Below, piece by piece: positions 1 to 64,000 of a stretch of DNA of 64,000 nucleotides; the stretch's first letter is position 1, and the number at the start of each line of letters is the position of its first letter. A program made the translations under genes and the position numbers. The stretch spans positions 124,001 to 188,000 of the forward strand of contig NZ_VIAR01000006.1 of assembly GCF_006546625.1 (NCBI RefSeq). The letters are read 5' to 3'. The notes under the pieces were generated by a model that was not told the origin of the DNA, made no database searches, and saw only the letters and a program-made list of their open reading frames with translations. Source of the stretch: Haloflavibacter putidus. GTDB lineage: Bacteria > Bacteroidota > Bacteroidia > Flavobacteriales > Flavobacteriaceae.

Positions 1-679
1 TGCGGGCAACATCTAAAAAAAGTTTGTTTTCACGCTTATTTTTTCGCACAGCCGTGGTTAAATCTTCCGGATATTGTTTGGCGATATAAGTGGCAAGATT
101 TTGACTAAATTCTCTTACCGTATCAAAACCTTCCTCCGGTTTTATGGGCAACATAACATGCAATCCGCGCGAACCCGTTGTCATTACAAAAGCGGTAGCG
201 TTTAATTTTTCTTCAATTATTTTCCGAATACGTTCTGCAGCGGTTTTTATCGTTTCAAAATTGGTAGTACTCGGGTCTAAGTCAATTATAATTTTGTCGG
301 GCTTATTCAAATTGTTTTTTGTGCTTAAACCGGTATGAAAAATAATGCCGGCTTGATTTACCAAATAAATCAAACTGGCTTTATCGTTACACATTACATA
401 CTCTATTTTTCCGCCTTCCTGTTTTTTGGTTTTAATACTTTTTATCCAGTCTGGAAAATAATCCGGTTTGTCTTTTTGATAAAAATTTTTATCGTCAATC
501 CCGTTAGGAAAACGTTGTAAGGTAAGCGGTCGGTTTTTTAAATAAGGCAAGATAGTATCGGCTATTTTTTCGTAATATTCGATAATATCTCCTTTTGTCA
601 GACCTGCACTTGGGTAAAAAGTTTTGTCTAAATTTCCAATTTCAAAACTGTGCTTATTATAGCTTACTTCTTTTTCCAT
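1..679 (-). CDS. ligD: LigD-type DNA polymerase (PolDom), 3' end outside window
   Basis: This is the N-terminal 226 residues of a primase-polymerase of the LigD family, which adds nucleotides at broken DNA ends during Ku-dependent non-homologous end joining. The ATG at 677-679 opens a frame with no stop down to base 1, so the C-terminus lies outside the window. The metal-binding DLDP motif is at about residues 133-136, and TTGSRGLHV at 167-175 matches the conserved SGGKGLHV-like loop of the family. The gene starts only 5 bp after the ligase stop, so it is the third gene of a phosphoesterase-ligase-polymerase run that is a single fused protein in many bacteria. I see no frameshift linking it to the ligase. 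A ku gene could lie beyond base 1 but cannot be seen. Confidence 0.9.
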   Translation of the reverse strand, partial: MEKEVSYNKHSFEIGNLDKTFYPSAGLTKGDIIEYYEKIADTILPYLKNRPLTLQRFPNGIDDKNFYQKDKPDYFPDWIKSIKTKKQEGGKIEYVMCNDKASLIYLVNQAGIIFHTGLSTKNNLNKPDKIIIDLDPSTTNFETIKTAAERIRKIIEEKLNATAFVMTTGSRGLHVMLPIKPEEGFDTVREFSQNLATYIAKQYPEDLTTAVRKNKRENKLFLDVAR

Positions 680-684
680 AACAT

Positions 685-1683
685 TTAAGCTTCTTTTACT
701 ACTTCTTTCGCTTTTTTATCGTCTCGTAAACCTATATATCTGGGATGACGCAATTTATTGTTGTTAGTCCATTCCGTAAAGCCAACTTCTGCCACTAATT
801 TTGGTTTTAGCCAGAAAACATCTTTCTGCGGTAAGGCGTCTTCTTGCACAAAAGGCGGATTTTCTACTTCCAAATTTTTCATTTTATCGTGCAAAAACTC
901 TAAGGTTTCGTCGTCGTATCCCGTACCTACTTTGCTGGCATAATACAAATCTTCGCCTTTATAAAAACCAATGAGCAAGGCGCCAAAACCAATGCGTTCT
1001 CCTTGGGGTTTGGTGTAACCGCCAATTACAAATTCTTGCTCGTGCACACATTTAAACTTTAGCCAATTAGACGACCGCGAGTGTACGTAGGTGCTATCAC
1101 GCTTTTTAGCGATTAAGCCTTCCCAGTTTTTTTTGCAAGCTTCTTGAATAAATTTTTTACCGTTTTCGTTTTTATGTGGCGTAAACCGAATTGGATTTTG
1201 AAAGTTAAAAGCCTTCCTTAAAAGATTTTTACGGAAGTTAAAGCTCAAGTTACATAAGTTATAGCCTTCCAAAAAAAGCAAATCAAACACATAACAGTAA
1301 ACTTTTACACTGCTCTTTTTGGCTTCTTCTTCACTGCTTACGTGCATGCGCTTTTGCAATCTGGCAAAACTGGTAACATTTCCTTTAAAAGCCACAATCT
1401 CGCCATCTGCAATAAAGCTGTTTCTTTGCTTTTTAAAAGCCGCTACCAACTGGGGATATTTAAAATTGAGTTTTTTCTCGTTTCGGGAAAACAGGTTTAC
1501 TTCTTTTTTATTTTTTACAATTAGCACGCGCTCACCGTCTAATTTACGTTCAAAAACCCAGTCTTTATCTGAGAAGCGTTTGTGAGTTAATTTTGCTTTC
1601 ATTGGCGTGATAAATTCCGGTTGCTTTTCTTTTTGCAACTTTTTTTGTTGTGCTTCCGGTAAATTTTTCAGCAACTCATGCAT
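685..1683 (-). CDS. ATP-dependent DNA ligase (LigD ligase domain as a separate gene)
   Basis: This 332-residue ATP-dependent DNA ligase joins nicks and ends in DNA by an AMP-lysine intermediate. The nucleotidyltransferase motif I is ERKLDGER, with the adenylated lysine at about residue 47. The C-terminal half (VIGGYTKPQGER, then FGALLIGFY and SKVGTG) is the OB-fold region typical of LigD ligase domains. The length fits a lone adenylation plus OB-fold unit. It overlaps the end of the upstream phosphoesterase gene by 8 bp and is followed after 5 bp by the polymerase gene, so the three are almost certainly translated from one message. It probably acts with the two neighbouring proteins in double-strand break repair. 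Confidence 0.92.
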   Translation of the reverse strand: MHELLKNLPEAQQKKLQKEKQPEFITPMKAKLTHKRFSDKDWVFERKLDGERVLIVKNKKEVNLFSRNEKKLNFKYPQLVAAFKKQRNSFIADGEIVAFKGNVTSFARLQKRMHVSSEEEAKKSSVKVYCYVFDLLFLEGYNLCNLSFNFRKNLLRKAFNFQNPIRFTPHKNENGKKFIQEACKKNWEGLIAKKRDSTYVHSRSSNWLKFKCVHEQEFVIGGYTKPQGERIGFGALLIGFYKGEDLYYASKVGTGYDDETLEFLHDKMKNLEVENPPFVQEDALPQKDVFWLKPKLVAEVGFTEWTNNNKLRHPRYIGLRDDKKAKEVVKEA

Positions 1684-2278
1684 TCTCGCTGTCCTTTTTA
1701 ATTTGATTCATTGTGCGTTGGGTTAAAACCGATTTGTTTTCGGTAGAAGTCGGTTTTCGGCGTGCATCTGCTTTATCATCTTCTACCTTTTTAAGCAGCC
1801 ATTGGTTTTTCTCTTTATTTATCTGAATTAAAGTAAACCCGCCTTCCAGCTTTTTTCCGTTTAATATAAAAGTAGCTTGCCCGTTTTTAAGTTGTTTTTC
1901 TATAGGAATAATTTTTCCGTCATCATCTTTTTTATCGGATTTGTAAGTGCCGGCATCCCAAACCATAACCGTTCCGCCGCCGTATTGATCTTTGGGAATT
2001 ATGCCTTCAAAATCGGCATAATTAAACGGATGGTCTTCTGTAGCAATTGCCAAACGCTTTTCGTGCGGATCTACCGATGGACCTTTGGGAACGGCCCAAC
2101 TTTTTAAAACCCCGTTTACAGAAAGTCGAAAATCGTAATGCAAGTTGGAAGCATCGTGCTTCTGAATAACAAAGATTTGTTTATCGTTTTTCTTTTTGTC
2201 TTTCTCTTCCCCAAACGGTTCCGCCGAAAGGTCAAAGTCTCGCTTTTTTCTATATTCTTGTAAAAAATCTTTTGCCAT
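1676..2278 (-). CDS. LigD-type 3'-phosphoesterase
   Basis: This 200-residue protein matches the LigD 3'-phosphoesterase domain, which trims 3' ribonucleotides and 3' phosphates at DNA ends before ligation. The metal-binding HDASNLHYDFR motif is at residues 41-51, with His41, His47, Asp49 and Arg51. His83 and Tyr87 follow at the spacing known from the Pseudomonas LigD domain. A basic, charged tail after residue 170 resembles the linker that joins this domain to the ligase in fused LigD. It is the first gene of the three-gene set and overlaps the ligase start by 8 bp. No clear TAnnTTTG promoter box was found upstream. Confidence 0.9.
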   Translation of the reverse strand: MAKDFLQEYRKKRDFDLSAEPFGEEKDKKKNDKQIFVIQKHDASNLHYDFRLSVNGVLKSWAVPKGPSVDPHEKRLAIATEDHPFNYADFEGIIPKDQYGGGTVMVWDAGTYKSDKKDDDGKIIPIEKQLKNGQATFILNGKKLEGGFTLIQINKEKNQWLLKKVEDDKADARRKPTSTENKSVLTQRTMNQIKKDSENA

Positions 2279-2380
2279 TACATAAAACTTTAATTATTAA
2301 GATTTTGTATATGCATTTACATTTGCAAATTTTAGTTTTGTTTTTCCATAATTCTAAAGAGCAGAATAAGGAATTAAATA

Positions 2381-2407
2381 CGTCTCGACTGCGCTCGACG
2401 TGACCTC
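2381..2407. repeat. REP-like GC-rich imperfect palindrome
   Basis: In the 258-bp gap between the phosphoesterase gene and the DUF421 gene there is a GC-rich segment, CGTCTCGACTGCGCTCGACG, embedded in very AT-rich DNA. CGTC/GACG and CGA/TCG can pair to form a small bulged hairpin. It resembles the short dispersed extragenic palindromes found in many Bacteroidota genomes (from memory). Only one copy is seen here, so the repeat nature cannot be shown from this window. The rest of the gap shows no gene. Confidence 0.35.
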
Positions 2408-2536
2408 TAAAACTTTATCGAATTAGATTAAACGCGTTAAAAATTTTGTAAATGTAAGATACCCAATTAAATGCTGAAATAATTTTGTTTTAGCGTAATT
2501 TTAAAAGCAAATTCCGAAAATTTTAACAATGCTATA

Positions 2537-3064
2537 TTAATTGTCCATTACATCTTTAGTAACAAAATCTTCGACTTCTTTAGAAAGATCATCGCTGTGT
2601 AGAACCGATACATCGCCGGTGGTTTCAAAGATTACCGCCTTTACTTGACTAAGTCTAATCACGTTGGCTTCGCGTAATTTTCCGCGTAGGTCATTTTCAG
2701 TAACGCGGGCTTTTTTCAAGTTTTCATGCAGTATTTCTGTTCCCTTCATTAAATATAAAGGCTCGTTATCTACTCCTTTTGAGAAGGCTGGAAATCTTCT
2801 TAATCTTGCCACTATAAATTGTAAAGTATATAAAGAAAGTAAAGCAATTAACCCCTGCAAAATCCCAACGCTTTTGGAAGTAATGGTAGTAGCAATTAAA
2901 GAACCAATAGCGATAGTGGCGGCAAAATCGAAACCGGACATTTTAGAAAAACTGCGTTTCCCCATCAATCTGGTAAAAAGAATTACACCAACATACACTA
3001 AAACAGCGTGGATTATGGTAGCAAAAATAGTTGTGGTATAAGTTTCAAACCAATTGGACAACAT
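2537..3064 (-). CDS. DUF421 (YetF-type) membrane protein
   Basis: This 175-residue protein has three predicted N-terminal membrane segments (about residues 10-30, 45-62, 66-85) followed by a soluble domain. The soluble part, with NEPLYLMKGTEILHENLKKA and DLRGKLREANV, is the hallmark of the DUF421/YetF family. Family members are poorly characterised; some Bacillus members act in spores. It stands alone on the minus strand, divergent from the mevalonate genes. The sequence gives no specific substrate or role. Confidence 0.85.
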   Translation of the reverse strand: MLSNWFETYTTTIFATIIHAVLVYVGVILFTRLMGKRSFSKMSGFDFAATIAIGSLIATTITSKSVGILQGLIALLSLYTLQFIVARLRRFPAFSKGVDNEPLYLMKGTEILHENLKKARVTENDLRGKLREANVIRLSQVKAVIFETTGDVSVLHSDDLSKEVEDFVTKDVMDN

Positions 3065-3194
3065 AATAATAGGAGTTTGGTTAATTTTTGTAAGTTAATA
3101 AAGTATTTTACAGAATGGTAAGAATTTTATTTTCTATAACATTTTTTTGACTTGCTTTTCAGCTATTAAAAAAGAAGAACTTCTTCAGATAGTT

Positions 3195-3202
3195 TATATT
3201 TG
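3195..3202 (+). promoter_or_regulatory. -7 promoter box (TATATTTG) for mvaD
   Basis: TATATTTG matches the Bacteroidota -7 consensus TAnnTTTG and lies 18 bp upstream of the mvaD ATG. I do not see a convincing TTG -33 element at the expected distance. This box likely drives mvaD, the kinase and the prenyltransferase gene together. Confidence 0.6.
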
Positions 3203-3220
3203 CAAAAATTTTAAAGCGCT

Positions 3221-4312
3221 ATGACCGAAACAGAATTTATTCCCACAACTACTTTATCATACCCAGAGAAAGGAGCGTTTACTTGGGAGGCTCCCAGCAA
3301 TATTGCCTTGGTAAAATATTGGGGGAAGTATGGCGAGCAATTACCCAAAAACCCATCGGTTAGTTTTACCTTAAGTAATTGCAAAACCACTACCACTTTA
3401 AAATTTCAGAAAAAGGAGGAAAGCAAGGAAAAGTTTGATTTTCAAGTATTTTTAGACCAAAAGCGCGCAAAAGATTTTGACCCTAAAATTGCTCTGTTCT
3501 TTGAGCGCGTTCTTCCCTATCTGCCATTTTTAAAAGAATATCAATTTACTATAGAAACGCATAATTCTTTTCCGCATAGTAGCGGAATTGCCTCTTCGGC
3601 AAGCGGAATGAGTGCTTTGGCTTTGTGTCTGTTGAGTATAGAAAAAGCTGCCAATCCTAAACTTACCGAAGATTATTTTACCAAAAAAGCAGCTTTTTTA
3701 GCGCGTTTAGGTTCTGGTAGTGCAACCAGAAGTTTGCAAGGCGAAGTCGTAATTTGGGGCGAGCACAAAACAATAGAAAATAGTTCTAATCTTTACGGAA
3801 TTAAAGTAGAAAGTCCTATACACGAAAATTTTAAAAACTATAAAGACACGGTTTTATTGGTAGATAAAGGTCAAAAAACCGTAAGCAGTACGTTGGGACA
3901 TAATTTAATGATAGAGCATCCGTATGCGGAGCAGCGTTTTGAACAAGCGTTTTCTAATACCAAAAAATTACTGGAAATTTTAAAAAGTGGCGATTTAGAC
4001 AAATTCATTCATTTGGTAGAATCTGAAGCTTTGGCTCTACACGCTATGATGATGACCAGCAGTCCGTATTTTATTTTAATGCAGCCAAATACCTTGGCTA
4101 TTATTCATAAAATTTGGCAATTCCGTAAAGAAAACAATAGTAAAATTTGCTTTACTTTAGACGCCGGCGCCAACGTGCATTTACTGTATCCGGCTGTAGA
4201 AGAAGCAAAAGTTTTAGATTTCATTAAGAACCAGTTAGTTGCACATTGTCAAAAGGAACAGTATATTTGTGACCAAGTAGGAAAAGGTGCCAAGCAATTG
4301 CATTTTGCATAA
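3221..4312 (+). CDS. mvaD: diphosphomevalonate decarboxylase
   Basis: This 363-residue GHMP-superfamily enzyme decarboxylates mevalonate diphosphate to isopentenyl diphosphate, the last step of the mevalonate route. APSNIALVKYWGKY near residue 25 is the substrate-binding segment of this family. SSGIASSASGMSALAL is the ATP-binding glycine/serine loop. GSGSATRSLQG and LDAGANVHLLYP match the conserved active-site segments, with the catalytic Asp in the latter. It is the first gene of a probable operon: the mevalonate-kinase-like gene starts 30 bp downstream and a UbiA prenyltransferase follows. The cytosolic product would supply isoprenoid precursors for quinones, carotenoids and undecaprenyl carriers. 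Confidence 0.95.
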   Translation: MTETEFIPTTTLSYPEKGAFTWEAPSNIALVKYWGKYGEQLPKNPSVSFTLSNCKTTTTLKFQKKEESKEKFDFQVFLDQKRAKDFDPKIALFFERVLPYLPFLKEYQFTIETHNSFPHSSGIASSASGMSALALCLLSIEKAANPKLTEDYFTKKAAFLARLGSGSATRSLQGEVVIWGEHKTIENSSNLYGIKVESPIHENFKNYKDTVLLVDKGQKTVSSTLGHNLMIEHPYAEQRFEQAFSNTKKLLEILKSGDLDKFIHLVESEALALHAMMMTSSPYFILMQPNTLAIIHKIWQFRKENNSKICFTLDAGANVHLLYPAVEEAKVLDFIKNQLVAHCQKEQYICDQVGKGAKQLHFA

Positions 4313-4342
4313 CATCAACGTTTTCCGTTAGAAACCAAAACT

Positions 4343-5281
4343 ATGAAAGGACCATTATTTTACTCTAAGATTTTATTATTTGGCGAGTACGGCATTATTA
4401 AAGACTCCAAAGGTCTTTCTATTCCGTACAACTTTTATAATGGTGCGTTAAAAGTAGATCAAAATCTATCGGAAGCCAATCAAAAGTCCAACAACAACTT
4501 AAAACGTTTTGCAGATTATTTGCAGAATTTGCAAAAAAGCAATCCAGGTCTGGTACAATTTGATATAGAAAGCTTGCAAGCAGATATAGAGAAAGGTATG
4601 TATTTTGACAGCAGCATTCCGCAAGGATATGGTGTTGGTAGCAGTGGCGCTTTGGTAGCGGCTATTTACGATAAATATGCTCTGCAAAAAATAACGGTTT
4701 TAGAGAATTTAAGCAGAGAAAAACTTTTGCAATTAAAAGTGATTTTTAGTGAAATGGAGTCTTTCTTTCACGGAAAATCAAGTGGTTTAGATCCGCTAAA
4801 TTCTTATTTGAGTTTACCAATTCTTATTAACTCTAAAGATAATATTGAAGCAGCCGGCATCCCGTCGCAAACCAATAGCGGCAAAGGTGCGGTATTTTTA
4901 CTAGACAGCGGTAGCGTTGGCGAAACCGCGCCAATGGTAAACCTTTTTATGGAAAACATGAAGCAAGATGGGTTTAGAAATATGCTTAAAGACAAGTTTG
5001 TAAAACATACAGATGCTTGTGTAGACGACTTTTTAAAGGGTGATGTAAAATCGCTTTTCGGAAATATAAAAAAGTTGAGCAATGTGGTTTTGGCCAATTT
5101 TAAACCTATGATTCCAAAACAGTTTCACCAACTTTGGAAAGAAGGTATAGACTCCGGCAACTTCTATTTAAAACTTTGTGGCTCTGGTGGCGGCGGTTAT
5201 ATTTTAGGCTTTACGGAAGATTTAGACCAAGCTAAAAAAGCATTAAAAGACTATAAGCTGGAAGTAGTTTACAATTTCTAA
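4343..5281 (+). CDS. GHMP kinase, probable mevalonate kinase
   Basis: This 312-residue cytosolic kinase belongs to the GHMP family. The N-terminal SKILLFGEYGII, the ATP loop PQGYGVGSSGALVAAIYDKY at about residues 93-112, and the C-terminal LCGSGGGGYILGFTED motif are all present. Its place 30 bp after mvaD supports a role in the mevalonate pathway, most likely phosphorylation of mevalonate. Phosphomevalonate kinase is an alternative that the sequence alone does not exclude. The UbiA gene starts 9 bp downstream, so the three genes are probably co-transcribed. Confidence 0.87.
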   Translation: MKGPLFYSKILLFGEYGIIKDSKGLSIPYNFYNGALKVDQNLSEANQKSNNNLKRFADYLQNLQKSNPGLVQFDIESLQADIEKGMYFDSSIPQGYGVGSSGALVAAIYDKYALQKITVLENLSREKLLQLKVIFSEMESFFHGKSSGLDPLNSYLSLPILINSKDNIEAAGIPSQTNSGKGAVFLLDSGSVGETAPMVNLFMENMKQDGFRNMLKDKFVKHTDACVDDFLKGDVKSLFGNIKKLSNVVLANFKPMIPKQFHQLWKEGIDSGNFYLKLCGSGGGGYILGFTEDLDQAKKALKDYKLEVVYNF

Positions 5282-5290
5282 ACTTTTTTT

Positions 5291-6199
5291 ATGCTTTCAC
5301 GCAAAAACAAGCTTATACTGCTCAAGTTTGCCAGCTTGTTTTCTGTAATACGCGGTTATAATATTTTGGTTATTTGCCTCGCGCAATATCTGGCATCTAT
5401 CTATATTTTAGCTCCTCAAAAACCGGTTGGCGAAGTTTTATTTGATCCTAATCTATTTTTAATTGTTATAGCTTCTGCCTTGGCGATTGCTTCAGGATAT
5501 TTAATAAATAATTTTTACGATGTAGAAAAAGACCTGATAAATAGACCGCATAAAACTTTATTAGACAATTATGTGAGCCAAAAAACCAAACTGGCTCTAT
5601 ATTTTACGCTCAATCTTTTATCGGTTATTTTGGCGAGTTATGTTTCGTTTAAGGCGGTAATTTTCTTTTCGGTTTTTATTTTTTTTCTTTGGCTGTATTC
5701 GCATAAGCTAAAAAAATATGCTTTTATAGGCACTATTTCTGCCTCTATTCTGGCAATTACGCCGTTTTTTGTGGTTTTTGTTTATTATCAAAATTTTGAC
5801 TTTGTAATTTTTATTCACGCAACCTTTCTATTTTTAATTATTGCTATTAGAGAAGTGGTAAAAGATCTTGAAAATTTAAAAGGAGATTTTACCCATAACT
5901 ACGAAACCATTCCCGTAGTTTACGGAATTGGCTTTACCAAAAAATTAATTAGCAGTTTGGTTATTTTGGCCTTAATCCCGACTCTTGTTTTGGTAAGCGA
6001 TAATTTTCCTATTGGGTATATGCATTATTATTTTTTACTCAGTTTTGCGTTGCTTATTACCTTTCTTATTTTTTTATGGAAATCTACTTCCAAATTACAA
6101 TACACACTGTTACACAATTTATTGAAGTTAATTATCGTGATTGGCGTTTTTAGTATCTTGTTAATAGACCCGGCCGTGGTGCTGAATCGGATTTTTTAA
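5291..6199 (+). CDS. UbiA-family prenyltransferase
   Basis: This 302-residue integral membrane protein has about nine hydrophobic segments. It carries the two Asp-rich motifs of UbiA prenyltransferases: NNFYDVEKDLINRPHK near residue 77, and REVVKDLENLKGDF near residue 195, which bind the Mg-prenyl-diphosphate. Flavobacterial relatives in this context are usually named geranylgeranylglycerol-phosphate geranylgeranyltransferase, but the acceptor cannot be read from the sequence. It follows the mevalonate-kinase-like gene by 9 bp, so it uses the isoprenoid product of the same operon. Confidence 0.85.
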   Translation: MLSRKNKLILLKFASLFSVIRGYNILVICLAQYLASIYILAPQKPVGEVLFDPNLFLIVIASALAIASGYLINNFYDVEKDLINRPHKTLLDNYVSQKTKLALYFTLNLLSVILASYVSFKAVIFFSVFIFFLWLYSHKLKKYAFIGTISASILAITPFFVVFVYYQNFDFVIFIHATFLFLIIAIREVVKDLENLKGDFTHNYETIPVVYGIGFTKKLISSLVILALIPTLVLVSDNFPIGYMHYYFLLSFALLITFLIFLWKSTSKLQYTLLHNLLKLIIVIGVFSILLIDPAVVLNRIF

Positions 6200-6302
6200 A
6201 GAAATAAACTAAATAATTGCATTGTCTAATTTCTTCCGTTACAACGGAAAAACCAAAAAAATGCATTAAAAAAGCAATAGGTACTTATCGTTAAATATAT
6301 TG

Positions 6303-6310
6303 TACCTTTG
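6303..6310 (+). promoter_or_regulatory. -7 promoter box (TACCTTTG) for the pseudouridine synthase gene
   Basis: TACCTTTG matches TAnnTTTG exactly and lies 14 bp before the ATG at 6325. It separates this gene from the mevalonate operon upstream. Confidence 0.6.
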
Positions 6311-6324
6311 CAAAAATTTTAATT

Positions 6325-7146
6325 ATGGGCAAAACAAACAAACCAGGAAAAAAGAAGATGTCGCGAAAGCCTAACCAAAAGCAGAATATGCCTTCCAAAA
6401 AAATACAAGTAGACAAGCAAGTTAAGAATCCCGAAGCCGGGATGCGTCTCAATAAATATATAGCCAACTCCGGTATTTGCAGCAGACGTGATGCAGATAT
6501 TTACATAAAAGCCGGTAGCGTGCGCGTTAATGGCGAGGTTGTTACAGAAATGGGTTATAAAGTAAAACTCACCGATGAAGTAAAATTTGATGGTCGCAGA
6601 ATTAATCCGGAGAAAAAGGAATATGTGTTATTAAACAAACCAAGCGGCTTTTACGTAACCGGCAGTTTAGAAAAAAACAACCGTACCGTAATGGATTTGA
6701 TAGCCAATGCCAGCAAATCTAAATTAGACCCGATTGGTAGATTAGACACCAGCACAACTGGTTTGCTGTTGTTTACCAACGATGGGACAATGTCAAAAAA
6801 TTTGGGAAGTCCTAAAAAGCTTATTCGCCAGATTTATCACGTAGAATTAAACCGTAACTTAGACCAAGAAGATCTGGAAAGCATTAGAGATAACCAAGTT
6901 ATTTTAGAAGGTCAAAAAGTAATTGTAGACGATATTAGCTACGTAGAAAAGCAACCAAAACGGCAGGTTGGTATAGAATTAAAAAGTACCAAACCGCATA
7001 TTGTACAAAAAATGTTTAAAAAATTAGGCTATGAAGTAGTCAAGTTAGACCGTGTAGTTTTTGGCGGCTTAACAAAAAAAGATTTACCACGCGGACGTTT
7101 TAGACACCTTAGCAAACAAGAGGTAATTAACTTGGGAATGCTGTAA
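6325..7146 (+). CDS. rluB: 23S rRNA pseudouridine synthase, RsuA/RluB family
   Basis: This 273-residue enzyme converts a specific uridine in rRNA to pseudouridine. It has a very basic N-terminal extension (residues 1-38), an S4 RNA-binding domain at about 39-85 (MRLNKYIANSGICSRRDAD, VNGEVV), and the catalytic domain with GRLDTSTTGLLLFTNDG, where the Asp is the nucleophile. NKPSGFYVTG is also typical of the RsuA branch. The basic extension is common in Bacteroidota members. Assignment to RluB rather than RluF or RsuA is by overall resemblance only. Confidence 0.88.
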   Translation: MGKTNKPGKKKMSRKPNQKQNMPSKKIQVDKQVKNPEAGMRLNKYIANSGICSRRDADIYIKAGSVRVNGEVVTEMGYKVKLTDEVKFDGRRINPEKKEYVLLNKPSGFYVTGSLEKNNRTVMDLIANASKSKLDPIGRLDTSTTGLLLFTNDGTMSKNLGSPKKLIRQIYHVELNRNLDQEDLESIRDNQVILEGQKVIVDDISYVEKQPKRQVGIELKSTKPHIVQKMFKKLGYEVVKLDRVVFGGLTKKDLPRGRFRHLSKQEVINLGML

Positions 7147-7175
7147 ACTGTTTTAAGACTTTTAAAGACTAGTTT

Positions 7176-7808
7176 ATGAAAGATTGGATGATTTATTCTA
7201 TTGGGTTTACCGCTCAATTGTTTTTTGCCAGCCGAATAATAATCCAATGGTTTAAGTCTGAAAAGGCAGAAAAACTCAAAACCCCGGTAATTTTTTGGAA
7301 ATTAAGTCTTATTGGGGCTATTGTATTTTTTGTTTATGGCTATCTGCGTCGCGATTTTTCTATAATGCTTGGGCAAGCCATTATTTATGTAATTTACATT
7401 AGGAATTTACAACTGCAAAAAAAATGGCGAGCAAGTTCTATTTTTCTTAAAGCTTTGGTAATTGGTTTTCCTATTCTCTTTACTGCCTATGCCCTAATTT
7501 GGTCTCCGGTAAATTTTGTTTTATTATTTACCCAGTCTGAAGATGCGGGAATTGCCACTTGGTTAATGAGTGTTGGCGTTATTGGTCAAATTGTTTATAC
7601 CGGCAGGTTTATCTACCAATGGGTTATTGCAGAAAATAAGCAGCAATCTGATCTTCCTATAAATTTTTGGGTTATAAGTCTGGTTGGTTCGGCTATTTTA
7701 ATTTTTTATGCTATTATTCGTAAAGATCCGGTTTTATTTGCTTCACATGCTGGAGGCTCTGTAATTTATTTACGTAATATTTATATTGGCCGTCAAGCGG
7801 AAAAGTGA
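7176..7808 (+). CDS. tandem lipid-A-biosynthesis N-terminal (LAB_N) domain membrane protein
   Basis: This 210-residue membrane protein contains two copies of the small LAB_N domain. Each copy has an Arg-[ILF]-[IY]-xQW motif followed by P-x-x-FW and then YLR or YIR: RIIIQWFKSEK, TPVIFWKLS and YIRNLQ in the first half; RFIYQWVIAEN, LPINFWVIS and YLRNIYI in the second half. The domain is known as a module next to glycosyltransferases that act on lipid carriers. The gene lies 29 bp after the pseudouridine synthase and converges on a glycosyltransferase cluster. A role in sugar-lipid metabolism or transport is inferred from that context only. Confidence 0.8.
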   Translation: MKDWMIYSIGFTAQLFFASRIIIQWFKSEKAEKLKTPVIFWKLSLIGAIVFFVYGYLRRDFSIMLGQAIIYVIYIRNLQLQKKWRASSIFLKALVIGFPILFTAYALIWSPVNFVLLFTQSEDAGIATWLMSVGVIGQIVYTGRFIYQWVIAENKQQSDLPINFWVISLVGSAILIFYAIIRKDPVLFASHAGGSVIYLRNIYIGRQAEK

Positions 7809-7842
7809 TTTTTTTGGAAAACTTAATCTAAAAAGTTGGATT

Positions 7843-9216
7843 TTAAAATTTCAAGAATTTCTTCTCAAGCGGTTTTTTATAAATTTCGAAAAGTAAAACA
7901 CCAATAACCAGTAAATATTCTAAAGAAACCAAGCCTAAATTTTCGGAAGTTTCTAGACTGGTGTAAGCGGTATAACTTAGAATAATGGTAAAACTCCATA
8001 CCAACATAAACCTGTAGCGGGTAAAAATACTTAACAATAACGGTAAACTCAAATACCACGGATGCACGGTGGTAGAGAAAAATAGGTAAGCACAAAAAGC
8101 AAATAACATTGCGGTAAGCAAGTTTTTTTCGGGATAATTTTTCCGTAAAAAACTTAAACATAAAATGCTTATAACAGATAGAACTGGTAAAATTTTTCCT
8201 AAAATTTCAATTGTATTATAACCGGTAAAATAGTAACCAATTTCGCGTAAAACGTAATAGAAACTTGCGTTAAACTCAAAGCTGTTAAACCATAATCCTA
8301 TACTTTCCGTAAAGTTAAAAAAGAATTCCTTGCTATAAAAAGGCAAGAATCCCAATGCAGTAAATAGTATAACAAGGGTATAAAAACCTAGTAATTTATA
8401 GAAACTTAAACCTTTCTTTTTGATAAAATAATAAAAAAATAGTGGTAGTAACAGAAGACTAAAAAGCTTTGTTAACACAGACAAGGCAAAGAAAAAAGCT
8501 GCAAGTTTCCATTTATTTTTAAATAACAAATACAGGCTAAACAATAAGAAAGACACCAGTAAACTTTCAAAATGCAGATTGCCGGTTAGTTCAATAATTA
8601 TAAAAGGGTTAAGCAAAAACCAAAAAATGCGTTCTTGTGGCAGATTAAGTTGCAAAAGAATTTTTCTTCCTACATAAAAAATACCTATTTCCGCTAAAAG
8701 CGTCAATACGCGCATTGCCACTAAGGTTTTTACAATACTATTGTCTCCCAACCAAACTGTAATAGCATAAATAGCTTGGCTAAACGGCGGATAATTAGTA
8801 GGATTACCGGCACTCAAACTTCCCATTCCTGTAATTAATGTCTTATAATTTGGAATTATTTCTTTTAAAACATCTAGCCGCGTTAACCAATCTTGCGGAG
8901 ATGTTTCGTATGGGTTATAAGCATTTAAAGTTAGTGTGCCATCCCAAATAAACCTGTAGAAATCTTGTGATAAACTGGGAGTTGCAAACAAAAAGATTAC
9001 ACGAAACAGAATAGCCAATCCCAGTAATAAATTGAGGTTATGTCTATTAGTTTCGATAAGTTTATACGCCATTATAAACAAAGCCGCATAAAGCGCGAAT
9101 AACTTACCAAAATCTGCTCGCTGTAAATGATAGGCAAAAATATAATACATAACTACAGAAACCAGACTATATAAGATAGTAGTTTGCTGCGTCTTTATTT
9201 TTGCAAAAAAATTCAT
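7843..9216 (-). CDS. polytopic membrane glycosyltransferase (mannosyltransferase-like)
   Basis: This 457-residue protein has about 12 hydrophobic segments and resembles GT-C enzymes that use polyprenyl-phosphate sugars. The first periplasmic loop carries SQDFYRFIWDG and NAYNPYETSP, matching the D-x-x-RY-x-WDG and NPY signature of this type. It overlaps the upstream GT2 gene by 4 bp (ATGA arrangement), so translation is coupled. With the DPM1-like enzyme two genes upstream it could form a pathway that makes a polyprenyl-phosphate sugar and then transfers it outside the membrane. The sugar and acceptor are unknown. Confidence 0.75.
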   Translation of the reverse strand: MNFFAKIKTQQTTILYSLVSVVMYYIFAYHLQRADFGKLFALYAALFIMAYKLIETNRHNLNLLLGLAILFRVIFLFATPSLSQDFYRFIWDGTLTLNAYNPYETSPQDWLTRLDVLKEIIPNYKTLITGMGSLSAGNPTNYPPFSQAIYAITVWLGDNSIVKTLVAMRVLTLLAEIGIFYVGRKILLQLNLPQERIFWFLLNPFIIIELTGNLHFESLLVSFLLFSLYLLFKNKWKLAAFFFALSVLTKLFSLLLLPLFFYYFIKKKGLSFYKLLGFYTLVILFTALGFLPFYSKEFFFNFTESIGLWFNSFEFNASFYYVLREIGYYFTGYNTIEILGKILPVLSVISILCLSFLRKNYPEKNLLTAMLFAFCAYLFFSTTVHPWYLSLPLLLSIFTRYRFMLVWSFTIILSYTAYTSLETSENLGLVSLEYLLVIGVLLFEIYKKPLEKKFLKF

Positions 9217-10691
9217 CCTCTAGCTTTTAAAGATTGCAGACTTACAAAACCAAAGCCTAAAAACAACATTAGGTGAAAAAACAACAAACTAAAATCCGTT
9301 AATGCAAAGGCAACATAAATAGCATAAGCAAAATAAAAAGTGAGCAAGATTTCCAAAAAAAGACTAAACGTAAACTTTAAACGAGTATCCGTAAGGGTTT
9401 TTGATTTTTTTGAAGTTTTTTGAATATTAAATTTTGGTGTACGAACAAAGGCAGAACGTTTACCGCGATAACCCTCTAAAACCGCAATACTATTGTGCAG
9501 GGAAAGCCCTACAGCAACCGTAAAAAAAGAAAAAAACAAACCCAAAAATTTAAAAAAGCTTTTAAAACTCTTAGCATAAATAGTAGAAAATGCTACCCAG
9601 TACGTACTAAAAAAAATCAATGTACTAACTCCCAAACCGGCCATAAAGAGATATAGATATTGCCATTCCGGATGTTGGTTTTTTATAAATAAAACCGGCA
9701 AACTAAGTACAGCTATGGTCAAAACTGCCAAAAACATCGAGCTGTTCAAAAGATGAAAAAAACTTTGCGTTTTAGTTTGCCACGAGATACCGGGATTGCG
9801 AATAATTTTTAAAAAATTCTTTTTGAAATTTTCTGCAGCACCTTTATTCCATCTAAATTGTTGCGACTTTGCGGCGGCTATTGTTACCGGTAATTCTGCC
9901 GGACTAACCACATCTTTTAGGTATATAAATTTCCAGTTTTTTAACTGGGCGCGGTAGCTGAGATCTAAATCTTCGGTTAGGGTATCTCCTTGCCAATTGC
10001 CGGCATCTAGAATGCAGGTTTTACGCCAAATACCCGCCGTACCGTTAAAGTTGATAAAATGCTTACCAAAACTACGTCCTACTTGTTCCAGGATAAAATG
10101 ATAATCTAAAGCAAAAGCCTGAATTTTTGTAAGCAGCGAATAATTCTTATTCAAATGTCCCCATCTGGTTTGCACCACGCCAATTTCGGGTTTTTCAAAA
10201 TACGGTAAGGTTTGCAGCAACCAATCTTTTTTTGGTAAAAAATCTGCATCAAAAATAGCTATAAACTCGCCTTTGGCTGTTTTTAACGCCTCTCGCAAAG
10301 CTCCGGCTTTATAATCTTTACGGTCTTTACGGTGAATATGCTTAATGTTTAATCCTGTTTTTTGCAGGTTTTCGACTAATTGTTTTGTGGTTTGCAGAGA
10401 AGAATCTGTAGAATCGTCTAAAACTTGAATTTCTAATTTTTCTTGTGGATATTCTAACTGCGCAATTTTTTTTAGAAGTCGCTCTACCACCAATCTTTCG
10501 TTGTAGATAGGCAATTGCACGGTGACTAAAGGCAAATTATCTTTATCACTTTCCGTAAAGTTTTTCTTTTTTTTGTAATACGAATTTTTACCGGCTTTTA
10601 AAAAATAAAAAAGCAATTGCAACTGCGACAAGCTGTAAAGAAAAACAAAAAGCAAGGCTAGCAGGTATAGGATTAGAACAAAAAGCTGCAT
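9213..10691 (-). CDS. membrane glycosyltransferase family 2 (cellulose-synthase-like)
   Basis: This 492-residue enzyme has one N-terminal membrane helix, a cytosolic GT-A catalytic domain and four C-terminal helices. The processive GT2 residues are visible: DDSTD near residue 90, the DxD motif in FDADFLP near 150, TEDLDLSYRAQ near 240, and QQFRW (QxxRW) near 275. The family builds glycolipids or polysaccharides from UDP-sugars. It overlaps the downstream mannosyltransferase-like gene by 4 bp and shares one base with the stop of the gene upstream. The product is not predictable from sequence. Confidence 0.82.
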   Translation of the reverse strand: MQLFVLILYLLALLFVFLYSLSQLQLLFYFLKAGKNSYYKKKKNFTESDKDNLPLVTVQLPIYNERLVVERLLKKIAQLEYPQEKLEIQVLDDSTDSSLQTTKQLVENLQKTGLNIKHIHRKDRKDYKAGALREALKTAKGEFIAIFDADFLPKKDWLLQTLPYFEKPEIGVVQTRWGHLNKNYSLLTKIQAFALDYHFILEQVGRSFGKHFINFNGTAGIWRKTCILDAGNWQGDTLTEDLDLSYRAQLKNWKFIYLKDVVSPAELPVTIAAAKSQQFRWNKGAAENFKKNFLKIIRNPGISWQTKTQSFFHLLNSSMFLAVLTIAVLSLPVLFIKNQHPEWQYLYLFMAGLGVSTLIFFSTYWVAFSTIYAKSFKSFFKFLGLFFSFFTVAVGLSLHNSIAVLEGYRGKRSAFVRTPKFNIQKTSKKSKTLTDTRLKFTFSLFLEILLTFYFAYAIYVAFALTDFSLLFFHLMLFLGFGFVSLQSLKARG

Positions 10692-11383
10692 TATTTAAAG
10701 CTGTATTTAAAAATCCATCCTAAAATTTTAACGCCGGCCATAAATGCGCCTTTTACGGTACCAGAAACTTTAGAAACCCCAATCCGATTTCTATAGGGCA
10801 CGGGCACTTCTATATAGCTCATATTTTGTTTTAACACTTTTAATTGCATTTCTACCGTCCATCCGTAGGTTTTATCTTGCATCTCCAATTGTAAAAGTTT
10901 AGGGTATTTTATTGCTCTAAACGGACCTAAATCTGTAAAATTAGCATTAAAAATAATACGCATTAAAAAAGTAGCCAATGCATTTCCAAAAATTTGCGGT
11001 TGGGTCATTGCTCCTTTTTCGCGTAAGCTTTTAGCCCTTGCACCAACCACAAAATCTATATTTTTATCTACTATTGGTTGTACTATTTGTGTTAGGTTAT
11101 CGGGATAATCGCTATAATCGCCATCTAAAAAAACCACTATATCCGGTTTTTTTTCTTGTTGGGCAATATAAGCTAAGCCTTTTAGACAAGCGTAACCGTA
11201 ACCTTTTTGTGCTTCTGTCAAAACCGTAGCACCGGCTTTTTTGGCATTTTGTATGGTAGCATCTGTAGAGTTGTTACTCACCACAATAATTTCTTCCGCA
11301 ATAGCGGGAATATCTTTTATGACGTGCGCAATAGCATCTTCTTCGTTGTAAGCAGGAATAATTACTTTTATGTGCGCCGGCAT
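10691..11383 (-). CDS. glycosyltransferase family 2, DPM1-like
   Basis: This 230-residue soluble GT2 enzyme resembles polyprenyl-phosphate sugar synthases. IPAYNEEDAIAHVI is at the N-terminus, VVSNNSTDAT follows, the metal-binding FLDGDYSDYP is near residue 90, and TDLGPFRAI is near 160. No membrane anchor is apparent apart from a hydrophobic patch at the C-terminus. It is the first of a three-gene glycosyltransferase run and lies 93 bp downstream of rodA, so it may share the cell-shape operon transcript. It probably makes the lipid-linked sugar used by the two genes after it, which is an inference from context. Confidence 0.82.
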   Translation of the reverse strand: MPAHIKVIIPAYNEEDAIAHVIKDIPAIAEEIIVVSNNSTDATIQNAKKAGATVLTEAQKGYGYACLKGLAYIAQQEKKPDIVVFLDGDYSDYPDNLTQIVQPIVDKNIDFVVGARAKSLREKGAMTQPQIFGNALATFLMRIIFNANFTDLGPFRAIKYPKLLQLEMQDKTYGWTVEMQLKVLKQNMSYIEVPVPYRNRIGVSKVSGTVKGAFMAGVKILGWIFKYSFK

Positions 11384-11476
11384 ATTTTAAAACTTTACGG
11401 AAAGCAAAAATAGGTTATTCCTGCTGGGGAATAAAAAATTCTTAGAAAAAGCTAATTCCGCGAAAGCGTAAATAGT

Positions 11477-12733
11477 TTAAATAGCCGAATAACTCTTACG
11501 ACTAGCATCTAACCGAATAAAAATAAAGAGCAAAAGCGTAAAACCCCACAAACTAGAACCGCCATAACTCAAAAACGGCAACGGAATACCAACGGTGGGC
11601 AAAACCCCAATTACCATCCCGATATTGACGGCAAAGTGAATAAATAGAATTCCCAAAACACTATAACCATAAACCCGGCTAAACTGCGATTTTTGGCGTT
11701 CTGCCAAAAAGGCCAAGCGCAAAAGCAAACAAACAAATAGTACTACGAGTCCGCCGGCACCTAGAAAACCCCATTCTTCTCCTACTGTGCTAAAAATATA
11801 ATCTGTATGTTGCTCCGGTACAAAATTACCTTTGGTTTGCGTGCCTTGCATAAAGCCTTTTCCAGTCCACCCGCCACTACCAATGGCAATTTCGCTTTGG
11901 TTGGTATTAAAACCTATACCTTTGGTGTCTACTTCTTTTCCCAAGACCAAATTAAACCTATCGCGGTGGTGTTGTTGAAATACACTATGAAAAATATAAT
12001 TTACCGAAAAGGAAAATAAAACCGCCAAGACACTCATTATAAAATAGCGCGAAAAGTGCTTTTTTTTCTTTTTTCTGTTGAAGAATAAAATTAAAAGCGC
12101 CAAAATAACTACTCCAACACTTACCCAAAGCGTTCCAAAAGCCAAGGTTAAGACAAATAAAGCTACAAGACTAAAACCAACCAAAAGATAGCCGCCCGAC
12201 AAACCTTCGCGGTATAACGGAAAGAAAAAGGCTGCATAAACCACAGCACTACCAGGATCGGGTTGTGGCAATATTAAAAGCGTAGGTAAAAGAATAACGG
12301 CAAAAGCACCTAACTGGTGTTTAAAAGAAGTAATGTTGGTTTGAATATCACTCAAGTATTTTGCTAATGCCAAAGCGGTTGCAGCTTTAGCAAACTCTCC
12401 CGGTTGTATACTAAACGGTCCAAAAACATACCAAGCCGTAGCACCCGATATGGTTTTACCGAAAATAAACAAGCCGGCAAGCGACAAAAGGGAAAGCAGA
12501 TAAATTACGCTAGAAAAACGTTGGTAAAATTTAGCTTCTACCGAAAGTATAAAAATCACTAAAACCAGGCTTAAAACAATCCATAAAGCCTGTCTGCCAA
12601 ATGTATGCGACAAATCAAAAATACCGGTAGCAGCTTCTGTATAGGAAGTGGAGTAGATATTTAACCACCCAAAAACCACCAAGATTAAAAAAAGCAAAAT
12701 TGTAATCCAATCAAATTTAACGTTGCTCTTCAT
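11477..12733 (-). CDS. rodA: RodA peptidoglycan glycosyltransferase (SEDS)
   Basis: This 418-residue polytopic SEDS protein polymerises glycan strands from lipid II during side-wall growth. Conserved segments include GPFSIQPGEFAK, LPQPDPGSAVVY (with the catalytic Asp region), VPEQHTDYIFSTVGEEWG and LPFLSYGGSS near the C-terminus. It has about ten membrane helices. The gene starts 3 bp after the stop of its partner transpeptidase mrdA. A longer stretch around residues 205-260, including a run of Lys residues, separates the two helix bundles as is common in Bacteroidota RodA. Confidence 0.93.
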   Translation of the reverse strand: MKSNVKFDWITILLFLILVVFGWLNIYSTSYTEAATGIFDLSHTFGRQALWIVLSLVLVIFILSVEAKFYQRFSSVIYLLSLLSLAGLFIFGKTISGATAWYVFGPFSIQPGEFAKAATALALAKYLSDIQTNITSFKHQLGAFAVILLPTLLILPQPDPGSAVVYAAFFFPLYREGLSGGYLLVGFSLVALFVLTLAFGTLWVSVGVVILALLILFFNRKKKKKHFSRYFIMSVLAVLFSFSVNYIFHSVFQQHHRDRFNLVLGKEVDTKGIGFNTNQSEIAIGSGGWTGKGFMQGTQTKGNFVPEQHTDYIFSTVGEEWGFLGAGGLVVLFVCLLLRLAFLAERQKSQFSRVYGYSVLGILFIHFAVNIGMVIGVLPTVGIPLPFLSYGGSSLWGFTLLLFIFIRLDASRKSYSAI

Positions 12734-12736
12734 CTT

Positions 12737-14599
12737 TTACTGGTTGATTTTAAAAGGTTCGCCAGAATATGGTTTTTTATATTCTTCTATCAAATCGTGT
12801 TCTAAAACCCATTTTTCTAAATCTGTACGAGTAATTTCCCCTTTAAGGTATTTTTCTATCATTAAACTTGCAATTCTGCCACCATATCTAGAACCCCAAT
12901 AACCATTTTCTACAAATACGGCAATGGCAATTTTTGGGTCGTCTTTTGGTGCAAAAGCTACAAATATAGAATGGTCTGTAAGTTGCACCCGCTCCCCATC
13001 TATTTTGGTAAAGTTTTCTGCCGTACCGGTTTTTCCGCAAACCTCAACCCCGGGCACTTGAAGAAAACGTGCCGTACCGTATTCGTAAACGCCAAACATT
13101 CCTTCTATAATAGGATCGAAATTTTCTGCATCTATAGTTGTATAGTTTTTTTGCGTGTATTTTTTTTCTTTTATCGGGTTGCCGTCTATTTCTTTTAAAA
13201 TATGCGGCGTATAAAACCAACCACGATTGGCAATAGCAGCAGTCATATTAGCCAATTGTATAGGAGTTGTAGCTACTTCTCCTTGACCAATTCCGTTAGA
13301 AATAATATAGGTTGCGCGCCAGCGATTTGCAGGATACCATCTGTTATAATATTCTGCATCGGGTATGCGTCCCGGTTGCCCCGAAGGTAAATCATAACCC
13401 AAATAATCTCCTAAACCAAAACTGGCTAAATGATCGTGCCACACGTTAACCCCTTTTTGAGCAGAGTCGTATTTTTCTATAATTTTACGATAGGTTTTCC
13501 CAAAATAGGCATTACACGAATGGGCTATGGCGGGCGTTAAGCTTAATGGTGCTTTATGCGGATGGCAAGCCATTCTGCCGCCGCGACCGTAAGAAAAACC
13601 TAAATGACAATCTATTCTCTCTTTGGTATCTATTACATTTTCTTGAAGGGCAATTAAGCCCGTTAACGCTTTAAAAGGCGAGCCGGGCGGATACATAGCT
13701 TGTAAACTGCGGTCGTATAAAGGTTTGGCAATGGTATCGTACCAAAGTTTATTGAAATTACGTGAGCGTTTTCGGCCAACCAAAAGACCCGGGTCGTAAC
13801 CGGGAGCAGTAATTAAACTGAGTATTTCGCCGGTTTGAGGTTCTAAGGCTACAATGCCGCCCCATTTTCCTTTCATTAATTTTTCGCCATAGGCTTGTAA
13901 TTCTGCGTCTATGGTGAGGTTTATATCTTTTCCTTTTACCGGTAAAGTATCGTATTGGCCTTCTTTATATGGTCCTAATTCTAAGTTATGAATGTCTTTT
14001 TGAATGTACTTTACGCCTTTTCTGCCGCGCAATATTTTTTCGTATTCTTTTTCTACGCCTTGTCTTCCAATTAAATCTCCGGCAATGTAATAGGGTTTTT
14101 CGGCAATTTCTGCTGTGTTTGCTTCAGATATATATCCTAAAACATTGGCGCCAAAATCTACTTGATAATCCCGTAAAGAGCGTTTTTGAATATAAAAACC
14201 TTTGTACTTACGCATTTTCTCTTGTAAATAGGCGTATTCTTCTTTGCTAAGCTGCGGCACAATAACCGATGGTAAACGTGGAGAGTAAATTTTTGCTTTG
14301 TCTAATTGCTTTGCCAAATCTTCTTGCGAAACACTTAATAGTATAGAAAGTTCTAAGGTATCAAAAGGCTCTACCTCGCGTGGTATTGCCATTACATCAT
14401 AAGAAGGTTGGTTGGAAACCAATAATTTATCGTTGCGATCAAAAATATAACCGCGCTGTGGATAATCGTATTCAATTTTGATGGCATTATTCTGCGAAAG
14501 CACCATAAACGAGTCGTCTATAACCTGCAAATAAAGCAACCGACCTAAAAGCAGAAGACCGGTAAGGACCACCAGTAAGAAAGGTAAGATTTTTCGCAT
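12737..14599 (-). CDS. mrdA: penicillin-binding protein 2 (elongasome transpeptidase)
   Basis: This 620-residue class B PBP cross-links peptidoglycan during elongation. One N-terminal membrane anchor (residues 5-25) is followed by the pedestal domain and the transpeptidase domain. The active-site motifs are SPFK (SxxK, in YPPGSPFKALTG), SCN (SxN, in HSCNAYFG) and KTGT (in CGKTGTAENF). It lies directly next to mreD (start and stop abut) and 3 bp before rodA, the standard elongasome order. No missing catalytic residue was seen. Confidence 0.95.
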   Translation of the reverse strand: MRKILPFLLVVLTGLLLLGRLLYLQVIDDSFMVLSQNNAIKIEYDYPQRGYIFDRNDKLLVSNQPSYDVMAIPREVEPFDTLELSILLSVSQEDLAKQLDKAKIYSPRLPSVIVPQLSKEEYAYLQEKMRKYKGFYIQKRSLRDYQVDFGANVLGYISEANTAEIAEKPYYIAGDLIGRQGVEKEYEKILRGRKGVKYIQKDIHNLELGPYKEGQYDTLPVKGKDINLTIDAELQAYGEKLMKGKWGGIVALEPQTGEILSLITAPGYDPGLLVGRKRSRNFNKLWYDTIAKPLYDRSLQAMYPPGSPFKALTGLIALQENVIDTKERIDCHLGFSYGRGGRMACHPHKAPLSLTPAIAHSCNAYFGKTYRKIIEKYDSAQKGVNVWHDHLASFGLGDYLGYDLPSGQPGRIPDAEYYNRWYPANRWRATYIISNGIGQGEVATTPIQLANMTAAIANRGWFYTPHILKEIDGNPIKEKKYTQKNYTTIDAENFDPIIEGMFGVYEYGTARFLQVPGVEVCGKTGTAENFTKIDGERVQLTDHSIFVAFAPKDDPKIAIAVFVENGYWGSRYGGRIASLMIEKYLKGEITRTDLEKWVLEHDLIEEYKKPYSGEPFKINQ

Positions 14600-15103
14600 T
14601 TATTTTTTTTTCTGAAAGAAAGCAGTTACCAATAAAATTAATAAAACAGTAAAGATACCCGAATACAAAGTCTTTTGCAGTACCAACATAAAGTAAGAAA
14701 AATTAAAGACCTCTAAACTAAATAGCACTAAATGATGACAAAAAACCAAAATAAAGATATATCCTATTCTTTGAGAAATTGGGGTTCTATAGAATTTGAT
14801 GGTTTCGTGTTCATAACTTACTCCAAACGAAAATTTTAAAATTAAAGGACGTATGTACGCAATTACCAAACAGGCTGCTGCATGAATACCCCCCGTATCT
14901 TGAAAAGCATCAATAGTTATACCAATAAGAAAACTAAGAAACAAAACCGCCATTTGGTTTAAATTAAACGGCAATAAAAGCACAAATAACATATAAAGAT
15001 ACGGATTGATGTAGCCCAAGAAATTAATATTGCTCAACAAAATAACTTGCACCAATACCAAAATTATAAAACGCGCTATGTTAGAGAGCAATAGTTTATT
15101 CAT
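14600..15103 (-). CDS. mreD: rod shape-determining protein MreD
   Basis: This 167-residue protein has about five membrane helices with few charged residues between them, as expected for MreD, which links MreC, MreB and PBP2 in the elongasome. Sequence conservation in MreD is low, so the call rests mainly on size, topology (FLIGITIDAFQDTGGIHA is a typical segment) and position between mreC and mrdA. It overlaps mreC by 8 bp. Confidence 0.88.
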   Translation of the reverse strand: MNKLLLSNIARFIILVLVQVILLSNINFLGYINPYLYMLFVLLLPFNLNQMAVLFLSFLIGITIDAFQDTGGIHAAACLVIAYIRPLILKFSFGVSYEHETIKFYRTPISQRIGYIFILVFCHHLVLFSLEVFNFSYFMLVLQKTLYSGIFTVLLILLVTAFFQKKK

Positions 15104-15917
15104 TATTATCTAATAGTTCTTGCAGTTCTTTTTTATTATTGTTTTCTATTATATATACATAGCCAATATTGGTCATATCGTTAAACAATTGAATATCTAT
15201 TGTATAATAGCTCTCGTTTTGGTCTAGCTCAAAATCTTGAATTACTCCTACAGGAATTCCTTTAGGGAAAATTAACGACCTCCCGTTAGTAATTATTGTA
15301 TCCCCTTTTTTTACGGGTGCCAAACGCGGCACATCAATAAGCTGTACAAGGTTTGGGTTTTTTCCGTTCCATATTAAAGTACCAAAGTGATTACTTTTCT
15401 TTAATTGAACATTTATGGCAGCGTTGGTATTAAGAATAGAGATTATTCTGGAAAAATTAGCACTTGTTTCTTCTACAATGCCTACGATACCTTTAGATGT
15501 GATTACGCCATAATCTTCGGCAATAGAATCGTTTTTACCTTTATTGATTAGCAAATAATTATCTAATTTAGAATATTGGTTGCGCAAAACCTTAGCCGCT
15601 CTAAAGGTATAAGGATCTGCAAAACTGGAAGTATCTTTAAAAATAGTATCTATTTCGTGTGCAGACATCTCCGCAAGCTGTTCTCGCAAGACTTTATTCT
15701 CCTCTACTAAGCGGGAGTTATATTCTTTTAAATTAAAGTACTCGTCTACATTATTGGTCCAAGTGTAAATACCACCCATTAAAAAATTGGTAGAACCTAT
15801 AATTTTACTTTTATGGTAAGAATGCGATTGTACGGTAAAAAAGAACGATAAACTAAATAGCAAAAAAAACAGAATCGTATTCTTATAACGAATAAGAAAG
15901 TCAAGAATTTGCTGCAT
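15096..15917 (-). CDS. mreC: rod shape-determining protein MreC
   Basis: This 273-residue protein has one N-terminal membrane helix (about 13-30), a coiled-coil stretch (about 60-92, with NSRLVEENKVLREQLAEM), and a beta-rich periplasmic domain with GIVGIVEE and PKGIPVGVI that matches MreC. It scaffolds the elongasome on the periplasmic side. The gene starts 15 bp after the mreB stop and its 3' end overlaps mreD by 8 bp. Confidence 0.93.
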   Translation of the reverse strand: MQQILDFLIRYKNTILFFLLFSLSFFFTVQSHSYHKSKIIGSTNFLMGGIYTWTNNVDEYFNLKEYNSRLVEENKVLREQLAEMSAHEIDTIFKDTSSFADPYTFRAAKVLRNQYSKLDNYLLINKGKNDSIAEDYGVITSKGIVGIVEETSANFSRIISILNTNAAINVQLKKSNHFGTLIWNGKNPNLVQLIDVPRLAPVKKGDTIITNGRSLIFPKGIPVGVIQDFELDQNESYYTIDIQLFNDMTNIGYVYIIENNNKKELQELLDNNE

Positions 15918-15932
15918 AAATCAATCTATCTT

Positions 15933-16961
15933 CTATTTAATAAGTACCGCTTTAAACTTGTTTATTGTTTTTAGGGTTATTCCTGTACCGCGCACCACCG
16001 CTCTTAACGGATCTTCGGCAATGTAAACCGGTAAATCTGTTTTTTGCGACAAACGTTTATCTAAACCCCGCAGCATAGAACCGCCACCGGCTAAGTACAC
16101 ACCGGTATTATAAATATCTGCTGCCAATTCTGGCGGGGTTTGCGATAATGTTTCCATCACGGCATCTTCAATACGTAAAATAGATTTATCTAATGCCTTT
16201 GCAATCTCACGATAAGTAATATTTACCTGTTTTGGTTTTCCGGTAAGCAAATCTCTACCTTGTACATTCATTTCTTCTGGCGGCACTTCTATATCTTCTG
16301 TAGCGGCACCAATCTGAATTTTAATTTTTTCTGCTGTGCGTTCTCCCACATACAAGTTGTGTTGGGTACGCATATAATAAACAATATCGTTGGTAAAAAC
16401 GTCTCCCGCAATTTTAACCGATTTATCGCAAACAATTCCGCCAAGGGCAATAACCGCGATTTCTGTGGTACCACCACCAATATCTACAATCATATTACCT
16501 TTTGGCTGCATAATATCTACGCCAATACCAATTGCTGCGGCCATTGGTTCGTGAATAAGATAAACTTCTTTCCCGTTAACCCTTTCTGCGCTTTCTTTTA
16601 CCGCACGCATTTCTACTTCGGTTATACCGGAAGGTATACAAATTACCATTCGTAAAGCCGGAGTAAAAAGACGCTTTTTTAACGCCGGTATTTCTTTAAT
16701 AAAACGCGTAAGCATCTGCTCACTCGCATCAAAATCTGCAATTACGCCATCTTTTAAAGGTCTTACAGTCTTTATATTTTCATGGGTTTTACCTTGCATC
16801 ATCGCTGCTTGTTTTCCTGCAGCAATTATTTTGCCGGTAGTGCGATCTCTAGCAACAATAGACGGACTGTCTACCACCACTTTATCATTATGTATAACCA
16901 AGGTATTTGCAGTACCTAAATCTATCGCGATATCTTCGGTTAGAAAATCAAAAAATCCCAT
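15933..16961 (-). CDS. mreB: rod shape-determining protein MreB (bacterial actin)
   Basis: This 342-residue actin homologue forms the filaments that guide side-wall synthesis. The phosphate-1 motif IDLGTANTLV is at residues 13-22, phosphate-2 is in MIVDIGGGTTEIAVI near 160, and the adenosine motif YLAGGGSMLRG is near 288. Length and motifs are standard. It lies 52 bp downstream of purH and begins the mreBCD-mrdA-rodA set, so it may be transcribed from the purH promoter; no separate TAnnTTTG box is evident in the gap. Confidence 0.97.
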   Translation of the reverse strand: MGFFDFLTEDIAIDLGTANTLVIHNDKVVVDSPSIVARDRTTGKIIAAGKQAAMMQGKTHENIKTVRPLKDGVIADFDASEQMLTRFIKEIPALKKRLFTPALRMVICIPSGITEVEMRAVKESAERVNGKEVYLIHEPMAAAIGIGVDIMQPKGNMIVDIGGGTTEIAVIALGGIVCDKSVKIAGDVFTNDIVYYMRTQHNLYVGERTAEKIKIQIGAATEDIEVPPEEMNVQGRDLLTGKPKQVNITYREIAKALDKSILRIEDAVMETLSQTPPELAADIYNTGVYLAGGGSMLRGLDKRLSQKTDLPVYIAEDPLRAVVRGTGITLKTINKFKAVLIK

Positions 16962-17013
16962 AAAATACTAATAAGTTGTTTCCCGGTTTACGGAGTTTTG
17001 TAAATGTATAAAA

Positions 17014-18540
17014 TTAATGTTTAAAATGACGCACTCCTGTCATAACCATAGAAATATTATTTTTATTGCAATAATCTATACTTAATTTATCTTTTATTGA
17101 CCCACCCGGTTGTATTACTGCTTTTATACCGGCCTTGTCTGCTATTTCCACGCAGTCTGGAAACGGAAAAAAGGCATCGCTTGCCATTACTGCTCCTTCC
17201 AAATCAAATTTAAACGATTTTGCTTTATTAATAGCTTGTCTTAGTGCGTCTACGCGTGAAGTTTGTCCGGTTCCACTAGCGCAAAGTTGTTTGTTTTTTG
17301 CCAACACAATCGTGTTAGATTTGGTATGCTTACAAATTTTGGAAGCAAATAGTAAATCTTCGTTTTGCACGGAAGTTGGTTTGGTTTCCGTAACCTCTTT
17401 TAAATCTGCTTTTGCGTCTGTTTTGGCATCTTTATCTTGCACCAACACGCCGTTTAAACAAGTTCTTACTTGTTGGCCGGAAAAAGAAAATTCTTTTTGC
17501 ACTAAAACAATACGGTTTTTCTTGCCCTGTAATATTTCTAAAGCTTCGTCTTCAAAGCTTGGCGCGATAACCACTTCGCAAAAGAGTTTATGTATTTCTT
17601 CTGCGGTGGCTTTGTCTATTTTGGTGTTGCAAATTAAAATACCCCCAAATGCTGAAACCGGATCGCCGGCAAGCGCATCTTGGTAAGCTTCTAAAACCGT
17701 TTCGCGTTGCGCCAAACCGCAAGCATTGTTATGTTTTAAGATAGCAAAAGTTGGTGCTTCATCTTTAAACTCTGCCATTAAATTTACCGCCGCATCTACA
17801 TCTAACAAATTATTGTACGATAATTCTTTGCCGTGTAATTTGTCAAAAACCTGGTCAAAATCGCCATAGAAAAAGCCTTTTTGATGCGGATTTTCGCCAT
17901 AGCGTAATTCTTTGCCGGTTTCAAAACTTTGTTTGAAACTATTTTCTTCTTCGTTAAAATAATTAAAAATAGCCGTGTCGTAATTCGAAGAAATTTGAAA
18001 AGCCTTTGCGGCGAAACGTTTTCTATCTTCTAAAGAAATTGCGCCTTCGTTTTTATTCAGTAACGTTAAAACTTCGTCATAATCGTTTACCGAAGATACA
18101 CAAAGTACATCTTTAAAATTTTTGGCAGCTGCCCTAATTAACGAAATGCCGCCTATGTCTATTTTTTCTACAATATCTTGTTCGCTAGCACCCGAAGCTA
18201 CTGTTTTCTCAAACGGATATAAATCTACCACCACCAAATCTATTTGTGGTATTTCGTAGTCTTGCATTTCTTTTACATCGCCTTCGTGCTCTTGTCTGTT
18301 TAAAATACCACCAAAAACTTTTGGATGCAAGGTTTTTACCCTTCCGCCAAGAATAGAAGGATAAGAAGTTACGTCTTCTACTGCGGTAACTGGTATTCCT
18401 AATTTTTTTATAAAACTTTCTGTACCACCGGTAGAGTAAATTTGTACACCAAGTTGATCTAATTTTTTTACAATTGGCTCTAAACCATCTTTATGAAAGA
18501 CAGATATTAACGCCGATTTTATATTTTTTGCTGTGTTCAT
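17014..18540 (-). CDS. purH: bifunctional AICAR transformylase / IMP cyclohydrolase
   Basis: This 508-residue enzyme catalyses the last two steps of purine synthesis, AICAR to IMP. The N-terminal methylglyoxal-synthase-like cyclohydrolase domain has YSTGGTESFI and GGRVKTLHPKVFGG. The transformylase domain starts near residue 200 with LRYGENPHQKG and contains the KHNNACG motif (catalytic Lys-His) near 268. It sits at the head of the cell-shape operon, an arrangement that pairs a nucleotide gene with elongasome genes. It is divergent from the permease gene at 18767. Confidence 0.96.
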   Translation of the reverse strand: MNTAKNIKSALISVFHKDGLEPIVKKLDQLGVQIYSTGGTESFIKKLGIPVTAVEDVTSYPSILGGRVKTLHPKVFGGILNRQEHEGDVKEMQDYEIPQIDLVVVDLYPFEKTVASGASEQDIVEKIDIGGISLIRAAAKNFKDVLCVSSVNDYDEVLTLLNKNEGAISLEDRKRFAAKAFQISSNYDTAIFNYFNEEENSFKQSFETGKELRYGENPHQKGFFYGDFDQVFDKLHGKELSYNNLLDVDAAVNLMAEFKDEAPTFAILKHNNACGLAQRETVLEAYQDALAGDPVSAFGGILICNTKIDKATAEEIHKLFCEVVIAPSFEDEALEILQGKKNRIVLVQKEFSFSGQQVRTCLNGVLVQDKDAKTDAKADLKEVTETKPTSVQNEDLLFASKICKHTKSNTIVLAKNKQLCASGTGQTSRVDALRQAINKAKSFKFDLEGAVMASDAFFPFPDCVEIADKAGIKAVIQPGGSIKDKLSIDYCNKNNISMVMTGVRHFKH

Positions 18541-18562
18541 GAGGTTGTGTTGTTTGCGCTTG

Positions 18563-18570
18563 CAAAATTA
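18563..18570 (-). promoter_or_regulatory. -7 promoter box (TAATTTTG) for purH/mre operon
   Basis: On the minus strand TAATTTTG matches TAnnTTTG and lies 22 bp upstream of the purH ATG. No clear -33 TTG was found. It would drive purH and, given the short gaps, the cell-shape genes after it. Confidence 0.5.
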
Positions 18571-18693
18571 CTATTTTAAGTATTATTTATACGTTAAGTT
18601 CTTTAAATTATTTGAAAGATTTGAAGGATATAAAAACATAGAAAAGAAACTTTAAAATTAAAGTCTCTTTTCTTTCTAAGCTAAGAAAAAAAC

Positions 18694-18701
18694 TATTTTT
18701 G
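18694..18701 (+). promoter_or_regulatory. -7 promoter box (TATTTTTG) for the ABC-type permease
   Basis: TATTTTTG fits TAnnTTTG and lies 65 bp upstream of the permease ATG in the divergent purH/permease intergenic region. A second weaker match, TATCTTTA, is nearer the start at about 18728. Which one is used cannot be decided here. Confidence 0.4.
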
Positions 18702-18766
18702 TAACAAGTTTTGCTGACGAACGTCTTATCTTTAACCACTTAAATTCTGCAACCTATTCGTTTTTT

Positions 18767-20020
18767 ATGCTGATTTATTTTCGCATCCTAAAAGAAAGTT
18801 TATTCTTCGCAATCAATGCGTTGAGAAATAACAAATTAAGAACTTTTTTATCTTTACTTGGCGTTACCATAGGTATTTTCTCGATAATTGGTGTTTTGGC
18901 AGCAGTAGATTCGCTTGAAAAAGAAGTTACCGGAAACTTAAGCAGCTTAGACAACAGCACGATAATTGTTACGCGCTTTTCTTTTGGTCCCACCGAAATT
19001 CCGCAATGGAAACGCAAACAATTTCCCGATGTAAATTACGAAGAATTTCAGCATTTAAAGAAAAACCTTCCCAATACAGAGGCGGTAAGTTACGCTTTAA
19101 ACGTAGCTGCAGAGCCCATAAATTATGCTGGCAAACAAGTTGCAGATGTTTCTATAAACGCCGTAACCAGCGACTATTACTCTATTGAAGCGTTACAATT
19201 GGAAGAAGGTAGGTTTTTTAACGAAGCAGAATCTTACAGTGGTTCGCCTGTAATTGTTTTGGGACACGAAGTGGCAGAAAACCTTTTTGAAAACCTTAAT
19301 CCAATTGGCAAAAAAATACGTTTATACGGAAGAAGATTTAGCGTGATTGGTGTTTTAGAAAAACAAGGCACCAGCATTTTTGGCCCATCTAAAGATGGTT
19401 CGGTTTATGTTCCGGTAAATTTGGTAAGACGTATTTTTGGCGATAACAATCAAAACACCTTTCCGCAAATAGTTATTAAACCCGAAAAAGATATAGATAA
19501 TGCCGCCTATATCGCTTCTATAGAACAGAGTTTGCGCCTATATCGTGGTTTAAAACCAAATACGGTAAATAATTTTTTTATCAATCAATTAAAAGGTTTT
19601 ACTGATTTTATCGATAATATCACCGGGCAACTCAATATTATGGGGCTCATAATTAGCGGTTTTTCACTTTTGGTAGGTGGTTTTGGGATTGCTAATATTA
19701 TGTTTGTTTCAGTAAAAGAACGAACAAATTTAATAGGTATACAAAAATCTTTGGGTGCCAAAAACAAGTTTATCCTTTTTCAATTTTTATTTGAAGCTAT
19801 AATTTTGGCTTTTTTTGGCGGGGTAATCGGCTTGTTTATGGTTTGGCTTATAAGTTTACTGGCTTCCAGTTTTACCGGGGACTTTGAGTTTGTACTTTCG
19901 TTTACCAATATTGTTTTAGGAATGAGTGTTTCTATTGCTATCGGACTTATTTCCGGCATAATTCCGGCAATTTCTGCTTCGCGTTTAGATCCGGTAGAAG
20001 CAATTAGAACGGGAATTTAG
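18767..20020 (+). CDS. MacB/FtsX-type ABC transporter permease
   Basis: This 417-residue protein has the MacB-permease layout: one N-terminal membrane helix preceded by LRNNKLRTFLSLLGVTIG, a periplasmic MacB-PCD domain (about 50-270), and three C-terminal helices with GGFGIANIMFVSVKERT near residue 305 and the final SRLDPVEAIRTGI. Such permeases export peptides or lipoproteins or drive mechanotransmission. No ATPase gene is next to it, so its partner must be encoded elsewhere. The substrate is unknown. Confidence 0.88.
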   Translation: MLIYFRILKESLFFAINALRNNKLRTFLSLLGVTIGIFSIIGVLAAVDSLEKEVTGNLSSLDNSTIIVTRFSFGPTEIPQWKRKQFPDVNYEEFQHLKKNLPNTEAVSYALNVAAEPINYAGKQVADVSINAVTSDYYSIEALQLEEGRFFNEAESYSGSPVIVLGHEVAENLFENLNPIGKKIRLYGRRFSVIGVLEKQGTSIFGPSKDGSVYVPVNLVRRIFGDNNQNTFPQIVIKPEKDIDNAAYIASIEQSLRLYRGLKPNTVNNFFINQLKGFTDFIDNITGQLNIMGLIISGFSLLVGGFGIANIMFVSVKERTNLIGIQKSLGAKNKFILFQFLFEAIILAFFGGVIGLFMVWLISLLASSFTGDFEFVLSFTNIVLGMSVSIAIGLISGIIPAISASRLDPVEAIRTGI

Positions 20021-20178
20021 TTTTTCCTTTACGGAAAATACCCACGATAATTTTTATTGGCTTTTAACAAAATCTATATGAAATTTATTTTATTCCGTAA
20101 ATTTCAAAACATAATACACCATATTTTAAAAATTATTTTTCGTTATATTTATATTTATAAAAAACCAATTTTTTTATA

Positions 20179-21039
20179 ATGAAAAATCTACTCTTTTTAA
20201 CCAGTCTGCTGGCTTTTTCTTTAAGCCAAGCCCAAGTAACTCAAATTCCGGATGCCAATTTTGAACAAAAGTTAATCGATTTGAATATAGATAGCGATGG
20301 TATAATTAACGGACAAGTACTTACCAGCGATATTGCCCAAGTAAGCATTTTAGAAATACCGGATGCCAACATTTCTGACCTTACGGGTATTGAGGATTTT
20401 ACCGCTTTAGAAAATTTAAATATTTCAGGCAATCCATTGGTTGGCGATCAAGATTATCCTTCTTTTTTAGACTTAAGCATCGTACCAAGTTTAAAAAATT
20501 TAAGAATGAACGGTAAGGAAGATAATATAACCGTTGACATCAATAAACTTATATTAAATAATAACCCGAATTTAGAAGAAATAACTATTAACTATAATTG
20601 GGCTATACAATTTATTGATTTGCAGGGAAGTGATATTTCTTTAAACAATCTTATGATGGTCATAGATAGCGGTTATCCAGATTTTCCGGAAGTTTGCGTA
20701 CAAGTTAGCAATCCTACTCAAGCCGCAAACGGTCAAGGTATTTATGCCACTTGGAGTGTCTCGGAAAATTGTTCTTTCTCTGCCAATTGTAATTTAAGCA
20801 CCCAAAATTATAGCCTAGAAAAAATAAGCCTCTATCCTAACCCAAGCAACAATTATTTTTCTATAGGCAATTTGCAGAATTCTGTAAAAACGGTAAAGCT
20901 TTATAACTTGCAAGGCAAATTACAGAAAGAGTATAAAAACCAAGAAACTTATAGCATTGCCGGGCTGGCAAAAGGCTTGTACATGGTAAAGATAGAAACG
21001 GAAAACGCTAGCGCTTTTAAAAAATTGATGGTAGAATAG
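20179..21039 (+). CDS. secreted leucine-rich-repeat-like protein with T9SS sorting tail
   Basis: This 286-residue protein has a signal peptide (residues 1-18, ending SLSQAQ) followed by VTQIPDANFEQKLIDLNID. That opening is common in flavobacterial leucine-rich-repeat-like secreted proteins. A few irregular repeats follow (LENLNISGNPL, LKNLRMNG, NNPNLEEI). The last 75 residues form a type A T9SS sorting domain with SLYPNPSNNYFSI and a KGLYMVKIE segment ending in a short basic tail. It is predicted to be exported and anchored at the cell surface. Its binding partner is unknown, and it stands alone between two unrelated genes. Confidence 0.8.
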   Translation: MKNLLFLTSLLAFSLSQAQVTQIPDANFEQKLIDLNIDSDGIINGQVLTSDIAQVSILEIPDANISDLTGIEDFTALENLNISGNPLVGDQDYPSFLDLSIVPSLKNLRMNGKEDNITVDINKLILNNNPNLEEITINYNWAIQFIDLQGSDISLNNLMMVIDSGYPDFPEVCVQVSNPTQAANGQGIYATWSVSENCSFSANCNLSTQNYSLEKISLYPNPSNNYFSIGNLQNSVKTVKLYNLQGKLQKEYKNQETYSIAGLAKGLYMVKIETENASAFKKLMVE

Positions 21040-21164
21040 GTAGTTTATACGTGAATTTTCCTTGTAATGTTTTAACGCTATAGTGTTATTAACATAAGTT
21101 CGATCTAAGCTTTTTCAATGAAAAATTTACAAATCGATAGGAATCTCGCACTTTAATAACCTTT

Positions 21165-21220
21165 GTTCATTTTCTTTGCTCCTCCAAAGAAAACGAACCA
21201 ATCCCCAAATCTATTTGGGG
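21165..21220. repeat. paired hairpins of a dispersed-repeat type
   Basis: In the 395-bp gap between the T9SS protein and dipeptidyl peptidase III, two hairpins stand next to each other. The first pairs 21165-21178 with 21185-21198: GTTC-A-TTTTCTTTG against CAAAGAAAA-C-GAAC, 14 bp with one mismatch. The second pairs CCCCAAAT (21203-21210) with ATTTGGGG (21213-21220). The TTTTCTTTG-CAAAGAAAA arrangement is like a repeat seen in many bacterial genomes, from memory. I see no gene in this gap; a 64-codon frame through the hairpins has no support. Confidence 0.45.
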
Positions 21221-21372
21221 ACAAAAATTTTCACGGAAAGACTTTGCTATACTGAAGAAAAAGTACTTAAAAACTTTTATATCGCATTCACGTTATTAAA
21301 GGCCGCTACTTTCCACGCAAAGTGTACGCGTATAAAACCTAAAGAGTATTTTACAGCTTTTAAAAATTAGCA

Positions 21373-21412
21373 TAAAAAAAGAGCTGTTTTAAAAGTTAAT
21401 TTAAAACAGCTC
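21373..21412 (-). terminator. rho-independent terminator of the dipeptidyl peptidase gene
   Basis: A 13-bp perfect stem, GAGCTGTTTTAAA (21381-21393) with TTTAAAACAGCTC (21400-21412), is followed on the minus strand by a run of T at 21373-21380. It lies 22 bp after the stop of the gene at 21435. Confidence 0.85.
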
Positions 21413-21434
21413 TGGTATAATGTTAAGCATTTAT

Positions 21435-23489
21435 TTAATTCTCTTCCGGTAGGTTGCTGTATTCTTTAGCATACTCCAACATTTGCGTTTTAAAGCTTTC
21501 CGGTTGGGTTACTTTTATACCGGTAATTTCTCCGCTATCATCTTTTTCGGCAACCAAAACAGGATTTACAAATCCGCTGTAAGGAGCCGATTTAAAAGCT
21601 TCGTTTCGTTTTAAAATCTGCTTATGCAAATCTTGGTCAACTTTTACCCCATAATTTTCTACCAAGTTTTTGGCAGCTTCATAATCGCCTTCCGATTTTA
21701 TACGTTGGGTTTCGCGTAGTAATTCGCCAAAAAGTTCGCGTAAGCGTTTGTAATCTTTAATGTCGTAATAAATTTTACCGTCTTTTTCTTCTTTTACAAT
21801 TACGTTCTCTTCTTTACCTTTTTCAAAAACCCAAGCACTCACCCATTGCCGGTTACGCATATGTGCTTCTTCAATATCTTGACCGGGTTCTATACGTATT
21901 AATTGCGTAATTAAACCGTTTCTTATATAATCGTTATAGGCGGCTTTTCCTAAATTTTCAGCGTTATCTGTCAAGCCAAGTTCTTCTAATTTAGGATCCA
22001 TCAAATAATATAAACCAACCAAATCTGCTCTACCTTCTTCTAAAGTAGAAGCATAGCTTTTTAAGGTTTCTTTGGTTTGCCCAACGCCTTTATTTACTTT
22101 TCCGGAGGCGTGCCCAACAACTTCGTGCAAGGCGGTATGCAATTTATCTGCTTTTTCGCCATATTTTTCAGAAAGTCTTATTTCTTCTTCGTCGTGTGCA
22201 AACTCGTGTAACTTTTCAGAACCTCCGGCCTGGCTATAAGCGTTGATAATATTTCCTAAAGAAACAGATTTACTACCGTGTGCTTGTCTAATCCAATCGG
22301 CATTGGGTAAATTTACCCCAATTGGCGTACTAGGCGATGCATCTCCGGCTTCTCCGGCAACATTTACGGTTTTATAGGTAACGCCAACCACGTTTTTCTT
22401 TTTATGCGAATCCATAATTGGCGAGTTGTCTTCAAACCATTGTACATTGTCTTCAAAAACCTTCATTTTTTGAGACATATCAAAATCTTTTAATTGTACG
22501 ATGTTTTCGTACGAACCGCGATAACCTTTTGGGTCGTTATACACTTCAATAAAACCATTTATATAATCTACATCTCCTTTTGTAGCTTCTACCCAAGCAA
22601 CGTTATAATCGTCCCAGGTTTGCAAATCGCCGGTTTGATAATATTTTATTAGTAAGCCCAAAGCTTTTGCCTGCTGCTCGTTTTCTGCAACGCCTTTTGC
22701 TTTTTCCAGCCATTTAATAATCTCATCTATTGCGCTGCCGTACATGCCGCCGCTTTTCCAAACTTTTTCTTTTAACTCGCCATTTTCTTTTACCAATTTA
22801 GAATTTAAACCAAAGGATAAAGGTTTGTTAGGATTAGGCGATTCTTTTTTCGCGTAAAAGGCATCTACATCTTCTGCAGTAACATTTTCTCCATAAAAAT
22901 TGGTAGCAGAACCTTTTACCAAGCCTTTAGAAGCGTCTAAGTTTACTTTTTTTGCATCTTTATCGTTAAAAATAACTTCTAAAACCTCGCCTTCTAAAGT
23001 AGTATTGGTAGCTTTTAGCAATTCTTCTAAATAAGCTTTATCAAAATCTGGTTTTATCTTGGCATTAGAATAGTGATGGTGAATGCCATTAGAAAACCAA
23101 ATTCGCTTTAAGTAAGTTTCAAAGTTTTTCCAATCTTCGGCGTTTTTATCGCCTTCGTAATTGGTATAAATATTCTCTAAAGCTTTTCTAATCTTTAGAT
23201 TGTGTTTATAATTTTGATCCCAAATAATATCACGACCTTCTAAACCGGCTTGTACCAAATAATAAGCTAATTTTTGTTTTTTCAGCGAAAGCTGGTCCCA
23301 ACCCGGGATTTGGTAGCGCAAAATTTTAATATCGGCAAACTGGTCTACGTTATAATGGAAACTGGAATCTGCTTCTTTTGTAACTTCGGTTTGCTCTGCT
23401 TTTGGCTCTTTTGTGATACTAGCTTGGTCTTTACACGAATAAAGACTCAACACGCCAATTAAAGCGAGCGATAAATAGTTTAATTTCAT
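21435..23489 (-). CDS. dipeptidyl peptidase III-like zinc peptidase (M49), lipoprotein
   Basis: This 684-residue peptidase belongs to family M49, which removes dipeptides from the N-terminus of short peptides. The zinc motif HEVVGH is near residue 454 and the second motif EEGRADLVGLYYL is near 482, the expected distance for HExxGH and EEx-R-A-[ED]. The N-terminus has a lipoprotein signal ending LSLYSC (Cys19), so the enzyme is probably periplasmic or outer-membrane bound, unlike cytosolic eukaryotic DPP III. It stands alone with its own promoter and terminator. Confidence 0.9.
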   Translation of the reverse strand: MKLNYLSLALIGVLSLYSCKDQASITKEPKAEQTEVTKEADSSFHYNVDQFADIKILRYQIPGWDQLSLKKQKLAYYLVQAGLEGRDIIWDQNYKHNLKIRKALENIYTNYEGDKNAEDWKNFETYLKRIWFSNGIHHHYSNAKIKPDFDKAYLEELLKATNTTLEGEVLEVIFNDKDAKKVNLDASKGLVKGSATNFYGENVTAEDVDAFYAKKESPNPNKPLSFGLNSKLVKENGELKEKVWKSGGMYGSAIDEIIKWLEKAKGVAENEQQAKALGLLIKYYQTGDLQTWDDYNVAWVEATKGDVDYINGFIEVYNDPKGYRGSYENIVQLKDFDMSQKMKVFEDNVQWFEDNSPIMDSHKKKNVVGVTYKTVNVAGEAGDASPSTPIGVNLPNADWIRQAHGSKSVSLGNIINAYSQAGGSEKLHEFAHDEEEIRLSEKYGEKADKLHTALHEVVGHASGKVNKGVGQTKETLKSYASTLEEGRADLVGLYYLMDPKLEELGLTDNAENLGKAAYNDYIRNGLITQLIRIEPGQDIEEAHMRNRQWVSAWVFEKGKEENVIVKEEKDGKIYYDIKDYKRLRELFGELLRETQRIKSEGDYEAAKNLVENYGVKVDQDLHKQILKRNEAFKSAPYSGFVNPVLVAEKDDSGEITGIKVTQPESFKTQMLEYAKEYSNLPEEN

Positions 23490-23517
23490 TTTTTCAAGAA
23501 TTATTAAAGGATTTTTA

Positions 23518-23525
23518 CAAATGTA
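23518..23525 (-). promoter_or_regulatory. -7 promoter box (TACATTTG) for the M49 peptidase
   Basis: On the minus strand TACATTTG matches TAnnTTTG and lies 28 bp upstream of the peptidase ATG. Confidence 0.55.
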
Positions 23526-23581
23526 ACAATTAACATTTTGTAATTTACGTATCTTAGCTAAATAAAGTAAAGCAGCAGTCT

Positions 23582-24664
23582 ATGAAAATTTTTAAGTACG
23601 TTTTCTTTTTATTGTTAATTCTTATTATTGGTGGCTCTATATATATTGCTACTCTAGAAGGTAATTATCGCATAGAAAAACAAAAAACCATTGCTGCCCC
23701 ACCAGAGATGGTTTTTAATCAAATAAACCAATTACAAAATTGGGAAGATTGGGCGGTTTGGTTAGAAAACAAATCTGAAGTTGGTATTACGTACGAAGAA
23801 ATTACCAAAGGCCAAGATGCAAAAATGAGTTGGACTGGCACTAGCCATTTAGATGGTAGCTTACAAAATACTGCTGTTTACCCAACAGATTCGTTAACGC
23901 AAAAACTGGCAGTAAACAATTCTTCGGCTCCTAACAATAATATTATAAATTGGAAAGTAGAAGCATCTGCTACCGGTACAAATTTACAGTATACTATTAG
24001 TGGCGAGCGTGGCTTTACGGAAAAAGCTATGCAATTACTACAAGATAGTACTTTTAGCCAAAAACTAGAAGTAGCCTTCACGCAAAGTTTAGATAAATTA
24101 GAGAAACAAGTACAAGAAAAAATGGCAGTTTACAGTATAAATGTAGACGGCGTTACCCAGCATAGCGGCGGTTTTTATATGTATTTAACCACGGCAGCGC
24201 GAAACAAACCAGAAGTTTTGCGTAAAAAAATGCTAGAAATGTATCCGCAAGTTTCTAGCTTTATGGAAGAAAATAATATTCAGAAAAACGGCTCTCCTTT
24301 TTTATTGTATAATGAAATAAACAAAAATAGCGGCACGGTAATTATTTCGGCTTGTATCCCTACTTCTAATAAAGTTGTAACTCCGGTAGACAGCGATGTT
24401 TTAAATGGCTTTATGGAAAGTAAAAAAGTTTTAAAAACCACGCTAAAAGGAAATTATAAAAATATGGAAGAAGCTTGGCAAACCGCCGAGAATTATATAA
24501 AAAACAACAGCTTACAGAAACTTAACAACGCCCAATCTTTTGTAGTATTTGTAAGCGATAGCCGTACAGAAGTAAACCCGGCAAATTGGGTTACCGAAAT
24601 TTATATACCCGTTAAAGAAATAGCGACAGAAACAGCCTCTAGCACAGAACTTCTTAGTTTATGA
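23582..24664 (+). CDS. SRPBCC-domain protein with GyrI-like effector-binding domain
   Basis: This 360-residue protein has an N-terminal membrane helix (about 5-24), a polyketide-cyclase/START-like SRPBCC domain (about 30-180, with PEMVFNQINQLQNWEDWAVW), and a C-terminal GyrI-like small-molecule-binding domain (about 185-350, ending EIYIPVKE). The combination is common in Bacteroidota but has no known function. Its stop overlaps the start of the fluoride channel gene by 4 bp, so the two are translationally coupled. Confidence 0.72.
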   Translation: MKIFKYVFFLLLILIIGGSIYIATLEGNYRIEKQKTIAAPPEMVFNQINQLQNWEDWAVWLENKSEVGITYEEITKGQDAKMSWTGTSHLDGSLQNTAVYPTDSLTQKLAVNNSSAPNNNIINWKVEASATGTNLQYTISGERGFTEKAMQLLQDSTFSQKLEVAFTQSLDKLEKQVQEKMAVYSINVDGVTQHSGGFYMYLTTAARNKPEVLRKKMLEMYPQVSSFMEENNIQKNGSPFLLYNEINKNSGTVIISACIPTSNKVVTPVDSDVLNGFMESKKVLKTTLKGNYKNMEEAWQTAENYIKNNSLQKLNNAQSFVVFVSDSRTEVNPANWVTEIYIPVKEIATETASSTELLSL

Positions 24665-25041
24665 AAATTCTTTTCTTGATTTTCGTAGGAGGAGGTTTTG
24701 GAAGCGTTGCGCGCTTTTTAGTAAGTAAATCGATACAATCTTTAGGAGCTTCAATTCCTTACGGTACTTTAAGCGTAAACGTTCTGGGAAGTTTTATAAT
24801 TGGTTTGGTTTTAACCTTTCTTGCCAACAAAACCGGCAATTATTATGACAATATCGGCTTTTTATTGGCAATTGGTTTTTGTGGCGGTTTTACCACTTTT
24901 TCGAGTTTTGCTTTTGAGAATTTAGAACTTTTAAAAGCTGGGGCAATTCTAGAATTTGCAATTTATACAATTAGCAGCGTTGTTTTAAGTATTGCTGCCG
25001 TACTTTTTGCGGTTTGGTTAATGCAAATTACTGCTCGTTAG
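24661..25041 (+). CDS. crcB: fluoride exporter CrcB/Fluc
   Basis: This 126-residue membrane protein has four helices and matches the Fluc fluoride channel. Conserved segments are GGGFGSVARF at the N-terminus, GTLSVNVLGSF (with the channel Asn) near residue 38, and GFCGGFTTFSSFAFE near 76. It exports fluoride as a dimer. The gene overlaps the SRPBCC gene by 4 bp and its 3' end overlaps the convergent DUF1684 gene by 14 bp. I do not see a fluoride riboswitch upstream. Confidence 0.93.
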   Translation: MKILFLIFVGGGFGSVARFLVSKSIQSLGASIPYGTLSVNVLGSFIIGLVLTFLANKTGNYYDNIGFLLAIGFCGGFTTFSSFAFENLELLKAGAILEFAIYTISSVVLSIAAVLFAVWLMQITAR

Positions 25042-25663
25042 AAGGTTTTGATTTAAATTTTTTTACGCCGGCTTTTATCGGGATTTCCAAATGGTTTTCT
25101 GCTGGTGGAATAGGACAAGAATATCTCCCGTTATAAGCGCAATAAGGATTATAGGCTTTATTAAAATCTAAAATAACATTGTCACTTTTAGGAATTTTAA
25201 AATCTAAATACCTGCCGCCGCCATAAGTGATTTCGCCATTGCTGATATCTGTAAACGGTATAAATAAATAATTGGCATATTCTGGCTCGTTTACCAAACG
25301 CTCGTTTTGGTACACATTTAATTTCAAATCTTTACCTTGTAAGGAAAAATGCACTTCGCCATATTTTACATACATGGCTTCTCTTTGTGTAGTGGTTGGC
25401 ATTGCAAACGGATTTTCTGCCGGAGTGCGCACAAATTTTGCTTTTACTTGATAAGCAGGATCGGGTTTAAAGAAGCTTAATTCCGTAAAGTCTCTTCTGT
25501 CTTTCTTGGTAAGCGGCGATGTCTCGGAATCTTGAAAAGATTGGTTTACACTATCGCGATAGGTCTTTGTACTTTCAAAAAAATTCTGATTACCCTGCCC
25601 GGTTACTAAAACAGGAAACAACAATACTAGAAATATAACAGATTTTAGTGCTAAACTATTCAT
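25028..25663 (-). CDS. DUF1684 secreted protein
   Basis: This 211-residue protein has a signal peptide (residues 1-23 from MNSLALK) and the DUF1684 fold signatures: YVKYGEVHFSLQGK, the RYLDFKIP segment and DFNKAYNPYCAYNGRYSCP with PPAEN near the end. I start it at the ATG at 25661-25663. A longer frame with a TTG at 25684 is possible but would overlap the -7 box. The function of DUF1684 is unknown. The 3' end overlaps crcB by 14 bp on the opposite strand, so the two transcripts are partly complementary. Confidence 0.85.
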   Translation of the reverse strand: MNSLALKSVIFLVLLFPVLVTGQGNQNFFESTKTYRDSVNQSFQDSETSPLTKKDRRDFTELSFFKPDPAYQVKAKFVRTPAENPFAMPTTTQREAMYVKYGEVHFSLQGKDLKLNVYQNERLVNEPEYANYLFIPFTDISNGEITYGGGRYLDFKIPKSDNVILDFNKAYNPYCAYNGRYSCPIPPAENHLEIPIKAGVKKFKSKPSNEQ

Positions 25664-25681
25664 TTTAAGAGGATTTAGCTG

Positions 25682-25689
25682 CAAAGATA
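25682..25689 (-). promoter_or_regulatory. -7 promoter box (TATCTTTG) that fixes the DUF1684 start
   Basis: On the minus strand TATCTTTG matches TAnnTTTG exactly. A TTG codon inside it at 25682-25684 is in frame with the DUF1684 gene, but a start there would lie inside the promoter, so the ATG 18 bp further on is the better start. Confidence 0.6.
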
Positions 25690-25702
25690 CTATGCTTAAG
25701 CA

Positions 25703-25927
25703 TTATTTTTTGAAGTTATCTCTATTATTTTTTCTAACTTTTACTGCTTGAGGTTTTTCTTCAGAAGAGAAGAAAAGTTTGTATAAATAAGAAACTATCA
25801 AAAGGTCTACAGCAATTACAAATAGTACCCTAACTATGCCAATACCGTCAAACTGCATACCGGGATAAAAGCCTATTAGGCCGGTTAATAAAATAGTTGC
25901 TATACAAATTAAAATATTTCTTTCCAT
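25703..25927 (-). CDS. small two-helix membrane protein
   Basis: This 74-residue protein has two hydrophobic segments (about 4-22 and 30-50) and a basic C-terminal tail ending NNRDNFKK. I do not recognise a family. It lies 39 bp upstream of the DUF1684 start in the same direction, with the DUF1684 promoter box between the two genes. The reading frame looks genuine because of the clear membrane pattern and the charged tail, but there is no domain to name a function. Confidence 0.55.
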   Translation of the reverse strand: MERNILICIATILLTGLIGFYPGMQFDGIGIVRVLFVIAVDLLIVSYLYKLFFSSEEKPQAVKVRKNNRDNFKK

Positions 25928-26094
25928 TACTTTTTTTTACAAATAACAGCGAAATACTTTTTAAAGCTTGCCAATATTTTATCAATTGCAATTACTTTAA
26001 CGTATGATCAAGCAATAATTTAATCTTCTCTTAAAAAATTTCTGTTTTTAATACTCTCTTATAAAAAACAAGCCATATTCCAAGTATGGAAATC

Positions 26095-26862
26095 TTAAGC
26101 TTTTTTTATATTTTTAGATACTTCTATTTCACACAAAATTTCAGAAATAAGCTCTAAGCATGGTTCTTGAATTTCTAATAAACGTTTATAGAACATTATC
26201 TGGTTTTCTACCCTATTTTCAAACTCTAACATTCCCAGCAAATCATTATTATTTACTTGAAAACCAAATTTTGGAAAATCTAAGCCTTTTTTATTCTCTA
26301 CAGGAATTAGCTCATCTGTATCTAACCAACTTCCGTGTTTCATAATAAAACGGTTAAGCTCTAAATCCATTCCCGTTATAAGTTCTTCTCTATCTTTTAG
26401 AGTTTCAACGGTAGACACCCAAGTTGCCAAATGTTTTTTTAATACATCATTTTGAATTAACTCTAAATTTCCTGCATTCAGTAATTCGAGCAAGGCACTA
26501 GTATGCGGAAAATAAGTTGGGGCGGTTACGGTAGAAGAAAGCAAGCTGTCTAAAAGAAAATTACCAGAATATTTCGTGCCGGTATGCTGCAGTATCACAA
26601 AACAATCTGCTATGTTTTGCTCATTAATTAGAATATTATTAGATAAATGTAAGTGGTTAAATTTAAAATCTTTTTGCAGACTTAAAAGAATCTTTTGCTC
26701 TGTCTCTTTTTCTATATTTTTTTTATTCCAGTTGTTTACAGAGACCGCAATTAAAATTCCGATAACTACAAGAATTATTTCGCCAATGGCATATTTAAGG
26801 TATCTTGACGTTTTGCCTTCTCGTAAAAGGCTTTCACGTATGTTTCTAAAAATTTTGATAGC
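26095..26862 (-). pseudogene. DUF6090-family protein lacking a usable start codon
   Basis: The frame from 26862 to 26095 encodes about 255 residues of the flavobacterial DUF6090 type. It begins AIKIFRNIRESLLREGKTSR, then YLKYAIGEIILVVIGILI as a membrane helix and VNNWN, matching family N-termini that start MIKFFR. No ATG, GTG or TTG is in frame between the upstream TAA and this segment. An ATG at 26865-26867 is one base out of frame, so a one-base loss near the start would explain it, whether real or a sequencing error. An internal GTG at 26598 would drop the helix and is unlikely. The C-terminal part looks intact. Confidence 0.65.
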
Positions 26863-27015
26863 CTCATAATACTGTAAGCTAGAAAGTTACGTAAAATTTG
26901 TTTGCCTATTTAAAAAAAACAGTTATAGTTTAAATTTTAAAATTGCTCATTTTCGGATAAAAAGTAACTTAAACGTTGTTGTAGCTTTTTTTCTTATTCT
27001 AAAAATCAAAATAAA

Positions 27016-27594
27016 TTATTCTACTATTGTAATTTTTCGATAAATCTGATTTAAGTTTTTCACTACATGGTAAGCATAGGAACCATTACTTAAATTCCTA
27101 GATTTTTTATAAAACACTATTTCATTATTACGTAAGTTAATTAAAAGTATTTGTAATTGTATTTTCTTGATAGCAATTTCATATACAGTTTCAGCACTTT
27201 CGGTAGTAATCATTGCTATTAGTCCGTACCTGTTTTCTAGAGAATCTCTTTTAGAAAAATGTATAGGAAAAGGTATGTTTCTTAGCTGTTTTTTATTATT
27301 TCGTTTTAGTTGGTTAAGAATACTCTTTACTGCAGATTTTTCTTCAACACTTAAATTTGCATCTAGTTTTCCTTTAATAGCGTATTTTTTAGGATCTTTT
27401 TTAAAAACCGAATCTATAGCAATAGTCGCAATTTCTTCAAAACGCTCGTAAACTATGGCAGGTTTGGTTTTTTTTGTATGGTTAAACAAAGGCTCTAAAT
27501 AAATGATTGGTTTAGACACTTCAATCTTAGACTGCACTTGCGCTTTCGCGGAAAACCAAATAGTGATTAGCAAGAGTGGTATAAGTTGTTTCAT
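27016..27594 (-). CDS. secreted hypothetical protein
   Basis: This 192-residue protein has a signal peptide (about 1-18, ending WFSAKAQ). I do not recognise the mature part. It is rich in Lys and contains NQLKRNNKKQLRNIPFPIHF and a KIQLQILLINLRNNEIVFY segment that looks like beta strands. The layout (secreted, SKPIIYLEPLF near the start, NGSYAYHVVKNLNQIYRKI near the end) suggests a soluble periplasmic domain. A near-consensus promoter box lies 16 bp upstream. No function is proposed. Confidence 0.6.
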   Translation of the reverse strand: MKQLIPLLLITIWFSAKAQVQSKIEVSKPIIYLEPLFNHTKKTKPAIVYERFEEIATIAIDSVFKKDPKKYAIKGKLDANLSVEEKSAVKSILNQLKRNNKKQLRNIPFPIHFSKRDSLENRYGLIAMITTESAETVYEIAIKKIQLQILLINLRNNEIVFYKKSRNLSNGSYAYHVVKNLNQIYRKITIVE

Positions 27595-27610
27595 ACAAAT
27601 TTAAGTTAGT

Positions 27611-27618
27611 CAAATCTA
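27611..27618 (-). promoter_or_regulatory. -7 promoter box (TAGATTTG)
   Basis: On the minus strand TAGATTTG matches TAnnTTTG 16 bp upstream of the ATG at 27594. Another match (TAAATTTG) at 27596-27603 is too close to the start to be used. Confidence 0.45.
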
Positions 27619-27675
27619 ATCATTTTGCGGTTTATTTAGGTTTACTTATAACCAACTACAAATTGAGATGGCTCA

Positions 27676-28305
27676 TTATAAGTTTTCACTTTCTTTTATA
27701 AAGGCAATGACTTTTTCAGGCCCATATTCTGCAAAATAAGAAATGTATTTACCTTGCGGATTGATGACCACAAAATTTCCAAATTCAAACTCATATGGAA
27801 AAAACAAGCGTTCTACTACCCTACTACTATCTTCAACCCAGTTTATTCTATCTTTATGGAAATATTCTAAATTTTGATTTTTAGGGTTATTAATCCAAAT
27901 GTGTTCTACATTATCAAGTCTGGTAATTTTTTCTATGTTTTCTTTTCTTAAGATAGTCCAATGCGACTTCTTACCAAAATAGGGCGTTTTTGGAGTAGAA
28001 GATAGATAGTTAATCAAAATAGTTTTTTGTTCTTCAAATTTTCTTTTTGTGAGTTTGGAAAGGTATTGCTTTAATTGTTCAAACTCTTCTCTTTCTAAAA
28101 TCCCATAATTTTTTCTTTTCACCAACATTCCAACTCTCATAGAATCATTTTGATAGAAAACCGGTACATTAACAGCGTAATCTTTTGATTTACGAAATTT
28201 TCTTTTAGAGATTTCTTCTTTATTTATATTAAAATATTTTTCTTCTAAATCTTGTGAAAAACCAAGATAGTTTACTGCGATAAAAAAAATCAGGAATACC
28301 CTCAT
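27676..28305 (-). CDS. secreted hypothetical protein with thioredoxin-like C-terminus
   Basis: This 209-residue protein has a signal peptide (about 1-17, ending YLGFSQ). The C-terminal 100 residues run like a thioredoxin-fold protein without the CxxC pair: HWTILRKENIEKI, VEHIWINNPKN, then a segment ending FGNFVVINPQGKYISYF and a closing helix EKVIAFIKESENL. This suggests a redoxin-like fold that lacks catalytic cysteines. The first half is basic and unrecognised. It lies upstream of the hypothetical gene at 27016 in the same direction, 81 bp apart. Confidence 0.55.
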   Translation of the reverse strand: MRVFLIFFIAVNYLGFSQDLEEKYFNINKEEISKRKFRKSKDYAVNVPVFYQNDSMRVGMLVKRKNYGILEREEFEQLKQYLSKLTKRKFEEQKTILINYLSSTPKTPYFGKKSHWTILRKENIEKITRLDNVEHIWINNPKNQNLEYFHKDRINWVEDSSRVVERLFFPYEFEFGNFVVINPQGKYISYFAEYGPEKVIAFIKESENL

Positions 28306-28401
28306 AAGCTTTATTTTAAATGTGTATTTAATTTTAATATACTCTTTTGTTATTGAATATCTAGTTGCTTCTTTTTAAAAACACTTAAATCAAAACATCA
28401 T

Positions 28402-28433
28402 AAAAAACCCCGAAAGTATTGCCTCGGGATTTT
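28402..28433 (-). terminator. rho-independent terminator downstream of icmF
   Basis: The minus strand can pair AAAATCCCGA (28433-28424) with TCGGGGTTTT (28413-28404) including one G-U pair, followed by T residues. It lies about 140 bp past the icmF stop and before the next gene start at 28305. Confidence 0.65.
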
Positions 28434-28532
28434 TAATTTTTCTACGTTCAAAAACCCGGCATCCTCCAGAAAAAACAAACAGCTGTCAAAAAGATCCCGA
28501 AAGCGTTCCTCTTCGGGATAAGCGATTCGCAC

Positions 28533-28564
28533 GCTTTAAGCAAGCCAAATGGCTTGCTTAAAGC
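28533..28564. repeat. 14-bp perfect palindromic hairpin after icmF
   Basis: GCTTTAAGCAAGCC (28533-28546) pairs perfectly with GGCTTGCTTAAAGC (28551-28564) around a 4-base loop, and the next base pair C-G also fits. It lies 10 bp beyond the icmF stop. There is no T run directly after it, so it may act as an mRNA 3' end stabiliser and not as a terminator. A second hairpin, ATCCCGAA with TTCGGGAT, lies at about 28494-28519. Confidence 0.5.
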
Positions 28565-28574
28565 GGCTCTCTGC

Positions 28575-31500
28575 TTACATATTTCTTCTATACTGGCCGC
28601 CTACTTCAAACAAGGCTTCGGTTATTTGACCTAACGAGCATACTTTTGTCGCTTCCATCAACTCTTCAAACATATTTTGGTTATGTATAGCAGCATCTTT
28701 TACTTTTTCTAAAGCTTCGTCTGCGCTATCTTCATAGGTTTTATGCAGTTTCTCCAAGGTTTTAATCTGGAATTGCTTTTCTTCTTCTGTAGCTCTAATA
28801 ACCTCTCCCGGCGTTACCGTTGGAGAACCCTTACTGCTCAAAAACGTATTTACACCGATAATTGGAAAATTGCCATTGTGTTTTAAGGTTTCGTAATACA
28901 AGCTTTCTTCTTGAATTTTTGAACGTTGGTACATTGTTTCCATTGCTCCTAAAACCCCACCACGTTCTGTAATTCTGTCAAATTCTTTCAAAACAGCTTC
29001 TTCTACCAACTCGGTTAATTCTTCTATAATAAACGAACCTTGAATAGGATTTTCATTTTTTGCTAAACCTAATTCTTTATTTATAATTAGCTGGATAGCC
29101 ATTGCACGTCGTACAGAATCTTCGGTTGGCGTGGTAATCGCTTCATCATACGCATTGGTATGCAACGAATTACAGTTATCGTAAATAGCATATAAAGCCT
29201 GCAAAGTAGTTCTAATATCGTTAAAGTCTATTTCTTGTGCGTGTAACGAACGTCCCGAAGTTTGAATGTGATATTTTAACATCTGCGCACGCGCATTGGC
29301 ACCGTATTTATGTTTTAAAGCCTTTGACCAAATTCTTCGTGCCACCCGACCAATTACTGCGTATTCAGGATCTATTCCGTTAGAGAAAAAGAAAGAAAGG
29401 TTAGGTCCAAATTTATTGATATCCATTCCGCGACTCAGATAATATTCCACGTAAGTGAAACCATTTGCCAGCGTTAAAGCCAATTGCGTAATAGGGTTGG
29501 CACCCGCTTCTGCAATATGATACCCGGAAATTGAAACCGAATAAAAGTTACGCACTTTATTTTCTATAAAATATTCTTGTACATCGCCCATTAAACGGAG
29601 GGCAAACTCGGTAGAAAAAATACAGGTATTTTGCGCCTGGTCTTCTTTTAAGATGTCTGCTTGTACGGTACCACGCACAACGGCAATGGTTTCTTCTTTA
29701 ATCTTTTGGTAAACGTCTTTGGGTAAAACGCGGTCGCCGGTTACACCAAGTAACATCAAGCCTAAACCGTTATTTCCTTCTGGAAGTTCGCCGCGATATT
29801 GTGGTCGCTCTAAGCCGCTTTCTTTATAGATTTTGGCTATTTTTTGTTCTACTTCATCTTCCAGTCCGTTTTCTTTGATGTATTTTTCACATTGCTGATC
29901 TATGGCTGCATTCATAAAAAAGCCCAACAACATTGGCGCCGGACCGTTTATCGTCATACTTACAGAGGTAAGTTTATGCGCCAAATCAAAGCCGGAATAT
30001 AGTTTTTTGGCATCGTCTAAACAGCAAATGGAAACGCCGGCATTACCAATTTTTCCGTAGATATCCGGACGGTGATCAGGATCGTTTCCGTAAAGCGTAA
30101 CCGAATCAAATGCGGTAGATAAACGTTTTGCCGGCAAGCCCAAACTTACATAGTGAAAACGCCTGTTGGTACGCTCCGGTCCGCCTTCTCCGGCAAACAT
30201 TCTGGTAGGATCTTCTCCTTGACGTTTAAACGGATATAAACCTGCCGTGTACGGAAATTCCCCGGGTACGTTTTCTTGTAAAATCCATTGTAGTAAATCT
30301 CCCCAAGCTTTGTATTTTGGAAGCGCAACTTTAGGTATTTGCGTATGCGAAAGCGACTCGGTATGGGTTTCTATTTTTATTTCTTTATCCCGAACTTTAA
30401 AGCTATAAATTGGGTCTTGGTATTTTTTTACCGTGTCGTTCCATTTTAGGATTTCTTCCCAATTATAGGCGTCAAAGTCCATTTTAATTTTATTGAACTG
30501 CGCAATTAGCATTTCTGTTAATTGCTTGGCGTCTTCTTCTGCCAGTTCTAAAATTTTCTCTTCATCTAAGCCATTTTTGGTAAGATAAGCGCTTTCGTCT
30601 TGCGCTCTTTTTCTAGAAGGGGTTTTATCTGCCTGTTTTGGCAATAAAGACAAAATACTTTTATAAACGCCATACAGTTTTTGGGCTACCTCTACTTGAT
30701 TTTCTGCTTTCTCGTCGTAGCCGCGATTATTTTCTGAAATTTCCGATAAATACCGAACACGCTTAGGCGGAATTACATAAATCTTTTCGGACATCTCGTC
30801 CGATATGTGGTAATCACTTTTTAATCCTGTATCTGTTTTATCTTCTAACGCATCCATAATTTTTTTATAGAGCGTGTTCATTCCCGGGTCGTTAAACTGC
30901 GAGGCAATAGTACCAAAAACCGGCAATTTAGAATCTTCTTCCTCAAATAAAAGGTGGTTGCGTTTGTACTGTTTTTTTACATCGCGCAAAGCATCTAAAG
31001 CGCCGCGTTTGTCAAATTTATTGATGGCTACCAAATCTGCAAAATCTAGCATATCTATCTTTTCCAGCTGCGTAGCTGCCCCAAATTCTGGCGTCATTAC
31101 ATATAAAGAAACGTCTGAATGGTCTAGGATTTCTGTATCGCTTTGCCCAATTCCTGAAGTTTCTAAAATAATCAAATCGTATTTGGCGGCTTTTAAAACT
31201 TGCACTGCTTCGCGTACGTGTTTAGACAAAGCCAAATTAGATTGGCGCGTTGCCAAAGAACGCATATAAACGCGTGGCGAGTTGATGGCGTTCATACGAA
31301 TACGGTCTCCCAATAAAGCGCCACCGGTTTTTCGTTTGGAAGGATCTACAGAAATTATCCCGATTGTTTTTTCTTTAAAATCTACCAAAAACCTACGTAC
31401 CAACTCATCTACCAAAGACGATTTTCCGGAGCCGCCGGTACCGGTAATTCCTAAAACCGGAGTTGTGCTCGATTGGTTTTCTTTATGAATTTTATCTAGT

Positions 31501-32048
31501 AAGCTTTCTGCCTTTTCAGGGAAATTTTCTGCGGCAGAAATAACCCGCGCAATAGCACCGTAATTTTTTTCTTTTAAATCTTTTTGGGCAACGTTTAGTT
31601 TATCGCCAATGGGATAATCTGCCTGTTGTACCAAATCGTTTATCATGCCTTGTAAACCAAGCTTGCGGCCATCGTCTGGCGAATAGATGCGCGTAATGCC
31701 GTAATCTTCTAATTCTTTAATTTCTTTTGGTAAGATTACGCCGCCGCCGCCAGCAAAGATTTTAATATGGCCGGCACCGCGCTCTTGCAACAAATCGTAC
31801 ATATATTTAAAGTACTCTGTATGTCCGCCTTGGTAAGACGTCATTGCAATGGCGTTTACATCTTCTTGTATGGCAGTATTTACTACCTCATCTACGCTAC
31901 GATCGTGGCCTAAATGTATTACTTCTACACCGGTAGATTGTATAATACGGCGCATAACGTTTATTGCGGCGTCGTGGCCGTCAAACAAAGATGCGGCGGT
32001 TACAATTCTAACTTTATGCTTTGGTTTATATATTTCTGCTTCTTTCAT
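28575..32048 (-). CDS. icmF: fused isobutyryl-CoA mutase IcmF (B12-dependent)
   Basis: This 1157-residue enzyme joins three parts in the IcmF order. The N-terminal cobalamin-binding domain (about 12-145) has [16 protein letters not shown], where His is the lower cobalt ligand. The MeaB-like GTPase chaperone (about 195-420) has the P-loop GTGGSGKSS and the NKFDKRG guanine motif. The mutase barrel (about 560-1120) has [19 protein letters not shown]. The enzyme interconverts isobutyryl-CoA and butyryl-CoA by a radical mechanism with adenosylcobalamin, and the G domain protects or reloads the cofactor. It stands alone and is divergent from the DUF4197 gene. I see no B12 riboswitch in its upstream region. 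Confidence 0.93.
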
Positions 32049-32129
32049 GAAAGGAATCTTTTTTTGAAGCTGTAAATTTAAGAAATTCTTCTTACTTTGT
32101 CTATTATTACCCAGCTTACTTCTGCGAAA

Positions 32130-32202
32130 GGGATAGAGGCGGCATCCCTTAACTTTGTTTGCGCGATAGCAAAAACAAAGTTGAGGATATAGCCGAAAGC
32201 CC
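32130..32202 (+). ncRNA. structured RNA-like element in the icmF/DUF4197 gap
   Basis: The 258-bp divergent gap holds a segment that folds as one elongated hairpin. GGG (32130-32132) pairs with CCC (32200-32202), GGC (32141-32143) with GCC (32192-32194), ATCC (32144-32147) with GGAT (32185-32188), and AACTTTGTTT (32151-32160) with AAACAAAGTT (32173-32182). The unpaired AUAGAGGC and GAAA parts lie between helices. From memory this GGGATAGA...GGCATCC / GGATATAGC...GCCC layout recurs widely in flavobacteria; the Rfam Flavo-1 family is the one I would test. The strand is inferred from the similarity, not proven. Confidence 0.45.
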
Positions 32203-32272
32203 GGTTGTTTTTGTAGCGATAGCGAAAAAACAATTTGCCCAAATTATTCAAAATTGCTTTACGGAATTCTGC

Positions 32273-32280
32273 TACCTTTG
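32273..32280 (+). promoter_or_regulatory. promoter for DUF4197 gene (TACCTTTG)
   Basis: TACCTTTG matches TAnnTTTG 26 bp before the ATG. A TTG at 32254-32256, 16 bp upstream of the box, could serve as the -33 element. Confidence 0.6.
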
Positions 32281-32306
32281 TAGTTAACCGACTTTAAATT
32301 TTTATT

Positions 32307-33020
32307 ATGAAAAAGATATTACTTGTTTTACTTAGCATTTTTACGTTAAATTCTTGTGCAGAATTGCAAACTATTGCAGATAATTTACCACAAGACGGCT
32401 ACGGTTTGTCTAACGAAGATATCGCCAATGGCCTTAAACAGGCTTTGCAAAAAGGAATTGACAAAGAGGTAACAAAATTGACCAAAGAAAACGGATTTTA
32501 TAAAAATGAGGCGGTAAAAATTTTGCTTCCGGCAGAATTAAAAAAAGTAGAAAAAGGTTTACGCGACCTTGGCTTAGATAACTTGGCCGATGAAGGAATA
32601 AAAGCTTTAAATCGCGCTGCCGAAGATGCCGTGAGCGAGGCAACACCAATTTTTGTAAATGCGGTGCGCGAGATGACGTTTACCGATGCTAAAAACATTT
32701 TATTGGGAGACAATCGTGCGGCCACGGCCTATTTGCAGAATAAAACCAATACGGCTTTGTACGATAAATTTAATCCGGTAATTAAAAATTCTTTTGGAAA
32801 AGTAGGTGCAGACGAGATTTGGAATAATTTAATTTCGCGCTATAATCAAATTCCGTTTACGCAAAATGTAAATCCGGATTTAACAGATTATGTAACGCAA
32901 GAAGCGTTGGAAGGTGTCTATAAAATGATTGCAAAAGAAGAAATTGAAATTAGAGAAAATATTGGGGCGCGAACTACCAATTTACTTAGACGTGTTTTTG
33001 CTCTGCAAGACAATAAATAA
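32307..33020 (+). CDS. DUF4197 lipoprotein
   Basis: This 237-residue protein has a lipoprotein signal ending LNSCAEL (Cys17) and matches DUF4197: LSNEDIANGLKQALQKGI, then FYKNEAVKILLPAELKKVEKGL, and the region AREMTFTDAKNILLGDNRAAT-like near residue 130, here as VREMTFTDAKNILLGDNRAA. The mature protein is probably helical. It is expected in the periplasm or outer membrane; the function is unknown. It has its own promoter and is not in an operon with the next gene. Confidence 0.85.
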   Translation: MKKILLVLLSIFTLNSCAELQTIADNLPQDGYGLSNEDIANGLKQALQKGIDKEVTKLTKENGFYKNEAVKILLPAELKKVEKGLRDLGLDNLADEGIKALNRAAEDAVSEATPIFVNAVREMTFTDAKNILLGDNRAATAYLQNKTNTALYDKFNPVIKNSFGKVGADEIWNNLISRYNQIPFTQNVNPDLTDYVTQEALEGVYKMIAKEEIEIRENIGARTTNLLRRVFALQDNK

Positions 33021-33162
33021 GCTTAGCTATTCTTTCTTGTTTTTGAAAATCATAAAGTATATAAGCAAACAACTGTTAATTTATTAACGAAAATTATAAC
33101 ATCAGATCTTCTTTTTATTAAATACTTAACGTAGTTTAAGGATATTGAAATACTAAACACTT

Positions 33163-33170
33163 TATTTTTG
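33163..33170 (+). promoter_or_regulatory. -7 promoter box (TATTTTTG) for small gene at 33192
   Basis: TATTTTTG matches TAnnTTTG 21 bp before the ATG. A TTG lies at 33145-33147, slightly closer than usual for a -33 element. Confidence 0.5.
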
Positions 33171-33191
33171 TAGCAGAGATGTTAGTAAAAA

Positions 33192-33383
33192 ATGAAGATG
33201 ATGCTGGATTGGATAAAAAATAAAGACAGAAAAGAGCGACTCAAAACAAAATATTGTAATTTGATGCGAAGAGCTTATCAAATTGCACCACGTAATAAAG
33301 CAAAAAGCGATAGGTTAAACGATAAAGCCAAACAACTTTTAAAAGAATTGCGGAATTTAGATTTACAAAATAACTTTCAATAA
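33192..33383 (+). CDS. small basic helical protein (Lacal_2735-like)
   Basis: This 63-residue protein is highly charged and predicted to be helical. The pattern (LKTKYCNLMRRAYQIAPRNK, then AKSDRLNDKAKQLLKELRNL) resembles the small Lacal_2735 family of flavobacteria, in which a KY-x-L-x-x-EAY segment is followed by a second helix. The family has no known function. It lies 68 bp upstream of the mechanosensitive channel gene in the same direction and has its own promoter box. Confidence 0.6.
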   Translation: MKMMLDWIKNKDRKERLKTKYCNLMRRAYQIAPRNKAKSDRLNDKAKQLLKELRNLDLQNNFQ

Positions 33384-33451
33384 TCGATTCGTTTTAGATA
33401 AATTGTGGTTATATTTTGGTTTCCTAAAACGCATTTAATACTGCAAATTTA

Positions 33452-34384
33452 ATGAAAGACCAAAATTTAACTGAAAGTTTTGCAACTGCAATAACTACAT
33501 ATTACTACAAGTTTTTAGATTTTTTACCCAAAGTTGTCTTAGCAATTTTGGTAATTACCTTAGGTACCCTTTTTGCTCAATTTATTAGCAATATTTATAA
33601 GAAACGCATAAGGAGGAAAGCAACAGATCCTTTAATGGCTGCTTTTTTGGCACAAGCCATTAAAATAATTTTGGTGATTATTGCTATAATGATTGCTTTG
33701 CAAGTAGCGGGATGGAGTGCAATAGCCGCAGGCGTATTAACTGCAGCCGGCGGAGCTGCAATTGTTCTTGGCTTTGCATTTCAAGATATTGGAAAAAACT
33801 TTTTGGCCGGAATTATTCTGGCTTTTAATAGGCCTTTTAATATTAACGACACGATAATGATTGGCGATATTTTTGGCAAAGTGAGAGCGCTGAGCTTTCG
33901 GTATACGCATTTAAAGACCTTTAATGGGCGCGATATTTTTATTCCTAATAGTGATGTGCTTACCAAACCGGTAGAAAATTATACCGCAGATGGTTTTTTT
34001 AGAAACGAATTTGTGGTAGGCATTGGTTATGAAGATAATATAGAAGCCGCAAAAAAACTTATTGTAGAGATTTTAAATGAACAAAACGATGTTGTACAAA
34101 ACGATCCCGAACATGAGAATTTTGTAGTAGAAAGTGAATTGGCTGCAAGTACCGTAAATTTAAAGGTTTTCTTTTGGGTAAAAACGATAGATTATCGCGT
34201 CTCTTCTCTAATTTTACGAGGCTTGGTCATTAAGAAAGTAAAAGAAGCCTTAGAAAAAGCAGGCTTCAACTTGCCGGCAGATATTACAGAACTTAAATTA
34301 TATAGTAACGAAGAAGACATTCCGTTACGAGTGCGAAAAGATCCGCGAGATTTGTTGGATGCCGCAGATAAATTAAAATCTTAA
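33452..34384 (+). CDS. small-conductance mechanosensitive channel (MscS family)
   Basis: This 310-residue protein has three membrane helices at about 20-40, 60-82 and 88-112. The pore-lining helix AAGGAAIVLGFAFQDIGKNF near residue 98 is the MscS TM3 signature, and RPFNINDTIMIGD starts the beta domain. FNGRDIFIPNSD follows as in the family. It releases solutes under hypo-osmotic stress. The gene ends 9 bp from the convergent gene at 34394. The C-terminal acidic and basic tail after residue 280 is not distinctive. Confidence 0.92.
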   Translation: MKDQNLTESFATAITTYYYKFLDFLPKVVLAILVITLGTLFAQFISNIYKKRIRRKATDPLMAAFLAQAIKIILVIIAIMIALQVAGWSAIAAGVLTAAGGAAIVLGFAFQDIGKNFLAGIILAFNRPFNINDTIMIGDIFGKVRALSFRYTHLKTFNGRDIFIPNSDVLTKPVENYTADGFFRNEFVVGIGYEDNIEAAKKLIVEILNEQNDVVQNDPEHENFVVESELAASTVNLKVFFWVKTIDYRVSSLILRGLVIKKVKEALEKAGFNLPADITELKLYSNEEDIPLRVRKDPRDLLDAADKLKS

Positions 34385-34393
34385 ACTATTAGC

Positions 34394-35176
34394 TTATAAG
34401 TTTTGGTGCAGTTTTAAAAAGTATGAAAATGCTTTTTTTAAGCGCGAGCCATACCAACTAAAATATTCGCCATCTACAAATTTTATTTTTTCTGTATTTA
34501 AATACGGCTCAAATTCTGGTATGTACTTTTCGTTAAACGGAAATGGCTCCGAAGAAAGCAAAACATAATCTACTTCACGCAATTCCTCTAATTTTATAGC
34601 AGGATAACGATCTATATCTTGGTATACATTTTCTAATTTGTTTAGTTCTAACAAATAATTGATAAAGGTATTGCCGCCAACTACCATCCAGGGTTTTCGC
34701 CAAATAAAATAAGCTACACGCTTTATGGGTTTATGCGCAATATTTTGCAGAAAGTTCTCTTGCTCGGTTCTTATGGCTTTAATTAGAGTTTTTGCTTCTT
34801 TTTCTTTACGGAATATTTTGCCGTAATCTTGCATTAGTGCATAAGCTTCTTCCAGATTATTGATGTCTGAAACGTGTACCGGCGTAATTTTTTCCAACTC
34901 TTTTACCATTAGCCGGGTATTTTCCTCTTTATTACATAAGATTATATCTGGATTTAAAGCTTTTACTGTTTCTATTTTCACCTCTTTCGTTCCGCCAACT
35001 ATTTCTTTTTCGTTGGTTAAACCTTTGGGATGCACACAAAATTTTGTAATTCCTACTAATTGTTCTTTCAAGCCTAAATCTACCAACAATTCGGTTTGGC
35101 TTGGTACTAAAGAAATAATGCGTTGCGGCGTTTTGTTTAAATCTATTTTTCGTTGAAGTTGATCTTGCAGTTGCAT
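34394..35176 (-). CDS. BtuF-like binding protein without a signal peptide
   Basis: This 260-residue protein belongs to the helical-backbone metal-receptor superfamily (BtuF-type periplasmic binding proteins for cobalamin or iron chelates). RIISLVPSQTELLVDLGL is at residues 18-35, ALNPDIILCNKEEN near 75, and KPWMVVGGNTFINYLLE near 148. No signal peptide or lipobox is present; the N-terminus is polar (MQLQDQLQRKIDLNK). It may be cytosolic or start at an unrecognised site upstream. No ABC permease or ATPase is adjacent. B12-dependent enzymes nearby make cobalamin a reasonable ligand guess. Confidence 0.72.
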   Translation of the reverse strand: MQLQDQLQRKIDLNKTPQRIISLVPSQTELLVDLGLKEQLVGITKFCVHPKGLTNEKEIVGGTKEVKIETVKALNPDIILCNKEENTRLMVKELEKITPVHVSDINNLEEAYALMQDYGKIFRKEKEAKTLIKAIRTEQENFLQNIAHKPIKRVAYFIWRKPWMVVGGNTFINYLLELNKLENVYQDIDRYPAIKLEELREVDYVLLSSEPFPFNEKYIPEFEPYLNTEKIKFVDGEYFSWYGSRLKKAFSYFLKLHQNL

Positions 35177-35220
35177 ACCGATTTCTTTTACTGAATTGTT
35201 ATAAACCTACAGGCTTAACC

Positions 35221-35228
35221 CAAAGATA
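35221..35228 (-). promoter_or_regulatory. -7 promoter box (TATCTTTG) for the BtuF-like gene
   Basis: On the minus strand TATCTTTG matches TAnnTTTG 44 bp upstream of the ATG at 35176, which supports this start and argues against a longer, signal-bearing N-terminus. Confidence 0.5.
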
Positions 35229-35293
35229 CGAGTTTGTAGGGTTTTGAGAGAATTGATGCAGAAGGAAAATTGAAAATTGGTTTTAAAAACAGA

Positions 35294-35320
35294 CCTACAG
35301 GGTTTTAAAAACCCTGCAGG
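35294..35320 (-). terminator. terminator-like hairpin downstream of pyrF
   Basis: The minus strand pairs CCTGCAGGGTTTT with AAACCCTGTAGG using one G-U pair, followed by TCTGTTTTTA. It lies about 25 bp beyond the pyrF stop. The CCTACAGGGTTTT sequence recurs in partial form at 35208-35245, which suggests a repeat family. Confidence 0.55.
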
Positions 35321-35345
35321 AGAATGTGGATTTTTTTTAGATTTT

Positions 35346-36170
35346 TTAAAATTCGTGTTTTTCTAAAATGCTTGCCATTTGCTGTTGCAACTCACCGGCT
35401 TTTTTGGCGGCGGCATCGGCAAAGTTCGCTTCCGCGGAAGCGTAAATAATAGAGCGAGAAGAATTAATAAGCAACCCAACATTTTCGTTTAATCCATATT
35501 TACATACTTCTTGTAAATTTCCGCCTTGAGCGCCAATACCGGGAACTAACAAAAAGTTGTTTGGGGCAATCTCTCTAATTTCCTTAAAATATTCTGCTTT
35601 TGTTGCGCCCACAACATACATTAAATTGCGATGGTTTTTCCACGTCTGGGAGGTTTGAATTACTTTTTTATACAAAGCGCTGCCATTTACTATTTGCGTT
35701 TGAAAATCGAATGCGCCACGATTGGAGGTTAAGGCCAATAAAATTGTGTGCTTGTTTTCGAATTCTAAAAACGGCACCACCGAATCTTCTCCCATATATG
35801 GGGCTACCGTTACGGAATCGAAACTTAAATCACTAAAAAAAGTTTTGGCATAACGTGCAGAAGTATTGCCAATGTCGCCGCGCTTGGCATCTGCAATGGT
35901 ATAAATTTCCGGATAATTTTTATTGAGATATTCTATAGTTTTTTGTAAAGCCTGCCAGCCTTCTAAGCCGTATGCTTCATAAAAAGCAACATTGGGTTTA
36001 TAAGCTACAGCCAGATGTTGCGTGGCCTCTATTATGGCTTTGTTAAAAGCAAAAATAGGATCTGGCCCGTCTAGCAAATGACTAGGTATTTTATCTAAAT
36101 TGGTATCTAAACCAATGCATAAAAACGATTGTTTTTTACGAATTTGTTCAACTAATTCTTTCGTGGTCAT
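35346..36170 (-). CDS. pyrF: orotidine-5'-phosphate decarboxylase (type 2)
   Basis: This 274-residue cytosolic enzyme decarboxylates OMP to UMP, the last step of pyrimidine synthesis. The catalytic [19 protein letters not shown] segment is near residue 93 (Asp-x-Lys-x-x-Asp-Ile). The N-terminal [12 protein letters not shown] and the C-terminal VPGIGAQGG are typical of the longer type 2 branch, and the length of about 270 residues also fits. It is 145 bp downstream of prfA on the same strand and probably has its own promoter, though no clean TAnnTTTG box was found. Confidence 0.93.
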
Positions 36171-36315
36171 AGTCTTTGGTTTAGTAGAGATTAGCTTGCT
36201 ATATTCTTTTAAGTAAATTTAAAAGTTTTTCATTTTAATCTTTTAAACTTATACGCAACCGGCATGTCCTAAACTAAGGTTGTCCATACACATACTTCGT
36301 TTATACGGAAATTGA

Positions 36316-37392
36316 TTAAAATGAATCGGATGCTTCTTTTAATTTTTCTGTATTGGCCACCAATTTTAGCTCATCTATTATTTTTTGAATATCGCCATTC
36401 ATAATATTAGGCAAATCGTATAGGCTTAAATTAATGCGATGATCTGTTACACGGCCTTGAGCATAATTGTAGGTTCTAATTTTTGCACTTCTATCTCCAC
36501 TGGTTACCATTGAACCGCGTTTTGCGGCATCTTCTTCTTGTTTTTTGGCCAACTCCATGTCATACAAACGCGAACGTAAAACCTTAAAAGCTTTTTCTTT
36601 GTTTTTATGTTGCGATTTTTGATCCTGACATTGCGCCACCAAACCAGTTGGCTCGTGTGTTAAACGCACCGCAGAATAGGTAGTGTTTACCGACTGTCCG
36701 CCTGGTCCCGAAGAACAGAAATAATCTACACGAACATCTTTCGGGTTTATTTCTACATCAAATTCTTCTGCTTCTGGAAAAACCATTACCGTAGCGGCGC
36801 TGGTGTGTACACGTCCTTGCGTTTCTGTTTGAGGTACGCGTTGTACGCGATGTACGCCGGCTTCGTATTTTAAAGTTCCGTAAACTTCTTCGCCACTTAC
36901 TTCAAATTGAATTTCTTTAAAACCACCATTAGTACCTTCCGAGAAGTCGACCGTGCTTACTTTCCAACCTTTGCTTTCGCAATATTTGGTAAGCATTTTA
37001 TAAATATCTCCGGCAAAAATACTGGCTTCGTCTCCGCCGGTTCCTGCTCGTACTTCTACAACGGCATTTTTTGCATCTTCCGGATCTTTTGGAATAAGCA
37101 TCATTCTAATTTTCTCTTCCAGTTTTGGCAATTCTTCTTTGGCGTCTTCCAACTGCATTTTTGCCATTTCTACCATTTCTTCATCGCTGCCATCTGCAAT
37201 AATCTCTTCTGCTTCTTTAATGTTTTGGGTAAGCTCCATATAGGTTTCCCGCTCTGCCATTAAATCTTTCAGGTCTTTATATTCTTTGGTAAGTTCTACA
37301 TAGCGTTTTTGATCTGCAATAATATCCGGTTGGATAATCAAATCGTTTACCTCATCAAAACGCTGCTTTACTATGTTTAATTTATCTATCAT
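36316..37392 (-). CDS. prfA: peptide chain release factor 1
   Basis: This 358-residue factor reads UAA and UAG stop codons and triggers peptide release. The catalytic GGQ motif is in [20 protein letters not shown] at about residue 234. The [18 protein letters not shown] segment near 113 and [16 protein letters not shown] are also conserved. The N-terminal coiled-coil (about 1-100) and C-terminal domain have normal length. No programmed frameshift is apparent, unlike release factor 2 genes. Confidence 0.97.
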
Positions 37393-37411
37393 ACACTTCT
37401 AAAATATACCA

Positions 37412-37419
37412 CAAATTTA
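37412..37419 (-). promoter_or_regulatory. -7 promoter box (TAAATTTG) for prfA
   Basis: On the minus strand TAAATTTG matches TAnnTTTG 19 bp upstream of the prfA ATG. Confidence 0.55.
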
Positions 37420-37532
37420 CGATTATTTCTGGATTGTTTTTAATGTGTTTTCATTTATTGGTTTAGTTACCTAGACCGGCTTTGTTTTCTTGGTTGCAAA
37501 ACTCTTTTCAGCAAACCAGATGTTTTCCGTAA

Positions 37533-37563
37533 AGAAAAAAAGCCGCCTATATTCTAGACGACT
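37533..37563 (-). terminator. terminator of the ribonucleotide reductase gene
   Basis: The minus strand pairs AGTCGTCTA (37563-37555) with TAGGCGGCT (37549-37541) using G-U pairs, followed by a T run at 37533-37540. It lies about 40 bp after the stop at 37603. Confidence 0.7.
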
Positions 37564-37602
37564 CTTTTGGTTGGTTTGGTTTTAGCTGCTTTAATAAAAA
37601 GT

Positions 37603-40146
37603 TTATCCGCATTTTGAGGAGCCGCAATCGGTACAAGTTAGGCAACCTTCTTGATATACCAAATTGTCTGAGTTGCAGTTCTGGCATCTGCCTTTGGCTT
37701 GCGTGCCATCTTCTACATAGCGTTTTAAGGCTCTTACCACCCCATTTTTCCAGGTGTTTATAGATTGACTATCTAATTGTAAACTATTTATTAGATCTAC
37801 AATTTTATCTATTGGCATACCATAACGCAAGGTACTGGAAATTAATTTGGCGTAATTCCAATATTCCGGATCAAATTTATGTGAAAGTCCTTCTATAGTG
37901 GTTTTATAGCCTCTTTTGTTTTCGTACTGAAAATCATAACGCGAGCTGCCATCGCTATTTCTGTTTTTAATAATTAAGCCTTTGCTTACCCAACGTGGTA
38001 TTAAAATACCATCTTCATCGTCTGCAAGACCGGTAAAAACTTCGTAAGGCTGATTGTTTATGGTACCTAGGAAGGCAATCCATTTTTCTTTGTTGTTTTG
38101 AAAACGCACAACGTCTGCAGTTAATACATCCGGTCGTTTGGTAGGAAAAGAAGTAAGGGTTTCTTGCTCTTCCTCTTTCTCTTCATTAGAAATTAAAACA
38201 CCGGAACGCGAACCATCACGATAAACGGTAACACCCTTACAGCCAGATTGCCATGCTTCTAAATATAAACGGCCAACTAAATCTTCCGATACATCGTTAG
38301 GTAAATTGATGGTAACACTAATAGAATGATCTACCCATTTTTGTACGGCGCCTTGCATATGTACTTTACTTAACCAATCTACATCGTTAGAAGTGGCTTT
38401 GTAATACGGAGATGTTTTTACTAATTGGTCAAGCTCTTCTTGATTATAATTTTTCTCTGTGTCGTGGCCTTTGGCTTTCATCCATTCTTTAAAACGATGG
38501 TGAAAAACCACATATTCTTCCCAAGAATCACCTACCTCGTCTACAAAATCTACACGAGCTTCTTTATCGTTAGGGTTTACTTTTCTTCTACGCTTGTAAA
38601 CTGGTAAAAAAACGGGTTCTATACCAGAAGTAGTTTGCGTCATTAAACTAGTGGTACCGGTTGGGGCAATGGTAAGCAAAGCAATATTTCTGCGGCCATA
38701 CTCCATCATCTCATAGTATAATTTTTCGTCTGCCTCTTTTAATCGTTGTATAAACGGGTTGTTTTCCTCGCGCTTAGCGTCGTATATAGCAAAAGCTCCA
38801 CGTTCTTTGGCAGTGTAAACAGAACCGCGGTAAGCTGCAAGAGCCAAAGTTTTATGTACTTCTACAGAAAAATCATTACCGTCTTTAGAACCGTACTGAA
38901 TGCCAAGTGCTGCCAGCATATCTCCTTCTCCGGTAATGCCTATGCCGGTTCTTCTACCTTCTTTAGCTTTTTTCTGAATATTTCTCCATAGGTTAATTTC
39001 GGTGCCTTTAATTTCTACCGATTCCGGATCGGATTCTATTTTTTCTAAAATGGCATCGATTTTTTCTAATTCCAAATCGATAATATCGTCCATTATGCGT
39101 TGTGCGTAAGCAGCATGCTCTTTAAAAAGCTCGAAATTGAAGGTGGCATCTTCCGTAAAGGGATTTTCTACGTAAGAAAATAAATTGATTGCCAATAAAC
39201 GACATGAATCGTAAGGGCAAAGCGGAATTTCGCCACACGGATTGGTAGAAACGGTTTCGTAGCCTAAATCTGCATAACAATCCGGGATAGATTCTTTAAT
39301 AATCGTGTCCCAAAATAAAATTCCCGGCTCTGCAGATTTCCAGGCATTGTGTACAATTTTTTTCCACACGCCGTTGGCATTAATCTCTTGCGAAACTTTT
39401 GGCGATTCACTAAAAACAGGATATTTCTGTGTATAAGTTGAATCGTTTTTTACCGCTTTCATAAAAGCATCGTCTATACGTACAGAAACATTGGCACCGG
39501 TAACTTTGCCTTGCTCCATTTTGGCATCTATAAAATCTTCTGCATCAGGATGGTTTATAGAAACTGAAAGCATTAATGCACCACGACGCCCATCTTGCGC
39601 CACTTCTCTTGTTGAGTTGGAATAACGCTCCATAAAAGGAACGATACCGGTAGAGGTTAAAGCCGAATTTTTTACATCGCTGCCTTTTGGACGTATATGC
39701 GATAAATCGTGGCCCACACCGCCGCGACGTTTCATTAATTGCACTTGTTCTTGGTCTATTTTCATAATACCGCCATAAGAATCTGACTTACTGCCGTTAC
39801 CAATTACAAAACAGTTGGAAAGTGAGGCAATTTGGTAAGGGTTTCCAATCCCGGCCATTGGACTTCCCTGCGGCACGATGTATTTAAAATCTTTGATGAG
39901 GTCAAAAACTTTTTCTTCTGACATTGAGTTTGGGTATTTTTGTTCTACCCGTGCAATTTCTTTAGCGATACGTTTGTGCATATCGTTAGGCGTTAATTCG
40001 TAGATAGTGCCTTCAGAATCTTTTAAGGCATATTTATTTACCCAAACGCGTGCTGCTAAATCATCTCCTTTAAAGTAATCTAAAGAAGCTTGAAAGGCTT
40101 CTTCTTGTGTGTAGGTTTTTGCTACAGATTTGGCTTCAACTTTCAT
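37603..40146 (-). CDS. nrdJ: adenosylcobalamin-dependent (class II) ribonucleotide reductase
   Basis: This 847-residue enzyme makes deoxyribonucleotides using adenosylcobalamin instead of an iron-tyrosyl radical. LSNCFVIGNG supplies one of the redox cysteines, NPCGEIPLCPYDSC near residue 300 carries the Asn-Cys-Glu catalytic set, and TIAPTGTTSLM and VTVYRDGSRSG follow in the family order. The C-terminus is a zinc-ribbon-like CQNC...CLTCTDCGSSKCG that carries the redox-relay cysteines. It works without oxygen, giving DNA precursors in anoxic conditions. Together with icmF it implies a need for B12. No B12 riboswitch was found upstream. Confidence 0.93.
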   Translation of the reverse strand: MKVEAKSVAKTYTQEEAFQASLDYFKGDDLAARVWVNKYALKDSEGTIYELTPNDMHKRIAKEIARVEQKYPNSMSEEKVFDLIKDFKYIVPQGSPMAGIGNPYQIASLSNCFVIGNGSKSDSYGGIMKIDQEQVQLMKRRGGVGHDLSHIRPKGSDVKNSALTSTGIVPFMERYSNSTREVAQDGRRGALMLSVSINHPDAEDFIDAKMEQGKVTGANVSVRIDDAFMKAVKNDSTYTQKYPVFSESPKVSQEINANGVWKKIVHNAWKSAEPGILFWDTIIKESIPDCYADLGYETVSTNPCGEIPLCPYDSCRLLAINLFSYVENPFTEDATFNFELFKEHAAYAQRIMDDIIDLELEKIDAILEKIESDPESVEIKGTEINLWRNIQKKAKEGRRTGIGITGEGDMLAALGIQYGSKDGNDFSVEVHKTLALAAYRGSVYTAKERGAFAIYDAKREENNPFIQRLKEADEKLYYEMMEYGRRNIALLTIAPTGTTSLMTQTTSGIEPVFLPVYKRRRKVNPNDKEARVDFVDEVGDSWEEYVVFHHRFKEWMKAKGHDTEKNYNQEELDQLVKTSPYYKATSNDVDWLSKVHMQGAVQKWVDHSISVTINLPNDVSEDLVGRLYLEAWQSGCKGVTVYRDGSRSGVLISNEEKEEEQETLTSFPTKRPDVLTADVVRFQNNKEKWIAFLGTINNQPYEVFTGLADDEDGILIPRWVSKGLIIKNRNSDGSSRYDFQYENKRGYKTTIEGLSHKFDPEYWNYAKLISSTLRYGMPIDKIVDLINSLQLDSQSINTWKNGVVRALKRYVEDGTQAKGRCQNCNSDNLVYQEGCLTCTDCGSSKCG

Positions 40147-40354
40147 AAGTGTTTGTATTTTTGTGGTGAGTTTATTCTCTTTTTAAGAAAGGATAAACAT
40201 ACTAAATTTACAAACACTTTTACATTTAATTTTTAAAAGTTGGCAGATTTAAATTTTAAATTATTGATTATCAATGTATTAAAATTTATCAACAATAAAA
40301 AGTTGACAAGTTTATTGAATTTATGATTAATATATTGAAAAAAATTGTGTAGCT

Positions 40355-41383
40355 TTAAAGTTCTACTATTACGCCAATTCCTAATTGTTGTTTCCATTGT
40401 ACTTTGGGACCAATGTCTACCAATTCTCCCTCTGCATTTTCTTCTTGCACTTTAATATCATCGTCATATTTTAGGTGCGAACCTAACTTAGCCACAACAT
40501 AATCGTTTACTTTAAAATTGAATTGCAGCTCCCAGTTTACATCAATATTTCCAAAATGATTGAGATAATCTGTATACAAACTCAATTTATTGGTTAATCG
40601 AATATTTTCGAAAAGACGTATGGCATATTCGTTAGTGAGTAAAATACCAACCTCTGTACGTATATTTTCTCCTTCTTTAAGTAAGTTACCATCTTCGTCG
40701 TAAACAGCTGGAGCTACTCCAAACGCGCCTTGATTTGCTAAATATTGATCAAGCACAAAGGTAGAGCGAAGCGTTAAAGGAGAAAGATAGGCATTGAAAT
40801 TTTCTTCTTCTAAATTTACCTCAGACCCAATACCTAAAAATAAATAACCAGGTGCCATTATAGTAGATATTTCTTGTGAAGTATCTGGGTATTTGTAACC
40901 GTTAGAAAATTGGGTGCTAAAATTGAGTTTGGCAGAATAGTACCAATTAGAAACAGAATCTGAGCGATACCCAAAAGTTGAGTTAATCTCTATATTATCG
41001 TCTGTTTTTCTAAAGTTTTGACCCTCTTGTTTATTTACGCCATAACGAGCCAATAATTCATTGTTCCACCTAATATTTTTTCGTTGATAAAGGCGTTTAA
41101 TATCTGCGCTCATTAAAGCAGATATAGAATTACTACCGCCGGCATTCCAGTTTACAAAGGCAACTTCGCTAACATCTAAACCTAATATATTTGTTTTTTT
41201 CCATAAAGAACGTTTAGGCGGCTCATTAACCACCTGCTCTAAGTAAAGTAAAGAACCTGTAGGAACTAAAATTTTTACGTCTTTGGGAGAAATAACATTA
41301 ACCGGAACGCTTCTGCGGTCACTATCTTGAGCCATAGCAATTTTTAAAAAAAAGACGGCTGCAAACAAAAAGATAAAGCGCAT
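40355..41383 (-). CDS. DUF3078 outer-membrane-like protein
   Basis: This 342-residue protein has a signal peptide (1-18, ending KIAMAQ). The mature part matches DUF3078, with GLDVSEVAFVNWNAGGSNSI near residue 68 and many alternating hydrophobic segments that suggest a beta barrel ending in KQQLGIGVIVEL. Family members occur in Bacteroidota outer membranes with no assigned function. The stop codon lies 24 bp past the purM-like gene start region on the other side of a short gap: purM ends at 41408, so the DUF3078 gene follows it in the same direction and may share its transcript. Confidence 0.83.
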   Translation of the reverse strand: MRFIFLFAAVFFLKIAMAQDSDRRSVPVNVISPKDVKILVPTGSLLYLEQVVNEPPKRSLWKKTNILGLDVSEVAFVNWNAGGSNSISALMSADIKRLYQRKNIRWNNELLARYGVNKQEGQNFRKTDDNIEINSTFGYRSDSVSNWYYSAKLNFSTQFSNGYKYPDTSQEISTIMAPGYLFLGIGSEVNLEEENFNAYLSPLTLRSTFVLDQYLANQGAFGVAPAVYDEDGNLLKEGENIRTEVGILLTNEYAIRLFENIRLTNKLSLYTDYLNHFGNIDVNWELQFNFKVNDYVVAKLGSHLKYDDDIKVQEENAEGELVDIGPKVQWKQQLGIGVIVEL

Positions 41384-41407
41384 CTACTCTATATATTTAT
41401 TTGTGAA

Positions 41408-42595
41408 TTATTCATATTGAAAACTTCCCAAATTACTTTTTATTGTAAGCTTTTTCTTGGGGGCTTTTTCTACCCTACCAATAATTTGTGCGTCTACACC
41501 AAAAGATTTTGAGATTTTTATAAGATTAGAAGCCACTTCTTCTGGCACGTACAACTCCATACGATGTCCCATATTAAAGACCTGATACATTTCTTTCCAC
41601 TCTGTTTTACTCTCTTTTTGAATCATTTTAAACAGCGGCGAAACTTCAAAAAGATTGTCCTTAACTACGTGTAAATTGTCTATAAAATGCAATATTTTGG
41701 TTTGAGCACCTCCACTACAATGCACCATACCGTGTATATCATCTGCTGTGTATTCTTGTAATATTTTTTTGATGATGGGTGCATAAGTTCGGGTTGGTGA
41801 TAAAACTAATTTTCCTGCATCTAAAGCCACTCCGTCTACAGAATCTGTTAATTTTTTCGAACCCGAATACACCAAGTTTTCCGGTATTTGCGCATCAAAA
41901 CTCTCGGGATATTTATCTTTTAAATACTTGTCAAAAACATCATGCCTGGCAGAAGTAAGACCATTACTTCCCATCCCGCCATTATATTCTTTTTCGTAAA
42001 CTGCTTCTCCAAAAGACGCCAGACCTACAATAACGTCTCCAGATTGAATGTTGGCGTTATCAATTACATCTTCTCGTTTCATTCTAGCTGTTACAGTAGA
42101 ATCTACAATTATTGTCTGCACTAAATCGCCAACATCGGCGGTTTCTCCTCCTGTGGAATAAATATTTATTCCGTAACTTTTTAAATCTGCTATTAATTCT
42201 TCTGTGCCGTTAATGATTGCAGAAATAACCTCTCCCGGAATACGATTTTTATTTCTTCCTATGGTAGAAGAAAGCATAATATTATCTGTTGCGCCAACGC
42301 AAAGTAAATCGTCAAGATTCATAACTAAAGCATCTTGTGCTATACCTTTCCAAACGCTTGCATCTCCGGTTTCTTTCCAATACATATAAGCTAAGGAAGA
42401 TTTTGTACCCGCGCCATCTGCATGCATTATCAAACAATAATCTTCGTCTTGGGTAAGATAATCCGGTACGATTTTACAAAAGGCTCTGGGATACAAGCCT
42501 TTATCAACATTTTTTATAGCGTTATGCACATCTGTCTTTTCGGCAGAAACTCCTCTTTGCGCGTATCGTTTGCTTACTTTACTCATAATTGACAC
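41408..42595 (-). CDS. purM: phosphoribosylformylglycinamidine cyclo-ligase (AIR synthase)
   Basis: This 395-residue protein belongs to the PurM family, which closes the imidazole ring of AIR in purine synthesis. HADGAGTKSSLAYMY near residue 54 and STGGETADVGDLV near 147 are the conserved ATP and substrate segments. VGLASFGEAVYEKEYNGGMGSNGLTSAR follows in shortened form as GSNGLTSAR near 213. It is longer than E. coli PurM (about 345), as is usual for the Bacteroidota branch. It has its own promoter box and lies just after the terminator of the curli operon. Confidence 0.9.
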   Translation of the reverse strand: MSIMSKVSKRYAQRGVSAEKTDVHNAIKNVDKGLYPRAFCKIVPDYLTQDEDYCLIMHADGAGTKSSLAYMYWKETGDASVWKGIAQDALVMNLDDLLCVGATDNIMLSSTIGRNKNRIPGEVISAIINGTEELIADLKSYGINIYSTGGETADVGDLVQTIIVDSTVTARMKREDVIDNANIQSGDVIVGLASFGEAVYEKEYNGGMGSNGLTSARHDVFDKYLKDKYPESFDAQIPENLVYSGSKKLTDSVDGVALDAGKLVLSPTRTYAPIIKKILQEYTADDIHGMVHCSGGAQTKILHFIDNLHVVKDNLFEVSPLFKMIQKESKTEWKEMYQVFNMGHRMELYVPEEVASNLIKISKSFGVDAQIIGRVEKAPKKKLTIKSNLGSFQYE

Positions 42596-42606
42596 CTATT
42601 AAGTTG

Positions 42607-42614
42607 CAAAAATA
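42607..42614 (-). promoter_or_regulatory. -7 promoter box (TATTTTTG) for purM
   Basis: On the minus strand TATTTTTG fits TAnnTTTG only 11 bp upstream of the purM ATG, which implies a very short or absent leader. Confidence 0.45.
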
Positions 42615-42620
42615 GACAAT

Positions 42621-42653
42621 AAAAAACGTCCTGAAAAAACAGGACGCTTTTTT
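42621..42653 (-). terminator. terminator of the curli operon
   Basis: CGTCCTG (42627-42633) pairs with CAGGACG (42640-42646); on the minus strand a T run follows at 42621-42625. It lies 21 bp after the stop of the last gene of the curli run and before the purM promoter. Confidence 0.85.
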
Positions 42654-42673
42654 TAAATATATTGATGTGCTAA

Positions 42674-44191
42674 TTATTCCCAATTCGGCATAAAAGCATT
42701 GGTAAAGAGCTCATTATCCTCTACATCGCCACTAAATAATAAGGAAAATATTTTGGGTGTAGCACCGTAATTATTATTTACCCTAGTAAATACAACACCT
42801 CCTTCTGTAGGAGAAAACCTACTATGGTATTCATTTTGACCTTCAACTACATCTGTTGCTATCTGTGTGGCTGCATTGGTTGCCATATTATATAAAAACA
42901 TTCTGGATTTAAATTGTCTGTAAATTTGATTTTCTGATTGGGAAATATCTCGTGAGTAGAGTACTCTATTCGCATCTGCTGTAATATCTATAGAACCGGC
43001 AGCACCTTGAATATTCTCAAGAATTACCGTTTCTTCTGAGCTAGTTGATAGTCTGTAAGTAAAAATACGCACATCGTAACCCTGATAGTTATTGGTTTTA
43101 AGCAGTAATAAATCTGTGTCAAATTCAGGAATTTCTACTTCAGAGATTAGAGAGCCATTTGTTGTTTGGTACATTAAAGTGCGGTTACTACCATCGTTAT
43201 TTATACGGTATAATTTATCAAAGTAGGGATAGTATAAATATGCACCATCATCAGACCAAGTATAGGTTATTTCTTCTAATCTAAACCCCGCTACCGGTAC
43301 TGTTGTAGTAACTTGTGTGATATTAGTACCATCTAAGTTCATTGTAAATAGCTGTGCATCTCCACCTACTGTGCGCAAAAAAGCTAGTTTTTCTACAATA
43401 TTATTTTTTCTGGGTCTAAAACTATTAGCGTTTTCACTAGTTACTTGAAATAGGTTTTCATCTACTGATTCCTCTGTAGAATCTACAGCATCTCCAGAGT
43501 AAATTATATTGTTACCGTCTTCTTTCTTTACAAAAAAGAAGGGATTTTCAAGAGCGGTAATTGTTTTAAACTCGCTTATAGCTGATTCTACAACTTCGCT
43601 ATTATCATCTTTTGCTGAAACTTGCCAAAAATATTTAGTAGATAAGCTTAAATTTTCTACCGTAAAAAAAGTATCGTTTACAATTTCAAATTCTTGCATT
43701 TCGCTAGTTGTTCCATTACGCAACTTTAAGGTATAATTAATATCATCATCTTCAGGATCGGATGCTTCCCAGATAAATTGTACATCGAGTGGTATATTTT
43801 CTGCACCATCTTCAGGAAACACAAGTTGGGGCTGTGTTGGCGCATTGTTTTCTGTATCCTTTCTTTCTAAATTGATTACTACTTGAGCTACACCGTCTTC
43901 TACTACATTTACCGGTTCAAAACCTGTCCTATATCCATCAAGCTCTGCTTGCACCGAATAATTATCTATAAGAACACCGAGTAAGGAAAACTCGCCATTC
44001 TCATCTGTAATGGTTGTTGTAGAAGCAGGATTTGTAGAGATTTTAACATTCTCAATAGGCTCACCAGTTTCTTCATCCAACACTTTTCCTGTTACAGAAC
44101 CTGTAAGTTCTAAATCTAAAGTATCTTCATTACAACCATAGATTACAAAAACCAGAAATATGCAAAAAATATAATAGTATTTAGTTTTCAT
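42674..44191 (-). CDS. multidomain lipoprotein at the end of the curli operon
   Basis: This 505-residue protein has a lipoprotein signal ending VIYGC (Cys20), followed by NEDTLD, an acidic stretch of the kind that directs Bacteroidota lipoproteins to the cell surface. A carboxypeptidase-regulatory-like beta domain spans about 30-110 (GKVLDEETGEPIENVKIS, FSLLGV). A fibronectin-type-III-like domain spans about 115-212 (QLVFPEDGAENIPLDVQFIW). A beta-propeller-like C-terminal half (about 220-505) contains TolB-type repeats such as LFTMNLDGTNITQVT and LYRINNDGSN. It lies 29 bp after csgG with no terminator between them. Its role, perhaps anchoring or binding the fibre, is inferred from position. 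Confidence 0.75.
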   Translation of the reverse strand: MKTKYYYIFCIFLVFVIYGCNEDTLDLELTGSVTGKVLDEETGEPIENVKISTNPASTTTITDENGEFSLLGVLIDNYSVQAELDGYRTGFEPVNVVEDGVAQVVINLERKDTENNAPTQPQLVFPEDGAENIPLDVQFIWEASDPEDDDINYTLKLRNGTTSEMQEFEIVNDTFFTVENLSLSTKYFWQVSAKDDNSEVVESAISEFKTITALENPFFFVKKEDGNNIIYSGDAVDSTEESVDENLFQVTSENANSFRPRKNNIVEKLAFLRTVGGDAQLFTMNLDGTNITQVTTTVPVAGFRLEEITYTWSDDGAYLYYPYFDKLYRINNDGSNRTLMYQTTNGSLISEVEIPEFDTDLLLLKTNNYQGYDVRIFTYRLSTSSEETVILENIQGAAGSIDITADANRVLYSRDISQSENQIYRQFKSRMFLYNMATNAATQIATDVVEGQNEYHSRFSPTEGGVVFTRVNNNYGATPKIFSLLFSGDVEDNELFTNAFMPNWE

Positions 44192-44220
44192 CTTGTACTT
44201 GGAATTGCGTTTGTATTCTT

Positions 44221-45594
44221 CTAAAAATTAAAATAATAATCTAAGCCTAAGCCAAAATTATAGTAAAAATCGTTTCTTGTTCCGTTTATAGTTCCATCTA
44301 ATTTATCACTAAACGAGATATTATGTTCGGCAAAAAGCTTTAAGCCTAACCGTCGCGAAAGGTAATATTTTAAACCTGCGCCATATTGCATTTTGAAAAA
44401 ACTATCTGTCTCCGGTTCTGTAGATTGCTCTACATTAAAAGCCATTCCGCCGCCTGCGTAAATATAAGGAGAGAGATCATCTTCTGGCAATATATTAAAA
44501 TAAGCATTTAAATTAGCATCACTAAAAATATCCGAAAATTGTTTACCGCTATCTAACTTAAATATAGAACTGGAAAGACCAAACCCTAAGTTTTTAGTTA
44601 TCTTTTTTTGGTACTCTAGCCTAGCTAAAAAACCAGGTTCTTTTTCTGTATAATCACCATCAAATAAAGTGGTACCGCCAGATATTGTAAAGTTATCTTT
44701 TGCAGTTCGCTTCTTTAAAATTCTGTTATATAACTCTATAGATTCTTCCTGCGCTTTTTCTTTATCGTAGGTTTCAACCAACTCGTTATTGGTTTCTGCT
44801 CCTTCTTTTGTTGACCAAAATCTCTCTTTTATTCCTTCTATAATCAGATCGTGAACAGCTTTTTCAATAGCATCTTTAACCGCTATTTGCAAAGGTTCAT
44901 TTCTGGTAATACCTGTTTCTGCTTCTAATAAACGCTGAAACTTAACAAATCTAAAATAACTTGCATCTAGCGATTGAGAAAGTATTGTTTTTGAAACATA
45001 TACAGTTTTTAAAATCTCTCCGTTACTGGTAGAGACTGCTCGCAAATAAATTGTAATACGATCTTGTCTATATTTTGAAGACCCACCAATACCAAAATAT
45101 CGTGCGCCAATACCACCGGTAACTATATTGGTATCGTAAGAAATTATTCCTCCTTCTAACAAAAGACCTGCATAAAGCAAAGGAGGCAAAGGAGGCTCAT
45201 TAGGGTTTAAGTTCTTTATATATTCTTGTTTTGTATTACGTATAATACTGCGCTCGGTAGATAGGTTACTAAGATTTTCTCTTTCGATAGGTAAGAAATA
45301 ACCCGAATCTTCCAAAGCTTTTATTAAAATTGTAGTGGCACCTTGCGTTACCGCGGTGCTAAACGTGCTTCCGTTTTCAACTGGCTTATATTGCCCTGTT
45401 TGATCACTAAAATTATACACTGCTACTTCTACACGATCTGCAGCCTCTGGCAAGTCTAATAAATTTTGTGTAGATTTTGAAAATTCTCCAACCCGAGAAG
45501 GGGTTTGTTGTAATGGTTGGTTAAAATAAGCGCCACAAGAATTTAGCAAAATTAGAAGGCTGGTTATTAAAACCAATTGAATTCTTTTTATCAT
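44221..45594 (-). CDS. csgG: curli secretion channel CsgG with added C-terminal barrel-like domain
   Basis: This 457-residue lipoprotein (lipobox LLNSC, Cys20) forms the outer membrane pore that exports curlin subunits. The CsgG region spans about 20-262, with VEVAVYNFSDQTGQYKP and RQDRITIYLRAVSTSNGEIL. A charged helix (263-298) links it to a C-terminal region (301-457) that looks like an OmpA-type beta barrel: FTISGGTTLFDGDY, LSPYIYAGGGMAFN and the terminal FYYNFGLGLDYYFNF, ending in Phe. E. coli CsgG has about 277 residues and lacks this part. The gene follows csgF by 16 bp. Confidence 0.9.
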   Translation of the reverse strand: MIKRIQLVLITSLLILLNSCGAYFNQPLQQTPSRVGEFSKSTQNLLDLPEAADRVEVAVYNFSDQTGQYKPVENGSTFSTAVTQGATTILIKALEDSGYFLPIERENLSNLSTERSIIRNTKQEYIKNLNPNEPPLPPLLYAGLLLEGGIISYDTNIVTGGIGARYFGIGGSSKYRQDRITIYLRAVSTSNGEILKTVYVSKTILSQSLDASYFRFVKFQRLLEAETGITRNEPLQIAVKDAIEKAVHDLIIEGIKERFWSTKEGAETNNELVETYDKEKAQEESIELYNRILKKRTAKDNFTISGGTTLFDGDYTEKEPGFLARLEYQKKITKNLGFGLSSSIFKLDSGKQFSDIFSDANLNAYFNILPEDDLSPYIYAGGGMAFNVEQSTEPETDSFFKMQYGAGLKYYLSRRLGLKLFAEHNISFSDKLDGTINGTRNDFYYNFGLGLDYYFNF

Positions 45595-45610
45595 AAGTAG
45601 TTAAGTATGG

Positions 45611-46030
45611 TTAATTAGGAACTATTACCTGCGTCTGCTCTCCGTTTGAAGTATCAAGAATATTAATTATCAAGCCTTCATTAGATTCAAAAACTTCTAT
45701 TGCTAAACTTCCGAAACTAAAGGTGCCTGGTTGTGTTAAATCTCCTATTCCTTCTATTTGCTGCTGCAACAAACGTCGAGATATTTGACTTAGAATCTGA
45801 CTATTTAAAGACTCTCCAAATCGCTCTAATTCAGACTGTTCTTGACGGCTCGCTCCAGGAGCAGTAAACCCATTTTGCGCATTGGCAGAACTTAGCATCC
45901 ATTGGTAGTTAAATGTTTCTCCTCCAAATGCCGGGTTTATTGGCTTATACGTTAGTTGTTGTGCACTTAAAGCGCAACTAAAAAAAATAAAAGTTAAAAA
46001 GATTAAATATTTCATAGGATTTATATTCAA
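45611..46030 (-). CDS. csgF: curli assembly protein CsgF
   Basis: This 139-residue secreted protein (signal peptide 1-22, ending CALSAQ) matches CsgF, which caps the CsgG channel and places the nucleator at the surface. The N-terminal mature segment QQLTYKPINPAFGGETFNYQ, followed by SSANAQN, is the CsgG-binding part conserved with the E. coli protein. The gene overlaps csgE by 4 bp. Confidence 0.93.
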   Translation of the reverse strand: MNINPMKYLIFLTFIFFSCALSAQQLTYKPINPAFGGETFNYQWMLSSANAQNGFTAPGASRQEQSELERFGESLNSQILSQISRRLLQQQIEGIGDLTQPGTFSFGSLAIEVFESNEGLIINILDTSNGEQTQVIVPN

Positions 46031-46800
46031 TATCTTGTAATTTGTTGATTTTGTTGTTGCAAACGTTGCAAATGAGCTATAGCTCTGCTTAAAGCCGTTT
46101 GTGCCATTTGCTTTAAAAATTCTTTTCTAGGTTGGGAGAAAAATTGCCATACCAAATCATCGCCAACTTTTACACTAATTCTTGTTGTTCTGCCGCGTCC
46201 TGGCGCTTCATCTATCGTAATATTTTTAGCAGATATAATTCCTCTATTATAGTATTCTGAGTAAAAATATCGGTGGAAATCTCTACCAGCTTTTGTTAAT
46301 GTGTTTTCAATTATCAAGCCGTTAATTACAAAACCGTCCTGCGGCTTAGCTTGATCTGGAGAGTTGGCAGCCGGTTGTTCGCGCTGCGGATCAATTTCTG
46401 TTTTACCACCTTCTTCTAAAACCAATCTATCTTTACCAATAGGTTTCCCATCTTTATCATAAAGAAGCAGTGCTAAAATTATTTTTGCATCTTCATTAAA
46501 ATTTATATTTACCTGAGCCAAGAGTATTTTCTGATTGCCTTTTATAAAAAAATCATTGGCTTGACTACTTTTTGAAACGTTGCCTTTTACATCTTCCTTA
46601 AATACCATAAAATCATATTGCAATGGATAATCAGAAGGAGTCAAATTTTCTGCTGAAGCTTTAAAAGTTGTAAACTCGCTATTCTTCTCTACCAGTATCT
46701 CGGCTTTAACTTCTTTATTAAAATATTGAGCATGAAGTGTATGCATTGACATTAAAGCAAAGAGTAGACAAGTTAATTTAAAGTAGTTGTTTAGTTTCAA
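46027..46800 (-). CDS. csgE: curli chaperone CsgE with extra N-terminal domain
   Basis: This 257-residue secreted protein (signal peptide 1-24) has a C-terminal CsgE domain at about 155-250: GFVINGLIIENTLTKAGRDF, FYSEYYN and VWQFFSQPRKE match the periplasmic CsgE plug that delivers subunits to CsgG. Residues 26-128 are an additional beta-rich domain (YDFMVFKEDVKGNVSKSSQ, KILLAQVNINF, LLYDKDGKPIGKDRLVL) joined by a Pro-rich linker (129-154). The pattern of this extra domain is like the curlin inhibitor CsgH of alphaproteobacteria, a proposal based on strand pattern only. E. coli CsgE is about 129 residues. Confidence 0.88.
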   Translation of the reverse strand: MKLNNYFKLTCLLFALMSMHTLHAQYFNKEVKAEILVEKNSEFTTFKASAENLTPSDYPLQYDFMVFKEDVKGNVSKSSQANDFFIKGNQKILLAQVNINFNEDAKIILALLLYDKDGKPIGKDRLVLEEGGKTEIDPQREQPAANSPDQAKPQDGFVINGLIIENTLTKAGRDFHRYFYSEYYNRGIISAKNITIDEAPGRGRTTRISVKVGDDLVWQFFSQPRKEFLKQMAQTALSRAIAHLQRLQQQNQQITRY

Positions 46801-46812
46801 AATAAAAATCTA

Positions 46813-47334
46813 TTATTTATAACTTCGTATAATAATATCCGGCGAATTTTGTGTTTGTTTAAATTTTAAAGATTTCGTTATTTCATTTGTTCCAAAACGC
46901 TCAAAATAATTACCTCCTTCTTGTCTTAATTCGAGTGAGGCGTCTACATTACGGTCGTAAACAAAATCTTTTACAATATTATAATCTCCATTCTGAAGTA
47001 TATTGGTATATATGGTATTAGCTGTATAATCTAAATTAGCGCCGTTTTGATTCCCGTTTTGAATAAGGTTAATCTCACTAGCGTTGGTTTCTGCACTAAT
47101 AGCCGCTTGATTACCTTCACCTATCTGTCTAACAAATACAGCATTATTGGTTAAAGTAGCGTTCTTAGGATTAACACTATTATCAATACCTATAGCCTGG
47201 AACAACTCGGGCGTGGCTGCTTGAGCCTCTCCGGTTTTTTGCCCTTCTGTTTTCTCTTCTTTATAGGTTTGCGAAAAACTGTGCGAACCCACAAAAAGAA
47301 AAATAGACAAAACTATGTATGTTAAATTTTTCAT
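46813..47334 (-). CDS. CsgB-like minor curlin or nucleator
   Basis: This 173-residue secreted protein (signal peptide 1-21) has curlin-type repeats in its middle: VFVRQIGEGNQAAISAE, INLIQNGNQNGANLD and TNILQNGDYNIVKDF, each with the Gln-x-Gly-x-x-Asn pattern. It lacks the long regular array of the neighbouring curlin and has an acidic start and a basic C-terminal IIIRSYK, so a nucleator or minor subunit role like CsgB is plausible. It lies between the major curlin gene and csgE, 12 bp before csgE. Confidence 0.75.
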   Translation of the reverse strand: MKNLTYIVLSIFLFVGSHSFSQTYKEEKTEGQKTGEAQAATPELFQAIGIDNSVNPKNATLTNNAVFVRQIGEGNQAAISAETNASEINLIQNGNQNGANLDYTANTIYTNILQNGDYNIVKDFVYDRNVDASLELRQEGGNYFERFGTNEITKSLKFKQTQNSPDIIIRSYK

Positions 47335-47386
47335 AATAGTAAATATATTAATTTTTTATTAAAACAAGCATATATTTTTTAAAATA

Positions 47387-47415
47387 AGGAGGGCATCAAT
47401 AATATGAGCCCTCCT
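47387..47415 (-). terminator. intercistronic hairpin between the two curlin genes
   Basis: AGGAGGGC (47387-47394) pairs with GCCCTCCT (47408-47415), 8 bp with a 13-base loop. On the minus strand it is followed by TTATTTTA. It lies about 60 bp past the stop of the major curlin gene. It may end or protect part of the transcripts, leaving less message for the downstream secretion genes. Confidence 0.6.
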
Positions 47416-47477
47416 CTTTTGTGAAATTATTTAGAATTTTTCAATTCTTTAATCTTATGTATTTAGTTAAGGGCATC

Positions 47478-48953
47478 TTAACATCCTACACAAGGTTGAT
47501 CGATAGTGAAATCTCCTGGTGTTTGTGGGTTTTCTGGTACATTCATATCAGGAAGTTCACAGTCTATAGCATCTAAATCAAAGTCTCCACCTGGACCTAA
47601 CTGAAGGATATCAGCTACGTTACCACCATTAGGCATTCCTACTGGCATACCACCTGGAAGGTTTTGCTCTACATTGTAGCTATGACCACCACGTTGTACT
47701 AACAATATTTGGTTACACTCTCCTCTTTGAGCTGTTGTGGCACGGTTACTATCACCATCTTGGTAAGTGTTCACGATATTATCATGACCTCTTTGTGTAG
47801 AAAGCGCGATGTTATCATCACCCATTTGTCTTTGGTAAGCTTTATGGTCAAATCCGTTTTGAGCTATACCAGCTTCACTATTTGTACCACTTTGATCTTG
47901 ACGAGCATAGTTACCTGCGCCCATTGGAGAACCGTAAAGGTTTTGTACTATAAAGCCTGAGTTACCAGAGTTAGATTGATTTTGCTCTGCATAGTTAGCA
48001 TTGTTAGGATCATCACCAAACTGACGAATATCAGCTTCGTTTTCGTGACCGCTTTGGTTTTGGAAAGCCATACCTCCGTAAGAACCTAAAGTTTGAGACC
48101 CATTTGTTACGTTGTCTACTAACTGTAAGTCACTCCAAATTGGATCAAAAGAATATCCAGTAGTTACATTACCTTGTGCAATTATAGCAGAGTTACCAGC
48201 ACTTCCTGAAGATGCATCAGTAACTTGGTCTTGTTGTGCGTAGTTGTCGTCTCCGGATTGGAAAGTTCTTGCTACATTACCTGCTCCAGCTCCAAGTTCT
48301 TGTCTAACAATAGACTCGTTACCGTCACCAACTTGCTCTACTTCGGCCTCATGACCGTCTGTACCGTTTGGCCCAGCTTTTTGACGAATATAAGAAGTGT
48401 TTTCGTTACCCATCTGACGCGTCCAAGCATCATTATTATCCCAAGTTTGGAAAGTTAACGCATTGTTATCATCGCCATCTTGATCTATAGCAGCAAAGTT
48501 GTTCTCAGCATTCTGGTTATTACCTTGCTGAATTAACGCTTTGTTTCCAGCGCTAGCATCATTATTTTGCCCTTGACGCGTAATTGCATTATTCTCATCT
48601 CCCTGTTGCCAAGTAGTAGATTGGTTTTCTGAACCAGACTGGTAAACATCTGCCAGGTTTAAATAACCACTAATTGACGGGTTAGGGTTTACAGCACCAG
48701 TTTGCTTTACACGTGCCAAGTTACCTCCCATACCAGAACCATCGTTTTGGTTAGTATATACAGATTGACTAGTACCTGCCTGACGAACCCAAACTCTGTT
48801 ATCATTTCCGTTTTGAACGGACTCACCCGTGTTAGCTCCTGGTGCAGATCCAGCTTGTGCGGGAACTTGCTGAGCTGTGGGCGCTCCACTTACCTGAGCG
48901 AATCCAATCGCTCCAATCATTAGCGCTGCTGCGCTTAACATTACTTTTTTCAT
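47478..48953 (-). CDS. large CsgA-like curlin
   Basis: This 491-residue secreted protein (signal peptide 1-19, ending GAIGFAQ) is built of about two dozen ~11-residue units of the form GxxNxAxxxQ (for example QGDENNAITRQ, MGNENTSYIRQ, DGDSNRATTAQ). These are the amyloid-forming curlin repeats, with paired Gln and Asn ladders. E. coli CsgA has only five 22-residue repeats, so this subunit is roughly three times longer. The last 60 residues break from the pattern and end QPCVGC, with a third Cys at IDCELPD and one in RGECNQ. It is the first gene of the operon and follows a 681-bp gap. Confidence 0.88.
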   Translation of the reverse strand: MKKVMLSAAALMIGAIGFAQVSGAPTAQQVPAQAGSAPGANTGESVQNGNDNRVWVRQAGTSQSVYTNQNDGSGMGGNLARVKQTGAVNPNPSISGYLNLADVYQSGSENQSTTWQQGDENNAITRQGQNNDASAGNKALIQQGNNQNAENNFAAIDQDGDDNNALTFQTWDNNDAWTRQMGNENTSYIRQKAGPNGTDGHEAEVEQVGDGNESIVRQELGAGAGNVARTFQSGDDNYAQQDQVTDASSGSAGNSAIIAQGNVTTGYSFDPIWSDLQLVDNVTNGSQTLGSYGGMAFQNQSGHENEADIRQFGDDPNNANYAEQNQSNSGNSGFIVQNLYGSPMGAGNYARQDQSGTNSEAGIAQNGFDHKAYQRQMGDDNIALSTQRGHDNIVNTYQDGDSNRATTAQRGECNQILLVQRGGHSYNVEQNLPGGMPVGMPNGGNVADILQLGPGGDFDLDAIDCELPDMNVPENPQTPGDFTIDQPCVGC

Positions 48954-49580
48954 GATTTAAAAATTTAGTTATTAATAATTAGTATTTGGTATTGATTGTA
49001 AAATCCATTATTTTGGTTAAGCCGTCTTTGGCTAAATCTGTTTTTAGTCTACCTAGGTTACAGACAACCTTACGGCATTATTCACACATCATTTAATTGC
49101 TAATTGTTTATTTTTACTTTCAAAGAAGATTATAATCTATAATCACCCTTGGCTATAAACTTTCACATTTCATAGAATATAAAATTGAAATTTTCCGCGG
49201 TCATTATCTCAAAATTTTATTCTTTTCTACTGGTACTAAATTACATACATATCAACCCTATAACAATAAAATTCATAATTTATCGATATAAACCTATCTA
49301 TTTTCGTTATACTGCAATAGATTAATATATTTACTCACTTAGTCGCAAATACGTGTCGATCAACGGATTGGATACGTAATATACGCATTAGATATAGGAC
49401 GTAGTAAATGGGTTTTAATCTGAAAAAAGGAAATTTCACGCAACAAATCCTAAAATAAATTCCGTTTATCTATTCCGTAAAGAAAAATAATGTCGAGATA
49501 GGAGTGTTTTTCTTTATCTAGTAGTGTTTATTTTTTTAGGTATAAAATATTTTACCGCTAATTGAGATTATCTCATAATA
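48954..49580. other. curli operon upstream region (no gene)
   Basis: This 627-bp stretch between the major curlin gene and the glutamine synthetase terminator has no supported reading frame on either strand. It is very AT-rich and holds the leader hairpin at 49021-49076. No exact TAnnTTTG box was found on the minus strand, so the curlin promoter is unidentified and may use another sigma factor or a divergent box. Its length suggests room for regulator binding. Confidence 0.6.
49021..49076 (-). promoter_or_regulatory. leader hairpin upstream of the major curlin gene
   Basis: On the minus strand GCCGT pairs with ACGGC at the two ends of this segment. Inside, GGTT pairs with AGCC and GTCTG with CAGAT, leaving a loop that contains CCTAGG. 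The structure lies 68-123 bp upstream of the curlin ATG and would be in the 5' leader if transcription starts beyond 49076. It could regulate translation or bind a regulator; this is inference. Confidence 0.4.
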
Positions 49581-49612
49581 AAAAGCCCTACCAAAATTGG
49601 CAGGGCTTTTTT
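49581..49612 (-). terminator. terminator of the glutamine synthetase gene
   Basis: AAAAGCCCTACC and GGCAGGGCTTTT form a 12-bp stem around a 6-base loop. The single mismatch becomes a G-U pair on the minus strand, which shows the intended direction. It lies 22 bp after the stop at 49635. Confidence 0.88.
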
Positions 49613-49634
49613 ATACACCTTATTATATAGGTAA

Positions 49635-51821
49635 TTAATTAGTAAACAACAACTCTCTAAATTTAGTTAGCGGCCATAGTTCATCATCTATAAGTAACTC
49701 TAACTTATCGCAGTGGTAGCGTATACCTTCAAAATAAGGTTTTACCTGGTTGCAATAAGCAAAGGCTTTTTCTTCTGAATTTTCTATTTTATTAGCCTTT
49801 TTACGTTCTTCAATCATATCTGTAATGCCTTTGTTTATTTTTTCAATATGTCTAGAAATATCTGCTATGATAGTCAATTGTTCACTAGCGTGGGTTTTAA
49901 AATCTTCGCCGTAAATTTCTTTAAGACCTTTTACGTTTTTAATAAGGATATTTTGATATCTTATTGCTGTAGGAATTACGTGGTTGCGTGCAATATCGCC
50001 GAGTACTCTTCCTTCAATTTGTATGTGCATGGCATAAGCTTCTACTTCTATCTCGTGCCGCGCCTCTATTTCTGTGCGGTTCATTACTCCCATTTCTTCG
50101 TAGAGTTTAACTGCTTTTTCGCCAATTTTAATTTTTAATGCCTCGGGAGTATTTCTGTTGTTACTTAAGCCGCGTTTTTCAGCTTCTTTTTCCCAAGCTT
50201 CTCCATAACCATCGCCTTCAAATCTAATTTTTTTAGATTTTTTAATGTAATCGCGCAAGACGTTAAAGATGGCGTCATCTTTTTTCATCTTTTTCTTTTT
50301 GATAAGCTTATCTACCGCAGCTTTAAAATCCTGTAATTGCTTTGCCATAATTGTGTTTAACACAGTCATTGGGTTAGCGCAATTGGCTGTAGATCCTACT
50401 GCACGAAACTCAAATTTATTTCCTGTAAAGGCAAAAGGAGAAGTTCTGTTTCTATCTGTGTTATCGCGTAGGATTTCTGGAATTTTACCAACTACGTTTA
50501 ATTTTAAATCCGTTTTTTCTTGTGCAGACAACTCCCCGTCTGTTACTTTTTCCAATTCATCTAAAACTTTGGTAAGCTGCGAGCCTATAAATACAGATAT
50601 AATGGCCGGTGGAGCTTCGTTTGCACCTAATCGATGATCGTTAGAGGCAGTTGCTATAGAAGCGCGCAACAATTCTTCATTATCACAAACGGCTTTTATA
50701 GTATTTACAAAAAAGGTTAAAAACTGCAAGTTCTTCATTGGGGTAGAACCGGGACTTAGTAAATTGGTACCGGCATCTGTAGATAAGGACCAGTTATTAT
50801 GTTTGCCGCTTCCGTTTACACTTGCAAAAGGTTTTTCGTGAAATAAAACCCGTAAATCGTGCCGGTCTGCAACCTTATCCATCAGATCCATCAATAACAA
50901 ATTATGATCTACCGCCAAGTTAGCTTCCTCAAAAATTGGAGCCAACTCAAATTGGTTAGGTGCTACCTCGTTATGTCTTGTCTTTACCGGAATACCCAAA
51001 AGCATACATTCGTTTTCGAGATCGCGCATATAATTTAAAATTCTAGACGGGATTGCACCAAAGTAATGATCGTCTAATTGCTGACCTTTTGCCGGCGGAT
51101 GCCCCAAAAGCGCTCTTCCTGTAAGTGTAATGTCTGGTCTAGAAGCTGCTAATGCTTTATCTATTAAAAAGTATTCTTGCTCCCAGCCTAAGGTAGCATT
51201 CACTTTTTCTACTTTTTTATTAAAATACTTTACTACATCTGTTGCTGCTTTATCCAAAACATGTAAAGAACGCAGTAAAGGCGCTTTAAAATCTAGAGAT
51301 TCTCCTGTATAGGAAACAAAAACTGTAGGTATACAAAGGGTTGTTCCTAATATAAACGCCGGCGAGGTTGGATCCCAAGCTGTATAACCGCGAGCCTCAA
51401 AAGTGTTTCTAATTCCCCCGCTAGGGAAACTGGAAGCATCTGGTTCTTGCTGGACCAAACTACTACCGCCAAACTTTTCTATAGCTTGACCGTCTGAAAT
51501 GGTTTCAAAAAAAGCATCATGTTTTTCAGCTGAAGTTCCGGTTAAGGGTTGAAACCAGTGTGTATAATGCGTTGCGCCTTTAGAAATTGCCCATTCTTTC
51601 ATTCCTGTTGAAATATGGTCTGAAATGCGGCGTTTTATTTTTGTACCGTATTGAATTGCATCCATAACGCTACTATACGAATCTTTTGTAAGGTACTGGC
51701 GCATAGCTCGCTCGTTAAAAACATTTTTAGCAAAGACTTGCGAGCGTCTTTCGAATTCTTCGACTTCTACCGGTTGACGGTTAAAACATTGTTTGAGGGC
51801 ATAAAACCTTAAAGTTGACAT
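49635..51821 (-). CDS. glnN: glutamine synthetase type III
   Basis: This 728-residue enzyme makes glutamine from glutamate, ammonia and ATP. The length and sequence are of the GSIII class found in Bacteroides and relatives. WEQEYFLID near residue 214 has the metal-binding Glu residues. KTRHNEVAPNQFELAPIFE near 277, FHEKPFASVNGSGKHNNWS near 328 and NRTSPFAFTGNKFEFRAVG near 465 are further active-site segments, the last with the conserved Arg and Glu. The gene stands alone, with its own terminator and a promoter that has two identical upstream boxes, so nitrogen control at the promoter is likely. Confidence 0.95.
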   Translation of the reverse strand: MSTLRFYALKQCFNRQPVEVEEFERRSQVFAKNVFNERAMRQYLTKDSYSSVMDAIQYGTKIKRRISDHISTGMKEWAISKGATHYTHWFQPLTGTSAEKHDAFFETISDGQAIEKFGGSSLVQQEPDASSFPSGGIRNTFEARGYTAWDPTSPAFILGTTLCIPTVFVSYTGESLDFKAPLLRSLHVLDKAATDVVKYFNKKVEKVNATLGWEQEYFLIDKALAASRPDITLTGRALLGHPPAKGQQLDDHYFGAIPSRILNYMRDLENECMLLGIPVKTRHNEVAPNQFELAPIFEEANLAVDHNLLLMDLMDKVADRHDLRVLFHEKPFASVNGSGKHNNWSLSTDAGTNLLSPGSTPMKNLQFLTFFVNTIKAVCDNEELLRASIATASNDHRLGANEAPPAIISVFIGSQLTKVLDELEKVTDGELSAQEKTDLKLNVVGKIPEILRDNTDRNRTSPFAFTGNKFEFRAVGSTANCANPMTVLNTIMAKQLQDFKAAVDKLIKKKKMKKDDAIFNVLRDYIKKSKKIRFEGDGYGEAWEKEAEKRGLSNNRNTPEALKIKIGEKAVKLYEEMGVMNRTEIEARHEIEVEAYAMHIQIEGRVLGDIARNHVIPTAIRYQNILIKNVKGLKEIYGEDFKTHASEQLTIIADISRHIEKINKGITDMIEERKKANKIENSEEKAFAYCNQVKPYFEGIRYHCDKLELLIDDELWPLTKFRELLFTN

Positions 51822-51846
51822 ACAGATTGTTTTTGTATTAAGTTCA

Positions 51847-51854
51847 CAAAAGTA
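51847..51854 (-). promoter_or_regulatory. -7 promoter box (TACTTTTG) for glnN
   Basis: On the minus strand TACTTTTG matches TAnnTTTG 25 bp upstream of the ATG. Instead of a normal -33 TTG, the GAGGGGTGTT box lies 12 bp further upstream. Confidence 0.6.
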
Positions 51855-51866
51855 AAATTTTTTGAG

Positions 51867-51928
51867 AACACCCCTCTATTTTAATGTTAATTTGTTTTTA
51901 AATACACTTAAAAAAATTAACACCCCTC
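51867..51928 (-). promoter_or_regulatory. two direct GAGGGGTGTT boxes at the glnN promoter
   Basis: The 10-mer GAGGGGTGTT (minus strand) occurs at 51867-51876 and again at 51919-51928. The two copies have the same orientation and start 52 bp apart, close to five helical turns, so they face the same side of the DNA. The nearer box covers the usual -33 position. The A/T-rich flanks are also partly alike. A regulator or alternative polymerase contact is a natural reading; the protein involved is not known. Confidence 0.5.
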
Positions 51929-51933
51929 CAATT

Positions 51934-52884
51934 TTACCCATTTATTACAGTTAACGCTATAAAAATAGAATATGCTGCAAATAAGAAAAATCCTTTGATA
52001 CGGCTAAATATAAATTTCTTAGGCAAAAATACTAGTGGTAATAGTACCAAAGCAAAACCAAGCATCCACCAGACATCTGTGCTTAATACTTCTTGCGATT
52101 GCATTTTAATTGGCAGAATAAAGGAAGTAATTCCTAAAACAGAAGCAATATTAAAGATATTAGAACCAATTAAATTCCCTAAAGAAAGCGCTTTTTCTTT
52201 TTTTACAGCCGCCATAACAGAGGCCGCTAATTCTGGTACACTTGTACCAACTGCTACCATAGTAACAGATATTACCCGTTCACTAACGCCAAGTTTGGTA
52301 GCCAAATCAATAGAACCTGCTACCAACCAATCTGAGCCAAAATATAAAGCTGCCCCGCCAATTAAAAGCCAAATAACAATTTTAAACCAAGAGGTTTTCT
52401 GCAAATTTGTATCGACTTCTTCTACTTCTACTTCGTCATTTTTTCTGGCCCTACGCAATAAAACTACTAGATAAACAACAACCATAGCAAGTAAAGAAAG
52501 CCCTTCTACCCTACTTAAAACCTCATCATTTTTTAGAAAAAAATAGAGGGCAAGCGAAAATAGAAGCATTACAGGCCAATTGAATTTATAGAAATCACGG
52601 TCTATGCTTATCGCGGAAATCATAGCAGTTACCCCCAACACCAATCCTAAATTGGCGATATTAGAACCAATAACATTTCCCAAACTAATATCTGAAGCAC
52701 CATTAAGAGCAGCTTGCAAACTCACTAATAATTCCGGTAAAGAAGTGGCAAATGAAACTACAGTTAATCCAATAACCATAGTAGAAATATTTAGTTTAAA
52801 AGAAAGAGAAACTGAAGACCTAACCAGAAACTCTCCGCCAACAACCAAAAGTACAAAACCTGCAATTATAAGAATTATAGACAT
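51934..52884 (-). CDS. calcium/sodium antiporter (CaCA family, YrbG-like)
   Basis: This 316-residue membrane protein has about ten helices in two inverted halves. Each half carries the cation-binding alpha repeat: SLGNVIGSNIANLGLVLGV near residue 67 and SLGNLIGSNIFNIASVLGI near 231, together with SFATSLPELLVS and AVGTSVPELAASVM. It exchanges Ca2+ for Na+ or H+ across the inner membrane. It lies upstream of glnN in the same direction with 112 bp between them that hold the glnN promoter. Confidence 0.93.
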   Translation of the reverse strand: MSIILIIAGFVLLVVGGEFLVRSSVSLSFKLNISTMVIGLTVVSFATSLPELLVSLQAALNGASDISLGNVIGSNIANLGLVLGVTAMISAISIDRDFYKFNWPVMLLFSLALYFFLKNDEVLSRVEGLSLLAMVVVYLVVLLRRARKNDEVEVEEVDTNLQKTSWFKIVIWLLIGGAALYFGSDWLVAGSIDLATKLGVSERVISVTMVAVGTSVPELAASVMAAVKKEKALSLGNLIGSNIFNIASVLGITSFILPIKMQSQEVLSTDVWWMLGFALVLLPLVFLPKKFIFSRIKGFFLFAAYSIFIALTVING

Positions 52885-53083
52885 CTATTTTTTGCGGCTA
52901 AGATAAAATAATTATTTGGCATACCTTTTAGGAAGTATAGATTGCTGTTATTTTAAGTTAGCTATAAATTGTGTAAGAACATTAAATAATTTTATTACCG
53001 GTAAATTGCTATAATTTTCTTAAAAACTAGTCCTTTATTTAGACACTAGCCTCTATTATTGTATTTTAGTTAAAAACAAGACT

Positions 53084-53263
53084 ATGGGACTTAAAACAGG
53101 TTTTTTTAGAACTTTAGCAAAAGTTAATAGAATAGTATTACCTAATTACACCAAACGCGGATTAGATTTGTGGGAAGCAACTAAGCTGCAAAAAATTATT
53201 ATTGGTTGGAAAGCTTGGGTAACCAAACACGCGGGTGGTAATCAAAAACTTTTACAAAACTAA
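53084..53263 (+). CDS. 59-residue conserved-type small protein
   Basis: An ATG at 53084 opens a 59-codon frame ending TAA at 53261-53263. The protein is basic: GLKTGFFRTLAKVNRIVLP, then YTKRGLDLWEATKLQKIIIG and WKAWVTKHAGG. It resembles a short flavobacterial protein often carried in databases under a dubious SsrA-binding name (from memory); it is far too short for SmpB. The stop overlaps the convergent apt stop by 4 bp, which supports it being a real gene. No exact promoter box was found. Confidence 0.6.
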   Translation: MGLKTGFFRTLAKVNRIVLPNYTKRGLDLWEATKLQKIIIGWKAWVTKHAGGNQKLLQN

Positions 53264-53775
53264 TAGGAAAGCAAAACCTGTGTTGGATATTGCTTTATCT
53301 GCTCGATACCGTTTAAAGCTTTAATCTCCAACAAAAAATTGCATTGCACAATCTCTCCTTCCAGTCTTTTTACCAAATTACAAGCTGCTCTTGCCGTGCC
53401 GCCGGTAGCTAAAACATCGTCGTGAACAAGCACGTTTTCGTTTGGTAAAATAGCATCTTGGTGAATTTCTAACCAATCGTTACCATATTCCAAATCATAA
53501 GCTTCTTGCAACACTTTATAAGGTAATTTGCCTTTTTTTCTTACCGGAACAAAACCTGCTTTTAGCTTTTGCGCCAAAAGCATAGCAAAAAAGAAACCGC
53601 GGGACTCTACACCAACTACTTTGTCTATTTGCATTGTTGGTAAGTTTTTCACAAATTCATCTACGCAGAATTCTACCGCTTCCGGATGCATTAAAAGTGG
53701 CGAAATATCTTTATAGGAAATTCCTTTTTTAGGAAAATCCGGCACTACGCGAATATATTTTTCTAAATCTAGCAT
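53260..53775 (-). CDS. apt: adenine phosphoribosyltransferase
   Basis: This 171-residue enzyme salvages adenine to AMP using PRPP. The PRPP-binding motif VLVHDDVLATGGTARAAC is near residue 115, VVGVESRGFFFAMLLA near 54 is the adenine-side segment, and KGISYKDISPLL near 17 is typical of Apt. Length and motifs are normal. It has a promoter box 19 bp upstream and converges on the small gene at 53084 with a 4-bp overlap. Confidence 0.96.
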   Translation of the reverse strand: MLDLEKYIRVVPDFPKKGISYKDISPLLMHPEAVEFCVDEFVKNLPTMQIDKVVGVESRGFFFAMLLAQKLKAGFVPVRKKGKLPYKVLQEAYDLEYGNDWLEIHQDAILPNENVLVHDDVLATGGTARAACNLVKRLEGEIVQCNFLLEIKALNGIEQIKQYPTQVLLSY

Positions 53776-53794
53776 TGGATTTTTATTTTAAAAA

Positions 53795-53802
53795 CAAATA
53801 TA
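53795..53802 (-). promoter_or_regulatory. -7 promoter box (TATATTTG) for apt
   Basis: On the minus strand TATATTTG matches TAnnTTTG 19 bp upstream of the apt ATG. Confidence 0.55.
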
Positions 53803-54026
53803 AATAATCTGAGCGTATATTTAATTACCCCAAATCATACGCGGTATATTTAACACAAAACAACAATACATGTATATAGGTATGCATTTGCAATTTCCAA
53901 TTTATTCTTTTGAAAGGCTTTTTCTTCTTTCAGCTAAAAAATTTTCCTTTACGGAAAAATAGAAAGCAAGTAGCCAGCTCTGTAAGAAATTAAAAAATAA
54001 TAGGCTCAATAATAATTATAAAAAAA

Positions 54027-54057
54027 TTTGTGAAAATGTAAAATAAGCATAACTTTG
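54027..54057 (+). promoter_or_regulatory. complete promoter of tRNA-Arg
   Basis: TTTG at 54027-54030 and TAACTTTG at 54050-54057 are spaced by 19 bp, which is the full Bacteroidota -33/-7 layout. The -7 box ends 12 bp before the tRNA, so transcription starts just upstream of the mature 5' end. Confidence 0.75.
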
Positions 54058-54069
54058 CACCCGCAAAAA

Positions 54070-54143
54070 GGCCTCGTAGTTCAACTGAATAGAATACCTG
54101 ATTACGGCTCAGGCGGTTGCAGGTTTGAATCCTGCCGAGGTCA
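54070..54143 (+). tRNA. tRNA-Arg (anticodon ACG)
   Basis: The 74-nt cloverleaf has acceptor strands GGCCTCG and CGAGGTC (one G-U pair), a D stem GTTC/GAAT, an anticodon stem CCTGA/TCAGG with loop TTACGGC (anticodon ACG), a 5-base variable region, and T stem GCAGG/CCTGC with loop TTTGAAT. The discriminator base is A. CCA is not encoded. Anticodon ACG is expected to be deaminated to ICG and read CGU, CGC and CGA codons. A full promoter precedes it and a strong terminator follows. Confidence 0.95.
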
Positions 54144-54783
54144 CATCAAGCAAGAAACCACGTTTATATTTAAACGTGGTTTTGTTTTTTTAAAGAGCGC
54201 AGAAAAGCAATAGCTTTTTAAAAGCGAAGTAAAAACATAAAACCAGGATCGCCCATAAGGCGAGATGTAGTTTCTTATTTGCAAAAGCGAGCGCAAAAGG
54301 AAAATCGGAGATAATCCTGCCGAGGTCACATCAAGCAAGAAACCACGTTTATTTTTAAACGTGGTTTTGTTTTTTTAAAAAGCGTTGAAAAGCAATAGCT
54401 TTTTAAAAGCGAAGTAAAAACATAAAACCAGGATCGCCCATAAGGCGAGACGTAGTTTCTTATTTGCAAAAGCGAGCGCAAAAGGAAAATCGGAGATAAT
54501 CCTGCCGAGGTCACATCAAGCAAGAAACCACGTTTATTTTTAAACGTGGTTTTGTTTTTTTAAAGAGCGTTGAAAAGCAATAGCTTTTTAAAAGCGAAGT
54601 AAAAATACAAAACCAGGATCGCCAATAAGGCGAGACGTAGTTCTTATTTGCAAAAGCGAGCGCAAAAGGAAAATCAAAGATAATCCTGCCGAGGTCACAT
54701 CAAGCAAGAACCACGTTTATTTTTAAACGTGGTTTTGTTTTTTTTAAAGAGTGTTGAAAAGCAATAGCTTTTTAAAAGCGAAT
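54128..54783 (+). repeat. tandem array of ~185-bp units derived from the tRNA-Arg 3' end
   Basis: Starting in the T loop of tRNA-Arg, a unit beginning AATCCTGCCGAGGTCACATC repeats with the CCTGCCGAGG core at 54131, 54316, 54501 and 54685, so the periods are 185, 185 and 184 bp. There are three full copies and a partial fourth. Each unit has the last 16 nt of the tRNA, the terminator hairpin, and a spacer with three more small hairpins (AAAAGC/GCTTTT, TCGCC/GGCGA and TTTGC/GCAAA). Copies differ by scattered substitutions and single-base gaps, most in the third. Frames on the minus strand within it are repeat shadows. The region has no other gene. Confidence 0.9.
54155..54191 (+). terminator. 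terminator of tRNA-Arg, repeated in each array unit
   Basis: AAACCACGTTTA (54155-54166) pairs perfectly with TAAACGTGGTTT (54171-54182), followed by a GTTTTTTT run. The same hairpin recurs with small loop changes near 54340, 54525 and 54708, giving four terminators in series. Confidence 0.88.
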
Positions 54784-54850
54784 GAAAAATTGACTGCAAA
54801 ATAAAACCACTAAAACCGTCTGAAAATCAGATACTTAATTTTTTTTTAGC

Positions 54851-54858
54851 TAAATTTG
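54851..54858 (+). promoter_or_regulatory. -7 promoter box (TAAATTTG) for lipoprotein gene at 54906
   Basis: TAAATTTG matches TAnnTTTG 47 bp before the ATG. Confidence 0.5.
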
Positions 54859-54905
54859 TAAGTAAGCAAACCGGTAAACTCCAACTGGTCTTTAAAATTT
54901 TTGTT

Positions 54906-55721
54906 ATGAAAAAAGTACTGATCTTCTTTTTAATCGGGTTTATCTTTTCTAGTTGTAGTTCTGATGACAGTAATTTAGATAATAGCGTCGATTACTCTGA
55001 TTATGTAACAGAAAACGGTATTGAAACGGACATAAATTTTATGCCGGCAGAAAAATATAGTGATTTAGATAGTCCGCAACCGCCTTCGTTACAACTAAGA
55101 TTAGCCACCACAGAAATATATCCGTGTGTTAATTACGGTTTAGTTACCTCTGAATTTATAATAGGAAATGAGTTAATTATCCGGTTTGACGAAGTTACTG
55201 AACCCGAAATTTGCCTAACAGCATTGGGACCCGCAATTTCTTATATTAACCTGCCGAAAAACATCAGTAAACTTACTTTTATAAACGCTAATGTTATTGA
55301 TAAATATGCACTAGAAATTAACGAAGAAAAAGTTTCTGTTTCGCTTCTTGAAAGTAATTTTACAAGCTCTTTACATGATAAAACCTTTAGAATTCCAGAA
55401 AATTCCTTTGCCTATGTATGCGGAACAAACACCAACAACACCTATATTTATGAGGATTTTCTAACAATTTTGGAAGAAGACGAAAGCTTTACGGAATTTA
55501 CTTTTGAAGGAGAAGGAAGAATACCTTATCCCGAAAGTACCCAAGGTCATTGGGTAAACCATCCGTCAAGATTCTTTTTATATTCCAACGAAAGTGAATT
55601 CGAAAATTTAGAAAACACGCTACACGAGTATTCCAATCAAAATATTGAAGAAAACTCCGGTGTCACCATTGCAATCTACGGGTGGAATAATAAAAAATAT
55701 TATAGTTGGCTAAATGATTAA
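54906..55721 (+). CDS. putative surface lipoprotein
   Basis: This 271-residue protein has a lipoprotein signal ending FSSCSS, followed by DDSNLDN; the acidic residues directly after the Cys resemble the Bacteroidota lipoprotein export signal for surface exposure. The mature part is acidic, with YPCVNYGLVTSEFIIGNELI and CLTALGPAISYINLP, and probably beta-rich. I recognise no domain. It has its own promoter and follows the tRNA array. No partner gene is adjacent, and no function is proposed. Confidence 0.65.
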   Translation: MKKVLIFFLIGFIFSSCSSDDSNLDNSVDYSDYVTENGIETDINFMPAEKYSDLDSPQPPSLQLRLATTEIYPCVNYGLVTSEFIIGNELIIRFDEVTEPEICLTALGPAISYINLPKNISKLTFINANVIDKYALEINEEKVSVSLLESNFTSSLHDKTFRIPENSFAYVCGTNTNNTYIYEDFLTILEEDESFTEFTFEGEGRIPYPESTQGHWVNHPSRFFLYSNESEFENLENTLHEYSNQNIEENSGVTIAIYGWNNKKYYSWLND

Positions 55722-55914
55722 GATATTAGTCTTGTGACAAATCGCAGCATTTTAATCAATACAAAAAACTCAGCATAACTTGGTCTTACTTTCTAAAAGA
55801 ATAGCTTCCATATTTCTAAACTAAAAACCATTACCAAAAGCAATAAAAATTGGTTTCCTTCGAAGCTTCGGTAGTTTTTGCGTACCTTGTCTGTTAATCA
55901 ATTTTTAAAAAGTT

Positions 55915-57228
55915 ATGAAAAAAATTACTTTATTACTTGCCTTATTTAGCTTTGGTTTGCACGCGCAAACTTTCCCAAATCCTTATTGCGACATTGATGC
56001 AGATGGCACTACTGTGGAAGAAATCACAACAGTGAGCTTTGCGGAAAACGACATTACCAACACCAATACTTCTGCTATTTTAGTAGATGAAACTGCGGTT
56101 ACCGCAACCCTTAGCATTGGCGAAACTTACACGCTAACCGTTGGCGGAAATACCGCAGGAGATTTTGACAACAATATTGTGGCTTTTATAGATTGGAACC
56201 AAAATGCTGTTTTAGACGATGCCAACGAAATTTACGAAGTAGGAACAATCACCAATTCTACCGGTAACGACGGCAATACCGTAAGTATGGATATTACGGT
56301 TCCGGCAGATGCTTTGCCCGGCAACACGCGAATTCGCATTACAAAAACTTATACCGATAATGAATCTGTAGCAGAAATTGATCCCTGCGCTATTGCAATG
56401 AATATTTCTGGCTACGGGGTTTTTCCGGGTTACGGACAAGGACTGGATTTTACTTTAAATATAGAAGATAACACCCCTTTCCCAAGTCCTTATTGCGACA
56501 TTGATGCAGATGGCACTACTGTGGAAGAAATCACAACAGTGAGCTTTGCGGAAAGCGACATTGCCAACACCAATACTTCTGCTATTTTAGTAGATGAAAC
56601 TTCGGTTACCGCAACCCTTAGCATTGGCGAAACTTACACGCTAACCGTTGGCGGAAATACCGCAGGAGATTTCAACAACAATATTGTGGCTTTTATAGAT
56701 TGGAACCAAAATGCTATTTTAGACGATGCCAACGAAATTTACGAAGTAGGAACAATCACCAATTCTACCGGTAACGACAGCAATACCGTAAGTATGGATA
56801 TTACTGTTCCGGCAGATGCCTTGCCCGGCAACACGCGCATTCGCATAACAAAAACCTATACCGATAATGAATCTATAGCAGAAATTGATCCTTGCGCTAT
56901 TGCAATGAATATTTCCGGCTACGGGGTTTTTCCGGGTTACGGACAAGGACTGGATTTTACTTTAAATGTTGGTGAACTAAGTACAAACGTCTTTGAAACT
57001 TCCGCGTTAAGCGTATACCCGGTGCCTACACAAGATATTTTAAATATAAACTACAAGACAGATTTGCAAACTGTAAAAGTATATAATCTTTTGGGGCAAG
57101 AAGTTTATACTAAAAGTAAACTTACGTCACAAACCGCAATAAACTTATCTGGTTTAAGTAATGGCGTTTATGTTGTAAAAGTATTTACGGAAAAAGGACA
57201 ACACAGTTTTAAAATCGTAAAACAATAA
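55915..57228 (+). CDS. T9SS cargo protein with two nearly identical GEVED-type domains
   Basis: This 437-residue protein has a signal peptide (1-17, ending GLHAQ), two tandem beta domains (about 20-185 and 189-353) and a T9SS type A sorting tail (about 365-437, with LSVYPVPTQDILNI and LSNGVYVVKVF). Each domain has YCDIDADGTTVEEITTVSF, then VAFIDWNQNA and NTRIRITKTY, as in the GEVED domain of secreted Bacteroidota proteins. The two copies differ at only about a dozen residues. The domain is adhesin-associated in many proteins; the ligand is unknown. A strong terminator follows. Confidence 0.82.
   Translation: MKKITLLLALFSFGLHAQTFPNPYCDIDADGTTVEEITTVSFAENDITNTNTSAILVDETAVTATLSIGETYTLTVGGNTAGDFDNNIVAFIDWNQNAVLDDANEIYEVGTITNSTGNDGNTVSMDITVPADALPGNTRIRITKTYTDNESVAEIDPCAIAMNISGYGVFPGYGQGLDFTLNIEDNTPFPSPYCDIDADGTTVEEITTVSFAESDIANTNTSAILVDETSVTATLSIGETYTLTVGGNTAGDFNNNIVAFIDWNQNAILDDANEIYEVGTITNSTGNDSNTVSMDITVPADALPGNTRIRITKTYTDNESIAEIDPCAIAMNISGYGVFPGYGQGLDFTLNVGELSTNVFETSALSVYPVPTQDILNINYKTDLQTVKVYNLLGQEVYTKSKLTSQTAINLSGLSNGVYVVKVFTEKGQHSFKIVKQ
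55981..56967 (+). repeat. ~480-bp in-gene direct repeat (507-bp period)
   Basis: The DNA from 55981 to about 56460 recurs at 56488 to about 56967, offset by 507 bp (169 codons). Differences are scattered single bases, many of them synonymous. This is a recent internal duplication, or one kept uniform by gene conversion. Confidence 0.9.
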
Positions 57229-57270
57229 TAATTAGCGACTGTTTTACATAGTTTATTCACCAATTTTTAT

Positions 57271-57302
57271 GCAAAAAGGTTAGGTCTCCCTAACCTTTTT
57301 GC
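57271..57302 (+). terminator. terminator of the GEVED protein gene
   Basis: GCAAAAAGGTTAGG (57271-57284) pairs perfectly with CCTAACCTTTTTGC (57289-57302) around the loop TCTC. It lies 42 bp past the stop. The stem end carries both an A and a T run, so it could work in both directions. Confidence 0.85.
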
Positions 57303-57690
57303 TATTCATTGCCTTTTTAAAATAAGCGCAACATAAGATTATTTTATCTCACCCACGCATTACAAATCTTTCCGGAATAATCTTCTCTATTTCGCAACCG
57401 GTATATAAAAATAGCGGTTTTAATTTTCAGTATAGATTTATAAAAAACGCTTCTTGGCACACCAAAAACCGTGGCGCATTTAATTTTTAATAGTTTATTG
57501 AAACAATCCTCAAAATAGCTCTCAATACACTTAAATATTCTTAAAAAAAATCTTAAAACTATCTTAAAACTTAATTTTTTGTTATAGCAAATAATTTTCT
57601 ACCGATTAACTGTGTTTTTTATTCGATAAAACGAATATACGTCTTTACATATAAGCAACTTTTAACGCAAACATAATTTTATTTAAGACA
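57303..57690. other. AT-rich intergenic region without a gene
   Basis: I see no reading frame, RNA gene or repeat with support in this 388-bp stretch. It is AT-rich and leads into the promoter of the next gene. Confidence 0.6.
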
Positions 57691-57692
57691 GG

Positions 57693-57723
57693 TTGAAAGA
57701 ACTTACTCCTACTTTTATCTTTC
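57693..57723 (+). promoter_or_regulatory. probable promoter for the T9SS gene at 57743
   Basis: TTG at 57693-57695 and TATCTTTC at 57716-57723 are spaced by 20 bp. The -7 box has one mismatch at the last base of TAnnTTTG. Confidence 0.5.
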
Positions 57724-57742
57724 AACATTTAACTATTTAATC

Positions 57743-60700
57743 ATGAAACATTTATTACTCAATTTTTTACGGAAATTTATGTTCCTTATTGCGCTTTTGG
57801 CTTTGGGGACAACCACACAAGCACAGATTTTTAGCCAGTATGTAGAAACCGATTCTGGTACTACACCTAAGGGAGTGGAAATTGTAAACAATACGACTAA
57901 CACCTTAGATTTTTCTACCAATAATTTAATTATCCAAAAGGGTAGTAATGGAAACTCTTTAAATAATGATGCAACTGTATCGTCAGGTACTTTAGCACCG
58001 GGAGAGGTTATGGTTGTTGGTAGTTCTGACATAGGAAGTTATTTAACAAATCAAGGACTAAATAATGTATTATACGTAGAAAAACCATTTACTTTTAATG
58101 GAAATGATGCTCTTGCAATTGTATATAATGGTACTACAACAGATGTTTTTGGTAATCCGGGAAATGATCCGGGATCTGCGTGGGAAGGAAACGGCGTTTC
58201 TACACATGATCAAAATATAGCTTTAATAGAAAACCAATTTAACACTGGTAATACAACCGGATTTACAGATCCCAGCACACGTTTTACAACTATAAGTACC
58301 ACTCCTACCGGAACTAACGGTTTAGACGGTTTTGGCATTGCCCCTACTCTGACTTCCGCTACTGGACCAACCATAAGCAACATACAACAAACTCCGGCAG
58401 CCGGAGATGTAAATCCGGGAGAAACGGTTACCGTTACTGCCGAAATCACCTCTCCAAATGCGCCAATTTCAGCACAATTAAGTTACACAGTTGATACAGG
58501 TTCTATTATAGATGTAAACATGAATCAATCTGGTGGTAATCCTAACATTTACACAGCAGATATTCCAGCTCAAGCTGAACTGGCAGAAGTAAATTATTCT
58601 ATTTATGCGGTAGATAATAATTTAGACGATGTTACCAGTAGCAACTACACCTATACTGTTCTTTCTAATGAAGCCGCAAATCTTTTAATAGCTGTACAAG
58701 ATTTTGATGGCACCACGCCTAATTGGAATTTCAGCACAAGTATTGCTCAATTTATATCTAATGATGGTACCGATTATTTTAGTGTAGTTCAAGCAGATAC
58801 CATTCCTGCTATGTCTTCTACTAACTTTAGCGGAAACATTTTTGGTGAACGTGATTTATTTAGTCCAGATGGGACAGAGCCGGATAACGTATTTGTAGAT
58901 ATTGAATTCGCAACTTTAAATATTTCTGAATATACTGATGTAGAATTAAGTTTTGATTACCAAATTGTTGGTTATAATGCAAGTACTGACGACGCAAAAT
59001 ATGTGCTGACTTTGGATGGTGTAGACCAACCGGAAGTATTTATAGTAGATGGTGGTAACGATCCTCAGGATGCAGAAGGCACTATTACCATTCCAATTTC
59101 TACCGAGGTACAACAGGTTAAATTTACTATAAGTGTAAGAAACAATGGAGGTGACGGCTATTCGGGGTTTGACAACATTCAATTAACCGGTAAAACTGCG
59201 TTTCCCACTTATGTTTACGATAACGGAAGTTGGACTCCTACCAATCCGTCAGGTAATTCTAACAATACCGATGCTATTTTAGTAAAAAATGGTACTGCAA
59301 CTTTATCTGGTTTTGTAAATATTAAAGATGTTCAAATTAACAGTGGTGCCACTTTAGATTTGAATTCGTATCAATTAAATATGACTGGAGATTTAAATAA
59401 CAACGGAACTTTTATTGCAGACAAGGCTACTTTAAATATGGCCGGAACTGGTCAACAATTTATAAATGGTAATGGTTTTGAAGTGAAAGACCTAACTGTA
59501 AATAGTCAACCGGGCACCGCATTAAACACTGCTGTTTCTATAAACAAAACCTTAAGATTAGATAATGGCGATTTACAAACCAACGGAAATTTAACGTTGT
59601 TAAGTTATGAATACACGTTATCAGGTCAAACAACTTATAAATCTGCTCAAGTAGCTGAAATTGGAACCGGAACCATTACTGGCGAAGTAACCGCAGAAAG
59701 ATTTATTCCGGCCAATCGTGCTTTTAGATTTATCTCTAGTTCGGTTACGACTACTACCAGCATCAATGAAAACTGGCAAGAAGGCGTACATAATACCGGT
59801 ACTAATTTTCCTGCAGACAACCAAAATCCAAATCCGGGTTATGGTACGCATATTACAGGTTCTACAACTGGTAACAACGGTTTAGACGCTACACCAAGCG
59901 GTAACCCGTCTTTATTTAAATTGAATAATACTACGCAAAGTTGGTATGCGGTTGATAATACTTTAACCAATACTATAGACGCGGGAGAGCCATTTAGATT
60001 ATTTGTACGTGGAAGCCGCGGCGTGAATGTAACAGATAATCAAACCACGCCTATCCCAACAAGGTTACGTGTAACCGGTTTGTTGGCACAAGGTCCGCAA
60101 AGTTTTAGCTACCCTAATTTAGCAAACGAAGATTTTATATTTTTTGGTAATCCGTACCACGCTACTGTAAATATGGCCCAGGTAATAGCAGCATCTACCA
60201 ATATAGACGAGAACTACTATTATGTTTGGGACCCTAATATGGGAACGCAAGGTGCTTATATTGCCGTAGATTTATCAAATGGCAATCCTTATGATATTAA
60301 CGGATCTAGTAATTCTGAAGCTAACGAGTATTTACAAACACAACAAGCTGCTATTGTTAGAACCAACGCAGCGGGCACAGCCACTTTAAATTTTGAAGAG
60401 TCGCATAAAGAAGCGAATGTTTTTACAGAAGTTTTTAGAAATGCAGAATCTTCTGCAGTTGCAGCAAATAATACAGACGTAGCTTTACGAGCACATTTGT
60501 ATACCACAGCAGATTATAACAATAATAAATTGTATTCAGATGCTTTCGCTCTGTTGTTTGATGATACCTTCAACCCTAATGTTGATAGAAAAGATGCTAA
60601 AAAGCTGTTTAACATCAACGAGAATATGGGTATAGAGAAACAAGGAGAGTATTTTATGGTAGAAAAAAGAAACCTGCCACAAGACGAAGAAGAAATTGCT

Positions 60701-61183
60701 TTGTTTACCAATAACTATCGCGACCAAAATTATACGCTATTATTTAGCGCAGAAAATTTTGGCGACTTGACACCTTATCTAAAAGATAACTTTACGGAAG
60801 AGTTAACTGCTCTGGAAGCTGGTCTTACTACTTATGAGTTTAGCATAGACCAAGACCAATCTGCAAGTTTTAGTCCAGATAGGTTTAGTCTTGTTTTCCA
60901 AGAAGATGGTTTGGGCGTAGAAGAAGAAACACTATCAGATTTTAGCGTTTATCCAAACCCGGTTGTTACCAACACTTTCTTTATTGAATTGCCTAAATCT
61001 AACACCAATAAGATAGATTTAAGTATTCATAATCTATTAGGGCAGGAAATCACAACTAGCTCTAAAAGAACAGACAACCAAGGCTTAGAAGTTACTTTAA
61101 ACGGAGAATTACAAAGCGGAGTGTATATCTTAAGTATTAACACTGGTGATAAAGTAATAACCAAGCGAATTATTAAAAAATAA
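57743..61183 (+). CDS. large multidomain T9SS cargo protein
   Basis: This 1146-residue protein has a signal peptide (about 1-29, ending TTTQAQ) and a T9SS type A sorting tail (about 1070-1146: FSVYPNPVVTNTFFIE, LQSGVYILSIN, basic end). The N-terminal 160 residues look like a lamin-tail-type beta domain (KGVEIVNNTTNTLDF, LAPGEVMVVGSSDIG, PFTFNGNDALAIVYNG). An Ig-like stretch (about 210-310) and a cleaved-adhesin-like region (about 320-485) follow, then a large beta-rich part. It is expected on the cell surface. A PID-CTERM-like peptide gene starts 12 bp downstream. Confidence 0.8.
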   Translation: MKHLLLNFLRKFMFLIALLALGTTTQAQIFSQYVETDSGTTPKGVEIVNNTTNTLDFSTNNLIIQKGSNGNSLNNDATVSSGTLAPGEVMVVGSSDIGSYLTNQGLNNVLYVEKPFTFNGNDALAIVYNGTTTDVFGNPGNDPGSAWEGNGVSTHDQNIALIENQFNTGNTTGFTDPSTRFTTISTTPTGTNGLDGFGIAPTLTSATGPTISNIQQTPAAGDVNPGETVTVTAEITSPNAPISAQLSYTVDTGSIIDVNMNQSGGNPNIYTADIPAQAELAEVNYSIYAVDNNLDDVTSSNYTYTVLSNEAANLLIAVQDFDGTTPNWNFSTSIAQFISNDGTDYFSVVQADTIPAMSSTNFSGNIFGERDLFSPDGTEPDNVFVDIEFATLNISEYTDVELSFDYQIVGYNASTDDAKYVLTLDGVDQPEVFIVDGGNDPQDAEGTITIPISTEVQQVKFTISVRNNGGDGYSGFDNIQLTGKTAFPTYVYDNGSWTPTNPSGNSNNTDAILVKNGTATLSGFVNIKDVQINSGATLDLNSYQLNMTGDLNNNGTFIADKATLNMAGTGQQFINGNGFEVKDLTVNSQPGTALNTAVSINKTLRLDNGDLQTNGNLTLLSYEYTLSGQTTYKSAQVAEIGTGTITGEVTAERFIPANRAFRFISSSVTTTTSINENWQEGVHNTGTNFPADNQNPNPGYGTHITGSTTGNNGLDATPSGNPSLFKLNNTTQSWYAVDNTLTNTIDAGEPFRLFVRGSRGVNVTDNQTTPIPTRLRVTGLLAQGPQSFSYPNLANEDFIFFGNPYHATVNMAQVIAASTNIDENYYYVWDPNMGTQGAYIAVDLSNGNPYDINGSSNSEANEYLQTQQAAIVRTNAAGTATLNFEESHKEANVFTEVFRNAESSAVAANNTDVALRAHLYTTADYNNNKLYSDAFALLFDDTFNPNVDRKDAKKLFNINENMGIEKQGEYFMVEKRNLPQDEEEIALFTNNYRDQNYTLLFSAENFGDLTPYLKDNFTEELTALEAGLTTYEFSIDQDQSASFSPDRFSLVFQEDGLGVEEETLSDFSVYPNPVVTNTFFIELPKSNTNKIDLSIHNLLGQEITTSSKRTDNQGLEVTLNGELQSGVYILSINTGDKVITKRIIKK

Positions 61184-61195
61184 AATCTAGCAATT

Positions 61196-61402
61196 ATGAA
61201 AAAGAAACATATATATATACTGAGTGTAACGCTAATTGTTTGCCTTTTTATGGTCAATACAAGTTATGCGCAAGGTTTGGGAGATTTACCGGGTTTTGAC
61301 ACGGGAGTTGATGATGAAACACCCGCAGCCCCCATAAACGGTTTAATTTGGTTAGGAATCGCTGTTGGCTCTTATTTCGGAGTAAAGAAACTTAGAGAAT
61401 AG
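61196..61402 (+). CDS. short PID-CTERM-like sorting-signal peptide
   Basis: This 68-residue protein has an N-terminal signal peptide (about 1-26, ending TSYAQ), a short acidic Gly/Pro-rich middle (GLGDLPGFDTGVDDETP), and a C-terminal AAPINGLIWLGIAVGSYFGV followed by KKLRE. The motif, hydrophobic helix and basic end follow the PID-CTERM pattern of Bacteroidota, except that Asn replaces Asp in the PID motif. Almost nothing remains between the two signals, so the mature product would be tiny. It lies 12 bp after the large T9SS protein and before a terminator. Confidence 0.75.
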   Translation: MKKKHIYILSVTLIVCLFMVNTSYAQGLGDLPGFDTGVDDETPAAPINGLIWLGIAVGSYFGVKKLRE

Positions 61403-61430
61403 AGATTTATTAACTAGTTAATTGTTGAGA

Positions 61431-61457
61431 AGGAGCCATTTTTTGGCTCCTTTTTTT
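61431..61457 (+). terminator. terminator after the PID-CTERM-like gene
   Basis: AGGAGCC (61431-61437) pairs with GGCTCCT (61445-61451), followed by T residues to 61457. It lies 28 bp past the stop and ends the transcript that includes the large T9SS gene. Confidence 0.85.
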
Positions 61458-61500
61458 ATGGAAATCAATAGCTTTGTAAACTCACTATCTTTCGGTAAGT

Positions 61501-62094
61501 ATGCAAACAACCCACAAGCATTTTAAATTATTTAAACCTTATGGTTATTTAAGCCAGTTTATTACCAACCAAGCTAAAGCCAAAAAGAAAAAAATGCTGG
61601 GAGATTTATATGCTTTCCCAGAAAATACAATGGCCGCCGGCCGCTTGGACGAAGCTTCAGAAGGTTTGCTAATTCTAACCACAGACGGTAAGACAAGCGC
61701 TGCAATAACCGGCAGAAAAACCGAAAAAGAATATTATGCCCAAGTAGACGGCATTCTTACACAAGAAGCTGTAAAAGCTTTACAAAATGGTGTAAATATC
61801 AGTTTGCAGGACGGTAATTACACTACCTTGCCTTGTAAAGCAAGAATTTTACATAAAACCCCAGATTTACCAGCACGAGCAAAAAAAATTCGCGATGAAC
61901 GCCACGGACCAACCAGTTGGGTTTCTATTACCTTAACGGAAGGAAAATACAGACAAGTTAGAAAAATGACCGCCGCTGTTGGTTTTCCAACTTTGCGTTT
62001 AGTACGAATACGAATAGGAGAAATTAGCGCAGAAAACATGCAAGCCGGCGAAGTAAAAGAAATCACCAAAAAATTAAACAAGTCTCTACTTTAA
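61501..62094 (+). CDS. rluE: 23S rRNA pseudouridine synthase, RluE-like
   Basis: This 197-residue protein is an RsuA-family pseudouridine synthase without an S4 domain, like RluE. FKPYGYLSQF is at the N-terminus. The catalytic GRLDEASEGLLILTTDG is near residue 42, and GKYRQVRKMTAAVGFPTLRL is near 145. RluE modifies one uridine in 23S rRNA; the exact site here is unknown. It converges on the endonuclease gene, with an ACTGCTTTAA...TTAAAGCAGT stem (62105-62151) in the gap that may terminate one or both. Confidence 0.88.
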   Translation: MQTTHKHFKLFKPYGYLSQFITNQAKAKKKKMLGDLYAFPENTMAAGRLDEASEGLLILTTDGKTSAAITGRKTEKEYYAQVDGILTQEAVKALQNGVNISLQDGNYTTLPCKARILHKTPDLPARAKKIRDERHGPTSWVSITLTEGKYRQVRKMTAAVGFPTLRLVRIRIGEISAENMQAGEVKEITKKLNKSLL

Positions 62095-62174
62095 CGCCAA
62101 AAAAACTGCTTTAAATTGGTCTTTTTTAGAAAAATCTCAACTTAAAGCAGTTAGGTAATAAACAAAATACCTGT

Positions 62175-64000
62175 TTACTTAACTATCAATTTTTTGGTAG
62201 TACTGTTATTTTTACTGAATAATTTTACCAGATAAACCCCACTAGATAAATTAAGGTTTATTTGCTGCGTTTCGCTAACTTCCTGCTGGTATATTTTCTC
62301 TCCTAATAAGGTAAATAGTTGCATTTTACTCTTTTCTTTCACGCCGCTTATTGTAAATGCACCACGAGTAGGGTTTGGATAGAGTTTTATGTTCGCTATT
62401 TCATTTTCAGCTACAGCTAAATCCTGATCCCATTCTTCTCCAACTTGATTTCCCCAAATATATTCTACCAAATCCGGCTGATCTATAAACGGGTTTCGGT
62501 TATACTGCCAAGTATAAACTATATTATTGCGGTTCATTTCATAATCGTCTGGCGGATCGTTTCTATGCCAGTCCAATAAAGTTTCTAAATCTCCTAATTC
62601 TCCGGTAATACTTGCACTAGGATAACCGTCTACCACAGATAAATCGTTATAGCGTACGGCCATATATAAAACACTTCTGGCCACATCTCCTTTAAAACTT
62701 CCTAAAGTTCCTACCGGACCATCATAACCGGCCGGACCATAATTTTGATTGCCACGAGAGCTGTTTTCAGGACCGTCTACTGCTCGTAAAGCGTGCGCAT
62801 CCGAATTTCCGTGACGAAGCGAATCTGCATTGGTTGTCCAAAAAACATCAGGACCGTCTGCAAAATCGTCATCTTCTATACTATAAAAACCACCACGCGA
62901 TCTAGGATAAGTATGTTCGCGATTCCAAGTTCCCGTATTGTCTGAAGTAGTTTGTATATCTAACTTTGGTCTGCCTTGTTCGGTATAAACCAACCAAACT
63001 TCGTTACTGTTTTCCGGATTTTGGTCAGCTTCTTTTAAAATATCGTACACGTCTGCATAGGTTTGTGTTCGAACTACATCTGGATCTGCTATAATATCTT
63101 GTAAAGCTTGGCGCAAAGCAGTTGTTGCCAAACCGTCTAAAGTGTTGTAATAACCATCTGGTTGGGTACTGGCAACCACATCATAAGTTGGGTTGGTTGG
63201 CGTACCCCACGGCGCTACCGTAAAATCGTTATCTACTACTCTAATTAGTAGATTATCATTTAATTTAAAAAAACCTTCCGGTAGTTCTGCCACACTTATA
63301 ACCATTTCTTCGTCTCCTTCATCTAAATTATCGTCTACCAATGTGATTGTAGTAGAAATAGTATTATCTCCTTCGGGAATTATAGGGGTGGTATTTCCGG
63401 TAAAATCATCCTGATTAAAACCATTATTATCTAAACTAAAATTGATGATCAAATCTTGGTCAACCGGTTCTTCTGTAGTAAAAGTAATTACAAAAGTATC
63501 TCCTTCATTATATTGGTCTTGGGTGGTGTTAAAACTCAAACCGTTTAGAACTACTCCACTCCCATCATTCAATTGTCGCGGGGTTGGCGTTGCAACAAAA
63601 TAACTGCCGTCGTTGGCAAGTTGTATAGACTCAAAACTTTTATTGTTATTGGCATCTTCGTCTATTTGCTCGGTTACGCCCAATAAGTTCATCAAGCTTG
63701 TAGCGTCCGGATCGCTGGCACCGTAAACTAAAGCGTCTACCAAATTGTTTGTAGTTGCCAAAGTTCCCTCGGGAAAATCGTTGTAATCTGCATCATAAAT
63801 GGCAACGGCATCTGCGCCATTTTGAATAACATTTGCACTTATTAAATATTGCGGAGTTGGCGTAACCGTATTGCTGCCAATTAGCAACAAACCATTAACA
63901 TCTGTAGTATAACCACTAAGGTCTATAGTATAGTAACTAGTGTCTCCGCCAGAGGTAGAGCCATTAAACAATACCACCACATAACCGTCTAACGGGAAAT
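62175..64000 (-). CDS. secreted endonuclease I with T9SS tail, N-terminus outside window
   Basis: The frame is open to the right edge of the window, so the start lies beyond base 64000. The visible 608 residues begin in a lamin-tail-like domain (LDGYVVVLFNGSTSGGD). A calx-beta-like domain follows (FVITFTTEEPVDQDL). An endonuclease I domain has WNREHTYPRSRGGF and SDAHALRAVDG, with the His in NREH as the likely catalytic residue and NQNYG after it. A T9SS type A tail ends the protein (LYPNPTRGAFTISG, LSSGVYLVKLF). It is predicted to be a secreted or surface nuclease that degrades external DNA. Confidence 0.87.
   Translation of the reverse strand, partial: FPLDGYVVVLFNGSTSGGDTSYYTIDLSGYTTDVNGLLLIGSNTVTPTPQYLISANVIQNGADAVAIYDADYNDFPEGTLATTNNLVDALVYGASDPDATSLMNLLGVTEQIDEDANNNKSFESIQLANDGSYFVATPTPRQLNDGSGVVLNGLSFNTTQDQYNEGDTFVITFTTEEPVDQDLIINFSLDNNGFNQDDFTGNTTPIIPEGDNTISTTITLVDDNLDEGDEEMVISVAELPEGFFKLNDNLLIRVVDNDFTVAPWGTPTNPTYDVVASTQPDGYYNTLDGLATTALRQALQDIIADPDVVRTQTYADVYDILKEADQNPENSNEVWLVYTEQGRPKLDIQTTSDNTGTWNREHTYPRSRGGFYSIEDDDFADGPDVFWTTNADSLRHGNSDAHALRAVDGPENSSRGNQNYGPAGYDGPVGTLGSFKGDVARSVLYMAVRYNDLSVVDGYPSASITGELGDLETLLDWHRNDPPDDYEMNRNNIVYTWQYNRNPFIDQPDLVEYIWGNQVGEEWDQDLAVAENEIANIKLYPNPTRGAFTISGVKEKSKMQLFTLLGEKIYQQEVSETQQINLNLSSGVYLVKLFSKNNSTTKKLIVK

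Follow-up and report, generated by a model that had tools for sequence, protein, structure and literature searches.

A CsgC/CsgH-type domain fused to the curli chaperone CsgE in Flavobacteriaceae, and a predicted A10 recoding site in the csgE genes of Flavobacterium

Curli are sticky amyloid fibres. In E. coli, the CsgG channel is capped from the periplasmic side by a ring of CsgE, and CsgC patrols the periplasm. The window analysed here, a stretch of 64,000 nucleotides from Haloflavibacter putidus, carries a csgE gene that encodes 257 aa, while the CsgE precursor of E. coli K-12 has 129 aa (csgE, 1102152-1102541). This raises the question of what the additional N-terminal half is, and what it might do when attached to CsgE. 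Our analysis indicates that it is a member of the CsgC/CsgH family in the broad sense, and the explanation that we consider probable for the evidence as a whole is a fusion of two chaperones that handles curlin at the secretion channel and is recoded at an A10 run in Flavobacterium.

The curli genes of the window lie on the minus strand in the order curlin, small curlin-like protein, csgE, csgF and csgG. These genes, and the parts of csgE, are as follows.

47478-48953, minus strand: curlin (CsgA/B-like), 491 aa, many curlin repeats (Pfam Curlin_rpt in 8 stretches, E 2e-15)
46813-47334, minus strand: second, small curlin-like protein, 173 aa (NCBIfam CsgA E 2e-8, CsgB E 1e-3)
46027-46800, minus strand: csgE with an N-terminal CsgC/CsgH-like domain, 257 aa, TTG start
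46726-46800, minus strand: signal peptide, residues ~1-25 of CsgE (short basic start, hydrophobic stretch and an end in LHAQ; the same in relatives)
46405-46725, minus strand: CsgC/CsgH-like beta domain, residues 26-132 (NCBIfam, PDB profile search, AF2 and Foldseek)
46336-46404, minus strand: linker, residues 133-155 (low predicted confidence in full-length AF2)
46030-46335, minus strand: CsgE domain, residues 156-257 (Pfam PF10627 and PDB 2na4)
45611-46030, minus strand: csgF (Pfam CsgF, E 2e-33)
44221-45594, minus strand: csgG with a C-terminal outer-membrane beta-barrel-like extension, residues 305-455 (Pfam CsgG, E 1e-65)

The small protein encoded at 46813-47334 has only about one recognisable repeat, sits between the main curlin and csgE, and is a possible nucleator (CsgB-like). 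The extension of CsgG scored 28.2 bits against Pfam OMP_b-brl, slightly below the cut-off of 28.7; the window CsgG is 457 aa long, and the CsgG proteins of L046 and L047 are of similar length. Directly 3' of csgG, the gene at 42674-44191 on the minus strand encodes a putative lipoprotein of 505 aa, which has a carboxypeptidase-regulatory-like domain and a weak similarity to TolB propellers; it is a possible member of the operon. The genome containing the window is 2.92 Mb in size and belongs to the Flavobacteriaceae, with an uncultured Mesonia sp. (94% identity) and Marixanthomonas spongiae (80%) as the closest named relatives. A search of this genome found no second copy of the CsgH-like domain outside csgE.

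The first-pass annotation of this locus had placed the gene at 46027-46800 and made its product twice as long as E. coli CsgE, and both statements are correct. In the open reading frame list the gene begins with TTG, and this start and its frame are shared with the two closest relatives (L001 and L002). The signal peptide of the window protein was called by eye from sequence features. At the other end of the protein, Pfam PF10627 (CsgE) covers residues 159-252 at 66.5 bits against a gathering cut-off of 25, and a PDB sequence search matched this part to CsgE (2na4, E 1.8e-5). E. coli CsgE (PDB 2NA4, PF10627) is equivalent to this C-terminal domain and consists of that domain only. In the AlphaFold (AF2) model, residues 26-132 fold into a beta domain of their own with seven strands, at a mean pLDDT of 89.1 and a pTM of 0.81. 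The separate beta domain that had been proposed for residues 26-128 therefore stands, while its boundary moves to near residue 132, and the linker after it, modelled with low confidence, extends to about residue 155. The sequence motifs on which that proposal was based (YDFMVFK at 62-68, SKSSQ and LLYDKDGKPI) are all present. In the full-length AF2 model the CsgE half was poor, with pLDDT mostly 44-61, and we therefore make no claim about the placement of the two domains relative to each other. They differ strongly in charge, with a pI of 4.97 for the N-terminal domain and 10.15 for the CsgE domain.

Sequence comparison placed the N-terminal domain near CsgH and CsgC. Searched against NCBIfam, the full window protein matched CsgH (NF041112) at E 7e-4 over residues 33-119 and CsgC (NF007507) at E 0.008, both below the curated cut-offs. 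The domain alone matched CsgH at E 1e-4 (22.3 bits, cut-off 35) and CsgC at E 2e-3 (18.1 bits, cut-off 75). We then considered a comparison set of 42 diverse members, relatives that are 21-81% identical to the window protein. CsgH was matched by 40 of the 42, with a best E of 2.2e-12, and CsgC by 30, with a best E of 2.5e-7; with Pfam, the same members gave 18 matches to CsgC and five to CsgH. A profile built from the 42 members and searched against all PDB sequences had CsgC as its sole match (E 0.0012). With close relatives only, the PDB sequence search gave CsgC at E 0.22, and the match became significant once distant relatives were added. Its local region consists of the S/Q-rich turn and the strands after it.

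The predicted structure led to the same two proteins. A Foldseek search of the AF2 model against 350,542 PDB chains returned Rhodopseudomonas palustris CsgH (2n59, E 1.6e-5) at rank 1 and E. coli CsgC (2xsk, E 2.5e-5) at rank 3, and VIA-align gave a Z of 11.9 for CsgC (rmsd 2.5 over 94 residues) and of 10.4 for CsgH. Fold, sequence and operon context all point to kinship with CsgC and CsgH. The likeness to CsgH that the first-pass annotation had suggested from the strand pattern was thus borne out by profile search and by structure comparison, and it holds as homology within the broad family. Membership of CsgH in the strict sense did not hold, as the domain has no cysteines and lacks the key basic residues of CsgC.

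Taylor et al. (PMC4838910) took the disulphide as the basis for naming proteins CsgC-like or CsgH-like; it is formed by a CxC motif in CsgC and by distant cysteines in CsgH. There is no cysteine in the window domain, nor in 128 of the 130 N-domains examined, and we therefore file it as a cysteine-free third branch, neither CsgH nor CsgC. The same study reported R40, K57, K60 and K74 as the critical residues of CsgC (PMC4838910). These align with Q, S, N and Q in the window domain, where the alignment of R40 is an ungapped extension by two residues of the CsgC profile alignment; many relatives have K or R at position 40. As the basic residues needed by CsgC are absent, any inhibitory activity of the window domain is putative. 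Its pI of 4.97 is only 0.2-0.9 units higher than those of the window curlins (4.78 and 4.05), against a gap of about 2 units reported for CsgC/H (PMC4838910), and the electrostatic mechanism may have shifted to the CsgE half. Compared with R. palustris CsgH (PDB 2N59, NF041112), the window domain shares the seven-strand Ig-like sandwich, export from the cytoplasm and a gene in the curli operon beside the curlin genes. However, CsgH is encoded as a protein of its own and has a disulphide, whereas the window domain is cysteine-free, fused to CsgE and under the curated cut-off. E. coli CsgC (PDB 2XSK/2Y2T) likewise has the same fold, but carries a CxC motif and a basic patch and is encoded by its own gene.

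We examined 397 genomes of the family to which the window belongs. A csgE gene was present in 86, and in 85 of these the N-domain was found in the csgE reading frame; the remaining genome (G713) has a divergent version of the domain, recognised by eye. Among the 311 genomes that lack csgE there was one weak match only, inside a 1631-aa ORF. The fusion is therefore the norm in this family and no peculiarity of the window genome, and the conservation of the separate domain throughout the family confirmed that it is real, far above chance. In one genome, which encodes a fused CsgE as well, a stand-alone CsgH-like gene of 157 aa (L173:2995-3468) follows a curlin gene at a distance of 210 nt; alphaproteobacterial csgH adjoins curlin genes as well (PMC3521004). 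Outside the order, the N-domain was not detected among the CsgE proteins examined. Many of these have a LysM domain at the same N-terminal end, and others only a short leader. LysM-bearing CsgE proteins of other Bacteroidota classes (L019, L028 and L030) suggest a cap tied to peptidoglycan. In two other Bacteroidota with a short CsgE (L046 and L047), we searched for a separate csgH neighbour and found none.

Bacteroidota have been said to lack CsgC (PMC3521004). Taylor et al. (PMC4838910) mentioned CsgH in Bacteroidetes and gave neither architecture nor location, so that their set may include the domains described here. At least in the family of the window, the place of the Bacteroidota CsgH-type domain is on CsgE itself. 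We found no report in the open-access literature of a fusion of a CsgH-like domain to CsgE, or of a frameshifting or slippage site in csgE.

In the model that we favour, the protein would be a periplasmic curli chaperone that carries a CsgC/CsgH-family beta-sandwich (residues 26-132), a flexible linker and CsgE (residues 156-257) on one chain. By analogy with E. coli, and with csgG present in the operon, its CsgE part would form a ring that caps CsgG on the periplasmic side, and such a ring would crown the entrance of the channel with CsgH-like domains. The crown domains would meet unfolded curlin and stop its nucleation, and CsgE would then pass the curlin to the channel. We infer that the domain would act as an anti-amyloid guard against early aggregation, the role that had been suggested for it when the fusion was first noticed. 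The arrangement bears on how curlins of Bacteroidota stay soluble ahead of export. Capping of the channel and inhibition of amyloid may, on this view, be combined in a single step, and the natural fusion could serve as a template for amyloid export.

A homologue of CsgC/CsgH could also have come to serve as a docking or spacer module without anti-amyloid activity, positioning CsgE or recruiting curlin while nucleation goes unblocked. This is possible, though we think it rather unlikely. Neither the cysteines nor the basic hot-spot residues of CsgC are retained, the domain is acidic and the attached CsgE domain very basic, and the LysM domains of other Bacteroidota show that this end of CsgE is usable as an attachment point. 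Against this, a free, exported form of the domain is predicted from 36 Flavobacterium genes (see below), and a stand-alone copy lies beside a curlin gene; neither would make sense for a mere spacer. Divergence at individual residues is also a weak argument, since R. palustris CsgH inhibits E. coli CsgA at less than 20% identity to CsgC (PMC4838910). We retain the guarded-channel fusion as the preferred reading.

The free form is predicted from one large genus, for which we collected 299 genomes. A csgE gene was present in 72 of these, and together with a further genome from the phylum scan (G324) this gave 73 loci. The genus was called Flavobacterium by ribosomal protein L3, which is 98% identical to that in PDB 7jil, an entry that we take to be the Flavobacterium johnsoniae ribosome; ribosomal protein L1 gave no genus assignment for these loci. 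In 36 of the 73 loci (among L049, L050 and L066-L134), CsgE is not in the reading frame of the N-domain, and the switch of frame falls exactly at the linker. All 36 have the sequence [G/C]AA AAA AAA AAG in the frame of the N-domain, that is, A10 followed by G, with AAA AAA AAG at the junction. In the N-domain frame, a stop codon is met 4-14 codons beyond the point at which the run begins, and the fusion frame would be regained by one extra A or by a -1 slip on A_AAA_AAG. Seven further loci have a run of A9-A11 and are in frame; here a slip either way meets a stop within 0-6 codons, which again predicts a free N-domain. Such a run is absent from the window gene. Its longest A run is 5 and its longest T run 7, where we counted A or T runs of at least 9 as slippery, and its linker occupies the position at which the Flavobacterium genes have A10.

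The 36 split proteins represent 11 lineages below 70% identity, and in the tree the split requires at least two origins: 35 loci share a supported clade, and the remaining one (G616) belongs to a different clade. For both halves, dN/dS was 0-0.29 and mostly at most 0.1, which indicates purifying selection, and the split genes are thus not decaying. A conserved slippery run lies at the frame junction of these Flavobacterium homologues, with both frames under selection. The unslipped product of the split genes is predicted to be a free, exported CsgH-like protein. We propose that A10 recoding in the linker would yield this protein alongside the fusion. In species that make it, the free form would be expected to patrol the periplasm in the manner of E. 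coli CsgC. If both products are made, the domain would work alone as well as fused, in a ratio that is set genetically. It thus seems likely that this family fuses a CsgC/CsgH-type anti-amyloid chaperone to the secretion cap, and that many Flavobacterium make a free and a tethered product at a fixed ratio by means of the A10 run, with the free protein as the default in the majority of these species and the fusion as the default in a few.

Homopolymers are prone to replication slippage and to sequencing error, and a few relatives do have A9 or A11, so the split might reflect phase variation or error rather than programmed recoding. We consider this quite improbable. Either process should produce scatter, but one length and one frame were found in 36 of 36 loci, single-contig genomes included, and on the ground of this identity we set phase variation and assembly error aside. 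The junction reads AAA AAA AAG in every split locus although AAG makes up only 18% of the Lys codons in these genes, and no other A10 was found in approximately 204 kb of sense ORF sequence from the same loci. The selection on both halves and the repeated origin also argue for programmed recoding, as do the seven in-frame loci, for which both products are still predicted.

It is very unlikely that these are simply split genes in which CsgE is started separately, with no frameshifting. An ATG, GTG or TTG is available in the CsgE frame near the junction in 18 of the 36 split loci, but the other 18 have no possible start codon there. Moreover, the signal peptide is on the N-domain ORF only, and a separately started CsgE would have no route to the periplasm. 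Together, these observations suggest that CsgE should reach the periplasm only as the fusion.

For the slip itself, transcriptional slippage by RNA polymerase is the most likely mechanism, and -1 ribosomal slippage on A_AAA_AAG is possible. Transcriptional slippage is favoured because the run exceeds what a ribosomal heptamer needs and because no downstream RNA structure was found beyond that in controls: the mean folding z-score downstream of the run was -1.30 in split loci and -0.98 in in-frame controls, with no clear difference. For the same reason, ribosomal frameshifting aided by a stem-loop is not favoured. There is precedent for slippage on such runs, at A9 in Thermus thermophilus dnaX (PMC1088944) and at A11 in Citrobacter rodentium tssM1, where it reaches approximately 20-25% (PMC4256274). 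In both genes, transcriptional slippage on the A run gives a short and a long product, and the Flavobacterium csgE genes have the same layout in both directions, where slippage would give the long product in 36 loci and the short one in seven. Unlike tssM1 and dnaX, slippage in csgE is a prediction from sequence, and the window gene has no run. The site appears to be an unreported candidate recoding site, at which the proportion of free and tethered inhibitor would be fixed, and annotations of the Flavobacterium genomes with split genes may wrongly record a broken csgE.

The free Flavobacterium domains also bear on the kinship of the window domain, as three of them, at 36.1-38.0 bits, exceed the curated cut-off of 35 bits for CsgH. 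The fold by itself is not specific for CsgC/CsgH, since Ig-like domains of GH2 enzymes and transglutaminases tied with CsgC and CsgH in VIA Z, and a Pfam search with the window domain alone gave no match, so that the relationship became visible only through NCBIfam models and through relatives. That the domain is an unrelated Ig-like or fibronectin-type sandwich which resembles CsgC/CsgH by convergence is nevertheless hardly credible, even with many Ig-like domains equal in structural re-scoring, given that two independent CsgC/CsgH models match 40 and 30 of the 42 members while any other NCBIfam model matches at most one, that three free domains pass the CsgH cut-off, and that the domain is strictly linked to csgE in the curli operon.

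Variation in domain number was seen in one genus, in which two CsgE proteins of 404-405 aa (L171 and L172, from genomes G843 and G1011) have two tandem CsgH-like domains before CsgE.
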